From NCBI GenBank assembly GCA_030694975.1, contig JAUYTU010000040.1, positions 1 to 64,000 of the forward strand: 64,000 nucleotides of DNA, in the 5' to 3' direction. How positions within the stretch are numbered: the stretch's first letter is position 1; every line of letters starts with the position of its first letter. This DNA is from Erysipelotrichaceae bacterium (GTDB taxonomy: Bacteria > Bacillota_I > Bacilli_A > Erysipelotrichales > Erysipelotrichaceae). Below the pieces are notes generated by a model. That model searched no databases, had not been told where the DNA came from, and worked only from the letters and a program-made list of their open reading frames with translations. Below are positions 1 through 64,000 of this stretch, in pieces. Both the position numbers and the translations under genes were made by a program.

Positions 1-86
1 TATCATTTTTCGCATATCCGATAAAGATTGCCTTTCAAACAAATAAAAAAACTGTCGACATCTACAATTGTATTTGTCAACAGTCT

Positions 87-117
87 GAGGGACATCCTCG
101 GATGTCCCTCTTTTTTT
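87..117 (+). terminator. Rho-independent terminator of a gene left of the window
   Basis: The arms GAGGGACATC and GATGTCCCTC form a stem around a very small loop and are followed by seven T residues at 111-117. It ends a rightward transcript that starts outside the window and insulates the beta-glucan operon promoter just downstream. No gene is visible in bases 1-86. Confidence 0.85.
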
Positions 118-124
118 ATTTTAC

Positions 125-165
125 GAAAACGTTTTCTTGCACTAATGAAAGCGCTTTGATAAAAT
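125..165 (+). promoter_or_regulatory. Promoter of beta-glucan operon with LacI-type operator and cre-like site
   Basis: A -35 TTGCAC (137-142) and -10 TAAAAT (160-165) are 17 bp apart. The perfect palindrome GAAAACGTTTTC (125-136) abuts the -35. TGAAAGCGCTTTGA (146-159) fills the spacer and differs from the CcpA cre consensus by one end base. The likely reading is catabolite repression through cre, plus a substrate-specific LacI-family regulator at the palindrome, which recurs at 16495-16506. The boxes are seen; the binding proteins are inferred. Confidence 0.75.
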
Positions 166-212
166 AGAAGAAGAGATAATAGAAATCCGATTGAAGAAGA
201 TGGAGGGGTTGC

Positions 213-3119
213 ATGAAACGTACCATGAAGATGTTGATTGTAATATTTATGACTGTTTTGATGCTCATTGGCTGTGCGACAGCGAATCAAAACAGTGAAC
301 CAAGTGAACAGCAAACTCTGACTGCTTATCAGTTGTTAGCGACAACGCTAAACCAAAGCCGTACGACTCACTTGGATTTTTGGCGTGAGAATTCAGTTGG
401 ACCATTGAAGAGTGATGTGGATGTCCCTCTGGCTGCTCCGACAACACTTAATGCGATGGAATCGATAACGTTTGAATTCACCATGGATCAAACAGCACAA
501 GCTCATTTACAGGCATTGATTCGAATCACAGAGCGCACGTTGATCAATCCGATCCTTCGGGTCAGCATTAATGGTTCCATTCCTTATCGTGAATCCGCAA
601 CTGTAGACGTTGCGATTCGCTGGCGAGATGAGTCCAAAAATTTCTCCTTGGACAGTTACGGAGATGAATCATTGCCAAATCAGATTGCGGATAATTCATT
701 TCGGAAAGTTGATTTTTATAACAACACTTACTCAACAAGTCGTCCGCTGACATACTTATTTAATCAAGGGATCAATACGGTAACCATTACCAATGTTTCC
801 TCTGATCCTATTGATATTGCATCGTTAAAAGCAGTTGTACCATGGGATTTACCAACCTATGTCGCACCAAGTACAGACAAGATTAAAATTATTAACTTTG
901 AACAGAAAATCAATGCTATTGATTATACATCTAAGAATTCATCATTTATCCGATTGAGTTCACATCCGTCGGTATCGGTATCTCCATATGATCCTGTTGA
1001 CAAGAAATTAAATGTAATCGATGGAGTTTCCTGGAGTAAATCCGGCCAATCCGTAGATTATCCTTTTTCAGTGCCTCAAAGCGGTTATTATAATATCTCA
1101 TTTCATTACAGTAACAGTAAACCAGATTTCTCCGTTTTTCGATCCATCGCTATCGATGGACAAGTCCCGTTTGAAGAAGTGGAATCCTATGCATTCACTC
1201 CGACTAAAACGGGCAAATGGGAGATTGAAACACTTAAAGATTCAAACGGGGATCCGTTCTGGTTTTATCTTGAAGTAGGAAATCATGTTCTGACATTAAG
1301 AGGTGAAACAGCTCCCATCCAACGCTCTCTGGATACATTGCAATTAATGATCGATCACATCAATCAGTTTGCACTCGATATCCGAAAAATCACGGGTAAA
1401 GAAGTTGACCGTAACCGGACATGGAAGTTAACCAATTTCCTACCGGAAACAGCAGATATTTTGGAAGCCTATGAAATCTCTTTGGAGTCCGTGCTAGCAC
1501 AGACCTCTGAATTTGCTCCTAACGGAAAAGAATCAACAACGTTATCCTACCTTCAAAAAGCACTCTATAAAATTCGAAAAATGCGTGAGAAACCAGATGA
1601 ACTGCCTTTATATTTAGATGACCTGTATAGTCAAACAGGTTCTGTAACCGAAATGATCGGTATAAGTCTGACAGAACTATCCAATCAGTCACTATCCATT
1701 AATGAGATTGCAGTATCTGATAATAAGACGAGTATGATTGCTGAGGCAAGCTGGGTATCGAAGGCAAGTTCAGGGGTCCAATCCTTTATTGCATCTTTTA
1801 CATCGAAAAAATATGTCGCTAAAAAAGATCCTGAAATGCTGAATATTTGGGTCAATCGCTCGATAACCTATGTAGATACAATGCAAAAACTGGTTGACTC
1901 GGATTTCACCGTCAGAACCGGAATTAAAGTCAAAATATCAGTCATGCCGGATGTCAATCGATTGATTTTGGCCAATGCTGCCAATCAATCACCGGATGTT
2001 GCACTTGGACTACCTTCTTACATGCCTTTTGATTTCGCAATCCGAGGTGCAGCGTATCCACTAAGCGACTTCGAAGATTACTGGAAAGTCGCAGGAACTA
2101 TGGCTCCAGGAGCCTTTGTCCCTTATTTATATGAGGGGAAATCTTACGCACTTCCAGAAACACTGGATTTCCATACATTGATTTATCGCACAGATATATT
2201 CAATGGTCTAAATCTTGATGTACCGGATACATGGCAGGATGTTTTAGACTTATTGCCTGAATTACAACGTTATGGTATGAACTTCTACTATTTGACTGCC
2301 GGAGGCGGAAGTTTGAAATGGTTTTATCAAACCAGCCCATTCATCTATCAATACGGTGGTTCACTCTATGACAGCAGTGGCTATCGCTCGGGCATAGACT
2401 CCGTTGAGTCAGTTGCGGGCATCCGTTTCCTAACAGAATTGTTTACAACCTATTCAATACCGGAGCAAGTTCCATCGTTCTATAACTCATTTAGATACGG
2501 CACACTGCCGGTAGGTATTGCGGATTTCGGCACTTATTTGCAAATTAAAAACGCTGCTCCTGAATTGGCGGGTCAATGGGCATTGGCCCCTTATCCAGGC
2601 ACCATAAACAGTGAAGGTGAAGTCGTTCGCTGGGATATTGTTAATGGAACATCAGGAATGATTTTTGCCAATACTGAAAAACCGAAGCAAAGTTGGGACT
2701 TTATGAAGTGGTGGATGGAAACAGAAACCCAAACATCCTTTGCGTACAATCTTCAATCGACGTACGGACCTGAATATGTCTGGTTAAGCGCCAACTTGGA
2801 TGCGGTGGCTAATTCACCCATTGAATATGAAGACAAACTGGTTATACTTGAGCAATCCAAATGGCTAAACGATGTCCCTCGTACCCCAGGGCAATACATG
2901 CTTGAACGCGGTATGTCTGACATTTGGAATACGACGGTCTTTGATGGAACTCCCGTTCGAATTGCTATTGACCGACAAAAGCAAACGATTGACCGTGAAA
3001 TCCGACGTAAGATGATAGAGTTTGGCTTCCTGGATCGCAATGGCGACGTTATCCGGCCTTATATGGTTTTTGATATCGATTGGATCAAAGAGCAAATCGA
3101 AAACGCGAAGGAGGATTGA
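213..3119 (+). CDS. Large sugar ABC transporter solute-binding lipoprotein (968 aa)
   Basis: A membrane-anchored binding protein expected to capture glucan oligosaccharides for the permeases that follow. The first 21 residues are a lipoprotein signal ending in lipobox LIGC (Cys21). Residues about 40-530 are an unusual extension, beta-rich and resembling carbohydrate-binding domains. The family-1 extracellular solute-binding domain follows from about residue 535 to the end. Ordinary family members have 420-550 residues, so this one is nearly double. The start ATG follows GATGGAGGGG. It is the first gene of a nine-gene operon. The exact ligand is inferred from neighbouring glucanases. Confidence 0.88.
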
Positions 3120-3121
3120 AT

Positions 3122-4057
3122 ATGGGAAAATTAAGTAAATTTAAAAATGACCTTCGTCGTAAGTATGAGAGTGGAACGCTGAGTGAATGGCTTGCTATCT
3201 TTTGGCTGCTATTACCCTATGCCTTAATGTTTTCATTGTTTGTGGCTATTCCGGTAGCCATTGCGATCGGTTTATCACTGACCTACTTCAACTCCATTCA
3301 ATTTCCAGAGTTTCAAGGGTTACTAAACTATATTACACTATTGACTCAGGATGAAATATTCTTAAAATACGTTCTTCCCAATACATTCAAATATGCTTTG
3401 ATTGTTGGACCCGGAGGTTACTTCCTTTCATTTCTTCTAGCTTGGATGTTAGCTCAGATTCAAGTAAAAGCACGCACTATTTTGGCTTTGGCGATCTATA
3501 CCCCATCGATGGTCGGTGGTGTATTCATTGCGGTTGTTTGGCGGACACTGTTTTCAGGAAATGAAGCGGGCTATATCAACGCATTGCTCATTCAGTGGGG
3601 TTGGATTACAAAACCACTGCAATTCTTACAAGACCCGGCATATCTAATGAATATTATGATTATCGTTGGGCTCTGGAGTGCGATGGGTATCGGCTTTCTG
3701 GCAATGCTTGCCGGCATTCTCAATACCAATGAGGAACTCTATGAAGCTGCCTATATTGATGGAATTAAGAATAAACTTCAGGAAGTCATCTATATTACGA
3801 TTCCATCGATGCACTCACAAATGTTGTTTGGAGCCGTTATGGCCATTGTGGGAGCATTCAATAGCGGATGGATCGGCGTAGCGTTATCGGGCTCTAATCC
3901 AACGCCTCAATATGCGGGGCAACTGATTATCAATCATATTGAAGATTATGGATTTCAACGTTATGAGATGGGCTATGCGGCAGCCATATCGGTTGCACTA
4001 CTATTGATGGTTTGGGGATTCTCCAGACTGGCATACCGCCTATTCTCAGATAGGTAA
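3122..4057 (+). CDS. Sugar ABC transporter permease A1 (MalF-like)
   Basis: Integral membrane subunit of a CUT1-type carbohydrate ABC importer, 311 aa with about six hydrophobic helices. The EAA loop that docks the ATPase is visible at about residue 208 (EAAYIDG, then a proline-rich continuation). The start chosen is the ATG at 3122, seven to nine bases after AAGGAGG (3107-3113). Longer in-frame starts run into the previous gene without a ribosome binding site. The gene begins two bases after the solute-binding protein stop and pairs with the next permease. No ATPase gene is in the locus, so a shared MsmX-type ATPase elsewhere is presumed. Confidence 0.9.
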
Positions 4058-4068
4058 GGAGGGGCGAC

Positions 4069-4938
4069 ATGGCATTTCAAGGAACCAAAATCAATCCAAA
4101 GCGATTTGACAAGTCTCAACTTAAATTCTACGCCTTCTTAATTCCGATGGCCATTTTCATGGTTTTGCCGGTCATCTATATCATTAATCAGGCATTTAAA
4201 CCGCTCGATGAACTTTTTATGTTTCCACCGCGCTTTTTCGTTATAAAACCAACCTTTGAAAACTTTACCGATTTGTGGCGGACTTCATCAACCACCGGTG
4301 TACCGATGACTCGCTACCTCTTTAACTCAATCGTAGCCACTTCGGTGACTGTTTTTACTTCGATATTGGTAACCGCCGGAGCTGCCTACGTATTGTCAAA
4401 GAAGAAATTCAAAGCGAAAAACTGGTTGTTTAGTGTTAATCAGGTAGCGTTGATGTTTGTTCCGATCGCCGTTGCAATTCCGCGCTATTTGATCATTAAG
4501 CAAACCGGACTAACGGATAATTTTCTGGCTCACATTCTGCCAATGTTAGCATTGCCGGTCGGATTATTTTTGGTTAAGCAATTTATGGATCAGGTTCCGG
4601 ATGCAATCATTGAAGCCGCGCGTCTTGACGGGGCTAATGACTGGCAAATACTAATCAAGATTGTCATTCCTCTGGTTAAACCAGCGCTTGCGACCGTCGG
4701 TATTTTGACTTTCCAAGTTGCATGGAATGCCACAGAGGCATCCAGTCTGTATATTACGGATGAAACTTTGAAGAATTTTGCATTCTACTTAAGTTCACTA
4801 ACGAATGTCAGTAATTCGATTGCCGGTGTCGGTATGGCAGCAGCGGCAGGGTTAATCATGTTTTTACCGAACTTGCTTATTTTCATTATGTTACAATCGA
4901 AGGTCATGAACACCATGAGCCATTCGGGAATCAAGTAG
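4069..4938 (+). CDS. Sugar ABC transporter permease A2 (MalG-like)
   Basis: Second membrane subunit of the importer, 289 aa and about six transmembrane helices. The EAA motif EAARLDGAND begins at about residue 182 and is followed by the conserved IPLVKPALA segment. The ATG follows TAAGGAGGGG closely. It lies 11 bases behind permease A1 and is followed by the YIP1-domain gene. Together A1 and A2 form the first of two permease pairs in the operon. The family assignment is firm; the substrate is inferred from glucan-degrading neighbours. Confidence 0.9.
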   Translation: MAFQGTKINPKRFDKSQLKFYAFLIPMAIFMVLPVIYIINQAFKPLDELFMFPPRFFVIKPTFENFTDLWRTSSTTGVPMTRYLFNSIVATSVTVFTSILVTAGAAYVLSKKKFKAKNWLFSVNQVALMFVPIAVAIPRYLIIKQTGLTDNFLAHILPMLALPVGLFLVKQFMDQVPDAIIEAARLDGANDWQILIKIVIPLVKPALATVGILTFQVAWNATEASSLYITDETLKNFAFYLSSLTNVSNSIAGVGMAAAAGLIMFLPNLLIFIMLQSKVMNTMSHSGIK

Positions 4939-4948
4939 GAGGGTGACT

Positions 4949-6976
4949 ATGAAGAAAAACTTTAAACGTGCAATCCTGCTTTTAATCCTCACTTATCTTT
5001 TTTTGGTGCCGGTATCCGCATCATCCGCAACCTCTCGCACGCGCACACTTAATTCCAAGTATGAAATCGTGTGGACCCAAGATGCTTACCTGCCAAAACG
5101 AACAGTCACAAATCTTGGATTGAAGTCTCCTCAAGATTCTGTATTTGATGAGCGTGATCATCTGTACATTGCGGATAAAGACAATGCGCGAGTCATTGAA
5201 TACGACACCAATACGGACACCGTCGTTCAGATTATTACTCATCCGCTGATGAAAACTCCGACGGGAATCACTTTGGCAGTCAATGGCGATATTTATGTAG
5301 CCGATCCGCAAGCTGCGATGGTTTTACGCTTTTCGAGTGACGGTCAGTTAATTGAGTCTTTTGGTCGGCCAACGACCGCATCTTTTGGTGATACGACGTA
5401 CAAACCTATGAGAATCGCTGTAGATAACCGTCGTAACATGTATATTCTATCTGAAGGTGTTTATAACGGAATCATCCAGTTATCCAATGCCGGGGAATTT
5501 TTGGGTTACTTTACATCCAATAAAGTCCGACTAAGTTTTACTCAAATGTTACAAGACGCCTTTTATACAGAAGCTCAGAAAGCATTGCTTTTAGGAAGAG
5601 TACCTACGACATTTACAAATGTCTACCTAGACCACAAAGGGATTGTCTATACAACAACGATGGGAACCAACATGCATGGTCTTAAAAAGCACAATACTGC
5701 CGGCCAGGACATGTTTTCGAATCAATATACATGGGGGCCAAGTGATTTGATCGATCTTACAGTCGATCAAAAGGGGATTATCTACGGTGCTTCCAAAGCC
5801 GGTCTGATTTTTGTGTACACCAACGACGGTCAATATATCTTTAGCTTCGGATCTTCCTATGCTGAGTATGATATTGCCGGACTCTTTAGCAGTATCTCCT
5901 CAATTTCAGTGGATTCCAAAGGACAGTTATGGGTTCTGGACGGTGAAAAATCTTTTATCCAATCGTTTGAACCAACCGAATATTCATCGCAAATATATTC
6001 GGCTATCGACCTTTTCAATCAAGGAGAATATGAGAAGGCGACTGAACTTTGGCAAGATGTATTACGATTGAATCAAATGTCCGTGCTTGCCCACAATGGC
6101 ATCGGTATGAACTATATGTATACTGAGCAGTACGATGAAGCCATGTTTCATTTTGAGATTGCCGGGAATCGATTTTACTACTCTCAGGCTTTTTGGGAAG
6201 TCCGCAATGAATGGTTACAAAGAAATCTTGGGACTGTACTGTTTGGGCTCATTATTTTATCACTTCTATTAGCACTTACACGCAAATTCAGACGCACCCA
6301 TAACTGGTTAAAACCGGTCAAGGAATTTGTGCATCGCATTGTCTCCATAAAAATTATCCGTGATTTGTTATTTGTTTTTTCCTTTCTAAAACATCCAATC
6401 GATTCTTTCTATGACTTAAAGAAAGGTCGAAAGGGCTCGATGAAGGCTGCACTTCTGATTTATGTAATATTTTTTGCGATCTTTATCTGGTATTCGCTTG
6501 GCAAAGGATTTATTTATCAGTGGGTAGCCATCGAAGATGTCGATATGCAATCAATTGTCATTGGTTTCTTCTCTATCATCTTCTTGTCCATCCTTTGTAA
6601 TTATCTGGTTTCTTCGATTAACGATGGTGAAGGTTCCTTCGCTCAGTTGATAAAAATGGTTGCCTATAGTCTGGGTCCGGTCATGATTATTTATGTCATG
6701 GTCATCGGACTGAGTTATATTTTGACTTTTAATGAAATGTTTCTATTGGAGACATTGCAACAAGGTGCGATTTTGTGGACGGGAGTCAATTTGTACTTAG
6801 GTGTACAAGAGACTCACAACTATACAGTCCGCGAATCAGTCAAAAGTATTCTGCTTACGATTGTCTTTATCTTGATTATCGCTGTGATTCTGTTAATTGT
6901 CATCATCATGACCGAGCAAGTTTATATGTTCTTTGAGGCTATCATCAAGGAGGCTATCCGCAATGTCACAAATTAA
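4949..6976 (+). CDS. Membrane protein with NHL repeats, TPR and YIP1 domain
   Basis: A 675-aa protein with a signal sequence (residues 1-27) and NHL/beta-propeller repeats at about 50-335, which show recurring DxxxxLYIADxxNxRV-like strings. Two TPR-like helical repeats follow at about 350-410, then a helix at about 426-448 and a multi-span YIP1 domain at about 480-673. The propeller and TPR part should face outward and the YIP1 part sit in the membrane. Function is unknown. Genes of this kind occur beside DUF5696 genes and ABC sugar permeases in Firmicutes (from memory), so a scaffold or assembly role in glucan uptake is inferred. ATG 4949, after TAGGAGGG, is preferred over GTG 4943. Confidence 0.75.
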   Translation: MKKNFKRAILLLILTYLFLVPVSASSATSRTRTLNSKYEIVWTQDAYLPKRTVTNLGLKSPQDSVFDERDHLYIADKDNARVIEYDTNTDTVVQIITHPLMKTPTGITLAVNGDIYVADPQAAMVLRFSSDGQLIESFGRPTTASFGDTTYKPMRIAVDNRRNMYILSEGVYNGIIQLSNAGEFLGYFTSNKVRLSFTQMLQDAFYTEAQKALLLGRVPTTFTNVYLDHKGIVYTTTMGTNMHGLKKHNTAGQDMFSNQYTWGPSDLIDLTVDQKGIIYGASKAGLIFVYTNDGQYIFSFGSSYAEYDIAGLFSSISSISVDSKGQLWVLDGEKSFIQSFEPTEYSSQIYSAIDLFNQGEYEKATELWQDVLRLNQMSVLAHNGIGMNYMYTEQYDEAMFHFEIAGNRFYYSQAFWEVRNEWLQRNLGTVLFGLIILSLLLALTRKFRRTHNWLKPVKEFVHRIVSIKIIRDLLFVFSFLKHPIDSFYDLKKGRKGSMKAALLIYVIFFAIFIWYSLGKGFIYQWVAIEDVDMQSIVIGFFSIIFLSILCNYLVSSINDGEGSFAQLIKMVAYSLGPVMIIYVMVIGLSYILTFNEMFLLETLQQGAILWTGVNLYLGVQETHNYTVRESVKSILLTIVFILIIAVILLIVIIMTEQVYMFFEAIIKEAIRNVTN

Positions 6977-9329
6977 AAAATTGTCTATGATCATACTGAC
7001 ACTAACCGTCGCATTTACGATCATAGCTGCATCGCAATACATTCCTACTTCGCATGATACCGGTTTACCACCTGAAACGATCACGTACGACGACCTTGAA
7101 CCTTCAGCGTTTGAACTTTTATATGAAACTGAAAATCTAAGTTATTACTACCGCGAAGATAGAGATATCTTGGCTATCAAAGACAAGCGCAATGGATATT
7201 TATGGAAAACGGGATTGGACATCGAATTTAATAAGAATCTTGAAGCGGCTTGTAAATTAGTTCCTGATGATCAAAAAGTAGATTGTTTACCCATTGAAGA
7301 TCGTTTGAACACAACTTATACCGGAATCGCTAATTCAATTCTGACCATCGAATATTATGATATTTCATCTTCGATTCGTCGCATATCAAGCGCATCGGAT
7401 GCCGGAGTGACTTCAAAATTGGCAACTGTCAATGATGATCCATCTCACCGACGACTGGATGTTCGCTTTGGCACATTGAGAATTGACATCAAAGTTCATA
7501 TATATTTTGATGATGATGGCATTCGCTATGAAATTCGAGATGAAGAGATTGGTGGAGAAGGCGTTGATGTTTTGGCTGGAGTTATGTTAACACCTTTTTT
7601 AGGGGCATCTGGCGGAGCGAAGCTTTACTGGGATCCTGAACGGGAGAATTTCCGTCGATCTGTACCCAATCCGACACTTGACGGATATGTTTTAGTCCCG
7701 GATGGACCAGGTGCTTTAATTCGCTTTGTTGATCGCAACACGAGTTTGACATCCTATAATGGGAATATTTACGGCGAAGATTTAACGGAAAGTGACTACT
7801 ATTATGGCTGGGAAACATCCTATTTGCCACTAAAATCCCCGATGATGCCAGTATTTGGTATTGCACATGGAAATCGACAAGCTGCTTTTGTCGCTTATGC
7901 AACAACGGGTGGCGAGTATATGAATATCGTAGTTTCTCCTGAGGCGAACTTAACAAATTATACCTACGCGTATCCGCGCTTTGAATACAACAAATTATTC
8001 CATCAGGTGTACAATCGTCAAGGCGATGGTTATTTCACGCTGATGGAAAATCGCAATCAATTCGATATTTCGATGCGCTACGACTTTTTAGCCAATGATG
8101 GGTCTTCAGACGGTTACCCGGCCGATTATGTCGGTATGGCGCTAAAGTATCGAGACTACCTGAAAGAAAATGATGGATTACCAACAACCATCCGAAGTAA
8201 GGGAGATATTCCGATACGCCTGGACTTTGTCATGTCGGATATCAAGCAAAGCGTTTTTGGAATGGAAGATGTCATTGCTAGTACCGCAAATCAGGTGAAG
8301 AGCATTTTGAGTGATGTTAAAATATTAGGAATCGATAAGGTTTCCAGTGGATTAATGGGCTGGCAGAAGGGTGGTATCACCAACGGACATCCTGCGAAAA
8401 CAGCTTGGACAGGTGCGATTGGATCGCAAAGCGAGTTTAAAGAACTGAATGAAGCTGCTAAAGAACTAGGTTATGATATTTCCCTGGCACAAAACTATGT
8501 TACGATTCATCGTGATCAGGTGGGTTATTTAAACACAGCTGCTAAGCACATGAATGGTTGGTATTTGGAATATCGATTACGAGACAATATGCCTGTCTCC
8601 TTGTTTGGTTACGCAAAACCTTCAACCAGTGCGAAGTGGATGTTGGAGCAAAGCCGTCGCTTAGCCGGGGTAGGTTTCGATTCATTTACGGTAGAAGGCA
8701 TTACGAATGTTTTAATCAGTGAGTATACGAAGGAAAGTTCTGACGTTCATAAGACCATTGAACTTTACAAAGAGTCATTTGAACAACTGGAAGATGATTG
8801 GAAGATTTCATCCACGATGCCAAATGAATACTTATGGAAATATGTTGATCGCTTCCTGCAAGCACCGGTTTATTCCAGTCAGTTTTTAATTCAAACCGAC
8901 ACAGTGCCTTTTTTACAGTTAGTGATTAACAATAACATGGAAATGTATGCGCCATATTCTAACTTCTCGTTTTATACCAAACAGGATGTATTGCGCATGA
9001 TTGATTATAATTTGTCACCATCCTTTGTTCTGACACACCTTCCTTCCTATCAGCTGACACTGACAAACTCAGCCAGATATTACTCTACGGAGTACGTTCA
9101 GTATAAAGATCTTATTCAGCAGATTTATGCGGATGTTAATGAGGCATTGAAAGATGTAACGCATGCGCAATGGATTGATCGAGTCGTGCTTTACAATGGT
9201 GTAATCATGAATAAGTATGATAATGGGATGTTTGTCATCATAAACTACACGCAAGAGCCGATTGAAGTGTTTAACACTACGATTGAACCCGAATCAGCGA
9301 AGGCGTTGATGGCGGAGGTGAACCGATGA
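6963..9329 (+). CDS. DUF5696 domain-containing exported or anchored protein
   Basis: A 788-aa protein with an N-terminal hydrophobic segment (about residues 5-24) acting as signal or anchor. A beta-rich region covers about 60-380, and an alpha/beta region at about 410-700 resembles a glycosidase-type barrel. This matches the DUF5696 family as I remember it. No enzymatic activity can be assigned; a glycan-binding or glycoside-hydrolase-like role is only suggested by fold-like features and context. The start ATG overlaps the upstream gene by 14 bases and follows AAGGAGG, indicating translational coupling to the YIP1 gene. Confidence 0.72.
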   Translation: MSQIKKLSMIILTLTVAFTIIAASQYIPTSHDTGLPPETITYDDLEPSAFELLYETENLSYYYREDRDILAIKDKRNGYLWKTGLDIEFNKNLEAACKLVPDDQKVDCLPIEDRLNTTYTGIANSILTIEYYDISSSIRRISSASDAGVTSKLATVNDDPSHRRLDVRFGTLRIDIKVHIYFDDDGIRYEIRDEEIGGEGVDVLAGVMLTPFLGASGGAKLYWDPERENFRRSVPNPTLDGYVLVPDGPGALIRFVDRNTSLTSYNGNIYGEDLTESDYYYGWETSYLPLKSPMMPVFGIAHGNRQAAFVAYATTGGEYMNIVVSPEANLTNYTYAYPRFEYNKLFHQVYNRQGDGYFTLMENRNQFDISMRYDFLANDGSSDGYPADYVGMALKYRDYLKENDGLPTTIRSKGDIPIRLDFVMSDIKQSVFGMEDVIASTANQVKSILSDVKILGIDKVSSGLMGWQKGGITNGHPAKTAWTGAIGSQSEFKELNEAAKELGYDISLAQNYVTIHRDQVGYLNTAAKHMNGWYLEYRLRDNMPVSLFGYAKPSTSAKWMLEQSRRLAGVGFDSFTVEGITNVLISEYTKESSDVHKTIELYKESFEQLEDDWKISSTMPNEYLWKYVDRFLQAPVYSSQFLIQTDTVPFLQLVINNNMEMYAPYSNFSFYTKQDVLRMIDYNLSPSFVLTHLPSYQLTLTNSARYYSTEYVQYKDLIQQIYADVNEALKDVTHAQWIDRVVLYNGVIMNKYDNGMFVIINYTQEPIEVFNTTIEPESAKALMAEVNR

Positions 9330-10321
9330 AGCAGAAGAAAAACAGGCCAAGCCGCCAATACCAAAAACAACAGAACAGGGCAGGATACATGTTCTTTATG
9401 CCCTGGTTGATTGGATTTTTGGTGTTTACACTATTCCCCTTCATTTATACCGTTTACCTGAGTTTTCATAAGGTTAATTTGAATGTCTTGGGATGGTCAA
9501 CGATATTTAATGGAATTGATAACTACGTGACAGCTTTCTTGCGTAATCCAGACTTTACTCCTGCATTGATTCAGTTCTTCCTTACCGAATTAATCTATGT
9601 TCCGACAATTTTGATTATTTCATTTATTTTGGCAGTACTTATGAATGGAAAATTCAAGTTCCGAACCGTTTTTCGTATCATATATTTCTTGCCGGTCATC
9701 GTTATTTCCGGTTCAGTCATGAATCAGCTGATGAGTTCTGGTAATGTTCAAATCGGCAATGTTCGCAGAATCTTCATTTATCAGATCATTGAAAGTTACA
9801 GCCCTGAACTTGCCGATGTTATTACCTTTTTATTCAATAATTTTGCCTTGGTATTGTGGTTTACCGGCATTCCGATTGTATTGTTTCTTAGTGGATTACA
9901 AAAAATCAACACACAGCTTTATGAGGCGGCTCAAATCGATGGAGCGACCTCTTGGCAAATTTTATGGAAAATTACCATGCCCATCATCCGGCCAATCGTC
10001 TTGGTTGCGGCCGTATTTACAGTTGTATCATTGGGGATGTTCCCCATCAATCCGGTGTATGGAATGATCCAAATGGCAATCTTTGATACGGTTGGAGGAT
10101 TGGGTGTTGCTTCTTCCTATGCTTGGATTTACAGTATGACGATTTTGTTGCTAATAGCAATGCTTTATTTCGTATTAAAAGATCATTCGAAAGATGAGTA
10201 TGTCATTAATATACGACAGCAGCAGGCTGAACGTCAGTTAAAACAAGTTAAAAGAGATCAGCGCAGAAATAAATTGCATGGCTTACTGGCTAAAAAGGCA
10301 GGTGAAAAGCATGAAGATTAA
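9326..10321 (+). CDS. Sugar ABC transporter permease B1
   Basis: First subunit of a second CUT1-type permease pair, 331 aa. A basic N-terminus (about residues 1-22) precedes about six membrane helices, and the EAA loop EAAQIDGATSWQ begins at about residue 200. A long positively charged tail (about residues 290-331) is unusual. Its ATG overlaps the DUF5696 stop by four bases and follows GGAGGTGAACC. It is a paralogue of permease A1. No second solute-binding protein accompanies pair B, so it may share the 968-aa binding protein or work with the DUF5696 protein. Confidence 0.88.
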   Translation: MKQKKNRPSRQYQKQQNRAGYMFFMPWLIGFLVFTLFPFIYTVYLSFHKVNLNVLGWSTIFNGIDNYVTAFLRNPDFTPALIQFFLTELIYVPTILIISFILAVLMNGKFKFRTVFRIIYFLPVIVISGSVMNQLMSSGNVQIGNVRRIFIYQIIESYSPELADVITFLFNNFALVLWFTGIPIVLFLSGLQKINTQLYEAAQIDGATSWQILWKITMPIIRPIVLVAAVFTVVSLGMFPINPVYGMIQMAIFDTVGGLGVASSYAWIYSMTILLLIAMLYFVLKDHSKDEYVINIRQQQAERQLKQVKRDQRRNKLHGLLAKKAGEKHED

Positions 10322-11282
10322 TAAACTAAATTTAAAATGGAAGGACAGTCCGCTTCGGAGTAAATTGTTGGGATACCATTTGACGGATGGATGGATCTAT
10401 CGCTCGGCCGTCTACATATTGCTTATTGCAATAGCCTATGTCTTTCTATATCCGCTGTTACGTATGATATCGATGACATTCATGTCTACGGCTGATTTGA
10501 TTAATCCGGAAATTGATTGGGTACCTCAGAACTGGTCCCTGACCAATTTGCGCGTGGCTTGGACTGTTATGGATATGCCATCAACCATTTTCAATTCACT
10601 TTGGTATTCAGGCACTTTGGCTTTAGCGCAGACATTCGTTTCCGCTATGACTGGCTTTGCTTTTGCCAGATATCAGTTTAAATTCAAGAATTTTTGGTTT
10701 TTAATGGTCTTACTGTCCTTTGTCATTCCGGTACCTTTGGTGCTTATACCCCGCTGGATGATGTTTATTACTGTACAGAACATGACCGGGCTTAAACTTA
10801 TCGGAACAATCTTTCCGCAATTGTTGATGTCAATGGTTGGACAGGGTGTATACTCGGCGATTCTTATTCTGATTTTCTTCAACTTCTTCAAAATGATTCC
10901 GGTCAGTTTGGATGAAGCGGCGAGAATCGATGGGGCAACCTCTTGGCAGGTTTTCTATCATATTATTCTTAAGATGTCCGTTCCGACCATCGCGACCGTA
11001 TTTCTGTTCTCCTTTGTCTGGAACTACAACGAAAGCTACATTACATCGACGTTTGTTCGAACGGCTATGAAACTTATGCCGTTACAATTATCCCTGTTTG
11101 ACTCGATATTTGAGAGAATGTCGGCAAATGTACCGGGTGCGCCTGGCGGTCAGTTTAGAATCAATGAATCATTTAAAATGGCTGCCACGCTGATTACGAT
11201 GGCACCGATGATGATCATGTATTTATTTGTGCAGAGGCAGTTTGTTGAGGGTATTGAAAAGACGGGGATTACCGGCGAATAG
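10311..11282 (+). CDS. Sugar ABC transporter permease B2
   Basis: Second subunit of permease pair B, 323 aa. Six predicted membrane helices carry the EAA loop EAARIDGATSWQ from about residue 202. ATG 10311 is preferred because GCAGGTGA precedes it; the longer reading frame from 10278 lacks a ribosome binding site. It overlaps the end of permease B1 by 11 bases, so the two are translationally coupled. The GH5 gene follows after 11 bases, tying this transporter to intracellular beta-glucan hydrolysis. Confidence 0.88.
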   Translation: MKINKLNLKWKDSPLRSKLLGYHLTDGWIYRSAVYILLIAIAYVFLYPLLRMISMTFMSTADLINPEIDWVPQNWSLTNLRVAWTVMDMPSTIFNSLWYSGTLALAQTFVSAMTGFAFARYQFKFKNFWFLMVLLSFVIPVPLVLIPRWMMFITVQNMTGLKLIGTIFPQLLMSMVGQGVYSAILILIFFNFFKMIPVSLDEAARIDGATSWQVFYHIILKMSVPTIATVFLFSFVWNYNESYITSTFVRTAMKLMPLQLSLFDSIFERMSANVPGAPGGQFRINESFKMAATLITMAPMMIMYLFVQRQFVEGIEKTGITGE

Positions 11283-11293
11283 AAGGAGAATTT

Positions 11294-12307
11294 ATGGAAA
11301 GAATTCGTGGAGTCAATCTGGGTGGTTGGTTTGTTTTGGAGCGGTGGATGTCACAAGCACTATTTGAAGGGGTTGTGGGTAAGGATGAAACTGTGTTTTG
11401 CCAACAAAAACCTTCAGCGGAAGCATTTTTGCATCAACATTGGGAAACGTTTATTACGGAAGATGATTTTATTTGGTTAGCTAAGCTCAAAATCAATTTA
11501 GTCCGTCTGCCTTTTCCTTGGTGGGTGTTCGGAGAAGATAAGCCGTACTTTTCTTGTTTAAAGTGGTTGGATCGGGCCATGGATTGGGCAGCAAAGCACA
11601 ACCTTTCGGTCTTGTTGGACTTACATACAGCTCCGGGCTGTCAAAATGGTTTTGACAACGGAGGTATCGAAGGTGTTTGTACTTGGCATCTTGATCAAGC
11701 CAATATCCAGCGGACCATCGATGTTCTTGCTCAGGTAGCAAATCGCTATAAGGATCATCCAGCCCTTTGGGGCATTGAAGCACTCAATGAACCGCGTTGG
11801 GATATTGATTTGGGACTGATTCAGAAGTTCTATCTGGATACATATCAACGCCTTAGACAGATTCTCTCACCTGAACACACGATTGTGTTTCATGATACCT
11901 TCAGAAATGATGAGTGGGAAGAATTTTTTAAAGATAATCAACTTGACAATGTCGTGTTGGATTTGCATTTGTATCAAAATTTTGATGATCGTTTTCATGA
12001 GGCAGGCATTATCAATAATCTGATATTCCCACTTCAAGAGCAGATTGAAGTGATTGATCGTGTTTCTAAGATGGTTCGTTGTATCGTCGGTGAATGGTCA
12101 TTAGGTATGCATCCTAAAAACTTAGCGCATCTGGATCGTTTCAATCGTCATTTGGCATTAAGAAGTTTCGGGTCTAATCAATTATTGGCGTTTGAGCGCG
12201 GATATGGTTGGGTATTTTGGAATTATAAAATCGCTTCGGAAAGTTACAACTGGAATTTTCGCAAGTTAGTAGATACGGGGGTATTACCAGATGATTACTC
12301 GCTATAA
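11294..12307 (+). CDS. GH5 family glucanase (exo-beta-1,3-glucanase type), cytoplasmic
   Basis: A 337-aa glycoside hydrolase of clan A. The N-terminal GVNLGGWFVLE string is typical of the exo-1,3-beta-glucanase branch of GH5. The acid/base Glu166 lies in ALNEPRW and the nucleophile Glu267 in IVGEWSLG; DLHTAPG and DLHLYQNF are further family landmarks. There is no signal peptide, so it should act on imported beta-1,3-linked oligosaccharides. The ATG follows GAAGGAG. The gene overlaps the next one, a GH3 lipoprotein gene, by 17 bases. A beta-1,6 or mixed specificity cannot be excluded from sequence alone. Confidence 0.85.
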   Translation: MERIRGVNLGGWFVLERWMSQALFEGVVGKDETVFCQQKPSAEAFLHQHWETFITEDDFIWLAKLKINLVRLPFPWWVFGEDKPYFSCLKWLDRAMDWAAKHNLSVLLDLHTAPGCQNGFDNGGIEGVCTWHLDQANIQRTIDVLAQVANRYKDHPALWGIEALNEPRWDIDLGLIQKFYLDTYQRLRQILSPEHTIVFHDTFRNDEWEEFFKDNQLDNVVLDLHLYQNFDDRFHEAGIINNLIFPLQEQIEVIDRVSKMVRCIVGEWSLGMHPKNLAHLDRFNRHLALRSFGSNQLLAFERGYGWVFWNYKIASESYNWNFRKLVDTGVLPDDYSL

Positions 12308-14063
12308 ACAGTATTTTCTTCTATTCTTTTCTTGTATACTTATTTCTGGATGTGCAGTTGAGCAACCCCCAGTCAATGAGGATGAAATGTTGAAATCAAA
12401 AATCTCGCAACTTGTTCAGGCTGAACGAAACAACTTCACTTCGCAAAATGTAAGTTCTTATCCGCTTGGCTCCGTTTTGAGTGGTGGAGGCTCACAACCT
12501 GCGAATAATTCAGTAAGTGGTTGGAGACAAGTGATTGAGGATTATCAAAAGAACTCTACAATCCCAGTTATTTATGGTGTGGACGCTGTTCACGGTCATA
12601 ACAATTTATCAGGTGCAACGATATTTCCTCATAACATTGGTTTAGGTGCTGCCAATGATGAAGATTTGGTGCGCAGAATCGGAGTGGCAACTGGCAAAGA
12701 AGTTTCCGCTACCGGTGTTCACTGGAATTTTGCACCGGTGCTAGCTGTTGTACAAGATATTCGTTGGGGCAGAACATATGAGAGTTTCTCTGAAGATCCA
12801 CTGATCGTCTCACGGTTAGGTTCGGCTTATATTCAAGGCTTGCAATCTGTAGGAATTGCCGGAACCGCAAAGCATTTCTTAGCGGATGGAGCAACCGTAT
12901 TTGGTACAGGGTCAGGGAATTATCTTGTGGATCAAGGGGATACACAACTTGATGAAGAAGAAATCCGTCGTGTACATCTCTATCCATACTTAGCCGCTAT
13001 CAATGAGGGGGACGTTCTAACCGTTATGGTATCGTTTAGCAGTATCAATGGGGAAAAGATGCATGCATCGAAATACTGGATCACAGATGTTTTAAAAGGT
13101 GAACTTGGATTTAAGGGGTTGGTAATCAGTGATTGGGAAGCGATTCATCAGTTGCCAGGGTCACTGTATCAACAGATTGTTGCTGCCATGAATGCTGGAG
13201 TGGATATGTTAATGGAGCCGGTTAAATGGAAAGAATCTGTGGATACCATGATGCGAGCAGTTAAAAATGGGGATATATCGAAGGAGAGAATCGAAGATGC
13301 TTATCAGCGGGTGATGGTTGTTAAGGAAAAATTGGGTTTGATTGATGGGTCTTTTGAGGCTTATGAAGAATCGGTCATTCATTCTCAAGAACACCAAGAT
13401 TTAGCTCGTGAAGCGGTGGCTAAGTCGCTGGTACTGTTGAAAAATAGTAATGTACTGCCTCTTAAGAAAAGCGCCAAGATACTGTTAATTGGTCCGGGTG
13501 CGGATAATGCGGGATTGGCTAGTGGCGGTTGGACCTTTAGTTGGCAAGGTGAGACTGGTAATGATAAGTTTCCTCAAGCCACAACGTTGAAAAAAGCATT
13601 TGAAGCTGTCGTCGGTCAAAATGGCGGTTCTGTAACGACGGATATATCGTTGATCAATGAAGTTGATATTGTTGTGTTAGCTTTAGCAGAAAATCCGTAT
13701 GCTGAAGGTGTGGGTGATGCAAGCGATTTGTCACTTGCTGGCTCATTGATGCATCCTGGAAATAAAGAGGCGATCGATTTTGCTAAATCCACAAAAAAAC
13801 CGGTAGTAACGATTCTTACGGCCGGTCGGCCTCGATTGATAAGTGATGAGTTAAAAGATTGGGATGCGTTTGTGATGGCGTGGTTATATGGCAGTGAAGC
13901 TTCGGGTATTACGGATGTATTATTTGGAGATCTTAACTTTACCGGAAAGTTGCCATTCAGCTGGCCGAAAACGTCCAATACCGATACGATCAGTTCCATT
14001 GATCCTGATCGGGATGAGTCGAATGTCTTGTTTGACTTCGGTTTTGGCTTAAGATATGAATAA
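12291..14063 (+). CDS. GH3 beta-glucosidase lipoprotein
   Basis: A 590-aa GH3 enzyme exported as a lipoprotein: hydrophobic leader and lipobox ISGC with Cys21. A TIM-barrel domain runs to about residue 370, with the nucleophile Asp281 in VISDWEAI. An alpha/beta domain follows, in which Glu472 of PYAEGVGD matches the acid/base position of two-domain exo-glucanases such as barley ExoI. It should release glucose from glucan ends at the cell surface. It is the last gene of the operon and overlaps GH5 by 17 bases. Only a weak GGGGG precedes the start, consistent with coupled translation. Confidence 0.86.
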   Translation: MITRYKQYFLLFFSCILISGCAVEQPPVNEDEMLKSKISQLVQAERNNFTSQNVSSYPLGSVLSGGGSQPANNSVSGWRQVIEDYQKNSTIPVIYGVDAVHGHNNLSGATIFPHNIGLGAANDEDLVRRIGVATGKEVSATGVHWNFAPVLAVVQDIRWGRTYESFSEDPLIVSRLGSAYIQGLQSVGIAGTAKHFLADGATVFGTGSGNYLVDQGDTQLDEEEIRRVHLYPYLAAINEGDVLTVMVSFSSINGEKMHASKYWITDVLKGELGFKGLVISDWEAIHQLPGSLYQQIVAAMNAGVDMLMEPVKWKESVDTMMRAVKNGDISKERIEDAYQRVMVVKEKLGLIDGSFEAYEESVIHSQEHQDLAREAVAKSLVLLKNSNVLPLKKSAKILLIGPGADNAGLASGGWTFSWQGETGNDKFPQATTLKKAFEAVVGQNGGSVTTDISLINEVDIVVLALAENPYAEGVGDASDLSLAGSLMHPGNKEAIDFAKSTKKPVVTILTAGRPRLISDELKDWDAFVMAWLYGSEASGITDVLFGDLNFTGKLPFSWPKTSNTDTISSIDPDRDESNVLFDFGFGLRYE

Positions 14064-14091
14064 AAAACAGAAGATGATCTTCTGTTAATTT
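14062..14091 (-). terminator. Terminator between convergent GH3 and GH30 genes
   Basis: Nine-base arms AACAGAAGA (14066-14074) and TCTTCTGTT (14078-14086) enclose a three-base loop. Read leftwards the hairpin is followed by a run of T (14062-14065); rightwards there is only AATTT. It mainly terminates the GH16-GH30 transcript, overlapping the GH30 stop codon, and may also stop the rightward operon. Confidence 0.75.
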
Positions 14092-15563
14092 CCCACAGGT
14101 TTTTCTTGAATTAGGAATGTGACTGTGGCTACGGCTTTTCCGGCCATCGGTATGACAATCGTCTGATCATCCAGATGTATCAGTGCATTGCGTGACTGGT
14201 TGGAAATATTATAGACCACCAGGTTCACACGTTGATCCGGATTGAGGAATGCGACGCTGGTATAGTTTCCTTCGGCTTTCGATGAATCGATCCGAATCGC
14301 ATTGGGTTGAGTGAATTTACTGAAATGTGCCAGAGCATAGTAGTCAAGGTTGTATATAAGTTCACCGGTTTGCTGGTTGACGGTCACCATGCCTCGAACG
14401 GTACTTCGGCCAAAACCCGGTACGACCGGTCCATTATTCTCATCCAAGGCAAAGTTCCATAGAACATAGGTTTTGGAATGATTGCGGAATACGTCGATGC
14501 CAGTCTTGATTTCACCTAGAAATGCCTGTTCAAAGGGTGGTACCCATTCACCTCCGGAAGCTTCGGTGAAGTAGACATCGTGATTTGGAAATTCGCGTAC
14601 GACTTCAGACATGGCAGTCACTTGTCCGCCATAGACATGCCAAGCAACTCCATCAACTAAATCGGGAATGCTCTTTAAAATATCGATGGGATAGTCCTTA
14701 CGGTCCCAATTGTGATCGTAGATTAAGATTTTTGTATCGATGTTAGCTTTCGTAAATGCCGGGACCAAACCATTTTTAATAAAATTCATCTGTTGCTGAG
14801 CATTCATTCCCAATCCGGGATAATGAACCGGAACATAAAGCGGTTCATTTTGCGGGGTAATGGCATATATATCGATGCCTTCCTCTTTATAAGCCTGAAT
14901 AAACTTCGCAAAGTATTCGCCATATACCGGATAGTATTGTGGTTTCAATTGACCGCCAACAGTAGAATCTGTGGTTTTCATCCATCCCGGGGCACTCCAT
15001 GGACTGGCCATGATCTTGAGGTCAGGATTGATACGTAGTGCTTGTTGTAACAAAGGGATGATATCTGCGCGGTCATGGTCAATCGAAAAATTTTCAAGTG
15101 TCTCATCTGTTTGACCTTTGGGCATATCGTTGTATGTGTAGAAATCGCGGGCAAAGTCAGAGGCTCCCATGGGTTGTCGGATAAAGGATAAACCGATACC
15201 TTCCTCACGATCAAAAAGTTTGATCATGAGTTGGTCTCTGTCCTCATTACTAAGCACTTGATTGATAAGATAGGCGGAAGCATCGGTAAACGATGCGCCG
15301 GAACCGACAATGGTCTGGTAGCGCTTGTTTGCATCAATCCTGACATCAAAACCGGATGTCGGTGCCTCATTCTTTTGAAACAGGATACCATCCTCGACTT
15401 TGGTAAAAAGATGTTCCTGATCGACGGTTGACATGTATACAGAAATAGGTCCTCGAATCTCATATAGCTTATTAGGATCGGGTTGCGGATCAATTGGAAT
15501 TGCCGGTGCACATGCGACTAGCATCGTGGTTAGTCCGGCAGAAATCAGTTTTGTCATTTTCAT
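14085..15563 (-). CDS. GH30 family glucanase lipoprotein
   Basis: A 492-aa glycoside hydrolase of clan A, exported as a lipoprotein (lipobox LVAC, Cys18). The acid/base Glu240 lies in ITPQNEPLY and the nucleophile Glu334 in FTEASGGEW; a C-terminal beta-sandwich closes the protein. GH30 members of this type hydrolyse beta-1,6-glucan or glucosylceramide. With GH16 and GH5 alongside, beta-1,6-glucanase action on branched laminarin or fungal glucan is most likely. The start ATG follows AAAGGAA with six-base spacing; the ATG two codons later would be too far. It is nine bases behind GH16. Confidence 0.87.
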   Translation of the reverse strand: MKMTKLISAGLTTMLVACAPAIPIDPQPDPNKLYEIRGPISVYMSTVDQEHLFTKVEDGILFQKNEAPTSGFDVRIDANKRYQTIVGSGASFTDASAYLINQVLSNEDRDQLMIKLFDREEGIGLSFIRQPMGASDFARDFYTYNDMPKGQTDETLENFSIDHDRADIIPLLQQALRINPDLKIMASPWSAPGWMKTTDSTVGGQLKPQYYPVYGEYFAKFIQAYKEEGIDIYAITPQNEPLYVPVHYPGLGMNAQQQMNFIKNGLVPAFTKANIDTKILIYDHNWDRKDYPIDILKSIPDLVDGVAWHVYGGQVTAMSEVVREFPNHDVYFTEASGGEWVPPFEQAFLGEIKTGIDVFRNHSKTYVLWNFALDENNGPVVPGFGRSTVRGMVTVNQQTGELIYNLDYYALAHFSKFTQPNAIRIDSSKAEGNYTSVAFLNPDQRVNLVVYNISNQSRNALIHLDDQTIVIPMAGKAVATVTFLIQEKPVGN

Positions 15564-15572
15564 AGCATTCCT

Positions 15573-16451
15573 TTACTTTTTATTCTTAACGATGTCATCC
15601 ATCTCGTCGGCTTGATACACTCGGATGGAATCGATTTCCATGGTTGTTGGCCAACCTTCTTCGGCTACTCCGCGGGCCCCGCCCCAGTTTCCACCCACAG
15701 CGATGTTGAGGATTAAATGGAAAGGGATGTCAAATGGCCATTGTTGGCTTGTCGGACAGTTTAGGTAGAGTGAAGGCATGAAACGATATAAGTATTCGCC
15801 ATTAATATAGTAGCGGATTTGATCGGGAAGCCATTCGATCGTGTAGGTATTGAATGTTTCGCTAACATTGGATAACTGTTTTGAAAAACCTTGTTGAGTA
15901 CCTTCCAGATGATTGAACTTGGCGGTATGTACTGTACCATGGATAATATCTTTATCTTGTACGACATATTCCATGATGTCGATTTCGCCTGATCGAGGCC
16001 ATCCGCCGTACTGGCTGACGGTTGGTAACATCCAGATGGCTGACCAAGAGCCCAAAACATCCGGAAGCTTCGCGACAACTTCGATTTTTCCGTAACGCCA
16101 ATCACCTTTGTTTCGACTGACCAGGCGGGTTGAGGTGAATTTATTGGGCCCAATGGTTTCTTGACGGGCTTCGATGATCAGCTTTCCGTCTTTGATTTCA
16201 ACATTATCACCATTGGTATAGTATTGAAGCTCACGATTGCCCCAACCGTTACCACCGACGTCATACGACCATTTTTGCGGATCGGGCTTCCCGTCCACAT
16301 CAAACTCATCGGACCATACCAATTGGTATGTAAGAGCATTTAAGTCATATTCGTAACTCGTGGATTTGCAGTCGCTCACAGGCACTATCGGAGGTTTGGT
16401 AGTGCAAGCGGTAATTAACAGTAGTATGCTTATGTATAGTAATTTTCGCAT
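15573..16451 (-). CDS. GH16 family endo-beta-1,3-glucanase (laminarinase) lipoprotein
   Basis: A 292-aa single-domain GH16 enzyme with a lipoprotein leader (lipobox LITAC, Cys16). The catalytic signature EIDIME is intact: nucleophile Glu156, Asp158 and acid/base Glu161. The extra Met and the surrounding sequence fit the laminarinase branch rather than agarases or lichenases. It should cleave long beta-1,3-glucan at the cell surface and supply fragments to the solute-binding protein. ATG 16451 is preferred over an upstream Met because AGAGGGA sits just before it. First gene of the leftward GH16-GH30 operon. Confidence 0.9.
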   Translation of the reverse strand: MRKLLYISILLLITACTTKPPIVPVSDCKSTSYEYDLNALTYQLVWSDEFDVDGKPDPQKWSYDVGGNGWGNRELQYYTNGDNVEIKDGKLIIEARQETIGPNKFTSTRLVSRNKGDWRYGKIEVVAKLPDVLGSWSAIWMLPTVSQYGGWPRSGEIDIMEYVVQDKDIIHGTVHTAKFNHLEGTQQGFSKQLSNVSETFNTYTIEWLPDQIRYYINGEYLYRFMPSLYLNCPTSQQWPFDIPFHLILNIAVGGNWGGARGVAEEGWPTTMEIDSIRVYQADEMDDIVKNKK

Positions 16452-16494
16452 AGAATCCCTCTTTCTATAAATTATACATGACTTTTTATAGAAA

Positions 16495-16506
16495 GAAAAC
16501 GTTTTC
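16495..16506. promoter_or_regulatory. Palindromic operator between divergent GH16 and GH3 genes
   Basis: A perfect 12-bp palindrome GAAAACGTTTTC, identical to the one at 125-136, lies between the two start codons. A leftward -10 TATAAT-like box is nearby at about 16470-16475. The central CG and dyad symmetry are typical of LacI-family operators. One regulator probably controls all glucan transcription units; its gene is not obvious in the window. Confidence 0.65.
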
Positions 16507-16561
16507 ATTCATACTAAATCACCATATTTCGATATTTAATTAAAAATCAAAGGAGCAACAT

Positions 16562-19297
16562 ATGGAGAACAAACAAAGTCGATTGGAAGGATTTGCAGAA
16601 TTTGCCAGAGTCGTGGCGGCGGAAGGTGCGGTTTTATTGAAAAATGAAAATCAGACACTTCCGATTAAACTCAATGAAAGAGTTGCGGTTTTTGGCAGAA
16701 TTCAGAGCAGCTATTACAAAAGCGGAACAGGATCCGGTGGTCTGGTCAATGTTGACTATACTGTCAATATCTTAGACGGTTTACGTAATTGCGGGTTGGT
16801 CAGTGTTGATGAAAAACTGGCATTGATTTATCAGCAGTGGATTGAAGAACATCCGTTTGAAAAAGGTGAAGGTTGGGGTCAGGAACCTTGGTCTCAATTA
16901 GAAATGGAAGTTTCGGATGATACCGTCGCTTCCGTGGCAAGTCGCAATGAGGTTGCTATCGTCATCATCGGTCGTACAGCCGGAGAAGACCAAGATACTC
17001 GCAATGAGCCGGGTAGTTATTTGCTGACTGAAGCTGAAGAAGATTTGATTGATAAAGTATCACAACACTTCCCAAGGTTTGCGGTTGTGTTAAATGTTGG
17101 AAATATTATCGATATGAAATGGGTTGAGAAGTATCAGGTTCCCTCCGTTTTATACGTATGGCAAGGCGGCATGGAAGGTGGCAACGCTGTGGCGGATGTA
17201 TTGACCGGAAAAGTCAATCCGAGCGGTAAACTAAGTGATACGATATCCATCGATTTGGATGATGTATTTTCTACTCGCAATTTTGGACGCAAAGATTTCA
17301 ATCTTTACCAAGAGGACATTTATGTCGGTTATCGATATTTTGAAACATTTGCGCAGGACCGTGTGTTGTATCCCTTTGGGTTTGGATTGTCCTATTCTCA
17401 GTTTTCGATAGAAACAGTGTCGACGAAACTGGAAGCAGATATAGTTAATATTGATGTTTCAGTTACCAATGTCGGTGAAGTTGCCGGTAAGGAAGTCGTT
17501 CAGTTATACGTCGGTGCTCCTATGGGAATGTTGGGAAAACCGTTAAAGTCATTGGTAGCGTATAAAAAGACAAGTCAATTAGAGGTAGGTCAAACTGAAA
17601 TCTTATCTTTAACAATCGATATCAAACAGTTCGCTTCTTTTGATGACAGTGGAGTTACTGGGCATCCATTCAGTTATGTACTTGAAGCAGGAGAATACGT
17701 GCTTTACATGGGTAACAGTGTTCGTCATACCCAAGAAATCATGCGAGTTGACGTTGCAGAGGTAATGGTTGTAGAAAAATTGGAATCGGCTTTAGCTCCG
17801 GTTATGCCGTTTAAAAGAATTAAGCCCATAGAACAAAATGGTAGTATTACCATTGGATTTGAAGATGTGCCGTTGCGCAGTTATGATTTGAATAAGCGAA
17901 TCGCCGATCGAAGACCTAAAGATTTACTTTTTACTGGGGATAAAGGGTATAAACTTGAGGATGTTGCACAAAAGAAAATAACTCTTGATGAATTTGTTGC
18001 TCAGTTTAGCGATGAAGATTTGGCATGTATCGTTCGGGGTGAAGGTATGAGCAGTCCGAAAGTTACTCCAGGAACAGCTTCGGCCTTTGGCGGTGTAACC
18101 GATTCTTTACTAAATTTTGGTCTTCCGATTGCCTGTTGCGCGGATGGTCCTTCGGGAGTTCGAATGGATTCCGGAACAATTGCGACCAGTTTACCGAATG
18201 GAACATGTATGGCATGTTCGTGGAATACAGAAATCATTGAAGAGCTTTATAAGATGGAAGGCCGTGAGCTACTTAAAAACAACATTGATTTCCTTCTTGG
18301 ACCTGGCATAAACATTCATCGCAATCCGATGAATGGTCGTAACTTCGAGTATTTCTCAGAAGATCCTTATTTGACCGGGTCGATGGCCATAGCACAGCTC
18401 AATGGTATGCATGCGGAAGGTTCAAGCGGTACACTTAAGCACTTTTCGGCGAACAATCAGGAAACCGCAAGACATTATATCGATTGTATCATTTCTGAGC
18501 GCGCGCTTAGAGAAATTTATCTAAAAGGTTATGAAATGGCTGTGAAGCAAGCGAACTCACGCTCGATTATGACATCGTACAGTGCGATCAATGGTATCTG
18601 GGCTGCGAGTAATTATGATTTAAATACGACGGTCTTACGTGAACAATGGGGTTTTGATGGTTTCGTAATGACGGATTGGTGGGCAAGGCTTAATGATGAA
18701 GGTGAGCCATCGAACTTACGCAATACCAAGTCAATGGTACGTGCTCAAAATGATGTTTACATGGTTGTAGAAAATGCTCAGAATAACAGCACAAATGACA
18801 ATACGATTGAATCTTTGGAGAATGGATTATTGACTCGCGGTGAGTTACAAAGAAGCGCGAAGAATATATGTAACGTGTTGTTACAGTCAGAGGCTTTCCG
18901 TAGGTTGTTACGTGGAGATCAAGTTATTATTAAAGAAGCAGCGACTTTTAGTCAGACACACAGTAAGTTGATTAGAATTGAAGAGAATACGGAGGTCTCA
19001 ATGGATGGCACCGACACTTCAGCGGGAAGTGAGAAAGTGATTGAACTTGAGGTTATATCCGGTGGCGAGTATAAGTTGGTCTTTACAGTGATGTCCAACT
19101 TAAATCCCTTAGCCCAACTTCCTGTCAATGTTTTGATCAATGATCAGTTCACTGTAACGTTTGTGTTTAATGGCACGGATGGTCAATGGACGACGCGTGA
19201 TAAGCAGTTGAAATTAACGACCGGTGCTCAGCGATTGACTCTGGCCTTTCCACAAAGTGGACTGGGTTTACACAGACTTCGCTTTATTAAACTGTAG
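16562..19297 (+). CDS. GH3 beta-glucosidase, domain-swapped type, cytoplasmic
   Basis: A 911-aa GH3 enzyme with inverted domain order. The alpha/beta (GH3 C) domain comes first (about residues 12-240) and a fibronectin-III-like domain follows (about 290-390). The catalytic TIM barrel is last (about 475-790), with nucleophile Asp705 in FVMTDWWA. A C-terminal beta domain follows. This order is known in some bacterial beta-glucosidases. No signal peptide is present, so it should hydrolyse imported gluco-oligosaccharides to glucose. The ATG follows AAAGGAG. It is monocistronic, divergent from GH16, and ends at a strong terminator. Confidence 0.88.
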   Translation: MENKQSRLEGFAEFARVVAAEGAVLLKNENQTLPIKLNERVAVFGRIQSSYYKSGTGSGGLVNVDYTVNILDGLRNCGLVSVDEKLALIYQQWIEEHPFEKGEGWGQEPWSQLEMEVSDDTVASVASRNEVAIVIIGRTAGEDQDTRNEPGSYLLTEAEEDLIDKVSQHFPRFAVVLNVGNIIDMKWVEKYQVPSVLYVWQGGMEGGNAVADVLTGKVNPSGKLSDTISIDLDDVFSTRNFGRKDFNLYQEDIYVGYRYFETFAQDRVLYPFGFGLSYSQFSIETVSTKLEADIVNIDVSVTNVGEVAGKEVVQLYVGAPMGMLGKPLKSLVAYKKTSQLEVGQTEILSLTIDIKQFASFDDSGVTGHPFSYVLEAGEYVLYMGNSVRHTQEIMRVDVAEVMVVEKLESALAPVMPFKRIKPIEQNGSITIGFEDVPLRSYDLNKRIADRRPKDLLFTGDKGYKLEDVAQKKITLDEFVAQFSDEDLACIVRGEGMSSPKVTPGTASAFGGVTDSLLNFGLPIACCADGPSGVRMDSGTIATSLPNGTCMACSWNTEIIEELYKMEGRELLKNNIDFLLGPGINIHRNPMNGRNFEYFSEDPYLTGSMAIAQLNGMHAEGSSGTLKHFSANNQETARHYIDCIISERALREIYLKGYEMAVKQANSRSIMTSYSAINGIWAASNYDLNTTVLREQWGFDGFVMTDWWARLNDEGEPSNLRNTKSMVRAQNDVYMVVENAQNNSTNDNTIESLENGLLTRGELQRSAKNICNVLLQSEAFRRLLRGDQVIIKEAATFSQTHSKLIRIEENTEVSMDGTDTSAGSEKVIELEVISGGEYKLVFTVMSNLNPLAQLPVNVLINDQFTVTFVFNGTDGQWTTRDKQLKLTTGAQRLTLAFPQSGLGLHRLRFIKL

Positions 19298-19302
19298 TAA
19301 TC

Positions 19303-19328
19303 AGACTGCCTTCGAAGGCAGTCTTTTA
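19303..19328 (+). terminator. Terminator of the large GH3 gene
   Basis: Ten-base arms AGACTGCCTT and AAGGCAGTCT enclose CG, giving an eight-pair stem with a tetraloop, followed by TTTTATT. It lies six bases after the stop codon. Confidence 0.85.
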
Positions 19329-19404
19329 TTATCCAAAAGCCGCGTATTTACTTATAGAGTGATTGACAATCGGAGTTACATTTAGTACTATACTTATGCA
19401 CACT

Positions 19405-19480
19405 GCCGACATAGCTCAATTGGTAGAGCAACTGAATCGTAATCAGTAGGTTGCGGGTTCAAGTCCTGTTGCCGGCACCA
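19405..19480 (+). tRNA. tRNA-Thr (anticodon CGT)
   Basis: Complete cloverleaf with encoded CCA. Acceptor arms are GCCGACA and TGCCGGC (one A-C mismatch). The anticodon stem is ACTGA/TCAGT with CGT at 19438-19440, and GGTTCAAGTCC marks the T arm. It reads codon ACG. Its 3' end is the target of the duplicated att-like repeat described separately. Confidence 0.93.
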
Positions 19481-19536
19481 TGATTGAAATAACCTAGTAA
19501 ACACTAGGTTTTTTGTATGTCAAAAATGAAAGTGTA
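19464..19536 (+). repeat. Direct repeat copy 1 (tRNA 3' end plus terminator; att-like)
   Basis: About 73 bp running from TCCTGTTGCCGGCACCATG through the AACCTAG...CTAGGTTTTTT terminator to GAAAGTGT. A second copy at 20577-20649 differs at only four or five positions. Duplication of a tRNA 3' end with its terminator is the classic footprint of tyrosine-integrase insertion. Confidence 0.85.
19491..19514 (+). terminator. Terminator of tRNA-Thr
   Basis: AACCTAG and CTAGGTT form a hairpin followed by TTTTT, about ten bases after the tRNA CCA end. The same hairpin occurs in repeat copy 2 at about 20604-20627. Confidence 0.8.
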
Positions 19537-19949
19537 ACAAAAGCGTAACATTTTTAAAGAAACGATTATAAATAGAGAAAAAATACACGCATAGGGGGGT
19601 AGGTTTTTAAAGGTCTAAATGGCATAATGAGTTTAAAGAGTTGATTCTAATTTGAAACATTTAGGGGGCAGACCAAGGTGGGTAAATCGTGTAACAAACG
19701 AACTGGGTATACATATACGATTGAAATAATGACTCAACAAAACAAGGATCATATCAGGCTATTGTTCACCGGATTTAGTGGTTTAGTATAAGAAATATTC
19801 AAGTCATTTTGAGGTTTTGAAGTGGCACAGTTTGTAGCGAAACAGTGGCACTGTTTAAGCTACGTATGCAGAGAGTTAAGACAGTTTACTCATAATGCTT
19901 GATAATACCTCTGCTTATAGTATAATTTGACTTATAGGAGGTATATATT
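19537..19949. other. Non-coding remnant of a decayed integrated element (left part)
   Basis: No convincing gene is present. Immediately after repeat copy 1, a 20-mer AGTGTAACAAAAGCGTAACA (19531-19550) recurs with two changes at 20444-20463. This resembles integrase arm-site repeats. At 19821-19856 the motif AGTGGCACNGTTT occurs twice 23 bp apart, reminiscent of IS21-family end repeats. A promoter TTGATA-16-TATAAT (19899-19926) serves the small gene that follows. Confidence 0.5.
19899..19926 (+). promoter_or_regulatory. Promoter of the 58-aa membrane protein gene
   Basis: -35 TTGATA (19899-19904) and a perfect -10 TATAAT (19921-19926) are separated by 16 bp. They lie 24 bases before the start codon, with AGGAGG in between. 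Confidence 0.7.
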
Positions 19950-20126
19950 ATGAATTTGAAATTATCAGCACCAAAAACAATTACTTTTATCATCGCAGTC
20001 GTAATGGCCGTTGTAGGTTTATTAATATCACAAGGTATTGTCGGAGCGATATTGTTTCCACCACTTACTTGGGTGCTTATTGCCTTTGTAGTATTAGCGC
20101 TTGGTAATCTTCTCAAAGGTTTATAG
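19950..20126 (+). CDS. Small hydrophobic membrane protein (58 aa)
   Basis: A short gene with its own promoter, a consensus AGGAGG eight bases before ATG, and a terminator downstream. The product starts MNLKLSAPKTITFIIAVVMA and has two hydrophobic stretches (about residues 10-27 and 32-53), ending in ALGNLLKGL. Similar small proteins with a lysine/proline-rich start and the same ending recur in Firmicutes, as far as I recall, but their function is unknown to me. It is the only intact gene between the two tRNA-Thr repeats, so it may be cargo of the former element. Confidence 0.75.
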   Translation: MNLKLSAPKTITFIIAVVMAVVGLLISQGIVGAILFPPLTWVLIAFVVLALGNLLKGL

Positions 20127-20576
20127 AAAAGATTGAATACCTTCATAGAGTAAGACTTAAAGGACTGTTTGAGGATTGATTTCTGCATTTTGTAGGAATC
20201 AATCCTTTTAATTTGAAATTTATCTCTCTTATTTCATGGATGAAAATTAATATCCATAAGTACTCTTCAAGTGAGCATCGAGGATTATCATAATCTACAC
20301 CTATTTAGATAGATGCTAACCTTACGTTGATTTAAATCCTTAATTCTTATTACTAAGTTCAAAATCGTCACAGTACTAGTTCTTATATCGTATTTTAAAC
20401 TCATCAGCTTAATAAGGACAAAAATATTTAAGCCAAGATATCAAGTGTAGCAAAAGTGTAACAATTTTAGGATTTATAAATAAACATTTATGCAATTATT
20501 GTCAAAAATAGTGATTATTTACCAAAATTTGTGCGTATTTATCACTGTCAGGACATAAAACACTCACAAACTAGAT
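20127..20576. other. Non-coding remnant of a decayed integrated element (right part)
   Basis: After the small-gene terminator (20172-20209), nothing coding is visible. The 20-mer arm-like repeat AGTGTAGCAAAAGTGTAACA (20444-20463) is the clearest structure. The rest is A+T-rich and featureless up to repeat copy 2. Confidence 0.5.
20172..20209 (+). terminator. Terminator of the 58-aa gene
   Basis: Arms AGGATTGATT (20172-20181) and AATCAATCCT (20197-20206) are followed by TTTT. It is 45 bases after the stop codon. Confidence 0.8.
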
Positions 20577-20649
20577 TCCTGTTGCCGGCACCATGTTTGA
20601 AATAACCTAGTAAACACTAGGTTTTTTATATGTCGAAATTGAAAGTGTG
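20577..20649 (+). repeat. Direct repeat copy 2 (orphan tRNA-Thr 3' end; att-like)
   Basis: A near copy of 19464-19536, offset by 1,113 bp. It contains the tRNA 3' acceptor strand with CCA and the tRNA terminator, but the upstream tRNA body is missing. The sequence before it (CACAAACTAGAT) is unrelated to tRNA. About 180 bp without a gene follow before the photolyase. Confidence 0.85.
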
Positions 20650-20828
20650 ATCAGAACTTTAATTGATAAAAAACCGATTACTAAAAATATCATATTTAAG
20701 TTATAATTTGCGTATTAAAGAGTAACAAATCAGTGAACAGTGCTAATGAAAATTGAAGCAAGTACTGGGGATATTAGTAAGTGTAGTTTGTCTTTGTGTG
20801 AAAATCATTAATAGAGAGGAATATATTC

Positions 20829-22151
20829 ATGAATGAAGCAACGGTCATCTATCCACTTCAATTATTTGCGAATTCACCTGCTCTACAAATCGGACGGAGA
20901 GTATTTCTTGTTGAAGAACCACTCATCTTGTCATACAATCCCATTCACAACCAAAAGTTAGTGCTACACAAATTAAGTATGGACGCGTATGAACAGCGTC
21001 TAATAAAAGAAGGGTACGAGGTAAAACGTCTTACGATCGAGAAATTCCCCTCTACGAAAGAGGTTTTTGCCTATCTCAAAACCGAAGGGGTGCAGGCACT
21101 ACACATTGTCGATACTACGGATTGTTATTTGGAGAGGGCAATAACAGAATCTACGATCAATCGAATTTGGTATGAATCACCGCTATTTATACTAACGAAA
21201 GAGGATGCGGTTGCCAGATATAAAAGTGCAAAGAAAAGCATGGCAAGTTTCTATAAAAAAATCCGTCAAGACAAAAACATCTTAATGGAGGGACAGTCCA
21301 AGCCCATTGGCGGACAGTGGAGTTTCGATGAAGAAAATCGCAAGAAGCTTCCGAAAAATGTCGTGCTTCCCATCGATATAGTTCTTGATACAAGTTTTGA
21401 CTCTTTTGAAATGAAGAAATGGCTCGACACTGTACACACAGAAAGATATGGAGATATGAAAAGTTGGTTACCGTATACACATGAGGATGCAGATGCATTT
21501 TTACAGAGCTTTTTTGAAGAGCGATTTGCTGATTTTGGGGTATATGAAGATGCACTTACGGAAAAAAGTGTACGACTGTTTCACTCAACGGTGTCACCCC
21601 TTTTAAATATTGGACTACTTGAGCCCAAACAGGTGGTCGATCGCGCAATACTCTATGCGACCGCGCATGATGTACCTCTAAATTCGTTAGAAGGTTTTGT
21701 GCGACAGATGATTGGCTGGCGGGAGTTTATGCGTGCGGCATATGAATGTGACGGAACGACCATGCGTACTAAAAATTTCTGGAAGCATACAAGAAGCTTG
21801 CCTAATGGATTTTGGACAGCTAAAACAGGTATCGAGCCGGTTGACAGTAGCATCCAAAAAGCGTTGTTATATGGCTACAATCACCATATTGAAAGACTGA
21901 TGGTTCTCGGCAACTTTATGTTGCTCTGTCAAATTCATCCGGATCAAGTATATCGATGGTTTATGGCAATGTATGTGGATGCGTATGATTGGGTGATGGT
22001 GCCAAATGTGTATGGGATGAGTCAGTTTGCTGATGGTGGGATCTTTGCTACAAAGCCGTATATTTCAGGTAGTAATTACATTAGAAAAATGTCGGACTAC
22101 CGTGGGGAGATTGGGAAGACATATGGACTGCGTTGTATTGGAATTTTATAG
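20829..22151 (+). CDS. Cryptochrome/photolyase-related protein, frameshifted near the C-terminus
   Basis: FAD-binding DNA photolyase-related protein (DPRP family), which would repair UV photoproducts with light. Landmarks are GWREFMRAAYE (about residue 297), HHIERLMVLGNF (about 355) and the FAD-pocket stretch MYVDAYDWVMVPNVYGMSQFADGG, followed by TKPYISGSNYIRKMSDYRG. At residue 425 the frame is lost and the ORF ends early at residue 440. The expected C-terminus continues in another frame to 22291. The start follows GAGAGGAA. The restored tail lacks the cysteines that bind the iron-sulfur cluster in FeS-BCP photolyases. Confidence 0.82.
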   Translation: MNEATVIYPLQLFANSPALQIGRRVFLVEEPLILSYNPIHNQKLVLHKLSMDAYEQRLIKEGYEVKRLTIEKFPSTKEVFAYLKTEGVQALHIVDTTDCYLERAITESTINRIWYESPLFILTKEDAVARYKSAKKSMASFYKKIRQDKNILMEGQSKPIGGQWSFDEENRKKLPKNVVLPIDIVLDTSFDSFEMKKWLDTVHTERYGDMKSWLPYTHEDADAFLQSFFEERFADFGVYEDALTEKSVRLFHSTVSPLLNIGLLEPKQVVDRAILYATAHDVPLNSLEGFVRQMIGWREFMRAAYECDGTTMRTKNFWKHTRSLPNGFWTAKTGIEPVDSSIQKALLYGYNHHIERLMVLGNFMLLCQIHPDQVYRWFMAMYVDAYDWVMVPNVYGMSQFADGGIFATKPYISGSNYIRKMSDYRGEIGKTYGLRCIGIL

Positions 22152-22291
22152 CGTCTCATTATAATTTTTTCGCAAGCAATCATCGACTTTCAATGATGCC
22201 AAAACTTCTCGATAAAATGGAACAAACTAAAAAAGATAACTATTTACTCAAGGCAAAAGAATACTTGTCACAGTTAAAACACGATTCTTAA
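22106..22291 (+). pseudogene. Out-of-frame C-terminal tail of the photolyase
   Basis: Reading from GGA at 22106 in the shifted frame gives GDWEDIWTALYWNFIASH and then FFASNHRLSMMPKLLDKM up to TAA at 22289-22291, 61 codons. This is the expected C-terminal helix region of the family. The frame is lost in the G run at 22104-22107 (four Gs); five Gs would restore a protein of about 487 aa. Either a real mutation or a homopolymer sequencing error. Confidence 0.85.
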
Positions 22292-22310
22292 ATAATTAGG
22301 TAGAAGTATT

Positions 22311-23453
22311 TTATAGCTCGAACAGTTCCCGATCAAATCTTGTCAGAAATTCTGCTCCGGTCTCTGTAACCAAAATCATATCTTCAACACGCATATAGCA
22401 CTCATCCACAAAGAACATTTTGGGTTCACTACAAAACACCATTCCCGGTTTAAGAATGTAATCTGTGCTTCGGTTGACCATCGGATGTTCATGACAATCT
22501 ATTCCGATTTGATGTCCAAGCATGCCTGAGTCCTGAAAGCGAAGGTAACTTCCATAACCCAACTCAGTTACCTTCTTTAAAACCAAGTCATACAGTTCAC
22601 TGTTATTGGTTTTATGAGGAACAATGTTTTCAACCATATATTGTTGAGCGGCATGCAAAGCTTTATAACCATTCTTTACCAAATCGGAGGGTTTACCAAA
22701 GAATAGAGTCCTTCCCCAGTCACTGCAATAACCATTTTGAACATACCCGACATCAAAGGCGATCGCCGTGCCTTCAAGAAGAACACTATCCCGTGAGAAG
22801 GTCAGAGCATCTTTCGCAAGCGGAGTTTTTCTTGTTTTTAACCCACACGTGGGTGAGAATGAAAAGTCAGGAATATTGTTTGTAAAGCCATAATCCATTA
22901 ACAGTTGTTCGATTTCCCGTTGTGACATGCCTTCTTTCAGGTTTTTGCGAACAAATTCTACAGCGAGATCCGTAAACTCAGCCATCTTTCTGAGTGCTTT
23001 GATCTCATCTTCATCTTTAATGGTTCTTAAATCATTCAACAACTCCTCTGCATCTACGATTTCAATCGTAGAGTCAATGGCCAGAAGAGTTTCCTTGATA
23101 AAATCATGACAATTAAATCCGATTCCTATCTTTTTCTCATGAATAAAACGGGATAGTGTATCCTCCATTTGATCCATATAGGAAATATACAGATTTGTGA
23201 AATCAGTAAATGTATCTTTCAACGAAGGAATACAACAAATAAACCTTTCCCCACGATGGTTCAGATAGAAAAGTGCTTCCGGAACGGTTCTCGCACTTGA
23301 TTTTCCGGTAATATTATTCATGCTCGTACGCTGCCAAAAATAGTTTGGTGTGTCGGCTAAATATTGAAAATTAGCGCTTGAAGCATATAATAAACCCTCA
23401 ATATTGTTTTTCTTCATTATTTCCAATGTCTTTGAAATTCGACTGTTCTTCAT
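22311..23453 (-). CDS. M24 family metallopeptidase (Xaa-Pro aminopeptidase-like)
   Basis: A 380-aa two-domain protein. A creatinase-type N-domain (about 1-130) precedes a pita-bread metallopeptidase domain (about 140-375). The five metal ligands are visible in AFDVGY (Asp), CSDWGRT (Asp), LGHQIG (His), SEPKMF (Glu) and RVEDM (Glu). It should cleave an N-terminal residue before proline, or another small amide. The start is the ATG at 23453, after GGGAGG; the longer frame would overlap the regulator gene. It lies directly downstream of the YeiL-like regulator and is probably cotranscribed with it. Confidence 0.85.
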   Translation of the reverse strand: MKNSRISKTLEIMKKNNIEGLLYASSANFQYLADTPNYFWQRTSMNNITGKSSARTVPEALFYLNHRGERFICCIPSLKDTFTDFTNLYISYMDQMEDTLSRFIHEKKIGIGFNCHDFIKETLLAIDSTIEIVDAEELLNDLRTIKDEDEIKALRKMAEFTDLAVEFVRKNLKEGMSQREIEQLLMDYGFTNNIPDFSFSPTCGLKTRKTPLAKDALTFSRDSVLLEGTAIAFDVGYVQNGYCSDWGRTLFFGKPSDLVKNGYKALHAAQQYMVENIVPHKTNNSELYDLVLKKVTELGYGSYLRFQDSGMLGHQIGIDCHEHPMVNRSTDYILKPGMVFCSEPKMFFVDECYMRVEDMILVTETGAEFLTRFDRELFEL

Positions 23454-23470
23454 GGATTTTCCTCCCTTAA

Positions 23471-24133
23471 TCAAAATTGTTCAATATGTTTGTGAAGCCG
23501 GGGAATATCTATCTGATATCCACTTTTGTTTTTCACCAAAATTCTTTTCGTGGTAAGTGACTTTATCGTTCGAAGCAGATGACGATAGCTCGTACCCAAC
23601 ATATCTGCCGTGTCCGTCAGTCGAGCATCAAATGTCCCATGATTACTAACTTTCAACAAGTGAACACACAGACGATACTCTAAAGGCATCAAACGGCTTG
23701 CGGCACTGTGTTGTAACGAAGCATAAAGCTTATTTGCTAAGATTTGCGATACTTTGCGTAAAAACGCATTGTTGCTAAGCAGGTAATCACGATAAACTGT
23801 AAGAGGTAAAGAAATACATATCATTTCAGAGTCGGCGATCACTGTTGTCATTGTTGCGAAGTTCATAATGAGTTCATAGTCACCGATGACATAGCCCTTT
23901 TTAAAGATGTTCAAAATCAAAGATTTACCGTTGCGCTCATTAACATACGAGCGGCCATGGCCTGCGACGCAAATCAAAAAGTAGCCGATGAAACGATTTT
24001 CCTGACACACAATATCCCCATTATCATACATGAAAACCGAAAGATCGTTGCGATCAATGTACTCAATCCCAAAGTTTTGTAATGTATCAATATATTTCTC
24101 ATCAAAGATAAATTTCCGCATTTCATCCACCAT
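23471..24133 (-). CDS. yeiL: Crp/Fnr family regulator, YeiL-like
   Basis: A 220-aa regulator with a cyclic-nucleotide-binding-like beta-roll (about residues 20-120), a dimer helix, and a C-terminal winged helix (about 165-215). FLRKVSQILANKLY, followed by a helix-turn-helix with GTSYRHLLRTIK, matches YeiL of enterobacteria, a stationary-phase Fnr-like regulator. No cysteine cluster for an Fe-S centre is obvious. The palindrome TGACATATGTCA lies just upstream of the start, suggesting autoregulation. A second possible start is the Met at 24121. It shares an operon with the M24 peptidase and is divergent from the nitroreductase. Confidence 0.75.
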   Translation of the reverse strand: MVDEMRKFIFDEKYIDTLQNFGIEYIDRNDLSVFMYDNGDIVCQENRFIGYFLICVAGHGRSYVNERNGKSLILNIFKKGYVIGDYELIMNFATMTTVIADSEMICISLPLTVYRDYLLSNNAFLRKVSQILANKLYASLQHSAASRLMPLEYRLCVHLLKVSNHGTFDARLTDTADMLGTSYRHLLRTIKSLTTKRILVKNKSGYQIDIPRLHKHIEQF

Positions 24134-24134
24134 G

Positions 24135-24146
24135 TGACATATGTCA
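24135..24146. promoter_or_regulatory. Crp/Fnr-type palindrome upstream of the YeiL-like gene
   Basis: TGACATATGTCA is a perfect 12-bp palindrome, extended to near symmetry by flanking AT. It is between the divergent regulator and nitroreductase genes and almost touches the regulator start codon. Binding by the neighbouring regulator is inferred from position. Confidence 0.5.
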
Positions 24147-24208
24147 TATCCTTTATCATTATATCAAGTTAAAATATGGATATAAACAATTAACTTTAGG
24201 AGGTAATT

Positions 24209-24718
24209 ATGGATTTTCTAACACTCAGTAAAAATAGGTATTCGGTTCGCAGTTATTCCGATACACCGGTAAGCGATGATCTCATTGAAAAGATTTTGAT
24301 TGCTGCTCAAAATGCTCCGACGGCGCATAACAATCAGCCTCAAGTCATTTATGTCATGCGTTCACAAGAAGCTTTGGACATTGTCGATGCATCGACACGC
24401 GCCAGATTCGGTGCGCCGCTGGTATTTGTGGTCTGCTACGACTCAAATTTGAGTTGGAAGAGCAAAGACGGAAGAGATAGCGGACATTGGGATGCCAGTA
24501 TTATTGCTACTCATATACTGCTTGAAGCAACTGATCTGGGATTAGGCTCGCTTTGGATTGGAATGTTCAAACCGGATGTGCTTAAAGAGAAACTCGAATT
24601 ACCAGAAAACATTGTCCCGGTATGTGTATTGCCGGTCGGATATGCCTCTGAAACCAGCACACCCATCAACTTACACGATTTGCGCAGACCTCTATCAGAA
24701 ACCGTCAAATTCAAATGA
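24209..24718 (+). CDS. Nitroreductase family protein
   Basis: A 169-aa FMN-dependent NAD(P)H oxidoreductase of the nitroreductase fold. The N-terminal FMN-phosphate motif NRYSVRSYSDTPV (residues 8-20) and APTAHNNQPQ (about 36-45) are typical. The C-terminal LPVGYAS and R residues are also conserved. The length matches the short members of the family. The physiological substrate is unknown. The ATG follows TTAGGAGG. It is divergently transcribed from the YeiL-like gene and ends in a small terminator. Confidence 0.87.
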   Translation: MDFLTLSKNRYSVRSYSDTPVSDDLIEKILIAAQNAPTAHNNQPQVIYVMRSQEALDIVDASTRARFGAPLVFVVCYDSNLSWKSKDGRDSGHWDASIIATHILLEATDLGLGSLWIGMFKPDVLKEKLELPENIVPVCVLPVGYASETSTPINLHDLRRPLSETVKFK

Positions 24719-24722
24719 AACT

Positions 24723-24744
24723 AACTCGCGTTGCGAGTTTTCTT
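24723..24744 (+). terminator. Terminator of the nitroreductase gene
   Basis: AACTCGC and GCGAGTT enclose a GTT loop and are followed by TTCTT. It begins five bases after the stop codon. Confidence 0.7.
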
Positions 24745-24843
24745 ATGAGCATGCTAGGGTTTGATTACTGAATACAGGAGCAATTACAATTTCTGCTATA
24801 ATAAAATCACAGAATCAATATACAACGGAGAGAGTGAATTTAT

Positions 24844-25371
24844 ATGAGCAACATAGCACTTTTAATTGTCGACATGCAAGTAGGAATACTTGAGAACCAA
24901 GACTTTCCGATTTTTCAAAAAGAACAGCTTATATCTAACATTAATACATTGATTTCAAAAGCAAAAACAGCCCACAAACTCGTTATCTTTATCCGCCATA
25001 CGGAAGCGTCCGGTCCTCTTGAAATGAACACGTCAGGATGGCATATTTCTTCAGAGATAAAGGTTGATGAGCAGGATATCATCATCAACAAATACACCCC
25101 GGACTGTTTTCATCAAACGCCACTTTTAGGTTTGCTTGAAGAGCAAAGTATTCAGACGTTGGTAATCGCCGGTTTACAAAGTGAGTACTGTATAGACACC
25201 ACGTGTCGAAGAGCCTTTACGCTCGGATATTCAACGATTCTCGTAAGTGATGCACATAGTACATTTGATAACGACATTCTATCTGCCCAGAAGATTATTG
25301 AGCATCACAATCAAGTGCTCTACGATTGGTTTGTGAGCCTAAACCGACACGATCAGATTAAATTTATCTAG
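24844..25371 (+). CDS. Isochorismatase-like cysteine hydrolase
   Basis: A 175-aa hydrolase of the isochorismatase/nicotinamidase superfamily. The triad is visible: Asp10 in LIVDMQ, a lysine in NKYTPDCF (about residue 81), and Cys in GLQSEYC (about residue 117). The following DTTCRRAFTLGY helix is also typical. The substrate cannot be told from sequence. An extended -10 (TGCTATAAT at about 24794-24802) precedes the gene, with GGAGAG before the ATG. It is flanked by terminators and so is monocistronic. Confidence 0.85.
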   Translation: MSNIALLIVDMQVGILENQDFPIFQKEQLISNINTLISKAKTAHKLVIFIRHTEASGPLEMNTSGWHISSEIKVDEQDIIINKYTPDCFHQTPLLGLLEEQSIQTLVIAGLQSEYCIDTTCRRAFTLGYSTILVSDAHSTFDNDILSAQKIIEHHNQVLYDWFVSLNRHDQIKFI

Positions 25372-25413
25372 ATGGACTTTTTAAATATTGAACATCCCAT
25401 ATACAATATTATG

Positions 25414-25447
25414 AACTCTGGAAGAACAAATATAGCCAGAGTTTTTT
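25414..25447 (+). terminator. Terminator of the isochorismatase-like gene
   Basis: Arms AACTCTGG (25414-25421) and CCAGAGTT (25436-25443) are followed by a T run. Confidence 0.8.
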
Positions 25448-25588
25448 ATAACTAAATCTTATGGTTACTCATATAATAATTGTGTTTTATTCAGACGGCT
25501 TAAATGATAAAATACAAACATATTGTTAGAATGCCACGGAAAAGCTGTAGATACGTATTTTCAAATCACTGATAAAGGAGTAATATAA

Positions 25589-26830
25589 ATGAAAAATACA
25601 TTTAACAAAGGAATTGTTGTTTTAGTAGCAGGTATCGGCGTGAACTTAATGTTAGGCACTCTGTATTCATGGGGTGTAATTTCGGCCGCATTAGTTAATC
25701 GCGGATGGAGTGTTACGGCAACACAAATCCCCTATATGGTAGCTTGTGCGATGTTCGCATTGTCTATGGTTCCTGCAGGTAAATTACAGGATAGATTTGG
25801 TCCAAGACAAGTAATTATGGGAAGTGCTGTTTTAGCAGGTATCGGACTGTCACTTTCCGGATTGTTGCTTAATCCAATTGCATTGGCAATCACTTTTGGC
25901 GTAATTTTTGGAGTTGCCATGGGTTTGGGATACGCTGCCCCAACCCCAGCAGCTGTCAAGTGGTTTCACCCAAGCAAAAGAGGCGTGATTTCCGGTGTTG
26001 TCGTAAGCGGTTTTGGGTTAGCACCTGTTTACATCGGACCGTTAACCACCTATCTTATTGCAAACTATGGAATTGAATCTACATTTCTGTTTTTAGGCGG
26101 TGCTTTCTTCATCGGTATCATGACATTATCTCAAATAATCAAGAATCCGCCGATCGGCTATGTGCCACCGGTTCCGGTAGATGTTGAGAAAGTTAAAGTT
26201 AAACCTACCTTCTCTACGAAGTCAACAAAAGAGTATGAGTCTGGCGAAATGTTAAAAACCAAACAGTTCAAGATTATTTGGTCAATGTTCGCTTGTGGAA
26301 CTTTCGCGGGTTTGCTAATTATAGGGCAACTTTCTAAGATTGGTCTGGAACAATCGGGTATAACCAACGGATTTATTTTAGCGGCACTTTATGCAGTATT
26401 TAATGCTCTGGGCCGTGTATCATGGGGAATCATTTCTGATCGCATCGGACGAACGAAATCCTTGTTTACCATGTTTGTTCTTCAAGTCATAGCGTATGTT
26501 CTACTGCCCTTTGCAACAACCCCCGCCATTCTTATGATCGGTGTAGCTACAGTAGGTTTCACCTTCGGCGGAATGCTAACAGTTTTCCCTTCGATAACGG
26601 GCGATTACTTTGGTATGAAAAACTTCGGAGTGAATTACGGATTCGTTATCACTGCTTGGGGGATTGGTGGAGTATTCGGTCCTTTAGTTGGCGGTCTGAT
26701 TCGCGATTTTACCGGTGGCTATACGTATAGTTATGTAATTTCAGGATTGTTAAGTTTAGTCGGTGTGTATCTAGCTTTAAAAGTTACGGCTCCTATTGCT
26801 GACAAAGCCCTTAAATCAACGACCCCCTAA
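25589..26830 (+). CDS. MFS transporter, OFA (oxalate/formate antiporter-like) family
   Basis: A 413-aa membrane protein with about twelve helices. The first helix segment GTLYSWGVISAALV, then GKLQDRFGPR in the loop between helices 2 and 3, place it in the OFA branch of the major facilitator superfamily. The second-half repeat ISDRIGRTKS is also present. OFA members move small organic acids such as oxalate or formate, but many have unknown substrates. The ATG follows AAAGGAG. It stands alone between terminators, so no pathway context is available. Confidence 0.85.
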   Translation: MKNTFNKGIVVLVAGIGVNLMLGTLYSWGVISAALVNRGWSVTATQIPYMVACAMFALSMVPAGKLQDRFGPRQVIMGSAVLAGIGLSLSGLLLNPIALAITFGVIFGVAMGLGYAAPTPAAVKWFHPSKRGVISGVVVSGFGLAPVYIGPLTTYLIANYGIESTFLFLGGAFFIGIMTLSQIIKNPPIGYVPPVPVDVEKVKVKPTFSTKSTKEYESGEMLKTKQFKIIWSMFACGTFAGLLIIGQLSKIGLEQSGITNGFILAALYAVFNALGRVSWGIISDRIGRTKSLFTMFVLQVIAYVLLPFATTPAILMIGVATVGFTFGGMLTVFPSITGDYFGMKNFGVNYGFVITAWGIGGVFGPLVGGLIRDFTGGYTYSYVISGLLSLVGVYLALKVTAPIADKALKSTTP

Positions 26831-26857
26831 AATTATTCACATTTGATATACTTAAAC

Positions 26858-26893
26858 AAGAACCAATTCTAGCAAAGACTTGGTTCTTTGTTT
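26858..26893 (+). terminator. Terminator of the MFS gene
   Basis: Arms AAGAACCAA (26858-26866) and TTGGTTCTT (26880-26888) are followed by TGTTT. Confidence 0.75.
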
Positions 26894-26983
26894 ACTATTT
26901 CCAATAGAAATTCGATAAATCGTATGTTATCCTTTAGTAAAGCAAAACAAAAGAAATTAAAAATTCTAAAAGGGGTAATCTAA

Positions 26984-27205
26984 ACGCCGATCGAAGTCGG
27001 AGAATTTGAAGTCGGATATGGATTGGCAAAAGACGCACATGGTGGCGACTGGCATCGCCAAGTCAGCTTGCTCGCTCAAGAAAGTATCGATAAGATGACG
27101 TCCAAGGGAGTCAAGGACGTAGTGCCCGGTAAGTTCGCCGAAAATATCACCACCGAGGGAATCGAGTTACACAAAATCCCCATCGGAGCGACGCGTCATT
27201 CTTGA
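26984..27205 (+). pseudogene. Decayed MOSC-domain gene fragment
   Basis: In-frame translation from ACG at 26984 gives TPIEVGEFEVGYGLAKDAHG, then GDWHRQVSLLAQESIDKM and PGKFAENITTEGIELHKIP. This is the middle of a MOSC (molybdenum cofactor sulfurase C-terminal-like) domain. A stop codon lies directly upstream (26981-26983), and the second half of the domain, with its conserved Cys, is missing after 27205. Upstream bases in another frame (to about 26941) may be the rest of the N-terminus. The segment looks more G+C-rich than its neighbours. A short product from TTG 27023 is possible but unlikely to be functional. Confidence 0.7.
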
Positions 27206-27293
27206 AATTTAATTAAAATTTAATCGAAGATTCAGAGGAAATATATCTATGATTGTTACAATGGGTTCAATCAAGAAAGAGAGGATTTAATCC

Positions 27294-27884
27294 ATGATTA
27301 CAATTGAACAAGTAGAGAAGTTAAAAAAGTATACCGGGGTCTCTTATGCAACAGCGAAAGAAGCTCTCGAACAAACCGATGGAGACATCTTGGAAGCAGT
27401 GATCTTGTTGGAAAAACAACAAAAGATCCAGCCTCAAAGTGAGAAAATCGTTGAAACCAAGTTTGAAGAAAAAGCAAAAAGTTTTGATGGAAGTGGGAAG
27501 AAGTCAAAAGATTCTGAAGTCAATGAAACATTCAGAGAAATCGGTCGATTCCTAAAAGACCTGTTGCACAAAGGCAACACCAATCGCTTCGATGTGATTA
27601 AGGACAAGAAAGTCGTAATGATGATCCCGATGACGTTGTTTGTCCTTCTGATCTTATTTGCCTTCTGGTTTATGTTACCTCTGTTAGTTATTGGCCTATT
27701 CTTTGGCTATGGATACCGTTTCAGCGGTACTGATCTAGAGAAAACCAAAGTCAACGAAGCCGTCGATAAAGTTACGGATGTGACATTGAAAGCCGGTGAA
27801 ATCGTCGCGAAAGCTGCAAGTGATTTATCGAAAGAAATCCAAAAGAAAGATGACACACAACATGGAGAGAATTCTAATCATTGA
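27294..27884 (+). CDS. DUF4342 domain membrane protein
   Basis: A 196-aa protein. The N-terminal helical domain (about residues 1-45, ITIEQVEKLKKYTGVSYATA and on) resembles a UBA-like DUF4342 module. A charged linker follows, then a membrane hairpin (about 103-143) and a lysine-rich amphipathic tail. Function is unknown. The ATG follows AAAGAGGA. The next gene, a response regulator, starts inside its last 23 bases, so the three genes to 29989 form one coupled operon. A link to envelope stress sensing is inferred from that pairing. Confidence 0.75.
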   Translation: MITIEQVEKLKKYTGVSYATAKEALEQTDGDILEAVILLEKQQKIQPQSEKIVETKFEEKAKSFDGSGKKSKDSEVNETFREIGRFLKDLLHKGNTNRFDVIKDKKVVMMIPMTLFVLLILFAFWFMLPLLVIGLFFGYGYRFSGTDLEKTKVNEAVDKVTDVTLKAGEIVAKAASDLSKEIQKKDDTQHGENSNH

Positions 27885-28533
27885 AGACGAAGAGAAAATA
27901 GCCCGATTTGTTGAACTTGAATTGACACATGAAGGCTATCAGATCGAAAAAGCCATGGATGGACGGGACGGGTTAGAAAGAATCAAAGCCCGTCCTTTCG
28001 ACTTGATTCTGCTCGATGTCATGTTACCGACCATCAACGGCATCGAAGTATTACGGCGAATCCGCCAAACCAAGGATGTACCAGTTATTCTTTTAACCGC
28101 ACGCGACTCCGTCATTGATAAAGTTATGGGACTTGATGCTGGTGCGGATGATTACGTAACCAAACCTTTTGCTATTGAGGAACTTTTGGCGAGGATTCGT
28201 ACGACGTTGCGAAAAAGAAAAACCACAAGGAATACCATTTTAACGCACGGGGAGTGCAACCTAGATATTACACGTCGTACGTGTTTGATTAAAGGTGTAT
28301 CGGTTGAGCTTACTAAAAAAGAATTTGATTTACTTCAGCTATTACTTGAAAACAAAAATCACGTATTATCCAGGGAAATATTACTTGAAAAAATATGGGG
28401 ATATGAATTTGACGGTACAACCAATGCCATCGATGTCTATATCCGTCATTTACGAATGAAAATCGAAGAACCTTTCAACCAGCAAATCATTACGGCCATT
28501 CGTGGCATTGGTTATGTGATTAAAGATGAGTGA
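27862..28533 (+). CDS. OmpR/PhoB-family response regulator
   Basis: A 223-aa transcription regulator. The receiver domain (1-115) carries the phosphoacceptor Asp52 in LILLDVMLP, the acidic pair at Glu8-Asp9, and the conserved Lys in VTKPF (about 101). The winged-helix DNA-binding domain (about 130-223) ends DVYIRHLRMKIE...IRGIGYVIKDE. The start is the ATG at 27862 (MERILIIED), inside the upstream gene; longer readings do not match the family. It partners the histidine kinase that overlaps its stop codon. Confidence 0.92.
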   Translation: MERILIIEDEEKIARFVELELTHEGYQIEKAMDGRDGLERIKARPFDLILLDVMLPTINGIEVLRRIRQTKDVPVILLTARDSVIDKVMGLDAGADDYVTKPFAIEELLARIRTTLRKRKTTRNTILTHGECNLDITRRTCLIKGVSVELTKKEFDLLQLLLENKNHVLSREILLEKIWGYEFDGTTNAIDVYIRHLRMKIEEPFNQQIITAIRGIGYVIKDE

Positions 28534-29989
28534 TTCAAATAAGAAGTTAAAGGTGAGAACTTTAAACCAAACCCGGTCTTCCATTGTGATCAAATTGAAT
28601 CTATCGATGATGGGTCTTTTAATTTCAGCCATGATTGCCATGAATCTTGTCATTTCTACACTTTTCTTTGGCTATATCCTTTATCAAAGCGAAGCAATGA
28701 TTGAAAAACTGATGAAACAAACGGAAGTCACCCAATCTATATCGACCAATGAGATCACGTATCTTGACTATACATTTAGCACAACGAATCAAACCCTTGG
28801 ATGGCAACTGCCATCAACCATTCAAGGATGGCTGCCTTTGCAAGAACAAAGCTACCGAAGTCTTGGATATCTTGGAAGTGATCAACTTTCATTTGTTGAT
28901 CGCATTCTTAACTTAGAATACAGAGTGTATGTACCTTATCAGGACAGTTTCATTCAAGTAAGTCACAAGATCTTCGATTCAATGAAAACACTGGCTTGGC
29001 TGCTAATTTTTCTTTTCGGGTTTGAACTGATCATGATTGTATCCCGGTTTTCAAAAAATCACGTAAGAATTGCGGAAGCGCTTAAACCCCTGACTCAATT
29101 AACCGAGTCCGCAAAAAGTCTTCAAGAGGATATGAGAAAGTTAACAACTTTTAAGAAAACAGATCTTGAGAGTATGGCTGGAGCGATAAGCAAAATTGAT
29201 GCTAAGAAGTTGGATCAGAATACCTTTGTTCAATATGATCAGGAAGAACTGCGAGAACTGGCGGATGCCATCAATGATCTGTTGATGCGAATCAATGAGT
29301 CCTATCAAGCGCAAGTCCGATTCGTATCTGATGCATCGCATGAGCTGCGAACGCCGATCGCTGTCATCCAGGGATATGCTAACATGTTGGACCGTTGGGG
29401 GAAAAGTGATGAAAAAACCCTGAATGAATCCATTGATGCTATCAAAGGTGAGTCCGATCATATGAAAACACTCATTGAACATCTCTTGTTTCTGGCGCGT
29501 GGAGACAGTGATACCATTCGCTTACAACTCGAGAATTTCAATGTCAGTGAGTTGTTAGAGGAAGTTATTAAAGAAGCACGACTCATCGATCAGAGCCATC
29601 AATATGAGTTTGAACAAGTTGAACCGTTATGGATCGTGGCTGATAAGCAACTCATTAAGCAAGTCTTGCGAATCTTGGTGGACAACGCGATGAAATACTC
29701 TTTGGAAAATGAGAAAATCATTTTAAAGCTTGCGAAGGGAAATGATCAGATTCATATCGTCGTACAAGACAATGGAGTTGGCATAAAACCACAAGACGTC
29801 CCTCATATTTTCGACCGGTTCTACCGATCGGATGAATCACGCGATAAAAAAACCGGGGGTTCCGGCTTAGGATTGGCCATTGCCAAATGGATCATCGAAA
29901 AACATGGCGGTCACTTCGAAGTGATCAGCCGAGTCGGTATCGGTACCCGAATAACAGTTACTTTAAAGAATGAGATCAACTTAAAATGA
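28526..29989 (+). CDS. Membrane histidine kinase
   Basis: A 487-aa sensor kinase with two membrane helices (about residues 28-54 and 151-172) bracketing an external domain of about 95 residues. A HAMP-like linker follows. The phosphorylated His272 lies in SDASHELRTP, and the ATPase domain has DNAMKYS (N box), DNGVGI (G1) and GGSGLGLAI (G2). It autophosphorylates and signals to the upstream response regulator, whose gene overlaps it by eight bases. The signal is unknown. Domain order and length are normal for an OmpR-linked kinase. Confidence 0.92.
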   Translation: MSDSNKKLKVRTLNQTRSSIVIKLNLSMMGLLISAMIAMNLVISTLFFGYILYQSEAMIEKLMKQTEVTQSISTNEITYLDYTFSTTNQTLGWQLPSTIQGWLPLQEQSYRSLGYLGSDQLSFVDRILNLEYRVYVPYQDSFIQVSHKIFDSMKTLAWLLIFLFGFELIMIVSRFSKNHVRIAEALKPLTQLTESAKSLQEDMRKLTTFKKTDLESMAGAISKIDAKKLDQNTFVQYDQEELRELADAINDLLMRINESYQAQVRFVSDASHELRTPIAVIQGYANMLDRWGKSDEKTLNESIDAIKGESDHMKTLIEHLLFLARGDSDTIRLQLENFNVSELLEEVIKEARLIDQSHQYEFEQVEPLWIVADKQLIKQVLRILVDNAMKYSLENEKIILKLAKGNDQIHIVVQDNGVGIKPQDVPHIFDRFYRSDESRDKKTGGSGLGLAIAKWIIEKHGGHFEVISRVGIGTRITVTLKNEINLK

Positions 29990-30046
29990 GTCGGTCTCGT
30001 TTTATTTTCTATTATATTATTTTTTTTGAATATCAAAGGCAAACAG

Positions 30047-30075
30047 TTGACGAGATTTGTAAATGCGATTATACT
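30047..30075 (+). promoter_or_regulatory. Promoter of the histidine operon
   Basis: -35 TTGACG (30047-30052) and -10 TATACT (30070-30075) are exactly 17 bp apart. They lie about 48 bases before the leader peptide start. Confidence 0.8.
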
Positions 30076-30122
30076 GTATTCATGCTTTAGTGCTTTATCG
30101 TAGTAAAGTAAAGAGGGGCAAT

Positions 30123-30170
30123 ATGACAAACATACTATTAAAAGCGAATGCTCATCATCATCACACCTAA
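30123..30170 (+). CDS. hisL: Histidine operon leader peptide (15 aa, four His codons in a row)
   Basis: The ORF reads MTNILLKANAHHHHT and stops at TAA. It has a good ribosome binding site (GAGGGG at 30113-30118). Four consecutive His codons (30153-30164) sit just before alternative RNA hairpins and a terminator. This is the layout of transcription attenuation: ribosome stalling at His codons when charged tRNA-His is scarce. Named by analogy with enterobacterial hisL; no sequence homology is implied. Confidence 0.85.
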   Translation: MTNILLKANAHHHHT

Positions 30171-30172
30171 AG

Positions 30173-30274
30173 TTTGCGACCAATTCACGGATGCAAGCTC
30201 TTATTGTCATGAAAGCCGCATCCGCAAATCTCTGTGAATAGTTGAAGAGCATGCGCATCCGGCATGCTTTTTTT
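30173..30274 (+). promoter_or_regulatory. his attenuator: alternative hairpins and terminator
   Basis: Terminator: AGCATGC (30248-30254), loop GCATCCG, GCATGCT (30262-30268), then T to 30274. Upstream, CGGATGC (30188-30194) can pair with GCATCCG at 30218-30224, supported by TTTGCG/CGCAAA and ATTCAC/GTGAAT pairs. Alternatively, CGGATGC plus GCTCTT (30197-30202) can pair with AAGAGC (30245-30250) and GCATCCG (30255-30261). The latter pairing would occupy the terminator's left arm. The pairings are read by eye; the switching mechanism is inferred. Confidence 0.8.
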
Positions 30275-30292
30275 AATGAAAGAGGTACAACG

Positions 30293-31549
30293 ATGGTACA
30301 ACTGAAAAATCTGTTACCCGACGGTGTTGAAACACTTTACGGAGATGAATATGCATTCAAAGATGAAATTCTTAACAATGTGAAAGAAACGTTTCGGAGT
30401 TTTGGCTATCGCCAAATTCTGACACCTACTTTCGAATACCTTGATCTATATAAAGAAATGTTTGGTGGGATCAATCTCAAGCAAATGCTTAAATTTATCA
30501 GTCCTCAAGGCGATATCATGGTTCTAAGACCTGACGCCACGATTCCGGTTGCCCGAATGGCGGCAAAGAATTATAAAGACCGAGTTGATTATTTAAAATT
30601 CTTCTATACAGCTCCAATTTTCAGACAATTGGAATCTCAAAAAGGCGATGAAAGAGAATTTCTTCAAGCCGGTATTGAATACTTTGCCAATGCACAACCG
30701 GAATGCGACGCTGAGGTGATTGCCATCGGTATCAAAACCTTACTGGACAATGGTGTACAAAATTTTCGAATTGATTTGGGACAGGTTGACTACTTGGGAT
30801 CCTTGCTTGAAGAGGCTGAACCGGATGAACAAGTGCGCAAGCGCATCATCGAACTGATCGAAAGTAAAAATCAAGGAGAATTGAGATTCTATTTAGATCA
30901 ACGATCGATTGACATACGCTATAAAGAATTGATTCTAAATATTGTAAATATGTATGGCAGGCCGGAGGAAGTCCTACCTCTTGCCCGCGCTTGCGCTATC
31001 AATCAGAGAATGAGAAATGCCATTAATAATTGTGAGCAAGTTTATCAGATTCTCAGTGATTACAGCTATAATAAGTATATCATCTTTGATTTGGGTTTCA
31101 CGAATCCTCTGAATTATTATACAGGCATCATTTTTAAAGGGTATGTCAACAATTTCGGTAAAGCCGTCCTTCAAGGTGGCCGTTATGATCAACTGACCCA
31201 AAACTTCGGAACCTTCAAACCCGCCTGTGGGTTTGGAATGAATATCAATTACTTAGTAGACATTGTCAGTTTGACGAAATCGAAAGATTCAGTTGCTTGT
31301 TATACCGACTATCTGATTCTATATGAAGAGCTCCAACGCAAACAAGCGATCGAATTGAGCCAACAATTGCGTTCGAAGGGATTTATCGTTGAAACAGACG
31401 TACTAACGGATATTGAAATACAAATCGAACAAGCCAGACAAAGAAACATCCGCGATATTCTAAAGATTGAGGACAAGGATATCGTTGTTGTCTCTGTCAT
31501 TCAAAATGGCATCATTAACGATATTAAGGAGATATTAAAGAATGGATAA
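30293..31549 (+). CDS. hisZ: ATP phosphoribosyltransferase regulatory subunit HisZ
   Basis: A 418-aa paralogue of class II histidyl-tRNA synthetase without aminoacylation function. It activates and gives histidine feedback control to the short HisG. The class II core is visible from LLPDGVETLYG through the motif 2 region (YTAPIFRQLESQKGDEREFLQAGIE) and GGRYDQLTQNFG. The start ATG 30293 follows GAAAGAGG; upstream in-frame Met codons lie within the terminator. First structural gene of the operon; it overlaps hisG by eight bases. Confidence 0.92.
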   Translation: MVQLKNLLPDGVETLYGDEYAFKDEILNNVKETFRSFGYRQILTPTFEYLDLYKEMFGGINLKQMLKFISPQGDIMVLRPDATIPVARMAAKNYKDRVDYLKFFYTAPIFRQLESQKGDEREFLQAGIEYFANAQPECDAEVIAIGIKTLLDNGVQNFRIDLGQVDYLGSLLEEAEPDEQVRKRIIELIESKNQGELRFYLDQRSIDIRYKELILNIVNMYGRPEEVLPLARACAINQRMRNAINNCEQVYQILSDYSYNKYIIFDLGFTNPLNYYTGIIFKGYVNNFGKAVLQGGRYDQLTQNFGTFKPACGFGMNINYLVDIVSLTKSKDSVACYTDYLILYEELQRKQAIELSQQLRSKGFIVETDVLTDIEIQIEQARQRNIRDILKIEDKDIVVVSVIQNGIINDIKEILKNG

Positions 31550-32183
31550 AGTTAAAATTGCTTTGGCAAAAGGGCGTACAGCTGAGGATGCGATAAAGTT
31601 ACTTGCCATGGCAGGGGTAGAGTTTGCGGATTACAGTAAAAACAGTCGTAAACTGATTTTCAAAGATACTTCCAACGAAATTGAAATGATTCTTGTCAAA
31701 TCCGGTGATGTTCCGATTTATGTGGAAAAAGGGGCAGCGGATATCGGAGTCGTCGGCAAGGATGTGTTGTTAGAAGAAGATGCGGATGTATTTGAGGTAT
31801 TGAATCTGAAGTTTGGTATTTGCCGGATGTGTGTGTGCGGTCGAAAAGATTTCGAGTGGTCAACCCATCGTAAATTGATTGTCGCATCGAAGTATCCCAA
31901 GATTGCTAAGAATTACTTTGATTTAAAAGGAATTCACTGTGAAATCATTAAACTTAATGGTTCGGTCGAGTTGGCACCCATTATCGGTCTAGCAGATGTA
32001 ATCGTCGATATCGTTGAGTCAGGTAAAACATTAAAAGAAAATCATTTGGAAGTACTTCAGGAAATCACGCAAATCAGTACACGTCTTATCGTAAATAAGG
32101 TCAGTCTGAAAACAAAATCAACCATCATCAAGGAATTAATTCGGAAATTGGATGATGTAACTCAGAAAGGAGAACTTCAATGA
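31542..32183 (+). CDS. hisG: ATP phosphoribosyltransferase catalytic subunit, short form
   Basis: First enzyme of histidine biosynthesis: joins ATP and PRPP to give phosphoribosyl-ATP. At 213 aa it is the short form, which lacks the C-terminal regulatory domain and needs HisZ, encoded just upstream. Family landmarks are IALAKGR at the N-terminus, DIGVVGKDVL, and the PRPP-binding region near SVELAPIIGLADVIVDIVESGKTL. Good AAGGAGAT precedes the ATG. The gene overlaps both neighbours slightly. Confidence 0.95.
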   Translation: MDKVKIALAKGRTAEDAIKLLAMAGVEFADYSKNSRKLIFKDTSNEIEMILVKSGDVPIYVEKGAADIGVVGKDVLLEEDADVFEVLNLKFGICRMCVCGRKDFEWSTHRKLIVASKYPKIAKNYFDLKGIHCEIIKLNGSVELAPIIGLADVIVDIVESGKTLKENHLEVLQEITQISTRLIVNKVSLKTKSTIIKELIRKLDDVTQKGELQ

Positions 32184-33460
32184 AAATCGTAGAAGTATAC
32201 GGAAAAGACTATGATAGAATCCTAGATCGTCTGATACGTCGGGGAGATGATGACTTTCTTGAGGTCGACCTGACCGTAAATGAAATTATCAAGGATGTAA
32301 GGGCAAATATGGATGATGCTCTTTTTGCCTATACAAAGAAATTTGATGGAGCGACTCTTACAAAGATCAGCGTATCAAAAGAAGAGATGGCCGAAGCAAT
32401 GAAGTCTGTCGATGCAGAGCTTGTTACCATCATGAAAGAAGCCGCATCCAATATACGTGAGTATCACCAGCTTCAAAAAGAGAAAACCTGGCTTCAAACC
32501 AAGTCGAATGGCGTCATTCTCGGACAACTGATCACACCCATTCAGCGGGTCGGTGTGTATGTTCCCGGAGGGAAAGCCACTTATCCGTCGACCTTACTGA
32601 TGAATGTCATCCCGGCACAAGTCGCTGGGGTTAAGTCGATTGCTATTGTTACCCCTCCGGACAAAGATGGAAATATCGATCCGAAAATCTTAGCGGCCGC
32701 ACATATTCTTGGAGTTTCAGAGATTTATAAAGTAGGCGGTGCACAAGCTGTCGCTGCCTTGGCCTATGGAACACAATCGATTAAACCGGTCAGTAAAATC
32801 GTCGGCCCTGGCAATATTTATGTCGCAAGAGCCAAACGTGCAGTCTTTGGACGGGTGGATATTGATATGATTGCCGGACCCAGTGAAATTTGTGTGATCG
32901 CAGATGAAGATGCGAATTCGACGTTTGTGGCAGCGGATTTACTTTCACAGGCAGAACACGACGAAATGGCCTCCGCAATTTTAGTGACACACTCCAAAAA
33001 ACTAGCTCTCGATGTTATTAGAGAACTTGAAAGTCAAACAGAGAAGAGTGTACGTCGTGATATCATTGAAGAGTCGCTGGCAAACTACGGGTATATCTTT
33101 TTGACAAAAGATATTGAGTCTTCCATTGAACTGGCAAATGAACTTGCTCCAGAACATCTTGAACTTATGCTTAAGGATCCTTTTTCTTATTTGTCGAAAA
33201 TCGAGAATGCCGGTGCGATTTTCTTGGGTGAATACACCCCGGAACCCATCGGAGACTACTTTGCCGGACCCAACCACACCTTACCGACCGCATCCACGGC
33301 AAAGTTCTCATCACCATTAGGAGTTTATGATTTCATGAAAAAATCGAGTATTATCTACTATCCGAAATCCGCTCTTGACGAAGTGAGTGATAAAGTTATA
33401 AAGTTTGCAGTAAGTGAAGGGTTGGATGCCCATGCCAACGCCTTGAGAGTGAGAAAATGA
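32180..33460 (+). CDS. hisD: Histidinol dehydrogenase
   Basis: A 426-aa zinc-dependent NAD enzyme catalysing the last two oxidations, histidinol to histidine. Typical stretches are RVGVYVPGGKATYPSTLLMN, GGAQAVAALAYGT, KIVGPGN, the zinc/active-site region LSQAEHDE and the ending APEHLEL...GPNHTLPT. Length and start (ATG after AAAGGAG) are normal. It overlaps hisG by four bases. Confidence 0.96.
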   Translation: MKIVEVYGKDYDRILDRLIRRGDDDFLEVDLTVNEIIKDVRANMDDALFAYTKKFDGATLTKISVSKEEMAEAMKSVDAELVTIMKEAASNIREYHQLQKEKTWLQTKSNGVILGQLITPIQRVGVYVPGGKATYPSTLLMNVIPAQVAGVKSIAIVTPPDKDGNIDPKILAAAHILGVSEIYKVGGAQAVAALAYGTQSIKPVSKIVGPGNIYVARAKRAVFGRVDIDMIAGPSEICVIADEDANSTFVAADLLSQAEHDEMASAILVTHSKKLALDVIRELESQTEKSVRRDIIEESLANYGYIFLTKDIESSIELANELAPEHLELMLKDPFSYLSKIENAGAIFLGEYTPEPIGDYFAGPNHTLPTASTAKFSSPLGVYDFMKKSSIIYYPKSALDEVSDKVIKFAVSEGLDAHANALRVRK

Positions 33461-33461
33461 T

Positions 33462-34520
33462 ATGAATAAAAACGTTAGAACGAAAATCGCAAACCTGGTT
33501 CCTTATAAAGTAAGTACCACAAATTATCGGTGGACACTCAACGCGAATGAAAGTCCCGCTAATTTGTTTGACGTTTGGCAAGAAGAAATACTGGCCGAGT
33601 TAAAGAAGGAGAGCATTAACCTCTATCCCAGCGCAAACAGTGATGAGCTGCGTGAGATGCTTGCAAAAATCAATAACTGCTCCGCAGACAATATCGTTTG
33701 CGGTAATGGCTCGGATGAAATCATAAAAATGATTACAGAAGTATATGTGGACCAGGGAGATAAAGTCATTATCCCCACGCCTACTTTTTCTGAGTATTTC
33801 ACATCGGTTACCGTAGCCGGTGGAGAAATCGTACCTATTGAATCCAAAGCAGACTTTACCTTTGATATTGATGCGATCATCGATTCGGCCAATCAAAATC
33901 AGGCAAAACTGATTTTCCTATGTGTGCCTAACAATCCAACCGGATGTGCGATGTCACAACAGGATATTGATAGAATCATATTGGGTACAGAATCCATCAT
34001 TGCCATCGATGAAGCTTACTTTGAGTTCTATGGTAAAACATCAGCACCGATTGCCTTAAAAAACCAACGGATCATTGTTATGAGAACATTGTCCAAAGCG
34101 TTTGGAGTCGCGGGAATCCGGTTGGGATACGCAATCGCCCAACCCGAAACCATTGATTTGATTCAACGGGTGCGCATGCCTTACAATATCAGCGCTCTAA
34201 CACAGGCGGTGGCGAGAGTCGCCGTTAAGAATTCTGAACAGATTCAACAGTTAACTCAATGGATGATCGAAGAACGTAACCGGATGATTGATGAGCTTTC
34301 TACTCTCAATCTTGAAATCATCGAAAGTCATACGAATTTTATTCTTTATCGCAGTGAAAAATTTGAAAAGCTGGTCAATGCTTTCGAGTCTGAGCGAATC
34401 GGAGTTCGCATCTATCCCCTAAATCCGATGTTAAAGAACTGCATTCGGATCAGTTTAGGAACAAAAGAAGCAAATGATGCGGTCATTGCCGTATTCAAGG
34501 AGGTAGTTAACAATGTCTAG
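33462..34520 (+). CDS. hisC: Histidinol-phosphate aminotransferase
   Basis: A 352-aa fold-type I PLP aminotransferase making histidinol phosphate from imidazole acetol phosphate and glutamate. The PLP-binding Lys212 is in RTLSKAFGVAG; LNANESP near the N-terminus, CVPNNPTG and the C-terminal IRISLGT arginine are all present. It starts one base after the hisD stop with only a weak ribosome binding site, consistent with coupled translation. Confidence 0.94.
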   Translation: MNKNVRTKIANLVPYKVSTTNYRWTLNANESPANLFDVWQEEILAELKKESINLYPSANSDELREMLAKINNCSADNIVCGNGSDEIIKMITEVYVDQGDKVIIPTPTFSEYFTSVTVAGGEIVPIESKADFTFDIDAIIDSANQNQAKLIFLCVPNNPTGCAMSQQDIDRIILGTESIIAIDEAYFEFYGKTSAPIALKNQRIIVMRTLSKAFGVAGIRLGYAIAQPETIDLIQRVRMPYNISALTQAVARVAVKNSEQIQQLTQWMIEERNRMIDELSTLNLEIIESHTNFILYRSEKFEKLVNAFESERIGVRIYPLNPMLKNCIRISLGTKEANDAVIAVFKEVVNNV

Positions 34521-35100
34521 AAACAGTCAGATTGAACGCAATACCACCGAAACCCAAATCAAGATTAATTTCGAGTTGGATGGTACAGGCACTTACAAAA
34601 TTGCGAGTGGAGTGCGCTTCTTTGATCATATGCTTGAACTCTTTACGAGGCATGGTCGCTTTACTTTATCGGTGGCGTGTGTAGGGGATGTTGATGTGGA
34701 TGCCCATCACTCCGTTGAAGATATCGGAATATGTCTGGGGCTAGCAATAAAGGAAGCCATGGGTGACAAAAAAGGCATCCTTCGTTATGCTACCGCGTTT
34801 ACTCCCATGGATGAAGCTCTCAGTCGCGTCTCCCTGGATATCAGCAATCGCAGTTTTCTGGTTTTTGACTCAACCTTCACCAACGATCGGGTGGGCGATC
34901 TGCCTACAGAACTAGTTGAAGAGTTCTTTCGTGCGGTTGCTTTTAATGCGGGACTGACCTTGCACATCGCAGTTGAATACGGTAAAAACAATCACCACAT
35001 GATTGAGGCGATTTTTAAGGGATTTGGACGTGCTTTACGTGAGGCAACGCGCATCGATGCAACGATGGACGGTGTCATGTCGACCAAAGGACAGTTGTAA
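34513..35100 (+). CDS. hisB: Imidazoleglycerol-phosphate dehydratase
   Basis: A 195-aa monofunctional dehydratase (no phosphatase domain as in enterobacterial HisB). The manganese-binding motifs FFDHMLELFTRHG, DAHHSVEDIGICLG and NNHHMIEAIFKGFGRAL are intact. It converts imidazole glycerol phosphate to imidazole acetol phosphate. The ATG follows CAAGGAGG and overlaps hisC by eight bases. Confidence 0.96.
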   Translation: MSRNSQIERNTTETQIKINFELDGTGTYKIASGVRFFDHMLELFTRHGRFTLSVACVGDVDVDAHHSVEDIGICLGLAIKEAMGDKKGILRYATAFTPMDEALSRVSLDISNRSFLVFDSTFTNDRVGDLPTELVEEFFRAVAFNAGLTLHIAVEYGKNNHHMIEAIFKGFGRALREATRIDATMDGVMSTKGQL

Positions 35101-35102
35101 AT

Positions 35103-35711
35103 ATGATTGTCATCGTAGATTATGGTGTCGGAAATATCCGAAACGTTGAGCGTGCCTTTACAAAATTAAACATGGAAGTCGTTGTAACAAGAGATATTGA
35201 ACGTATTGATCAGGCACAGGCCATCATTTTACCTGGTGTAGGAGCGTTTCGTGATGCTATTTCAAACCTAAAGAAATATGATTTGGTGGAATGTCTGAAG
35301 CGAAATGCGGCGAAGGGGACATGGATCGTCGGTATTTGTCTGGGGATGCAACTGCTTTATGATAAAAGTTATGAAGATGGGGAATATGAAGGGTTGGGCT
35401 TACTGCGAGGTGAAATCGTGAAGTTTGATGATTCAGAACTGAAAGTTCCGCACATGGGGTGGAATCAACTGGTCAAAAGACATGAAGATGAAATTGGAAA
35501 AGGTTTATCAGAGAACGATTATGTGTACTTTGTGCACTCCTATTACCTAAAAAATGAAGACGCAGATTCGGTAATCTTTACAAGTTCATACGGAGTCGAT
35601 GTTCCAGCCATCATTCGCAAAAAGAACATGATCGGCATGCAGTTTCACCCGGAAAAAAGCGGAGAAGTCGGTGTTAAAATTCTCAGTAATTTGAAGGAGT
35701 TGATTGTATGA
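35103..35711 (+). CDS. hisH: Imidazole glycerol phosphate synthase, glutaminase subunit
   Basis: A 202-aa class I glutamine amidotransferase supplying ammonia to HisF. The catalytic triad is seen as Cys79 in GICLGMQ, and His182 and Glu184 in QFHPEKSG. The N-terminal VDYGVGNIRNV is typical. The start is two bases after the hisB stop, with a poor ribosome binding site. It overlaps hisA by four bases. Confidence 0.95.
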   Translation: MIVIVDYGVGNIRNVERAFTKLNMEVVVTRDIERIDQAQAIILPGVGAFRDAISNLKKYDLVECLKRNAAKGTWIVGICLGMQLLYDKSYEDGEYEGLGLLRGEIVKFDDSELKVPHMGWNQLVKRHEDEIGKGLSENDYVYFVHSYYLKNEDADSVIFTSSYGVDVPAIIRKKNMIGMQFHPEKSGEVGVKILSNLKELIV

Positions 35712-36418
35712 TCGTCTTTCCGGCTATTGATATACGCGATGGAAAATGTGTGCGTCTTGTGCAAGGTCGTGCGGATCAACAAACAGTTTATTATCAAGAT
35801 CCCATCGAAGTTGCGAAACTGTGGGAAGCACAAGGGGCAACATATTTACATGTCATTGACTTGGATGGGGCTTTTGGCCGACGTTCAAGAAATCGATCAA
35901 TCATTGCATCAATCATCGAACAAATAAAAATCCCAATTCAAGTGGGAGGTGGCGTGCGCACATTTGAAGATGCAAAGGAGTTATTTGATCTTGGGGCTAC
36001 TCGTGTGATTTTAGGTACAGCAGCCATTAAAAATCCAAGACTGCTTGATGCGTTGCTTTTGCTTTATAAAGAAAAAGTAGTCGTTTCCCTCGACTGCCTG
36101 GATGGCATGGTTCAAGTTGAGGGTTGGGTTGATGGAAGTGTTATTGACGCTTTCGAGTTTGCCTTAACGCTGAAACAAAAAGGGGTTAAGACCATTGTTT
36201 ATACCGACATTTCAAAAGACGGCATGTTAGAAGGTCCCAGTTTTGAACAATTATCAACCATTCAAACCAGTGGGATCGATGTTATCGCTTCGGGTGGAGT
36301 ATCGAAGATCGACGATGTGATAGCAATTAAAGAAATGGGTATATATGGAGCTATCGTCGGCAAAGCTTTGTATGAGAGGAGAATCGATTTGAAAGAGTTG
36401 ATGGAGGTAGTATGTTAG
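35708..36418 (+). CDS. hisA: ProFAR isomerase
   Basis: A 236-aa (beta/alpha)8 barrel isomerase acting on ProFAR. The first catalytic Asp is in [17 protein letters not shown] (residue 8) and the second in the VSLDCLDG region (about 129-133); the phosphate sites GGGVR and ASGGVS are present. It shares ancestry with HisF, which follows. It begins after AAGGAG inside the hisH end and overlaps hisF by seven bases. Confidence 0.95.
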
Positions 36419-37170
36419 CCAAAAGAATTATACCTTGTCTGGACGTACGCAATGGACGAGTCGTTAAAGGAACAAAATTTACGGATATTAAAGATGTGGA
36501 TGATCCGGTGATTTTAGCGGCGTATTACGCTCAGGCAAGTGCGGATGAACTCGTCTTTTATGATATTACCGCATCGAGTGATGAACGCAATATCTTTTTG
36601 GATATTGTTAGAAAAACAGCGGACACCATCGATATTCCCTTTACCATCGGTGGAGGCATACGCTCTTTGGAAGATTTTGATCGTCTGATGAAAGCCGGAG
36701 CTGACAAAGTATCTATTAACTCCGCGGCCGTCAACAATCCTCAACTAATCAAAGAAGCAGCGCTTCGTTATGGCAGTCAGTGCGTCGTGCTTTCCATGGA
36801 TGTAAAAAGGAATTTAGAAGGTAAATGGGATGTGTATGTCAAGGGAGGCCGAGAGAATACCGGAATGGATGCGCTTGAATGGGCGAAACGCGGGGTAGCG
36901 TTGGGTGCCGGTGAAATCGTACTTAACTGTATTGATACCGACGGTGTTAAAATGGGCTATTCCTTAGACATTACCCGGGAAATAAGCGATTCGGTCCGTG
37001 TTCCGGTCATTGCTTCCGGGGGTGCGGGAACGATGGAACATTTCTATGATGTGTTAACCGAGGGGAAAGCAGATGCGGCTTTATCGGCATCAGTGTTTCA
37101 TTTTAAGGAAATCGACATTAACGAATTGAAGAAGTATTTGAAAAGTAAAGGTGTGGAGGTGCGCATATGA
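36412..37170 (+). CDS. hisF: Imidazole glycerol phosphate synthase, cyclase subunit
   Basis: A 252-aa (beta/alpha)8 barrel cyclase that uses ammonia from HisH to form imidazole glycerol phosphate and [23 protein letters not shown] contains the catalytic Asp11; FTIGGGIRS, the second Asp in VLSMDVKRN (about 130) and IASGGAGT are all present. ATG follows GATGGAGG. It overlaps hisA by seven and hisIE by four bases. Confidence 0.96.
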
Positions 37171-37775
37171 GCCTAATAGATCTAAATTTCGACTCAAACG
37201 GATTAATTACGACGGTGATTCAAGATGTTTCTACCAAAGAAGTTTTAATGGTGGCCTACATGAATGAAGAATCACTAAACAAAACCATTGAGACAGGGCA
37301 AACCTGGTTTTTCAGTCGAAGCCGAAATGAGTTGTGGCACAAAGGAGAAACCTCCGGAAACTTCCAACATGTCAAAGGCATTCGCTATGACTGTGATGGA
37401 GATGCGCTGTTGATTGAAGTTGAACCGCAAGGTCCCAGTTGTCATACGGGAGAAGGATCCTGTTTCTATCGAAGTATCGTTGAGAGTGATCCGATTGTTT
37501 CGGTGATTTCCCAACTTTTCGATACCGTTAAAGAAAGAAAAGCCAATCCGAAGGAAGGCTCATATACAAATTACCTATTTGATAAAGGAATTGATAAAAT
37601 CTTAAAGAAAGTCGGAGAAGAGACCAGCGAAGTAATTATCGCAGCGAAGAACAACTCAAAAGATGAATTGATTTATGAGACAGCGGACTTGGCCTATCAT
37701 ATGACTGTATTACTAGTAAATCAAGGCATCGATCCGAAGGAAATTTCAAACGAACTGAAGAAAAGAGTTAAGTAA
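37167..37775 (+). CDS. hisIE: Bifunctional phosphoribosyl-AMP cyclohydrolase / phosphoribosyl-ATP pyrophosphatase
   Basis: A 202-aa fusion. The HisI domain (about residues 1-105) carries the zinc/magnesium residues in [20 protein letters not shown] and GEGSCFY. The HisE domain (about 110-200) shows the helical [15 protein letters not shown] and ETADLAYH motifs. It performs steps two and three of the pathway. Last gene of the operon. A histidinol-phosphatase gene is absent from the operon and must lie elsewhere. Confidence 0.95.
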
Positions 37776-37798
37776 GCAAGACCTAGGTTTTGCTTTTT
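37774..37798 (+). terminator. Terminator of the his operon
   Basis: AAGCAA (37774-37779) and TTGCTT (37790-37795) flank a partly self-complementary ACCTAGGT loop, followed by TTTTT. It overlaps the hisIE stop codon and the end of the convergent DegV gene. Confidence 0.75.
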
Positions 37799-38627
37799 AT
37801 TGGCCGTTATCCTTAAGAATGTATTGAACCGCCAAGCATCCCGGACCGCCTTGAGTAATCATGACCGGGGAGAGTTCTAAAACGTCAATCTCAATGTTTT
37901 GGATTTTTTCTTTGATTTTATCAAAAGCCATTTGTGCCGCTTCCATGTTGAATGCATGGGAAATATAGACTTTGTGTCGGAAATCAACGCCGTTTTGAAT
38001 CATTTTTTCAACGATCTGATCGAGTGCTTTTGACATCGTCCGTGCCACTGCGAATTTTTCGAGTTTCAGACTTCCCTCCGTTTGAATGACGATGGGCTTA
38101 ATCCTCATTAAACCGCTAAGAGTAGCAGCAATTGGAGTCAATCTTCCACCACGACGCAAGAAGTCAAAATCACTTGGAATTAAATAGGACTGACACTGTG
38201 TCAGGCAGCCTTCCATTCGTTCAATGATTTGTTCGACGGGCGTACCGTCAATGAGTTTTGCCGCAAGCTCTACCAGATATTTCTGTGTGCCGGCCAATGT
38301 TTTCGAATTGAATAGCGTAATGTGTTTGAATCCGCCAGATTCAAGGATTCCTAAGGCGGAATCATAAGTAGCACTTAAGCCTTTGGTCATGGTGATGTGC
38401 AAGGCTTCTTTGACATTCTCATATGCTTCAATGACTTCGCCAATAGCCGGTTGAGAAGATGTCGGAACCGCATGTTTTATCATTTCAACGAACGTATCGG
38501 AAGCCAATTCAAAGTAGTCACGGTAGTTTTTACCAGCGACCGCTACTTGTAAGGGCAATAGTGTAATGTTCAAATCAAGGGCTTGTTGTTGGCTCATTAA
38601 AGTGCCGGAATCGGTGATAAGTTTCAT
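37797..38627 (-). CDS. DegV family fatty-acid-binding protein
   Basis: A 276-aa DegV-fold protein. The family opens with KLITDSGTLMSQQQAL and has TSSQPAIGEV, the conserved TKGLSATYDSA, RRGGRLT and a C-terminal GGPGCLAVQYI. DegV proteins bind fatty acids and, as FakB, can present them to a fatty acid kinase. No FakA gene is in view, so that role is only possible. The ATG follows TTGAGGT. It is monocistronic and convergent with hisIE. Confidence 0.88.
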   Translation of the reverse strand: MKLITDSGTLMSQQQALDLNITLLPLQVAVAGKNYRDYFELASDTFVEMIKHAVPTSSQPAIGEVIEAYENVKEALHITMTKGLSATYDSALGILESGGFKHITLFNSKTLAGTQKYLVELAAKLIDGTPVEQIIERMEGCLTQCQSYLIPSDFDFLRRGGRLTPIAATLSGLMRIKPIVIQTEGSLKLEKFAVARTMSKALDQIVEKMIQNGVDFRHKVYISHAFNMEAAQMAFDKIKEKIQNIEIDVLELSPVMITQGGPGCLAVQYILKDNGQ

Positions 38628-38791
38628 TGTTTTTACCTCAACACCATACTAACATAAAATAACAATTAAAGTGTATGTCGAATTGAAAATAGTTCTTTTT
38701 GTAATACAAATGCGATGATTTTTGGTGAATGTAGAAATGTAGAAAATCTTGAGCAATAATGTTATTGTATAAGAAATATCGGGAGGTTACT

Positions 38792-39163
38792 ATGGAAACA
38801 TTTGCAGAGTTTCTTGAAACGATTGAGAATCCGCAACACCAATCAAGGACAAAGGAAGTTTTAGATTGGGTAAGCAATCAATATTCGCACCTAGTTCAAC
38901 GAGTTGCATGGCATCAGCCGATGTTTACAGATCACGGAACATTTATCATTGGATTTAGTGTTGCTAAACACCATCTGGCAGTAACACCTGAAAAAGCGGG
39001 TATCGATCATTTTAAAAACGAAATCGAAAATACCGGGCTTTCTTATTCAAGTATGATTGTGCGATTGCCGTGGGATCATCCGATAGATTTCAAATTACTT
39101 AGCAAAATGATCGAGTTTAATATCGAAGATAAAAAAGATTGTGATACTTTTTGGCGAAAGTGA
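38792..39163 (+). CDS. DUF1801/YdhG-like (iron chaperone family) protein
   Basis: A 123-aa cytoplasmic protein of the YdhG/YobT fold. The conserved core VQRVAWHQPMFTDHGTFIIGFSVAKHHLAVTPEK is present, followed by PWDHPIDFKLLSKMIEFNIEDK. Some relatives are described as iron chaperones (frataxin-like Fra), but this is uncertain for most members. The ATG chosen follows GGGAGG; an upstream Met at 38759 lacks one. It stands alone with its own terminator. Confidence 0.75.
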   Translation: METFAEFLETIENPQHQSRTKEVLDWVSNQYSHLVQRVAWHQPMFTDHGTFIIGFSVAKHHLAVTPEKAGIDHFKNEIENTGLSYSSMIVRLPWDHPIDFKLLSKMIEFNIEDKKDCDTFWRK

Positions 39164-39196
39164 TCTAAATTCCAGATTACATTCCTTCGTTTAAAT

Positions 39197-39222
39197 AAAA
39201 TACCCCCTGTGGGTATTTTGCT
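39197..39222 (+). terminator. Terminator of the DUF1801-like gene
   Basis: Nine-base arms AAAATACCC and GGGTATTTT enclose CCTGT. The right arm itself supplies the T run. Confidence 0.75.
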
Positions 39223-39273
39223 TTATTCGAAATGGTTCATTCGCTATAATCAAGTTAAAATAAGGAGTGCACC

Positions 39274-40635
39274 GTGAAAAAATATGATCTGACCGAAGGA
39301 AGTATTCTGTCGCATGTACAAGCAATAGCGATTCCGGCTTCCGTGGGGTTTTTCTTTAATACGATGTTTAATGTTGTGGATAGTATATATGCCGGTCAGT
39401 TAAGCACGGATGCGCTGGCAGGACTATCCCTGTCTTTCCCGATTTTCTTTTTGATTATTGCCATCGGCTCTGGAATTGGAAATGGTACTTCCACATTGTC
39501 TGCAATTGCTATCGGTAAAAAGGATATCCAAGAATATCATCAGTTAGCTCGAAATTCCTTGATTATGGCTTTGATTGTTGGTGTTGCGCTGATTTTTTTA
39601 GCCCCATTTATTATAGAACCACTATTTAGATTGACGGGAGCTGAAGGCGCCAGTCTCGCGTTGGGTGTCGCCTATACGCAGACCATCTTCTATGGGTCAC
39701 TATTCTTTCTTCTTAACTTTGCGCTCAATGGTTTGTTAGCATCCCAAGGCAACACGAAGCCCTATCGGAATTATCTGATTATCGGCTTTTTTATGAATTT
39801 GATTTTGGATCCATTGCTTATCTTCGGATGGTTTGGATTACCGGCATTGGGCACTGTGGGTGTTGCTCTGGCAACGGTCATTGTTCAATTCTTTGGCACG
39901 ATTTATCTGGCCTATCGCTGGACGAAATCAGAATTATTTGATTTGAATATGTTAAAAACGGCTTTCGCATCACTTTCGACCATAAAAGAACTGATGAAAC
40001 AGGTCATACCGTCATCGCTTAACTCCGCAACGATAGCCTTGGGCATTTTCATTATTAATTATTATGTGCTTTTCTATGGCGGATCTCAAACAATTGCCGC
40101 TTACGGTGCGGCTGTTCGTATCGAACAACTTGTCCTACTACCGACACTTGGATTGAATGTTGCGGTTTTAAGCATCGTCGGACAGAATTTCGGAGCCGGC
40201 AACTTTGAGAGGATCATGCAAGCCCGTGCGTTAGTAACCAAAGTAGGCGTCATGATTATGCTGTTTGGTGTGGTCGTGATTTATCCGGCATCTCCATATC
40301 TGATACAAATATTTAACGGCGATTCCGTGGTCATATCCGCCGGAACGACTTATTTACGCATTGAGGTATTCGCATTTTTAACGTATGTGTTTCTGAATAT
40401 GAACATTTCCGTTTTACAAGGTATTAAAAAACCAAACTTTGCTCTGTGGATTGGGATGTTTCGACAGTTTCTGCCCTTTGTATTGTTCTATTTTCTTGGC
40501 ACAACCTTGAATATGGGTATCTTGGGCGTATGGTGGGGAATTGTGATCATCAACTGGACGGCCGTCGGTATTACGATGTTGTATACAAAATCGCAACTTA
40601 AAAAACTTGAGTTGCGGATGTCAACCACCCCGTAA
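39274..40635 (+). CDS. MATE family efflux transporter
   Basis: A 453-aa multidrug/toxin extrusion protein with about twelve helices in two homologous halves. NTMFNVVDSIYAGQLSTDALAGLSLSFPI in the first half and GAAVRIEQLVLLPTLGLNVAVLSIVGQNFGAGN in the second are signature stretches. It likely exports cationic compounds using a sodium or proton gradient. The start is GTG, with AAGGAG seven bases upstream. Monocistronic, with a good terminator. Confidence 0.9.
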   Translation: MKKYDLTEGSILSHVQAIAIPASVGFFFNTMFNVVDSIYAGQLSTDALAGLSLSFPIFFLIIAIGSGIGNGTSTLSAIAIGKKDIQEYHQLARNSLIMALIVGVALIFLAPFIIEPLFRLTGAEGASLALGVAYTQTIFYGSLFFLLNFALNGLLASQGNTKPYRNYLIIGFFMNLILDPLLIFGWFGLPALGTVGVALATVIVQFFGTIYLAYRWTKSELFDLNMLKTAFASLSTIKELMKQVIPSSLNSATIALGIFIINYYVLFYGGSQTIAAYGAAVRIEQLVLLPTLGLNVAVLSIVGQNFGAGNFERIMQARALVTKVGVMIMLFGVVVIYPASPYLIQIFNGDSVVISAGTTYLRIEVFAFLTYVFLNMNISVLQGIKKPNFALWIGMFRQFLPFVLFYFLGTTLNMGILGVWWGIVIINWTAVGITMLYTKSQLKKLELRMSTTP

Positions 40636-40645
40636 TCGCAAAAGT

Positions 40646-40667
40646 AAGCACTTCATGTGCTTTTTTT
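40646..40667 (+). terminator. Terminator of the MATE gene
   Basis: AAGCAC and GTGCTT enclose TTCAT and are followed by TTTTT. Confidence 0.8.
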
Positions 40668-40725
40668 ATGGATTCATTGAGCCTGACAGAGGCAAATGTT
40701 ATACTTAACAAGAGCGGAGGTAACC

Positions 40726-41583
40726 ATGAAAAAGATTGACTTGACGAAATTTCAAATGTTTGACGGAGCGATGGGAACACGTTTGTTTGAACTTGGTTTT
40801 TCCTTTCGTCCTCAAATGGAAGAACTTAACATAACGCATCCCGATGTTATCGAGCGTATCCATCGAGAATACGTGGAAGCCAATGCAGATTTCATTACTA
40901 CTGCGACGTTTGGGGTCAATGGATACAATTATCAAAACAGTACGTATTCGGTTGGTGAAGTCGTACAGGCAGCGATTGCCAATGCGAAGAAGTATGCGAA
41001 AGAGGCATATATCGTTCTGGATATCGGACCTATCGGGAAACTGTTGGCACCTTATGGTGATATGAGTGAAGAGGAGTGTTATGCCTACTTCAAAGAGATT
41101 ATCGACTCTGGGAAAAACAGTGTCGATGCCATCCTTTTTGAAACATTTATGGATATTGAGGAAGTCAAAATCGGAATTCAAGCAGCAAAAGAGAATAGCA
41201 ATCTGCCTGTATTTGCGACCATGACTTTTAATCAGAATGAGAAAACCATGATGGGAGTTTCGATCGAAGACATGGTTGAGCAATTTGAGAGGTTAAACGT
41301 CGATGCTTTAGGAGTTAATTGTTCTTGGGGACCTAAAGAGTTAATACCGCTGGTTGAGAAACTTTGTAAAATCAGTAAAACGCCTGTAATCGTGCAGCCG
41401 AATGCCGGAATGCCATGTACACATGATAACGGAAGTGTCCATTATCTGATTGATGCGAAGGAGTTTACCGATGTTGCGCAACACTATCTAGAATTGGGTG
41501 TTTTGATCATTGGCGGATGTTGTGGGACGGATGCGAATACGATTCGACATTGTTCGATGTTAAAGAAACAGAAAGAGGAATAA
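40726..41583 (+). CDS. Homocysteine S-methyltransferase domain protein
   Basis: A 286-aa zinc methyltransferase matching the homocysteine-binding domain of MetH. The zinc ligands are the Cys in GVNCSWGP and the pair in GGCCGT near the C-terminus; FDGAMGTRL marks the N-terminus. It has no folate, cobalamin or activation domain, so it either uses another methyl donor (such as S-methylmethionine) or works with separate cobalamin modules. ATG follows GCGGAGG. It is cotranscribed with luxS (two-base gap), which produces its likely substrate homocysteine. Confidence 0.87.
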   Translation: MKKIDLTKFQMFDGAMGTRLFELGFSFRPQMEELNITHPDVIERIHREYVEANADFITTATFGVNGYNYQNSTYSVGEVVQAAIANAKKYAKEAYIVLDIGPIGKLLAPYGDMSEEECYAYFKEIIDSGKNSVDAILFETFMDIEEVKIGIQAAKENSNLPVFATMTFNQNEKTMMGVSIEDMVEQFERLNVDALGVNCSWGPKELIPLVEKLCKISKTPVIVQPNAGMPCTHDNGSVHYLIDAKEFTDVAQHYLELGVLIIGGCCGTDANTIRHCSMLKKQKEE

Positions 41584-41584
41584 T

Positions 41585-42061
41585 ATGGAGAAAATCAAGA
41601 GCTTCACGGTCAATCATCTTACATTGATCCCTGGAATATACGAATCACGTCGTGACCCTGTGGGGAATTCCGTCGTTGTTACGTATGATATCCGAATGAT
41701 CAAACCGAATGTACTACCTGTTATGGAGAATGCGCAGTTGCACACGATTGAACATCTTGGAGCTACTTTTTTGCGAAATCATTCGATGTATAAAGATAAG
41801 ATCATTTACTTCGGTCCGATGGGCTGTCGTACGGGTTTTTATCTTTTGGTCGGTGGTGATATTGCCAATGAACAATTGTTTGTGTTGATTAAAGATATGT
41901 TTAAATTCATCCGTACTTATGACCAAGAGATTCCTGGGACCAAGGAAATCGAATGTGGTAATTACTTGGATCATGATTTAAAAAAGGCGAATGAAATCGC
42001 CGAGAATTTCTTGAATGATTTGTATATGATCGATGATACATCGTTGGTATATCCGGAATAA
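41585..42061 (+). CDS. luxS: S-ribosylhomocysteine lyase LuxS
   Basis: A 158-aa metalloenzyme cleaving S-ribosylhomocysteine to homocysteine and DPD, the precursor of autoinducer 2. The metal site is seen as His53 and His57 in HTIEH plus the Cys in IECGNY; the catalytic Cys81 is in MGCRTGFY. Length is normal. It directly follows the homocysteine methyltransferase gene, closing the activated methyl cycle. Confidence 0.96.
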   Translation: MEKIKSFTVNHLTLIPGIYESRRDPVGNSVVVTYDIRMIKPNVLPVMENAQLHTIEHLGATFLRNHSMYKDKIIYFGPMGCRTGFYLLVGGDIANEQLFVLIKDMFKFIRTYDQEIPGTKEIECGNYLDHDLKKANEIAENFLNDLYMIDDTSLVYPE

Positions 42062-42080
42062 AGAAAGCGAATAAAGATAA

Positions 42081-42110
42081 GGCGCATGAGTAATCATGCG
42101 CCATTTATAT
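42081..42110. terminator. Bidirectional hairpin between luxS and the GNAT gene
   Basis: Nine-base arms GGCGCATGA and TCATGCGCC enclose GTAA. Rightwards it is followed by ATTTATATT; leftwards the T run is weak. Confidence 0.7.
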
Positions 42111-43000
42111 TATCGACACTTCCACTGTGTGGATGTTAAATAAGGTCTGAATCCAATATTGTAATAAAATTGTTGCGATGAACCGACAAATACAACTTTA
42201 GCTCCTAATTCTTTGCATCGACGGATTCCTTCCAACACAGCAGCCTTACCTAATCTCAATTTCCGATATTCAGGATCGGTTGCTACCGGCTCTACTACCG
42301 CAAACCCTGCATCGCGATCGTACCACATTCCGCAATATGAAACAAAATTTCCTTCAGGATTGACAATGGCGATTTTCAAGTCAAGATCAACATTGGGCCG
42401 TACCATTTCATCTTCGTAAGCCTTGCGTTTTTCTTCCGTGTAAACAAACTCTCCCTCACCATCCAACTCATGATTGAACCCTTTCCACAAGACCCGTCCA
42501 TACTGATATAAATCAAGGTTATCTTTGATTGAGATGACCTTAAATCCTTCAGGTAAAGTATAATCGGTGGATGTCTTCTCAATATCAAATCTGGCATCAA
42601 ATTCTTTCTTTGGAGTTGCCACAAAGCCGAGTTGCACGGCTATTTCTTGAAAATGAAAATCCTTATCTTCAATGGTGATTTCAAGCGCACCGTCCTTTGC
42701 CATATTTTCTTTGGCAAACATCAACATTTCTTTTTTGAGATACTCATACGTCGGTAAGGTCATACAAAAAGCCTGACCAAGACAACCATCGATTGTCGCA
42801 ACCGCGACTACCTCATCGTTATCTTCCCACAATCCCATATGTCCGATGGCTTCTTTTTCAAGATACGTGTGCGTAGTCATCCAGTCCCAACGTGCATACG
42901 TGTATTCTTTATAACCCAATTTAACAAAAAAAGCTCTGACTTTGAAATAGTCCTCACTGATTCCAGCCTGATTCGTATATTTTCTGAATTGAACGGTCAT
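42110..43000 (-). CDS. GNAT family N-acetyltransferase
   Basis: A 296-aa protein with a C-terminal acetyltransferase domain (about residues 155-290). It shows the acetyl-CoA loop DPEYRKLRLGKAAVLEGIRRCKELG and the closing FYYNIGFRPY. The N-terminal half (about 1-140) looks like a degenerate second GNAT fold. The substrate is unknown. The start Met follows AAGGAGCACACC on its strand. It stands alone, convergent with luxS. Confidence 0.82.
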   Translation of the reverse strand: MTVQFRKYTNQAGISEDYFKVRAFFVKLGYKEYTYARWDWMTTHTYLEKEAIGHMGLWEDNDEVVAVATIDGCLGQAFCMTLPTYEYLKKEMLMFAKENMAKDGALEITIEDKDFHFQEIAVQLGFVATPKKEFDARFDIEKTSTDYTLPEGFKVISIKDNLDLYQYGRVLWKGFNHELDGEGEFVYTEEKRKAYEDEMVRPNVDLDLKIAIVNPEGNFVSYCGMWYDRDAGFAVVEPVATDPEYRKLRLGKAAVLEGIRRCKELGAKVVFVGSSQQFYYNIGFRPYLTSTQWKCR

Positions 43001-43100
43001 AGGTGTGCTCCTTGATGTAAATATCGATTCAATCGTATCATCGATAAAACAATATTTAAAGATACTTTTTACAAGATTTGAAGATTTCTTTTCGCATGAT

Positions 43101-43129
43101 TTGTAGTTATGCTTTAAAAACTATATAAT
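43101..43129 (+). promoter_or_regulatory. Promoter of the DUF5131-HD-macro gene group
   Basis: -35 TTGTAG (43101-43106) and a perfect -10 TATAAT (43124-43129) are 17 bp apart, 50 bases before the DUF5131 start. Confidence 0.7.
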
Positions 43130-43178
43130 GAGATTAGCAATGTAGAACAGATCAGATGAAGGACACTGAGGAAATTCT

Positions 43179-43913
43179 ATGCCCAATTGGAATCCCTGGC
43201 AAGGTTGCCAAAAAGTAAGTGAAGGATGTAAAAATTGTTACATTTATACACATGATGGTGAAAATGGCAAGAATGTCAGCCAAGTTTTTAAGACCAAGTA
43301 TTTTGATTTGCCGACTCAACGTAAAAAAAACGGGGATTATAAGCTGACGTCTGACGATGTTGTATATACCTGCTTTTATTCAGATTTCTTCATTGAATCT
43401 GCCGATCCATGGCGGATGGATGCTTGGGCATATATCAAAGAGCGAAGCGACTTAAACTTTCTGTTTCTGACCAAACGTATTCATCGGTTGCTCGAATGCA
43501 TTCCATTGGACTGGAAGGATGGATATGATAATGTTATCATCGGAGTATCCGTTGAGAATCAGAGAATGGCCGATGAAAGATTGTCATTATTAAAGCAATA
43601 TCCGATGAAACATAAAGGTATCATCTGTCAACCGCTGATCGGTCCCATAAAGTTAGAAAACTATTTGGAAAAGATAGAGTTTGTGACTGTGGGTGGTGAG
43701 CAGGGAACCTATGGCCGCTCATGTGATTATGACTGGGTATTGAGTTTAAAAGAACAGTGCATTCAACATCATGTGCCCTTTACCTTCCGGCAAACCGGAA
43801 CTTATTTTGTGAAGGATAATGTTCACTATAAGATTGCAAGAAAAGATCAAGTAAAACAAGCGAGATTAGCACATATTGACTATAACCCGAAAGGGCCATT
43901 GGAGAAAATATGA
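43179..43913 (+). CDS. DUF5131 (phage Gp37/Gp68-like) three-cysteine protein
   Basis: A 244-aa protein with an N-terminal cysteine cluster C10-X6-C17-X2-C20 in WNPWQGCQKVSEGCKNCY, the hallmark of the phage Gp37/Gp68 (DUF5131) family. The spacing is reminiscent of radical-SAM iron-sulfur sites. Later conserved parts are FLFLTKRIHRL, GVSVENQ, QPLIGPI and GGEQG. The reaction is unknown; a radical-SAM-like modification of a nucleotide or nucleic acid is an inference. First gene of a group with HD, macro and vWA genes; overlaps the HD gene by four bases. Confidence 0.8.
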   Translation: MPNWNPWQGCQKVSEGCKNCYIYTHDGENGKNVSQVFKTKYFDLPTQRKKNGDYKLTSDDVVYTCFYSDFFIESADPWRMDAWAYIKERSDLNFLFLTKRIHRLLECIPLDWKDGYDNVIIGVSVENQRMADERLSLLKQYPMKHKGIICQPLIGPIKLENYLEKIEFVTVGGEQGTYGRSCDYDWVLSLKEQCIQHHVPFTFRQTGTYFVKDNVHYKIARKDQVKQARLAHIDYNPKGPLEKI

Positions 43914-44353
43914 AAGAAATACGATTCGATCTCAGTGATCCATGGATTCAAAAAGCCTATGAGTTAGCGAATAATCTTCATCGTGGTCAGGTAGACAAAT
44001 CAGGACAACCTTATATCGATCATCTCATTGAAGTGGCGAATCAAATGGAAGGAAAAGAAGCCGTTATGGTTGCTTTGCTTCATGATGCCATGGAGGATCA
44101 GGGAGTTACGGAGTGCTTTTTGAAAAACCAGAAGTTTCCGGATGAAGTCATCGAAGCGATCACGGTACTTACAAAAACCGAGGATGATTATATGACGTTT
44201 ATAGATCGCATAAAACGGAATCCGCTGGCTCGGGTTGTAAAGATTGCGGATATGCGACATAACGCCGATTTATCCCGACTCAAGTTTGTAAGTGAGAAAG
44301 ATATTGCCAGAAAAGAGAAATATTTGAAGTCAATACAGCTATTGCAAGATTGA
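43910..44353 (+). CDS. Small HD-domain phosphohydrolase (SpoT/Mesh1-like)
   Basis: A 147-aa single-domain protein. HRGQVDKSGQPYIDH (His24, His38), LLHDAMED (His58-Asp59) and VVKIADMRHNADLS follow the hydrolase domain of SpoT/RelA enzymes and small alarmone hydrolases. A metal-dependent nucleotide pyrophosphohydrolase is expected; (p)ppGpp or NADPH-type substrates are possible. No synthetase domain is present. The gene overlaps DUF5131 by four bases and is followed 14 bases later by the macro gene. Confidence 0.82.
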   Translation: MKEIRFDLSDPWIQKAYELANNLHRGQVDKSGQPYIDHLIEVANQMEGKEAVMVALLHDAMEDQGVTECFLKNQKFPDEVIEAITVLTKTEDDYMTFIDRIKRNPLARVVKIADMRHNADLSRLKFVSEKDIARKEKYLKSIQLLQD

Positions 44354-44367
44354 CTTGAGGAGGGTTT

Positions 44368-45372
44368 ATGCCATTACTTATTGTCAGAAATGACATTACC
44401 AAAATGAAAGTTGATGCAATCGTCAACGCGACCAATCCCATGTTAAAAATGGGCGGAGGTGTCAGCGGTGCCATTTTTACAATCGCCGGACGACGTCAGT
44501 TACAAGATGCATGTGATCAGATTGGCCATTGCGCACAAGGTGAAGCCGTCATTACACCGGGATTTGACTTACCCGCGAAATATGTCATCCACACTGTAGG
44601 TCCGGTTTGGCATGGTGGTGTTGCCGGAGAAAGTGAACAACTGGCAGATTGTTATACACATTCATTGGAATTAGCAAAAAAGCATGGCTGTGAGTCCATT
44701 GCTTTTCCGTTGGTATCATCAGGAACGTATCGCTATCCGAAACAAGAAGCAATGAATATCGCAATTTCTGCGATCAGTCAGTTTCTATTCGAAAACGATA
44801 TGACGGTCTATCTGGTAGTTTATGATGCGAAAGCCTTTATGTTAAGCAAACAGCTATTTACTTCGATTGAAAAATTCATCGATGACAACTATGTGGAAGA
44901 GCAGGCGTTGTTATATCGACGCACCAGCGCCCGTTATCAACGCAAAGAAGATAGCGAGCGGAATAGTTTCGAGAACCTATCAAGTATGAACGTTGACGCA
45001 TCGGTGCGCAGTTTGGATGATATCGTCAATCAACAAGATGAATCTTTTTCTGAGTCTTTGTTTCGATTAATTGATCAGCGCAAACTTAAAGATAGTGAAG
45101 TATATAAAAAAGCCAACATTGATCGCCGACTATTCTCAAAAATACGCAATTCAGATTACCATCCAAGTAAAAATACGTGTATAGCATTGTCCATTGCTCT
45201 AAAACTGAACATGGATCAAATGAAGGATTTGTTAGCCAAAGCCGGCTATACGCTCTCAAAGAGTCAGAAATCGGATTTGATCATCGAGTATCATATTCTT
45301 AATAATCAATTCGATATACTACAGATCAATGAAGCATTGTTTACATTCAAACAACCGATCTTAGGAGCCTAA
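44368..45372 (+). CDS. Macro domain protein with C-terminal HTH-like domain
   Basis: A 334-aa two-part protein. Residues 1 to about 165 are a macro domain (ADP-ribose binding or deacylation), with VDAIVNATNPMLKMGGGVSGA and the loop PLVSSGTYRYP. After a charged linker (about 175-225), residues about 228-310 resemble an XRE-type helix-turn-helix: LIDQRKLKDSEVYKKANIDR and the SKIRN/SKNT helices. It may process ADP-ribose derivatives and bind nucleic acid. ATG follows TTGAGGAGGG. A short hairpin (45375-45391) separates it from the vWA gene. Confidence 0.82.
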   Translation: MPLLIVRNDITKMKVDAIVNATNPMLKMGGGVSGAIFTIAGRRQLQDACDQIGHCAQGEAVITPGFDLPAKYVIHTVGPVWHGGVAGESEQLADCYTHSLELAKKHGCESIAFPLVSSGTYRYPKQEAMNIAISAISQFLFENDMTVYLVVYDAKAFMLSKQLFTSIEKFIDDNYVEEQALLYRRTSARYQRKEDSERNSFENLSSMNVDASVRSLDDIVNQQDESFSESLFRLIDQRKLKDSEVYKKANIDRRLFSKIRNSDYHPSKNTCIALSIALKLNMDQMKDLLAKAGYTLSKSQKSDLIIEYHILNNQFDILQINEALFTFKQPILGA

Positions 45373-45374
45373 AT

Positions 45375-45400
45375 GTCGCCTTACAAGCGACCTTTTATTT
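45375..45400 (+). terminator. Weak hairpin between macro and vWA genes
   Basis: GTCGC (45375-45379) and GCGAC (45387-45391) enclose CTTACAA and are followed by a T-rich stretch. It may attenuate read-through from the macro gene into the vWA gene. Confidence 0.45.
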
Positions 45401-45444
45401 TGTCTTCTATTGTATTCTTAAGTCAGAAAGAAGGAGAATATCAA

Positions 45445-46104
45445 ATGAAAACAAATAAAACGGAACTCGTATTTATCTTAGATCGCAGTGGCTCAATGTC
45501 TGGATTAGAAAGTGATACCATTGGTGGGTATAATTCACTTTTAAACAAACAACGCAGTGAAGAAGGATCCGCTATTGTCACCACCGTGCTCTTTGATGAT
45601 CAATTTGAACTGCTGCATGATCGATTGGATATCCATGCAATTTCGCCTATCAGTGAAAAGGATTACTTTGTACGAGGATCAACAGCCCTACTGGATGCCA
45701 TTGGTAAGACAATTAATAAAATCGGTAATGTTCAAAAACATACGAAACCAGAGATGCGTGCGGATAAGGTACTGGTCATTATAACAACGGATGGCATGGA
45801 GAATTCAAGTGTAGAATATTCGTATGACCGAATCAAAAAGATGATCGAGCGCCAAAAAAGTCAATACGGTTGGGAGTTCATATTCTTAGGAGCGAATATT
45901 GATGCCTTAGCTACAGCCCATCGCTTTGGTATTGATTCAAGTCGGGCAGCCAATTATCGTGCAGACAGTCTTGGAACTCACCTCAATTATTCAACATTGA
46001 ATAAGGCGGTCAGTAAGTTTAGAAGTGAAGCAACCATTGATGATGATTGGAAAGCTGAAATTGAAAAAGACTTTACTGAACGTGAGGATAAGAAGAAAAA
46101 CTAA
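45445..46104 (+). CDS. von Willebrand factor A (vWA) domain protein
   Basis: A 219-aa cytoplasmic vWA protein. The MIDAS metal site is intact: DRSGSM (Asp13, Ser15, Ser17), the threonine in GSTALLDA and the aspartate in TTDGMEN. vWA domains assemble protein complexes through a bound metal ion. ATG 45445 follows GAAGGAG and fits the domain; an upstream Met at 45373 lies in a hairpin. It is the last gene of the DUF5131-HD-macro-vWA group. Partners are unknown. Confidence 0.85.
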   Translation: MKTNKTELVFILDRSGSMSGLESDTIGGYNSLLNKQRSEEGSAIVTTVLFDDQFELLHDRLDIHAISPISEKDYFVRGSTALLDAIGKTINKIGNVQKHTKPEMRADKVLVIITTDGMENSSVEYSYDRIKKMIERQKSQYGWEFIFLGANIDALATAHRFGIDSSRAANYRADSLGTHLNYSTLNKAVSKFRSEATIDDDWKAEIEKDFTEREDKKKN

Positions 46105-46128
46105 ATACATCCGGGGGGATGGAGTAAA

Positions 46129-46156
46129 AAAGTGCGGAAGTAAATATCCGCACTTT
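46129..46156. terminator. Bidirectional terminator between vWA and LacI genes
   Basis: Ten-base arms AAAGTGCGGA and TCCGCACTTT enclose eight bases. T runs follow on the leftward side and TGCTATTTT on the rightward side. Confidence 0.8.
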
Positions 46157-46157
46157 G

Positions 46158-47171
46158 CTATTTTCTTGATGTACTGCCTCGAACAATCAGTGTTGGTGTA
46201 TACAGTTTTGATGATTCTGTGAACTTTTTGGTATTAATCATATCAAACAAGGCATTCACACAGTCAATCCCGATTTGAAGCATGGGTTGATTGATCGTTG
46301 TCAAACCAGGTGTAACTACGGAAGCAAAACTGACATCATCAAACCCGACGACAGACAAATCTTGAGGGATTCGTAATGCCATAGAAAATGCGGCTTGATA
46401 AACGCCGAAAGCCATCATATCATTTGCGGTAAATATACCGCTCACTCCCTTGGCAATCAGTCGTAATCCGGCTTGATGGCCACCTTCCGGTCGCCAATCC
46501 CCAAACTCAACCAGACTTTCATCAAATGGAATATTATGTTCTTCAAGAGCCTTCTTATATCCAGCATAACGCATCTTGCTTAATTCTAAATTTAGAGGTC
46601 CACTGATGAAACCGATTTTCTTGTGATCAAGATTTATCAAATGAGTCGTCGCAAGATAGGCCCCAAGCTGTTGATCGATAAAGAAATTACGAATGTTTCC
46701 GGCGACGGGTTGACGATCAATCAAAACAAAAGGTAATTTTGACTGTCTGATTAAATCAACTATTTTAGTATCATATTTCTCCATTTCCATACTGGAGTGA
46801 ATTAAAATACATCCCGCTAATCCACGTTGTAAGAATGTGCGTACATATTCATATTCGCGTGAACCTTGTTCATCTGTGTTGCCCAAAATGATTGTATATC
46901 CGCGCTTTGCTGCTTCAAGTTCAACCTGACGGATAAACTCAATATAGAAAAGATTGGACACATCCGGAATGATCAGTCCTAAGACATTTGACTTACGAGT
47001 CACCAGACTTAAAGCCATTGGATTGGGATGATACTGAAGTTCCTTGGCTGTGTCAATGATTCTTTTTTTGGTAGCCTCAGAGATTCGATTGGGTTTTTTA
47101 TTCAATACCAACGAAACCGTTGCGACGGATACATCGCATAATTTCGCGATATCTTTCAATGTTACATTCAT
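46158..47171 (-). CDS. LacI family transcriptional regulator
   Basis: A 337-aa repressor with an N-terminal LacI helix-turn-helix (VTLKDIAKLCDVSVATVSLV, residues 3-22, hinge to about 55) and a periplasmic-binding-type effector domain. The start is ATG 47171, after CAGGTGA; the longer frame lacks a ribosome binding site. It is divergent from the nucleoside hydrolase/ECF operon and probably represses it and itself. The likely effector is a nucleoside or ribose derivative. Whether it also binds the distant GAAAACGTTTTC sites is unknown. Confidence 0.9.
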   Translation of the reverse strand: MNVTLKDIAKLCDVSVATVSLVLNKKPNRISEATKKRIIDTAKELQYHPNPMALSLVTRKSNVLGLIIPDVSNLFYIEFIRQVELEAAKRGYTIILGNTDEQGSREYEYVRTFLQRGLAGCILIHSSMEMEKYDTKIVDLIRQSKLPFVLIDRQPVAGNIRNFFIDQQLGAYLATTHLINLDHKKIGFISGPLNLELSKMRYAGYKKALEEHNIPFDESLVEFGDWRPEGGHQAGLRLIAKGVSGIFTANDMMAFGVYQAAFSMALRIPQDLSVVGFDDVSFASVVTPGLTTINQPMLQIGIDCVNALFDMINTKKFTESSKLYTPTLIVRGSTSRK

Positions 47172-47228
47172 AATCTTCACCTGCCTATTTTTCATAGTAT
47201 CAAAAAGGGAAATAATACTCAAGAACAT

Positions 47229-47307
47229 TAGGTAAAATTTAGGTAAAACCGATAATTTTATCAATTGTATTACCTAATGGATATGACATATAATAGAAAC
47301 TAGGTAA
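47229..47307. promoter_or_regulatory. Operator/promoter region with four TAGGTAA heptamers
   Basis: TAGGTAA occurs at 47229-47235, 47240-47246 and 47301-47307, and inverted (TTACCTA) at 47270-47276. The first and the inverted copies extend to ATTAGGTAA/TTACCTAAT. A rightward promoter TTGTAT (47265-47270), 18 bp, TATAAT (47289-47294) is embedded, with heptamers in the spacer and just after the -10. Placement implies control of the nucleoside operon; the binding protein is not proven. Confidence 0.6.
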
Positions 47308-47349
47308 GTTCACATATTGGGGGATTGTAGTTTAAAAGGAGTATTCAGG

Positions 47350-47463
47350 ATGTATAAATCATTGACCTATGCAAATCCCTATGTCCAAATGAAGAAATAC
47401 GAGGAAAGAAAGCGGAAGAGCAGTTTGCTTTTTTTGTTTTCAAAGAAAGAAAATTATGAATAA
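47350..47463 (+). CDS. Small ORF (37 aa) overlapping the first nucleoside hydrolase gene
   Basis: The ORF begins MYKSLTYANPYVQMKKYEER and ends in a basic/hydrophobic KRKSSLLFLFSKKENYE. It has the best ribosome binding site in the region (AAAAGGAG, eight bases before ATG), while the nucleoside hydrolase has almost none. Its stop overlaps the nucleoside hydrolase start by eight bases. It is probably translated and couples translation of the downstream gene. No homologue is known to me. Confidence 0.6.
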   Translation: MYKSLTYANPYVQMKKYEERKRKSSLLFLFSKKENYE

Positions 47464-48430
47464 AATAAAACTCATCCTCGATGTCGATCCCGGAATCGAC
47501 GACTCATTGGCACTGCTGCTTGCCGGGCTAAGCGCTGAAATCGAATTATTGGCAGTGACTGTCGTCAGTGGCAATATTGAAGTGAATCAGGCGGCTTGCA
47601 ATGCGAAATTGGCTATGAGCTTGATCAACAGGAATGATGTATTGATTGCGAAGGGCTGTGCTTTACCCTTACAGCGAAACTATGTGGATGCAACCGACAC
47701 TCATGGTAAGGATGGTATCGGTGAAATTTACTTTCCGAGTGAAGAACCGATTGACCATGGCAGTGCCACAGAAGTCATTATAGGGCTGTTAAGGCAATAC
47801 CCGCATCAAATCACCATCGCAGCCTTAGGCCCGTTAAGCAATCTGGCTACGATTATAAAGCAAGATGCTGAAGTATGTGCTTTAGCCAAAGAAATCATCA
47901 TCATGGGAGGTAGTGTCAAGGTTTGTGGAAACTGCTCGCCGGTAGCGGAGTACAACTTCTGGTGTGATCCGGATGCGGCGAAAATTTTCTTTGATGCTCA
48001 CTTAGCCAATGTGACTCTGGTACCGTTGGATGTGACCTACAAAATCCGATTAACACCGGATATGCGCGAAATGATCCGACAATTCAAATCCCCGCTATCT
48101 CAATATGTTGTGGATATCACCGGTTTCTATGTGGATTTCCATTGGGCTCAAGAGCGAACGCTGGGTTGTGTCATCAACGACCCACTGGTAATCGCCTACT
48201 TACTTGATCGAAGTATACTGACTTTCAAGAAGGGGTATGTTCAGATTGAGACCGAGGGTATTGCTATGGGTGAGTCTGTGGTAGAATTTAGAGAAACTGA
48301 TTCGCAGAAACTAACAGATATAGCTCAGTCAGTCGATTCAAAAAAGTTTTTTAAACTATTTCTTAAACGTCTGTTTCATGAACATAAAGAAGATATTCAA
48401 TTAATGATAGAAAAGAGAATGATCTTATGA
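47456..48430 (+). CDS. Inosine-uridine-type nucleoside hydrolase 1
   Basis: A 324-aa calcium-dependent hydrolase that splits ribonucleosides into base and ribose. The metal-binding DVDPGIDDSLAL (residues 9-20) is intact; THGKDGIGE, IIMGG and AEYNFWCDPDAA are further IUNH signatures. It overlaps the 37-aa ORF at its start and the second hydrolase by four bases at its end. Two paralogues side by side suggest different nucleoside preferences. Cytoplasmic. Confidence 0.9.
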   Translation: MNKIKLILDVDPGIDDSLALLLAGLSAEIELLAVTVVSGNIEVNQAACNAKLAMSLINRNDVLIAKGCALPLQRNYVDATDTHGKDGIGEIYFPSEEPIDHGSATEVIIGLLRQYPHQITIAALGPLSNLATIIKQDAEVCALAKEIIIMGGSVKVCGNCSPVAEYNFWCDPDAAKIFFDAHLANVTLVPLDVTYKIRLTPDMREMIRQFKSPLSQYVVDITGFYVDFHWAQERTLGCVINDPLVIAYLLDRSILTFKKGYVQIETEGIAMGESVVEFRETDSQKLTDIAQSVDSKKFFKLFLKRLFHEHKEDIQLMIEKRMIL

Positions 48431-49422
48431 ATAAAAGAAAAATCATATTTGATACCGATCCGGGCATCGATGATGCGGTTGCGTTATTGACATTGCTCAA
48501 CGTAGAATCGTTTGAAGTTTTAGGTATTACTTCCGTAGCAGGAAACAAGGGAATTCAACATACCACAGACAATGCCAGTAAACTGATTAACTATGCTCAA
48601 AAGAATATTAAAGTATATCGTGGGGCACATAGCAGTTACCAACGCGTAAAAGATGGATTGATTGAAGAGGTTCGAGACGGTGGCAATGTTCATGGTGAGG
48701 ATGGTTTGGGTGGGGTAAATCTGCCCATTGATTCAGACAATATTTCCGCAATTGGTGCGATTGATTTCATTTTAGACAGTGTAAGAACATACCCCGGAGA
48801 AGTTGAGATTATTTCCGTAGGACCGATGACCAATCTTGCTTTAGCCATCGATCAAGACGAAACGACGATGCGAAAAGTAAAGAAGATCTGGTCGATGGGT
48901 GGTGGCGTTTTTCGAGGCAATGTAACTCCGGTTGCTGAGTTTAATTACTGGTTTGATACGATTTCTGTTGAGAAAGTGTATTCTTTGGGAAATGATGTTG
49001 ATATCGTGATGGTGGGATTGGACGCGACGCATCAATGTATTTTTGATGCGAATGACCTTACCTTTATTCGTTTGGCAGCAGGTGAAAAGGGTGAATTGAT
49101 TTATGCGATGGTTCAAGACTACCTTAATGCTTACTGGAAGTTCAATAATTATATTGGGATTGTCATTCATGACCTGTTGCCCGTTTTGATGGCCATTGAT
49201 CCTACCGTATGTACACGCCTGGTTCACAGCAACTTGCGCATCGTACATCAAGGATTGACGAAAGGTCAGTGCATCGTAGATTTGGCGGACAGTTGGAAAT
49301 TGAATAAAAATGCTTTTGTGGCGATGGATATGGATGTGCGCAAGTGCAAAGAATTATTTATGGAAGTGTGTTTTGGTTTGGTAGTTAAGGAAACATACGT
49401 GGGGGTATTTCCTACTTTATAG
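48427..49422 (+). CDS. Inosine-uridine-type nucleoside hydrolase 2
   Basis: A 331-aa paralogue of the preceding enzyme. FDTDPGIDDAVAL (residues 8-20), NVHGEDGLGG, WSMGGGV and AEFNYWFDTISVEK are conserved. Purine or pyrimidine preference cannot be told by eye. ATG overlaps the upstream stop by four bases. The ECF transporter S-component gene follows after 32 bases, so the cell probably imports a nucleoside and hydrolyses it. Confidence 0.9.
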   Translation: MNKRKIIFDTDPGIDDAVALLTLLNVESFEVLGITSVAGNKGIQHTTDNASKLINYAQKNIKVYRGAHSSYQRVKDGLIEEVRDGGNVHGEDGLGGVNLPIDSDNISAIGAIDFILDSVRTYPGEVEIISVGPMTNLALAIDQDETTMRKVKKIWSMGGGVFRGNVTPVAEFNYWFDTISVEKVYSLGNDVDIVMVGLDATHQCIFDANDLTFIRLAAGEKGELIYAMVQDYLNAYWKFNNYIGIVIHDLLPVLMAIDPTVCTRLVHSNLRIVHQGLTKGQCIVDLADSWKLNKNAFVAMDMDVRKCKELFMEVCFGLVVKETYVGVFPTL

Positions 49423-49454
49423 CGCTCAAGTCTTTTGAGAAGAGGAGGATTAAC

Positions 49455-50036
49455 ATGAGCAAAACAGCGAAGTATTCGACAATGGCGATTCTACTTATTC
49501 CGATTGGAATCGCAATCAACTATGTCGGCGGTCAGATTGCGTTAATTTTAAAACTGCCGGTCTTCATCGATGTCATCGGTACGATTTTAGTCGGAGCGTT
49601 GGCAGGACCTTTGTTTGGGGCAATCACCGGTCTGATCACAAACTTAATTCTAGGAATTACAGCACCTACCTGGATTCCCTATGCCATCGTTAATGTAGCG
49701 ATTGGTATCGTGGCCGGTCTGTGTGCTAAGCGAGGCTGGTTTAAAACATTTAAAGGGGCACTTATTAGCAGCGTACTGATTTGGTTAGTTACCCAACTAA
49801 CCGCTAATCCGGTCACGGTATATTTGTTTGGCGGTGTTACGGGTTCGGGATCTAGCTTTATAACATCATTCTTAATAGCGACCGGGCAAAGCTTATGGCA
49901 ATCGGTTATCACAACGGCACTGATTACAGAAACTGTGGATAAGTTTATTTCGGTTTTTATTGTTTTCTTTATTATCAAAGCTATTCCGGCTCGCACATTA
50001 CTTAAATTTCCATTAGCCAGATCTTATCTGGATTGA
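49455..50036 (+). CDS. ECF transporter substrate-binding (S) component
   Basis: A 193-aa membrane protein with about six hydrophobic segments. VFIDVIGTILVGALAGPLFGAITGLITNLILG is typical of the S components of energy-coupling factor importers. It determines substrate specificity; given two nucleoside hydrolases upstream, a nucleoside is the most likely ligand, though vitamins are common for this class. ATG follows AGAGGAGG. The T and both A subunits follow, making a dedicated ECF system. Confidence 0.83.
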   Translation: MSKTAKYSTMAILLIPIGIAINYVGGQIALILKLPVFIDVIGTILVGALAGPLFGAITGLITNLILGITAPTWIPYAIVNVAIGIVAGLCAKRGWFKTFKGALISSVLIWLVTQLTANPVTVYLFGGVTGSGSSFITSFLIATGQSLWQSVITTALITETVDKFISVFIVFFIIKAIPARTLLKFPLARSYLD

Positions 50037-50050
50037 TTTGTTGAAGTTTT

Positions 50051-50815
50051 ATGTTAGAACGAAAAAAGGGACCATTGAGTAAACTCTACCCACTGACAAA
50101 GTTAGTATTTTTGTTATGCTCGATCGTCCTTTCAATCGTTTTTGATTGGAAATTCGGATATTTAGTGATGGTTCCTCTGATATTGTTTTTAGCTCTTTTT
50201 TCCGGAAATTTCATAGGGTTTATGAAGAAATTTATCGGAGCACTTTTACTTTTTGTGATTTTCGTCTTTATTTTCAAAATCATGCTCGATAATTCCGATT
50301 CACAAATCGTATTTCAATGGCAGTTTATCGTCATACGGGTTCAAGGACTGATCGACGGACTCAATCAAACATCCGTATTGGTTGTCATGGCGGCGGTCGT
50401 GTTGCTTTTCTTTGAAACTACGGAAGTCGAAGACCTGATGATCAGCCTTCAACAGCGAAAAGTCAGCCATGTTGTCAGTTATATCGTGTTATCAACGCTA
50501 CAAATGATTCCGGATATGGTCAATCGCAGTAAAGTTATCATGCAAGCTCAACAGGCCCGTGGTATTGAAACGGAGGGAAATATATTCCTACGTGTGCGAG
50601 CTTTCTTTCCATCCCTTGGTCCTTTGATTATTTCTTCAATCAGCGAATTAGAAGAAAGAGCCATCACCTTAGAAGTGCGCGGATTTTCGGCGAGTGTACA
50701 AAAGACGTTCTTAAAGGATATTCGCTCAAGAAAAATTGACACGATACTTTCGATCGCCTTTATTCTTCTTAGCATAGTGTTATTAGGATGGAGGATCTAT
50801 CTATGGCTGTTCTAG
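50051..50815 (+). CDS. ECF transporter transmembrane (T) component
   Basis: A 254-aa EcfT/CbiQ-type protein with about five membrane segments. The cytoplasmic coupling helices carry the two short Ala-Arg-Gly-type motifs: QARGIE (about residue 173) and LEVRGF (about 213). These link the ATPases to the S component. It starts 14 bases after the S gene and overlaps the first ATPase gene by 13 bases. Membrane coupling subunit of the nucleoside-operon ECF importer. Confidence 0.87.
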   Translation: MLERKKGPLSKLYPLTKLVFLLCSIVLSIVFDWKFGYLVMVPLILFLALFSGNFIGFMKKFIGALLLFVIFVFIFKIMLDNSDSQIVFQWQFIVIRVQGLIDGLNQTSVLVVMAAVVLLFFETTEVEDLMISLQQRKVSHVVSYIVLSTLQMIPDMVNRSKVIMQAQQARGIETEGNIFLRVRAFFPSLGPLIISSISELEERAITLEVRGFSASVQKTFLKDIRSRKIDTILSIAFILLSIVLLGWRIYLWLF

Positions 50816-51651
50816 AATTGTTGGATGTGACATTCAAATATCAGCTGGCAAAGGAAACTATTTTGGAAAATATCTCGCTTTCCATTGAAAAGGGAGAATT
50901 TATAGCTTTGGTTGGTCGAAACGGCGTCGGTAAGACAACCTTGTGCTCGATTATGCGCGGATTAATACCGACGTTTCATACCGGTACGATGAGCGGAAAA
51001 GTCTTGCTTAATGGATTGGACATCAATGAAATGTCTATTGGAGATCTTGCTTTGCATATCGGCTTTGTCTTTCAAAATCCTTTCGTACAGGTTAGCGGAG
51101 TTAAACAAACCGTGTTTGAGGAAGTCGCGTATGGACTTGAAAATCTTGGAGTTGAACGAAGTGAAATCATTCGAAGGGTCGAAGTTATGCTTCAACAGCT
51201 GAATATCGAACATTTACGGTCCAAACATCCGATGCAACTATCCGGAGGTCAAAGTCAGCGTGTCGCGTTGGCTTCGGTACTCGTCATGGATCCGGAAATT
51301 TTGATTATTGATGAACCGACATCACAATTGGATCCGCAGGGAACGGAAGAAGTGTTTGAGACCATCCGTTTGTTAAAGGAAAGAAAAAAGACCATTATTC
51401 TGGTCGAGCATAAGGTGGATTGGGTTGCGGAATACGCTGATCGTGTGATTGTGATCAATGATAAGCACATTGTCAAAGACGCATCCACCAGCGAGGTGTT
51501 TTCTGATCCGATGTTACTGAATACGGGAAACAATCTGCCTCACGTGGCATTGCTTGCGCTACGACTTCAGGAGTTGGGTAAAGTTAACTTTGATTTGATT
51601 CCAACAACACTAGATGAAGCGTATGATCAGTTGAAAGGCAGGGAACAATAA
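50803..51651 (+). CDS. ECF transporter ATPase A
   Basis: A 282-aa ABC ATPase with all motifs: Walker A GRNGVGKTT, Q-loop FQNPFVQ, signature LSGGQSQR, Walker B ILIIDEPTSQLD and switch His in VEHKVD. Start ATG 50803 follows GGAGG with eight-base spacing; the Met at 50788 is within that site. It pairs with the next gene to form the ATPase heterodimer energising the ECF importer. Confidence 0.92.
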   Translation: MAVLELLDVTFKYQLAKETILENISLSIEKGEFIALVGRNGVGKTTLCSIMRGLIPTFHTGTMSGKVLLNGLDINEMSIGDLALHIGFVFQNPFVQVSGVKQTVFEEVAYGLENLGVERSEIIRRVEVMLQQLNIEHLRSKHPMQLSGGQSQRVALASVLVMDPEILIIDEPTSQLDPQGTEEVFETIRLLKERKKTIILVEHKVDWVAEYADRVIVINDKHIVKDASTSEVFSDPMLLNTGNNLPHVALLALRLQELGKVNFDLIPTTLDEAYDQLKGREQ

Positions 51652-52451
51652 TGGATGCCATTCGCTTTGAACATGTAAGTTTTGCTTATGACCGTGATTT
51701 TTTAGCCGTGGATGACATCTCACTGAATATTCAAACCGGGGAGAAAGTGGCGATCATCGGGCAAAACGGTGCCGGTAAAACTACGACAGTTAAGATGATG
51801 AATGGGTTGCTTCGTCCAAAAAGTGGGAAGATTTTAGTGTTTGGGGAGGATGCTTCGAAGAAAACCACCGCAACTCTATCAAAGATGGTGGGGTATGTTT
51901 TTCAAAATCCTGGGGATCAAATATTTAATCAGACCGTATACAGTGAGATCGCTTATTCATTAAAATATCTTAAAATTGAGAAAGAAGAAATTGAGCGCAG
52001 AGTGAATGCAGCAGCTCAGATGTGCTATTTATCCGATGAACTTCAAACCAATCCTTATGACTTGCCTTTCAGTATTCGTAAATTCGTTACGATAGCTTCG
52101 GTTGTTGCGATGGATGCGGATGTGGTAATATTGGATGAGCCGACCGCCGGCCAAGACTTGTTGGGGTTGCTTCATCAAAAGGAAATCATTCGTAAATTAC
52201 ATCAGTTGGGGAAAACCGTGATTACAATCTCCCATGATATGGAATTTGTAATTGAGAACTTTGATCGAATCGTCGTAATGGCCGATAAAAAAATCATCGG
52301 TGATGCTAACAAACGTGACATTTTCTGGGATTTTGATTTGTTGGATAAGGCTGCTTTGAAACAGCCGGTCGTCGCCCAACTGGCGAATCGCTTAGAACTA
52401 AAAAGGAACATTATCAACATTGTTGATTTCGTAAATGAATATGAGAAATGA
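51651..52451 (+). CDS. ECF transporter ATPase A' with degenerate signature motif
   Basis: A 266-aa ABC ATPase. Walker A GQNGAGKTT, Q-loop FQNPGDQ, Walker B VVILDEPTAGQD and ISHDMEF are intact. Where LSGGQ is expected the sequence reads DLPFSIRKF. The first ATPase keeps LSGGQ, so one of the two composite ATP sites may be catalytically weak, as known for some asymmetric ABC heterodimers. Its start codon overlaps the upstream stop (TAATG). Confidence 0.9.
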   Translation: MDAIRFEHVSFAYDRDFLAVDDISLNIQTGEKVAIIGQNGAGKTTTVKMMNGLLRPKSGKILVFGEDASKKTTATLSKMVGYVFQNPGDQIFNQTVYSEIAYSLKYLKIEKEEIERRVNAAAQMCYLSDELQTNPYDLPFSIRKFVTIASVVAMDADVVILDEPTAGQDLLGLLHQKEIIRKLHQLGKTVITISHDMEFVIENFDRIVVMADKKIIGDANKRDIFWDFDLLDKAALKQPVVAQLANRLELKRNIINIVDFVNEYEK

Positions 52452-53598
52452 GAAGATGAATATCGTGGCCATCGGTGTGCTGATGGCCATTCAATTGGTT
52501 ATTACCTTTGAGATGAGTATGGTCATGCCGATGGCACCGCTGATCGCATCGATTTATCAAGTCGAGCAAAGCAATGTCACATTGCTAAATTTGGGATATG
52601 CGCTATCCGGACTGTTTGTACCATTCTTAGGTATGATGGCAGATAGAATGGGAAATAAGCGAATTCTTATTTTCAGTTCGTTTCTATTTGTTATCGGTAG
52701 CGCTCTGGTATATGTTTGGTCAAATCCTTGGGGATTCATTTTAGGTAGAACGATCTTGGGAGTAGGTTTCTTTGCTTTAATCAGTATCAGCCCATCGTAT
52801 CTATCCATTTTGGTTAAACCAGAGAAATACGGTTTTGTCAGCGGATTGCACAAAATCGCTTTTGCACTGGCCATTTTAATATCTCCGCTGGTCGCAACGA
52901 CCTTTGCCATTAATTTTGGTTTTCAGACGTTGTATCTTGGCGTGATGATTGCAATGATCATCTGTACAGGTCTAGCTTTCTTAATGCCGGATGTCCGCTC
53001 AAGACATGAAACCATCCATCATAACAGTCTGGTTTCAATATTTAGAAACTCAAGAGCTGTCATGATGATGGCTGCGGTCGCCCTTTTTTCACTGCCCTCG
53101 GTGTTCTATTTCAATTATCTGAGCATCCATCTTAACCAATTGGGTCAAACCGCCCAAAGTATCGCTTCACTTTACAGTATGATTGCATTGGGATCTTTGG
53201 GTGCTGGCATTGGCATCATGCTTTTTAGTGATAAACTGGGAAAACGTCGCATGGGATTTTGGGGAGCTGTGTTCTCGGCTGTATTTATGGCGTTGACCTT
53301 ATTCAATTACGAACCTGCGATCTTCTTGGTTGGTTTTATGTTTGGTCTGTCTTTCGATCTGATTTGGGGACTATTGTTCCCGTTGGCAACTGGCATACTG
53401 AAAGGTCAGACGGCTGGCTTTCTGACCCTGTTGAGCTTTGTGATGTCGATGACCAATGTAATGGCCAATGGACTTGCGCCAACCGTGTTCCGATGGGGTG
53501 GATTCATGCTCAATGTACTGGTATGTACGATCGGGTTAATGATCGGGACTTTGCTTCTCTATCAGATATTTAGAAAGAAAGACACTTCCTCAATTTGA
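52435..53598 (+). CDS. MFS transporter
   Basis: A 387-aa major facilitator protein with about twelve helices; GMMADRMGNKRILI between helices 2 and 3 is the family signature. It overlaps the ECF ATPase gene by 17 bases and has no evident ribosome binding site, so it is translated by coupling. Candidate starts are ATG 52435, 52441 or 52456. As the last gene of the nucleoside operon it may export the free base or ribose, or import a nucleoside. The substrate is not deducible. Confidence 0.83.
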   Translation: MNMRNEKMNIVAIGVLMAIQLVITFEMSMVMPMAPLIASIYQVEQSNVTLLNLGYALSGLFVPFLGMMADRMGNKRILIFSSFLFVIGSALVYVWSNPWGFILGRTILGVGFFALISISPSYLSILVKPEKYGFVSGLHKIAFALAILISPLVATTFAINFGFQTLYLGVMIAMIICTGLAFLMPDVRSRHETIHHNSLVSIFRNSRAVMMMAAVALFSLPSVFYFNYLSIHLNQLGQTAQSIASLYSMIALGSLGAGIGIMLFSDKLGKRRMGFWGAVFSAVFMALTLFNYEPAIFLVGFMFGLSFDLIWGLLFPLATGILKGQTAGFLTLLSFVMSMTNVMANGLAPTVFRWGGFMLNVLVCTIGLMIGTLLLYQIFRKKDTSSI

Positions 53599-53615
53599 GA
53601 AAGTGTCCTTTTTTT
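53581..53615. terminator. Bidirectional terminator between MFS and glmS genes
   Basis: GACACTT (53581-53587) and AAGTGTC (53601-53607) with inner CTCA/TGAG pairing are followed rightwards by T run 53609-53615. Leftwards TTTCTTTCT follows. Both stop codons overlap it. Confidence 0.85.
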
Positions 53616-55440
53616 ATTCGACCGTTACGGACTTAGCCAAGTTGCGAGGTTTATCGACATCACAACCGCGAAGCACAGCACTGTAATAAGCAAATAATTG
53701 CATAATGATGACACTTGTAAAAGGCATCAGCCAATCGCTTAGCGATGGTAAATTTACCACATCATCCGCTACATCTTCGGCAACATTCATGTCTTCTTTT
53801 TTAAGCAGTAACACTCTAGCGCCGCGAGCCTTGACTTCCTTAACATTACTAATCGTCTTTTCAAGTAAATCACTTTGCGTTGTCAGGGCAATAACTGGAA
53901 CATCATCGGTAATCAATGAGATCGTGCCGTGTTTGAGTTCGCCACCCGGATAAGCTTCACTGTGAACATAGCTGATTTCCTTAAGTTTCAGGGATGCTTC
54001 CATCGATACCGCATAATCTAAACCGCGTCCGATGAAGAACAGGTTCTTTGCGTTGACATATTGTGAAGCCAGAAATTTAACATGTTCGGCTTGTTCGAGC
54101 AAGGGTTTGATCAGATGTTCAACTGATAGCAATTCAGTTACTTTGGTTTCGTAGTCTTCTTGAGACATCACACCCTTGACTTTTGCCATGTGCAAGGCCA
54201 GGGCACTCAACAGTCCGACTTGGACGAAATAAGCTTTGGTTGAGGCAACGGCGATCTCAATGCCGGCATGGGTCATCAGTACAACGTCTGCTTCTCGGGC
54301 AATGGATGAGCCGTTAACATTGACAATGGCCAACGTCTTAACGCCTTGGGCTTTTGCTAAGCGCAGAGCAGCCAAGGAATCGGCGGTTTCGCCGGATTGA
54401 GAAATAATTAAAACCAAGTCATCCTTATGTAATACCGGATTGCGATAACGGAACTCAGAAGCAACATCGACTTCGACATTGATCCGCGCAAAACGTTCAA
54501 ACAGATATTTTGCAATAATGCCAGAGTGCATCGCAGTTCCACAGGCAACCATGTGAATCTTATTGAGACCTTTAAGAAATTCATCACTGATTTTCTCAGG
54601 GCTGAAGTCAAATCCGGTACCGCTGCGACGTACGCGCAAGGTTTTCATGAAAGCTTCAGGCTGTTCATGGATTTCTTTAATCATAAAGTGAGGGTAACCG
54701 CCTTTTTCGGCGGTTTGTTCATCCCAATCCGCTACTTGAACTTCTTTATGGATTTCTTCACCATCGACATTTAAGATAATGACGTGGTTGCGCTTTACGA
54801 TGGCAATCTCATCATGTTCTAACAAATAATAGCGACGTGTATAGCGAAGCAATGCGGTCATATCCGAGGCGATGAAGTTTTCGTCTTCTCCAAGACCGAT
54901 GATCAGCGGGCTATCGTGACGAACCGCATAAATAGCATCGGGATGATCGGAGAACATCATGCCCAAGGCATAAGATCCGCGAATCTTCTCGAGTACTTTT
55001 TTAATGGCTAACAGCGGATTCTGTTTTTGAACATAGTAATAGTCTAAACACTTTGCCAGTGCTTCGGTATCGGTTTCGGATTCGAAGGTATAACCTTTAC
55101 GAATCATGCGTTCTTTGACTTGCATGTAATTTTCGATGATACCGTTGTGTACTAGAGTGATTCTTGGTGTTCCATGAGGGTGCGAGTTGATGTCGGAGGG
55201 TTCACCATGGGTTGCCCAACGGGTATGACCGATTCCGGTACTTGCTGATTTAAATTCAGTCAGGTCGATCTTTTTGACCATGTCATCGATGCGACCTTTC
55301 GATTTTTGAGTTACGATTTTATTGTTTTGAAAAAGCGAAATTCCGACAGAGTCGTATCCGCGGTATTCCAATTTCGATAAACCCGCTATTAAAACATCTA
55401 CTGCGGAGTTTTTACCGATGTAGCCTACTATTCCACACAT
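53614..55440 (-). CDS. glmS: Glutamine-fructose-6-phosphate aminotransferase
   Basis: A 608-aa enzyme making glucosamine 6-phosphate, the first step to UDP-GlcNAc and peptidoglycan. The N-terminal glutaminase domain begins MCGIVGYIG with catalytic Cys exposed after Met removal; THGEPSDINSHPH and NGIIENY are further motifs. Two sugar isomerase domains follow, and the C-terminus KSVTVE is typical. ATG 55440 is the correct start; upstream codons lie in the ribozyme. Expression is controlled by the glmS ribozyme directly upstream. Confidence 0.97.
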   Translation of the reverse strand: MCGIVGYIGKNSAVDVLIAGLSKLEYRGYDSVGISLFQNNKIVTQKSKGRIDDMVKKIDLTEFKSASTGIGHTRWATHGEPSDINSHPHGTPRITLVHNGIIENYMQVKERMIRKGYTFESETDTEALAKCLDYYYVQKQNPLLAIKKVLEKIRGSYALGMMFSDHPDAIYAVRHDSPLIIGLGEDENFIASDMTALLRYTRRYYLLEHDEIAIVKRNHVIILNVDGEEIHKEVQVADWDEQTAEKGGYPHFMIKEIHEQPEAFMKTLRVRRSGTGFDFSPEKISDEFLKGLNKIHMVACGTAMHSGIIAKYLFERFARINVEVDVASEFRYRNPVLHKDDLVLIISQSGETADSLAALRLAKAQGVKTLAIVNVNGSSIAREADVVLMTHAGIEIAVASTKAYFVQVGLLSALALHMAKVKGVMSQEDYETKVTELLSVEHLIKPLLEQAEHVKFLASQYVNAKNLFFIGRGLDYAVSMEASLKLKEISYVHSEAYPGGELKHGTISLITDDVPVIALTTQSDLLEKTISNVKEVKARGARVLLLKKEDMNVAEDVADDVVNLPSLSDWLMPFTSVIIMQLFAYYSAVLRGCDVDKPRNLAKSVTVE

Positions 55441-55454
55441 ATTGATTATGATCC

Positions 55455-55580
55455 TTTCAAGTTCGGATTTACGGGCAATGTTGTTTATTTGACTCCCGTT
55501 TGACGACATCCGCTGCCGAAGAGGCATCCGCCGAAATTTCGATACTCCTCTTTCCTCGTCACATTTTGTCTGGCGCTTTT
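55455..55580 (-). ncRNA. glmS ribozyme/riboswitch
   Basis: On the leftward strand AAAGCGCCAGAC contains the cleavage site just before GCGCC (at about 55576-55577). GACGAGGA, then a stem-loop with TATCGAAATTTCGGCGGATG, form the catalytic core. ACGGGAGTC...TTGCCCGT forms the 3' pseudoknot stem. These match the conserved glmS ribozyme core as I know it. When glucosamine 6-phosphate binds, the mRNA cleaves itself and is degraded, giving feedback on GlmS. Confidence 0.9.
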
Positions 55581-55626
55581 AATTTTAATTTTGAAGTTGC
55601 TTAAAGCATACCCCCTTTACTAATTT

Positions 55627-55655
55627 AGTGTATCATAGCCCTATTTGTTTCGCAA
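55627..55655 (-). promoter_or_regulatory. Promoter of glmS
   Basis: Leftward -35 TTGCGA (complement of 55650-55655) and -10 TACACT (complement of 55627-55632) are 17 bp apart, placing the transcript start about 45 bases before the ribozyme cleavage site. Confidence 0.6.
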
Positions 55656-55700
55656 ATGTATTTTCAAGTGTCGTTTTATATTGTATAATACCTTTTGCAT

Positions 55701-55777
55701 CGGGACGTAGCACAGCTTGGTAGTGCACTACCTTGGGGTGGTAGGGGTCGCGCGTTCAAATCGCGTCGTTCCGACCA
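55701..55777 (+). tRNA. tRNA-Pro (anticodon GGG)
   Basis: Acceptor arms CGGGACG and CGTTCCG with encoded CCA. The anticodon stem CTACC/GGTAG encloses TTGGGGT, giving anticodon GGG at 55735-55737. A -10 TATAAT at 55684-55689 is just upstream. First of three clustered tRNA genes. Confidence 0.93.
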
Positions 55778-55780
55778 GAT

Positions 55781-55856
55781 GCGGCCGTAGCTCAGGGGAT
55801 AGAGCGAGCGCCTCCTAAGCGCTAGGTCATAGGTTCAATTCCTATCGGTCGCGCCA
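55781..55856 (+). tRNA. tRNA-Arg (anticodon CCT)
   Basis: Acceptor arms GCGGCCG and CGGTCGC with encoded CCA. Anticodon stem AGCGC/GCGCT, anticodon CCT at 55814-55816 reading codon AGG. It lies three bases after tRNA-Pro. Confidence 0.94.
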
Positions 55857-55868
55857 AAATAACCCCAT

Positions 55869-55951
55869 GCACCAGTGGCGAAACTGGCAGACGCGCACGC
55901 TTGAGGGGCGTGTGGGCAACCGTACGGGTTCGAGTCCCGTCTGGTGCACCA
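55869..55951 (+). tRNA. tRNA-Leu (anticodon GAG)
   Basis: Class II tRNA of 83 bases with a variable arm and encoded CCA. Acceptor arms GCACCAG and CTGGTGC. Anticodon stem CACGC/GCGTG, anticodon GAG at 55903-55905. Last of the three clustered tRNA genes. Confidence 0.93.
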
Positions 55952-55962
55952 AGCAAAAAAAT

Positions 55963-55983
55963 ATCCGCGAAGGCGGATTTTTT
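55963..55983. terminator. Bidirectional terminator after the tRNA cluster
   Basis: ATCCGC and GCGGAT enclose GAAG; TTTTT follows rightwards and a T run (complement of AAAAAAA) leftwards. It serves the tRNA operon and the convergent LysR gene. Confidence 0.85.
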
Positions 55984-56896
55984 ATATGGATTCGACTGGT
56001 TTCTTGTCAATAAAGTAGGCCATCATGGACTCACGGACATAATTTTCGATACGGCTGTATCGCGATTTGATGGGATAAACTAAGACTACTTTCCAAGGAA
56101 AAACTGGGTCGAAGGGTATTTCTCTGACATCACTGTACGAAAAATGTTTGTTCACAGGGGAGGGCAGAATCGTGATAAAGTCTGAGCCACGCGTAGACTC
56201 AAGCAGAAAGTCCCATGAAGATGACATAAGGGCAATGTCCGGAATAATATTTAAACTTTCAAATTTTCTTTTAAGTTGATGGTGGATCATAAAGGTACTT
56301 GTGAAGATAGCTAATTTCCGTTGACGCAAATCGGTCCATTGAATCGTTGTTTTTTTCGATAGCGGATGGCGATTTGACATAAAACAAGTCAGCTGATCAA
56401 TAAGTATAATTTCTTCTTTAAAGACCTGGGGATTCAGGTCGGTCGGTTGTAAAATAATCGCAAAATCAATTTCCTGCAAAATCAACTGTCTTCGAAGTTC
56501 AAATGCACCTTCTTCGATGATTTCAAAGCGAATGTTGGGATTCTTTATTATAAGGTTAGAAAGAAAGTCCGTAAACATGACGGTTAGAATCAAAGGTGGT
56601 ATGCCGATGCGGACTCTGCCTTTGACTACCGTGGAATTTTCGCGAAGATCTCTGAGCATGCGATCATGATGATCCAAAACAACTAATGCGTTATTATAGA
56701 AAATCTCTCCGACATTGGTCAGACCAGAAAGACGACCACTAGCTCGGGTGAACAATTCAACCTTTTCTTCAGACTCAAACTTCTTAATCGCTTGAGTTAA
56801 AGCCGGTTGAGATACATGATGTTTTCGTGATGCGACTGAAAGATTAAAATCCGATTCGACAATAGCAATGAAATAGCGCAGTTGATAAATATCCAT
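55982..56896 (-). CDS. LysR family transcriptional regulator
   Basis: A 304-aa regulator. The N-terminal winged helix (MDIYQLRYFIAIVESDFNLS, then HVSQPALTQAIKKFE) is typical, followed by a substrate-binding domain (about 90-300). The ATG follows AAGGAGAAAG. It is divergent from the thiolase operon, with a TATAAGT-AGC-ACTTATA inverted repeat between them. By the usual LysR arrangement it probably activates that operon in response to a short-chain acyl or ketone-body metabolite. The effector is inferred. Confidence 0.9.
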   Translation of the reverse strand: MDIYQLRYFIAIVESDFNLSVASRKHHVSQPALTQAIKKFESEEKVELFTRASGRLSGLTNVGEIFYNNALVVLDHHDRMLRDLRENSTVVKGRVRIGIPPLILTVMFTDFLSNLIIKNPNIRFEIIEEGAFELRRQLILQEIDFAIILQPTDLNPQVFKEEIILIDQLTCFMSNRHPLSKKTTIQWTDLRQRKLAIFTSTFMIHHQLKRKFESLNIIPDIALMSSSWDFLLESTRGSDFITILPSPVNKHFSYSDVREIPFDPVFPWKVVLVYPIKSRYSRIENYVRESMMAYFIDKKPVESI

Positions 56897-56936
56897 AACT
56901 TTCTCCTTGTCTTATTCTTTGATTCCAATCATAAAC

Positions 56937-57022
56937 TATAAGTAGCACTTATACAACATATAAAATATGTGTATTAGAAATATTTCAGTATATAAAGTAA
57001 AATAAGCATGTAAGCGCTTTGA
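56937..57022. promoter_or_regulatory. LysR-type inverted repeat and cre-like site upstream of the thiolase operon
   Basis: The perfect 7-3-7 repeat TATAAGT-AGC-ACTTATA (56937-56953) contains a T-N11-A LysR box. TGTAAGCGCTTTGA (57009-57022) resembles a CcpA cre site, with one end mismatch like the site at 146-159. Together they suggest inducer-dependent activation plus carbon catabolite repression. Confidence 0.6.
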
Positions 57023-57074
57023 CTAGTGAGAACTCTCACATAGATAGGCGAATTTAAATTAATGGAGGTAAAGA

Positions 57075-58250
57075 ATGAGAGAAGTAGTGATAGTCTCCGC
57101 CGTCCGCACAGCGATCGGAACATTCGGAGGTGTTTTTAAGAATGTATCCGCAGTTGAATTGGGCACCGCCGTTGTAAAGGAAGCTATAAGCAGAGCTAAT
57201 ATCCAACCGGATATGGTTGATGAAGTGATCTTCGGAAATGTGCTCCAGGCTGGCCTTGGACAAAATGTAGCTAGACAAGTTTCGATTCATGCTGGGATTC
57301 CTATTGAAAAGTCGTCATTTGTTGTAAATAAAGTTTGTGGTTCAGGTTTGAAGACAGTTGCATTGGCTGCTCAGGCAATTTCAAATGGTGATGCAGATAT
57401 CATCGTTGCCGGTGGCACTGAAAACATGAGTCTGTCTCCGTATATTATGCCATCAGCTCGTTGGGGCGCTCGTATGGGCAACACCGAAGTGATTGATACG
57501 ATGGTATTTGATGGTTTGACAGATATCTACAGCAATGTTCATATGGGCGTTACTGCAGAGAACATTGTTGCTGAGTATGGATTTGTTCGCGAACAACTCG
57601 ATGCCTTTGCGGTTGAAAGTCAACGTCGCGCACTCAAGGCAATGGCTGATGGACGTTTCAAAGATGAAATCGTTCCGATTGTAATTCCTTCGAAAAAAGG
57701 TGACACGATTGTAGATACTGATGAATACCCAAAAGCCGGTCAAACTTTAGAGTCACTAGCTAAGTTACGCCCTGCTTTCAAGAAAGATGGCGTCGTCACT
57801 GCCGCTACATCTTCTGGTATCAATGATGGAGCAGCTTGTGTCGTTGTTATGAGTAAGGAAAAAGCCGATGAATTAGGATTAAAGCCTTTGGTTACAATCA
57901 CATCGTATGCTTCGGCGGGTGTAGATCCGCAAATCATGGGTACAGGTCCGATTCCGGCAACGCACAAAGCATTAGCAAAAGCGAATCTGACGATTGCAGA
58001 TTTGGATTTGGTTGAGGCAAATGAGGCTTTCGCAGCTCAAGCGCTTAGTGTTGTTACAAGTTTGAATTTGAATACGGATATTGTCAATGTCAATGGCGGT
58101 GCTATTGCCTTGGGCCATCCGATCGGTGCTTCAGGTACACGTATCTTAGTCACCTTGATTCATGAGATGGTTAAAAGAGATTCGAAGCATGGTTTGGCTA
58201 CGTTGTGCATCGGGGGCGGTCAAGGCATCTCGATGATCGTCAGTCGTTAA
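57075..58250 (+). CDS. Acetyl-CoA acetyltransferase (thiolase)
   Basis: A 391-aa biosynthetic/degradative thiolase interconverting acetoacetyl-CoA and two acetyl-CoA. The acylated Cys88 lies in [10 protein letters not shown], with [10 protein letters not shown] (His) and LCIGGGQG (second Cys) near the C-terminus. Length is normal. ATG follows TGGAGG. First gene of an operon with a CoA-transferase and a permease, so the degradative direction (acetoacetyl-CoA thiolysis) is likely. Confidence 0.95.
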
Positions 58251-58291
58251 TTGAAAATTACGGGTGAAACCGTAACATAAAAGGGAGAAAT

Positions 58292-59011
58292 ATGAAACTA
58301 CAAGATAAAGTCGCCGTTATTACCGGTGGTGCAAGAGGTTTAGGCCAAGCAATGGCTGAACTGTTTGCTGCCGAAGGCGCAAAAGTCGTTGCAGCTGATA
58401 TGGGCGATATGGGTTACAGTTGTGAAGGTGTTGAAGGTTATGCATTAAATGTTACAGACGTCGAAGGATGTCAAGCGCTTGTGAATTATGTGGTTGAAAA
58501 GTATGGTAAAATTGACATTTTGGTCAATAATGCCGGTATAACTCGCGATGCATTGACTCGCAAAATGACAGATGATATGTGGAATTTGGTTATTGATGTC
58601 AACTTAAAAGGCGTCTTCAATCTAACCCGTTTTGTCGGTCCGGTCATGCAAGAGCAAGGACAAGGATCCATTATCAACATTTCTTCGGTTGTCGGAGAAT
58701 TCGGAAATATCGGTCAAGCCAATTACGCAGCTACGAAAGCAGGCGTTATCGGCATGACTAAGTCGTGGGCTAAAGAGTTTGCTATGAAGGGTGCGCAAGT
58801 ACGCGTCAATGCAATTTCACCGGGTTACACGATGACAGATATCCTGAAGACAGTACCGCAAGAATTGCTGGATAAATTTGCTAAACAAACCATGTTGGGA
58901 CGTTTGGCACAACCGGAAGAAATCGCAAAAGCTGCTTTGTTCTTAGCTTCTGACGATGCTTCCTACATCACCGGCCATAACTTAAGTGTTAATGGCGGGA
59001 TGAGATTATAA
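58292..59011 (+). CDS. SDR family oxidoreductase (FabG/acetoacetyl-CoA reductase-like)
   Basis: A 239-aa short-chain dehydrogenase. The cofactor loop is TGGARGLG, followed by NNAG; catalytic Ser (ISSVVGEFG), Tyr and Lys (YAATKAG) are present, and the C-terminus VNGGMRL is FabG-like. In this operon it probably acts on acetoacetyl-CoA/D-3-hydroxybutyryl-CoA rather than acyl-ACP. ATG follows AAAGGGAG. It lies 41 bases after the thiolase and 15 before the CoA-transferase. Confidence 0.87.
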   Translation: MKLQDKVAVITGGARGLGQAMAELFAAEGAKVVAADMGDMGYSCEGVEGYALNVTDVEGCQALVNYVVEKYGKIDILVNNAGITRDALTRKMTDDMWNLVIDVNLKGVFNLTRFVGPVMQEQGQGSIINISSVVGEFGNIGQANYAATKAGVIGMTKSWAKEFAMKGAQVRVNAISPGYTMTDILKTVPQELLDKFAKQTMLGRLAQPEEIAKAALFLASDDASYITGHNLSVNGGMRL

Positions 59012-59026
59012 GAAAGGGGTAAGACA

Positions 59027-60580
59027 ATGGCCGTAAAGTTTCTTACCGCTGAAGAAGCGGTAAAATTAGTTACTTCCAACAGTACAATTGCGACCGGCGG
59101 CTTCGTGGGAAACGCAGTTCCGGAAGAATTGGAAATTGCGATCGAAAATCGTTTTGTTGAGACAGGGGAACCAAGAAACCTGACCTTAGTATATGCTGCT
59201 GGTCAAGGCGATGGCAAAACACGTGGACTCAATCACTTCGGACATGAAGGTTTGTTGAAGCGCGTTATTGGCGGACACTGGGGTCTGGTGCCAAAAGTTC
59301 AAAAACTGGCATTGGAAAACAAAGTTGAGGCTTATAACTTCCCGCAAGGCTGTATCTCACATTTATTCAGAGATATCGCTGCTAACAAGCCGGGAACGAT
59401 CACTCGTGTCGGATTAAAGACGTTTGTAGATCCTCGCTTACAAGGTGGAAAACTCAATTCAATTACTACAGAAGATATGGTTGAGTTAATCGAACTGCGT
59501 GGCAAAGAGTATTTGATGTATAAGACCTTCCCCATCGATTTCGCTTTCATTCGCGGTACTTACGCAGATGAAAACGGAAACGTCACCATGGAAAAAGAGG
59601 CTGGCTCACTAGAAGTCTTGTCGATTGCTCAAGCTTGTAAGAATTCAGGCGGTAAAGTTATCGTTCAAGTTGAAAAAGTGGTTAAAGCCGGTTCACTGGA
59701 TCCGAAGTTAGTTAAGATTCCTGGTATTTATGTAGAAGCTATCGTTGCGGTCTCGGATATGAAGAATCATATGCAAACTTTCGCAGAGGAATACAATCCA
59801 AGTTACTCCGGTACCATTCGCGTTCCGGTGAACAATGTCAAACCGATGGAGTTGGACGATCGTAAGATCATCGCCCGTCGTGCGGCTATGGAATTGATTC
59901 CGAATGCAATTGTCAACTTAGGAATCGGAATGCCGGAAGGTGTTGCGAGAGTTGCCAATGAAGAAGGTCTGGGAGATGCAATGATTCTGACCATCGAACC
60001 GGGTCCGATCGGCGGTATTCCGGCGGGCGGCTTAAGTTTCGGCGCTGCTACCAATCCACAGGCGATTATCGATCAGCCTTACCAATTTGACTTCTACGAT
60101 GGCGGCGGTTTGGATTTGGCTTTCTTAGGCCTAGCCCAATGCGATGTCAAAGGAAATATCAATGTCAGTAAGTTTGGTCCGAAAATTGCAGGTGCTGGCG
60201 GATTTATCAACATCACGCAAAATGCTAAAAAAGTTATCTTCTTAGGTACATTTACAGCAGGAAGCTTGGAAGTTGAGGCTAAAGACGGGAAGTTGAATAT
60301 TATTACGGAAGGCAAATCTATTAAGTTTGTCGACGCTGTTGAACAAGTTACGTTCAGCGGTGATTATGCGAATGAAGTCGGTCAGCCGGTTATGTATATT
60401 ACTGAGCGCGCCGTATTTGTTCTTGGTAGTGAAGGCGTCGTATTGACGGAAATCGCACCGGGTGTCGATCTAGAGAAGGACATCCTGGCGTTTATGGATT
60501 TTAAACCGATTATCAGTAAGGATTTGAAGCTTATGGACGAAAGAATCTTCAATCCTGAAAAAGTCGGCATTAAGATCTAA
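59027..60580 (+). CDS. Acetate/acetoacetate-type CoA-transferase (fused alpha-beta)
   Basis: A 517-aa family I CoA-transferase with both halves in one chain, like propionate CoA-transferase and Ydi[14 protein letters not shown] and [11 protein letters not shown] mark the first half. [11 protein letters not shown] and [14 protein letters not shown] the second, the latter with the probable catalytic Glu324. It would activate acetoacetate, 3-hydroxybutyrate or a short fatty acid using acetyl-CoA. ATG follows AAAGGGG. Central gene of the operon. Confidence 0.92.
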
Positions 60581-60605
60581 CACATAGAAAGAGGAGGAAA
60601 ATTTT

Positions 60606-61934
60606 ATGTGGGGTATATTTCTTGGTTTAGCACTTCTTATGTTCCTTGCTTACAGAGGAATGTCCATCATTTGGGTAGCACCGATCGCTGCCTTAGTTGT
60701 TGCATTTACAGGCGGTTTGGAATTGATACCTGCTTACACTGATGCTTATATGACGGGCTTCGTCGGATTCACCAAAGCTTGGTTCCCAGTATTTATGTTG
60801 GGTGCTATCTTCGGTAAAATCATGGACGAAACCGGAGCTGCAAAAGCTGTTGCTCACTTCATAGTAAGTCTTATCGGCAAAAAACTTGCTATTACTGCAG
60901 TTGTATTGGCTTGTGCTGTATTAACTTACGGTGGTATCTCATTGTTCGTTGTTGTATTCGCAATTTATCCGATCGCATTGGCTTTGTTTAGAGATGCTAA
61001 CATTACTCGTCGTTTGATTCCTGGCGCAATCGCTTTGGGTTCATTCACATTCACTATGACCGCTGTTCCAGGATCACCTCAAACTCAAAACTTGATTCCG
61101 ATCCAATACTTCGGTACAACTCCTTCAGCAGCTCCGTTAATGGGTATTGCTGCAGCCTTAGTTATGTTGTTAGGCGGTATGGCTTGGTTGACATATCGTG
61201 AAAAATTCTATGCTAAAAAGGGTGTATTCTTCGTTGAATTAGACAAAAAAGTCGTTGAAAACGCAGATGAAAAACTTCCTCACTGGGCATTATCTTTATT
61301 GCCATTATTTGTTGTAGTACTAACCCTAAATGTTGCTAATATCATTGGAAAAGAAACATTCACAGAATTACTTGGCCGTGCTCCATTTAGTATTATTGAA
61401 TCATTAGTATTCGGTATCGTATTAGCTGTCTTATTATTCTGGAAACGCATGCCTAATATTGTAACAACAATCAATGCAGGTGCTGCTGGTTCCGTATTGG
61501 CAATCATCAATACTTCGGCTGCTGTAGGTTTCGGTGCTGTCGTTCGCGCAGTCCCAGGCTTCACAGCGTTGAAAGATTTCGTATTGGGCATCGAAGGCAA
61601 TCCGTTGATCGCTGAATCCGTTGCTGTTAATATCTTGGCTGGTGCTACCGGTTCTGCTTCTGGCGGTATGGGTATTGCATTGGAAGCTTTAGGTGCTAAC
61701 TTCGTCGCATTGTCTGAATCTTCAGGCATTCCGTTGGAAGCTTTCCACCGTGTTGCTTCGATTTCATCCGGCGGTTTGGACACTTTGCCTCATAACGGTG
61801 CTGTCTTGACATTGCTTGCTGTTACCGCAATGACACACAAAGATTCCTATATTGATATCTTCATGGTTGCTACATTGATTCCTATTGCTTCGGTTATCGT
61901 TGCAATCATCATGGCATCCTTCGGAATTTACTAG
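60606..61934 (+). CDS. GntP family permease (probable 3-hydroxybutyrate/short-chain acid uptake)
   Basis: A 442-aa membrane protein with about twelve hydrophobic segments of the GntP/ArsB-like fold. Gly/Ala-rich GATGSASGGMGIALEALG and FHRVASISSGGLDTLPHNGAV near the C-terminus are typical of D-3-hydroxybutyrate-type GntP permeases rather than gluconate ones. ATG follows AGAGGAGG. Codon usage looks more biased (GTT, GCT, TTC) than in neighbours, suggesting high expression. A strong hairpin follows. Confidence 0.87.
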   Translation: MWGIFLGLALLMFLAYRGMSIIWVAPIAALVVAFTGGLELIPAYTDAYMTGFVGFTKAWFPVFMLGAIFGKIMDETGAAKAVAHFIVSLIGKKLAITAVVLACAVLTYGGISLFVVVFAIYPIALALFRDANITRRLIPGAIALGSFTFTMTAVPGSPQTQNLIPIQYFGTTPSAAPLMGIAAALVMLLGGMAWLTYREKFYAKKGVFFVELDKKVVENADEKLPHWALSLLPLFVVVLTLNVANIIGKETFTELLGRAPFSIIESLVFGIVLAVLLFWKRMPNIVTTINAGAAGSVLAIINTSAAVGFGAVVRAVPGFTALKDFVLGIEGNPLIAESVAVNILAGATGSASGGMGIALEALGANFVALSESSGIPLEAFHRVASISSGGLDTLPHNGAVLTLLAVTAMTHKDSYIDIFMVATLIPIASVIVAIIMASFGIY

Positions 61935-61955
61935 GACTTAATTAAATATTCATCA

Positions 61956-61988
61956 AAATTGCTTTCCGGGTTACCCGGAAAGCAATTT
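61956..61988 (+). terminator. Strong intercistronic hairpin
   Basis: A perfect 15-base stem (AAATTGCTTTCCGGG / CCCGGAAAGCAATTT) with a TTA loop lies between the permease and 3-hydroxyacyl-CoA dehydrogenase genes. No long T run follows, so it may be a partial terminator or an mRNA stability element. Confidence 0.65.
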
Positions 61989-62018
61989 GCCATATAGTAC
62001 TAACTAGAGGAGACTGTT

Positions 62019-62852
62019 ATGAAAATTGGAGTTATTGGATCAGGTGTTATGGGTTCAGGTATCGCACAGACACTGGCTGCTGCACACGAAGTTGTATTAA
62101 GAGACATATCGGCGGAAATGCTTGCAAAGTCACTTAAGGGTATTGAAAAAAACTTAAGTCGAAGTGTTGAAAAAGGTAAGTTGTCCCAAATTGAAATGAC
62201 GGCTATCTTGGCAAACATTACAACAAGTTCAGATATACGCGGTCTTGCGCATTGTGATTTGATCATTGAAGCCGCTACGGAAAACGTTGCGATTAAGAAG
62301 AGTATTTTTAAAGAATTGGATGATATGTGTAAGCCAGAAGCGATACTTGCTACCAATACATCAAGCCTGTCCATCACAGAGGTGGCTATGTCGACCAAAC
62401 GTCCGACCCAGGTCATTGGTATGCACTTCTTTAATCCGGTGCCGCTGATGGGTTTGGTTGAAGTTATTTCCGGTCAGCTGACAGCGCAAGAAGTCAGTGA
62501 TACCGTACGAGATGTAGCTAAATCGGTAGGAAAATCACCGGTCATCGTTAATGAAGCACCGGGCTTTGTGGTCAATCGTATTTTAATTCCGATGATCAAT
62601 GAAGCGATCGGTTGTTTAAGTGAAGGTGTGGCCAGTGCAGAAGATATCGATACCGCGATGAAGTTAGGAGCAAACCATCCTTTAGGACCATTGGCTTTGG
62701 CTGATCTTATCGGTTTGGATGTATGTTTGGCAATCATGGATACATTGTTTGCGGAGTTGGGTGAGAAGTATAAACCGCATCCGCTGTTAAAGAAGATGGT
62801 TCGTGCCAATCTGTTGGGACGCAAAACGGGATTAGGCTTCTTTAAGTATTAG
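62019..62852 (+). CDS. hbd: 3-hydroxybutyryl-CoA / 3-hydroxyacyl-CoA dehydrogenase
   Basis: A 277-aa NAD(H)-dependent enzyme. Rossmann motif [11 protein letters not shown] at the N-terminus, [10 protein letters not shown], the catalytic His in [11 protein letters not shown], and the C-terminal [16 protein letters not shown] domain are all present. It interconverts L-3-hydroxybutyryl-CoA and acetoacetyl-CoA. The usual partner crotonase is not in the window. ATG follows TAGAGGAG. Probably part of the thiolase operon, beyond the hairpin. Confidence 0.92.
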
Positions 62853-62963
62853 GATTTTCGTGCTTTTTAGATGCATCTCTTGACTATTTGATTATTTCTT
62901 CTACAATACAATCATACGGTCATGCGTTTATGTAGGATTAAAACTACATGGGGAGGTGTGATG

Positions 62964-63725
62964 ATGTTGAAAGATAAAGTATGCATTGTAACTGGCGCAG
63001 CTAGCGGTATTGGTTTGGCTATCTGTGAAAAACTGGTTGAAGAACAGTGCAAAGTCGTCATGATTGACGTCAACGAAGAATTGCTGATCAAGCAATCGCT
63101 TCGCCTTCAATCCCCATATGTTGTTGCGGATCTAGCATTACGAAAAGATTGCAGAGATTTAGTTGATTTTACCGTAAAGAAGTTTGGTAAGGTTGATATT
63201 TTGATCAATGTTGCAGGACTACAAAATATTCATCCCATCGAAGACTTTCCGGAGGATACATGGGACTATATGTTGAATGTCATGGTAACAGCCCCTTTCC
63301 TTTTATCAAAATATTGTTGGCCCTATATGAAAGCTCAAAACTGGGGAAGGATCATTCATTTGAACTCCATCCACGGTCTTGTGGCTTCTGAATTTAAATC
63401 AGCCTACATCACCGCGAAGCACGGCCTTACCGGCTTAACGAAAGCAACAGCGTTGGAAGGCGGACCTTTTGGTATAACGGTCAATTCGATCTGTCCTGCC
63501 TATGTGAAGACTCCTTTAGTGGATAAGCAAATCGCCAAGCAAGCAGAGATGCATGGCATTGGTGAGGATGAAGTTATTTCGAAAATCATGTTGGCAAAGG
63601 CATCCATCAAGAAACTGATCGAAGTAGATGATATTGCGGAGACAGTTAAGTTCTTGTGCTCAGATGCAGCTTCCATGATTACCGGTACTACACTAACGAT
63701 TGATGGCGGTTGGACCGCAGCATAA
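62964..63725 (+). CDS. 3-hydroxybutyrate dehydrogenase (SDR)
   Basis: A 253-aa short-chain dehydrogenase close to D-3-hydroxybutyrate dehydrogenases. TGAASGIGLAI binds NAD; LNSIHGLVASEFKSAYITAKHG contains Ser, Tyr and Lys of the active site; ICPAYVKTPLVDKQIAKQAE is characteristic of this subfamily. It would oxidise imported 3-hydroxybutyrate to acetoacetate for the CoA-transferase. The ATG pair at 62961/62964 follows GGGGAGG; the second has better spacing. It has 111 bases of upstream space and may have its own promoter. Confidence 0.87.
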   Translation: MLKDKVCIVTGAASGIGLAICEKLVEEQCKVVMIDVNEELLIKQSLRLQSPYVVADLALRKDCRDLVDFTVKKFGKVDILINVAGLQNIHPIEDFPEDTWDYMLNVMVTAPFLLSKYCWPYMKAQNWGRIIHLNSIHGLVASEFKSAYITAKHGLTGLTKATALEGGPFGITVNSICPAYVKTPLVDKQIAKQAEMHGIGEDEVISKIMLAKASIKKLIEVDDIAETVKFLCSDAASMITGTTLTIDGGWTAA

Positions 63726-63730
63726 CAAGT

Positions 63731-63752
63731 AAGGCACGCAAGTGCCTTTTTA
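63731..63752 (+). terminator. Terminator of the ketone-body operon
   Basis: AAGGCAC and GTGCCTT enclose GCAA and are followed by TTT. It lies five bases after the stop codon. Confidence 0.85.
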
Positions 63753-63760
63753 ATTGGATA

Positions 63761-63789
63761 TTGTTATCAGATTAACAATGTTGTAAAAT
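63761..63789 (+). promoter_or_regulatory. Promoter of the last, partial gene
   Basis: TTGTTA (63761-63766) and TAAAAT (63784-63789) are 17 bp apart. TTGTTA...TAACAA (63761-63778) forms an inverted repeat, and TTAACAA recurs at 63794-63800, so an operator is possible. Confidence 0.55.
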
Positions 63790-63856
63790 CAAGTTAACAA
63801 CGAAGTGGAATCGACATCATTCATTATTCAGTGTGTACCACTGTGGGGAGATAACT

Positions 63857-64000
63857 ATGAATGTGGAAGAGTATTTGTATACTGATTATGAGAATGTTCA
63901 AGATGTTAAGGTTGATGTAATTAAGAAAACTACGAAAGTCAAAATCATTTTGGGGAACGATCAAACCAAAATCCCGGTGGAACTTGTCACAAAGACTCAG
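63857..64000 (+). CDS. Unidentified protein, 5' part only
   Basis: An open frame of 48 codons running off the window, beginning MNVEEYLYTDYENVQDVKVD. GGGGAG precedes the ATG by six bases and a promoter lies about 70 bases upstream. No signal peptide or recognisable domain is visible in this part; it is acidic, then lysine-rich. No function is proposed. Confidence 0.6.
   Translation, partial: MNVEEYLYTDYENVQDVKVDVIKKTTKVKIILGNDQTKIPVELVTKTQ

Follow-up and report, generated by a model that had tools for sequence, protein, structure and literature searches.

In other genera of the Erysipelotrichaceae the histidine biosynthetic operon is governed by T-box(His) leaders (RF00230). What governs the same operon in the stretch of 64,000 nucleotides from an Erysipelotrichaceae bacterium that was analysed here (the window)? 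The RF00230 model detects a T-box before hisZ at 10/10 loci of the other genera of the family and has no match at the window's hisZ leader, where the Rfam search returned nothing; the gathering score of the His_leader model (RF00514) was reached neither in the window nor in its relatives. The sequence elements were identified, their conservation was traced and their pairings were compared in compatibility and energy; from this we infer ribosome stalling, termination and repressor binding. The leader very probably controls the his operon as a ribosome-mediated transcription attenuator, with probable HisR/YerC repression in addition. The features, numbered on the window, are as follows.

30047–30075, forward strand: promoter read from the sequence, TTGACG (30047–30052) and TATACT (30070–30075) with a 17-nt spacer between them
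30091–30110, forward strand: putative HisR-type operator tgcTTTATCGTAGTAAAgta, at or just after the predicted transcription start
about 30113–30118, forward strand: SD GAGGGG, from the sequence
30123–30170, forward strand: 15-codon ORF of the leader peptide MTNILLKANAHHHHT with its stop codon, His codons at 30153–30164
30144–30152, forward strand: segment 0, leader codons GCGAATGCT, a predicted pairing segment placed from the ribosome-free folds of the four relatives (L002–L005)
30171–30181, forward strand: segment 1 AGTTTGCGACC, invariant in the genus, beginning 6 nt past the final His codon
30188–30200, forward strand: segment 2 CGGATGCAAGCTC, invariant in the genus, partner of segment 1 or 3
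30215–30233, forward strand: segments 3 and 4 (GCCGCATCCGCA ... CTCT), the antiterminator 5' side according to pair conservation and stall folding
30245–30274, forward strand: intrinsic terminator (segments 5:6) with arms AAGAGCATGC (30245–30254) and GCATGCTTTT (30262–30271), loop GCATCCG (30255–30261) and a U-tract ending at 30274; its 5' arm and loop are the antiterminator 3' side
30293–31549, forward strand: hisZ, first gene of the his operon (ATG at 30293; TIGR00443, 287.7 bits, above the cut-off)
31542–37775, forward strand: the remaining his operon from the ORF list, which we take by sequence to be hisG, hisD, hisC, hisB, hisH, hisA, hisF and hisIE

The promoter, the 15-codon ORF, the alternative stems and the terminator before hisZ described in the initial annotation were all found in their places. 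The short ORF carries a run of codons for the regulatory amino acid, as leader-peptide attenuators do, and an intrinsic terminator lies between it and the first structural gene, hisZ; the window contains a single run of four CAY codons, with 0.2 expected by chance. The members of the genus were located by a HisZ search and included uncultured Erysipelotrichaceae OKU21, HGW-Firmicutes-10 and HGW-Firmicutes-19. Five genus genomes with the region assembled were counted, the window's genome included, while G004 (a match at the hisS level only) and G006 (contig end within hisZ) were uninformative. The promoter with its 17-nt spacing, the His4–5 leader, the near-invariant post-leader block and the terminator are present in 5/5 of these members, and the alignment of the hisZ leaders gave HHHH(H)T in 5/5, which supports the original proposal of a His-codon leader attenuator of the his operon. 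Conservation in this region peaks in the non-coding block that follows the stop codon, and the leader codons preceding the His run vary far more; the block occurs once per genus genome, and an exact-pattern search of the order's 309 other genomes did not find it. There is almost no covariation among the five close genus sequences, half of the shuffles reaching the observed values, and covariation within the genus is too scarce to serve as evidence alone.

We propose that when His-tRNA is scarce the ribosome would wait in the His run and leave segment 1 free; helix 1:2 would then form, segments 3 and 4 would pair with the 5' arm and loop of the terminator, and the his operon would be read through. 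When His-tRNA is plentiful the ribosome would move past and cover segment 1, helix 2:3 would form and block the antiterminator, and the terminator would end transcription. If no ribosome is present, segment 0 would tend to hold segment 3, again favouring termination; such holding was seen in the ribosome-free folds of L002–L005 and more weakly in the window. A HisR/YerC protein bound at 30091–30110 would probably repress the same promoter.

The ensemble of each leader was folded with the footprint of a ribosome at each His codon or the stop codon left out. In L002–L005 a stall at any His codon except the last gave helix 1:2 together with the antiterminator, the 5' side of which had a high pairing probability under stall, and a footprint at the stop codon raised 2:3 and lowered the antiterminator, clearly in L003, L004 and L005 and partially in L002. 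In the window's copy segment 2 can form, with the ribosome at the stop codon, a genome-specific pairing with the terminator loop. A metric used earlier, pairing of the terminator 5' arm with upstream sequence before the 3' arm is made, discriminated none of the leaders, that of E. coli his among them, and was given up. The stem-neutral test measures the energy cost of lacking the terminator with no antiterminator stem named, with 150 shuffles for each leader. The energy advantage of the terminator was lower under stall, in kcal/mol, in L002 (0.2 vs 3.7), L003 (3.8 vs 7.1), L004 (1.1 vs 7.3) and L005 (1.2 vs 5.2), and the switch was equalled by 0/150, 5/150, 0/150 and 3/150 shuffles, respectively. 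In the window's copy the switch is the weakest, 1.2 kcal/mol, and is equalled by 44/150 shuffles; overall the stall lowers the advantage in 5/5 leaders, beyond nearly all shuffles in four. The sign of the switch is robust to footprint offsets of 11–18, except that the window's copy loses it at 18. On the same metric 34/150 shuffles equal the proven E. coli his attenuator, and because that attenuator is not separated from its shuffles the equilibrium test is insensitive and failing it says little; equilibrium folding leaves kinetics out of account. Masked folding, suggested at the outset as a check, reveals a mutually exclusive antiterminator dependent on ribosome position in L002–L005 and a weak effect in the window's copy.

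The antiterminator had been thought to reuse one segment against two identical 7-mers. The 7-mers are indeed there, CGGATGC at 30188–30194 and GCATCCG at 30218–30224 and 30255–30261, and the pairing of CGGATGC with the GCATCCG at 30218 corresponds to helix 2:3, which every relative preserves, three of them with a G-U pair. The second 7-mer is unconserved: the terminator loops of L002–L005 read GCAGCTG, TGTTCCG, TGTACCG and GCAACCG, and none pairs fully with CGGATGC. Judged from these alignments, 30188:30218 is the conserved anti-antiterminator and 30188:30255 is peculiar to the window's genome. The conserved antiterminator pairs 30215–30233 with 30246–30263 in three parts, GCCG 30215–30218 with CGGC 30260–30263, CGCA 30223–30226 with TGCG 30252–30255 (GCA:TGC in 5/5), and CTCT 30230–30233 with AGAG 30246–30249, the last being CTCA:TGAG in two relatives, a two-sided change. 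In the genus alignment the pairs of the antitermination state are kept in 99% of cells, with one two-sided change.

The comparison was carried beyond the genus with a covariance model built from the five genus leaders (f1, f2 and f14 are anonymous family labels; f14 is of the same class and f2 is another family of the same order). The model matches the f14 his leaders L101, L102 and L104 with 31–41 bits for the gene-proximal units, and f2 his leaders with up to 28 bits (E 2.8e-5); a weak match in the f2 genome G041 (L103) was discarded as not being a his leader. Across the genus, f14 and f2 helix 1:2 reads AGUUUG:CAAGCU, GGUUUG:CAAGCC, CGGUUUG:CAAACCG or GGGUU:AGCCC, and helix 2:3 reads GGAUGC:GCAU[U/C]C, GAUACAAGC:GCUUGUAUC, GGAUGCAAAC:GUUUGCAUCC or GAUACAGC:GCUGUAUC. 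Both helices are preserved by two-sided changes in f14 and f2. Helix 1:2 starts 4–7 nt past the last His codon in the genus and f14 and 8–11 nt past it in f2, and relative to the first base of the stop codon its start in f14 falls anywhere between 14 nt upstream and 7 nt downstream; a spacing from the His run to segment 1 that stays within 4–11 nt while the stop floats is what would be expected if the His-stalled ribosome must leave segment 1 free. The his operon of f14 is preceded by two complete tandem His-leader attenuators, neither of which shares its His leader, stems or terminator with the other:

L101, 1320–1480 and 1501–1655: tandem units
L104, 1319–1479 and 1501–1652: tandem units
L102, 1314–1477 and 1501–1646: tandem units

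The initial annotation had missed one element of this promoter, the HisR-type operator. The predicted operator matches 11/14 positions of the common Firmicutes HisR consensus cacTTTAnnnnnnTAAAgtg (PMC9413887), with 11–13/14 at the same place in 5/5 genus members; it is conserved in L002, L003 and L005 and has one core mismatch in L004. A PF01371 protein is found in 6/7 genus genomes, that of the window's genome belonging to the YerC/YecD family (TIGR02531, 82 bits), and a motif match near the promoter is accompanied by a HisR/YerC protein in the genome, as at HisR-regulated promoters. In the genus mate G004 the PF01371 gene is followed by CTTTACCGTGATAAAG and then by genes read as an amino-acid ABC transporter, a typical HisR target (PMC9413887), and the Megasphaera his loci, listed as HisR targets (PMC9413887), have TACTTTACCAAGATAAAGCG upstream of hisZ. 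The operator core shows no genome-wide enrichment in the genus (4 in G000 vs 13 for the reversed control), and what supports the operator is therefore its position, its conservation and its likeness to the published motif. The palindrome at 30091–30110 could instead be a 5' RNA hairpin. At 30085–30108 a single right half TAAAG serves two left half-sites CTTTA spaced at 8 bases, an arrangement resembling tandem TrpR sites with their 8-base stagger.

The scheme of the initial annotation, in which the antiterminator forms between CGGATGC at 30188 and the GCATCCG of the terminator loop (30255), we now consider improbable. Both 7-mers are present in the window, and there the loop pairing together with GCUC:GAGC has an ensemble probability of 0.28–0.95 before the terminator is complete; however, the loop sequence is unconserved, in each of the four relatives the loop pairing is either missing or a minor one that reaches no more than 0.24, and in the window it is strongest with the ribosome at the stop codon, which is the wrong sign for histidine control. 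Very improbable, too, is a trp-like switch in which the stalled ribosome masks segment 1 and frees segment 2 as the antiterminator, 1:2 being the terminating state. Although 1:2 and the terminator are compatible and coexist in ribosome-free folds, segment 1 starts 4–11 nt past the last His codon in the genus, f14 and f2, at or near the edge of the footprint even for a stall at the last His codon, and the folding sign is opposite to such a switch in 5/5 leaders; masking of segment 1 was rejected on this spacing and sign.

It is also conceivable that HisR at the promoter is the sole regulation, with the leader either a remnant or a terminator that acts constitutively, as the genus has both the HisR-type site and a YerC/HisR protein. 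We find this hardly credible, since the non-coding block past the leader is conserved far above the leader codons and the His runs are retained in every copy. Because the genus has a conserved HisR-type operator in the promoter and a YerC/HisR-family protein, dual control of its his operon seems likely: HisR would act on an operator in the initially transcribed region and the His-leader attenuator just downstream of it, an arrangement that would be trp-like and undescribed for histidine in Bacillota in the literature found, with an attenuator family apparently shared with two families of the class and in tandem in one. In the E. coli trp operon the TrpR repressor and a leader attenuator control one promoter; the window's locus likewise would join a TrpR-superfamily repressor to leader attenuation at one promoter, the system here being that of histidine and the repressor a predicted one.

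The initial annotation had regarded His-leader attenuation as unusual for Bacillota, but His leader peptides before hisZ were already reported for Bacilli in 2010 (PMC2965389) and for Erysipelotrichales in 2022 (PMC9413887). The hisZ / hisS* leaders of Bacilli described by Naville and Gautheret 2010 consist of a His-codon ORF and an attenuator before hisZ and replace T-boxes, as here; they belong to another lineage, and the likeness is one of description, not of sequence (PMC2965389). The candidates of Ashniev et al. 2022 lie in front of his operons and resemble the window's leader in that a short leader with 3–5 His codons is followed at once by alternative hairpins and a terminator (PMC9413887). 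The f2 loci fit that description and match our genus model; f2 probably contains the species of Ashniev et al., and the stems were compared on the f2 loci alone. Ashniev et al. 2022 reported attenuators only in lineages that have neither HisR nor His T-boxes, and in 20 Erysipelotrichales they reported no HisR (PMC9413887); unlike their candidates, the window's genus has a HisR-type site and a YerC/HisR gene. The survey of 2022 confined its search for His leaders to cases lacking both HisR and T-box control, and by this design it would have missed a double arrangement (PMC9413887). The window's attenuator appears to be a further member of the kind predicted in 2010 and 2022, and the HisR site, if confirmed, would be its novel feature. 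If true, the combination would show that attenuator and repressor need not be alternatives, contrary to what is assumed in the current evolutionary scenario (PMC9413887).

In enterobacterial hisL (RF00514), as here, the position of the ribosome on a His-rich leader picks the terminator or the antiterminator; unlike here, the first pairing segment in hisL of E. coli MG1655 appears, from our reading of its sequence, to overlap the last His codons. The sensor would be the ribosome at the window's leader vs a tRNA-binding RNA in T-box(His). Leader-peptide attenuation requires a ribosome that stays close behind RNA polymerase. There are doubts that it does so in Bacillota such as B. subtilis, where transcription may outrun translation (PMC7858274), and this counts against ribosome-mediated attenuation; a conserved attenuator family would offer a natural test of transcription–translation coupling in Bacillota.

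In G000 a T-box lies directly ahead of a hisS homologue (contig C24, 271195–272604, L061); the genome has 14 T-boxes above the cut-off in all, and thus uses T-boxes elsewhere, not on the his biosynthetic operon. The window's HisZ (30293–31549) is only about 30% identical to its counterparts in the family's other genera and 32–36% identical to HisZ of Negativicutes, and several Negativicutes hisZ loci bear similar HisR sites; the his operon of the window is possibly a transferred one. A glmS ribozyme (55461–55588, minus strand, 62 bits) adjoins a tRNA cluster at 55701–55948 of the window.
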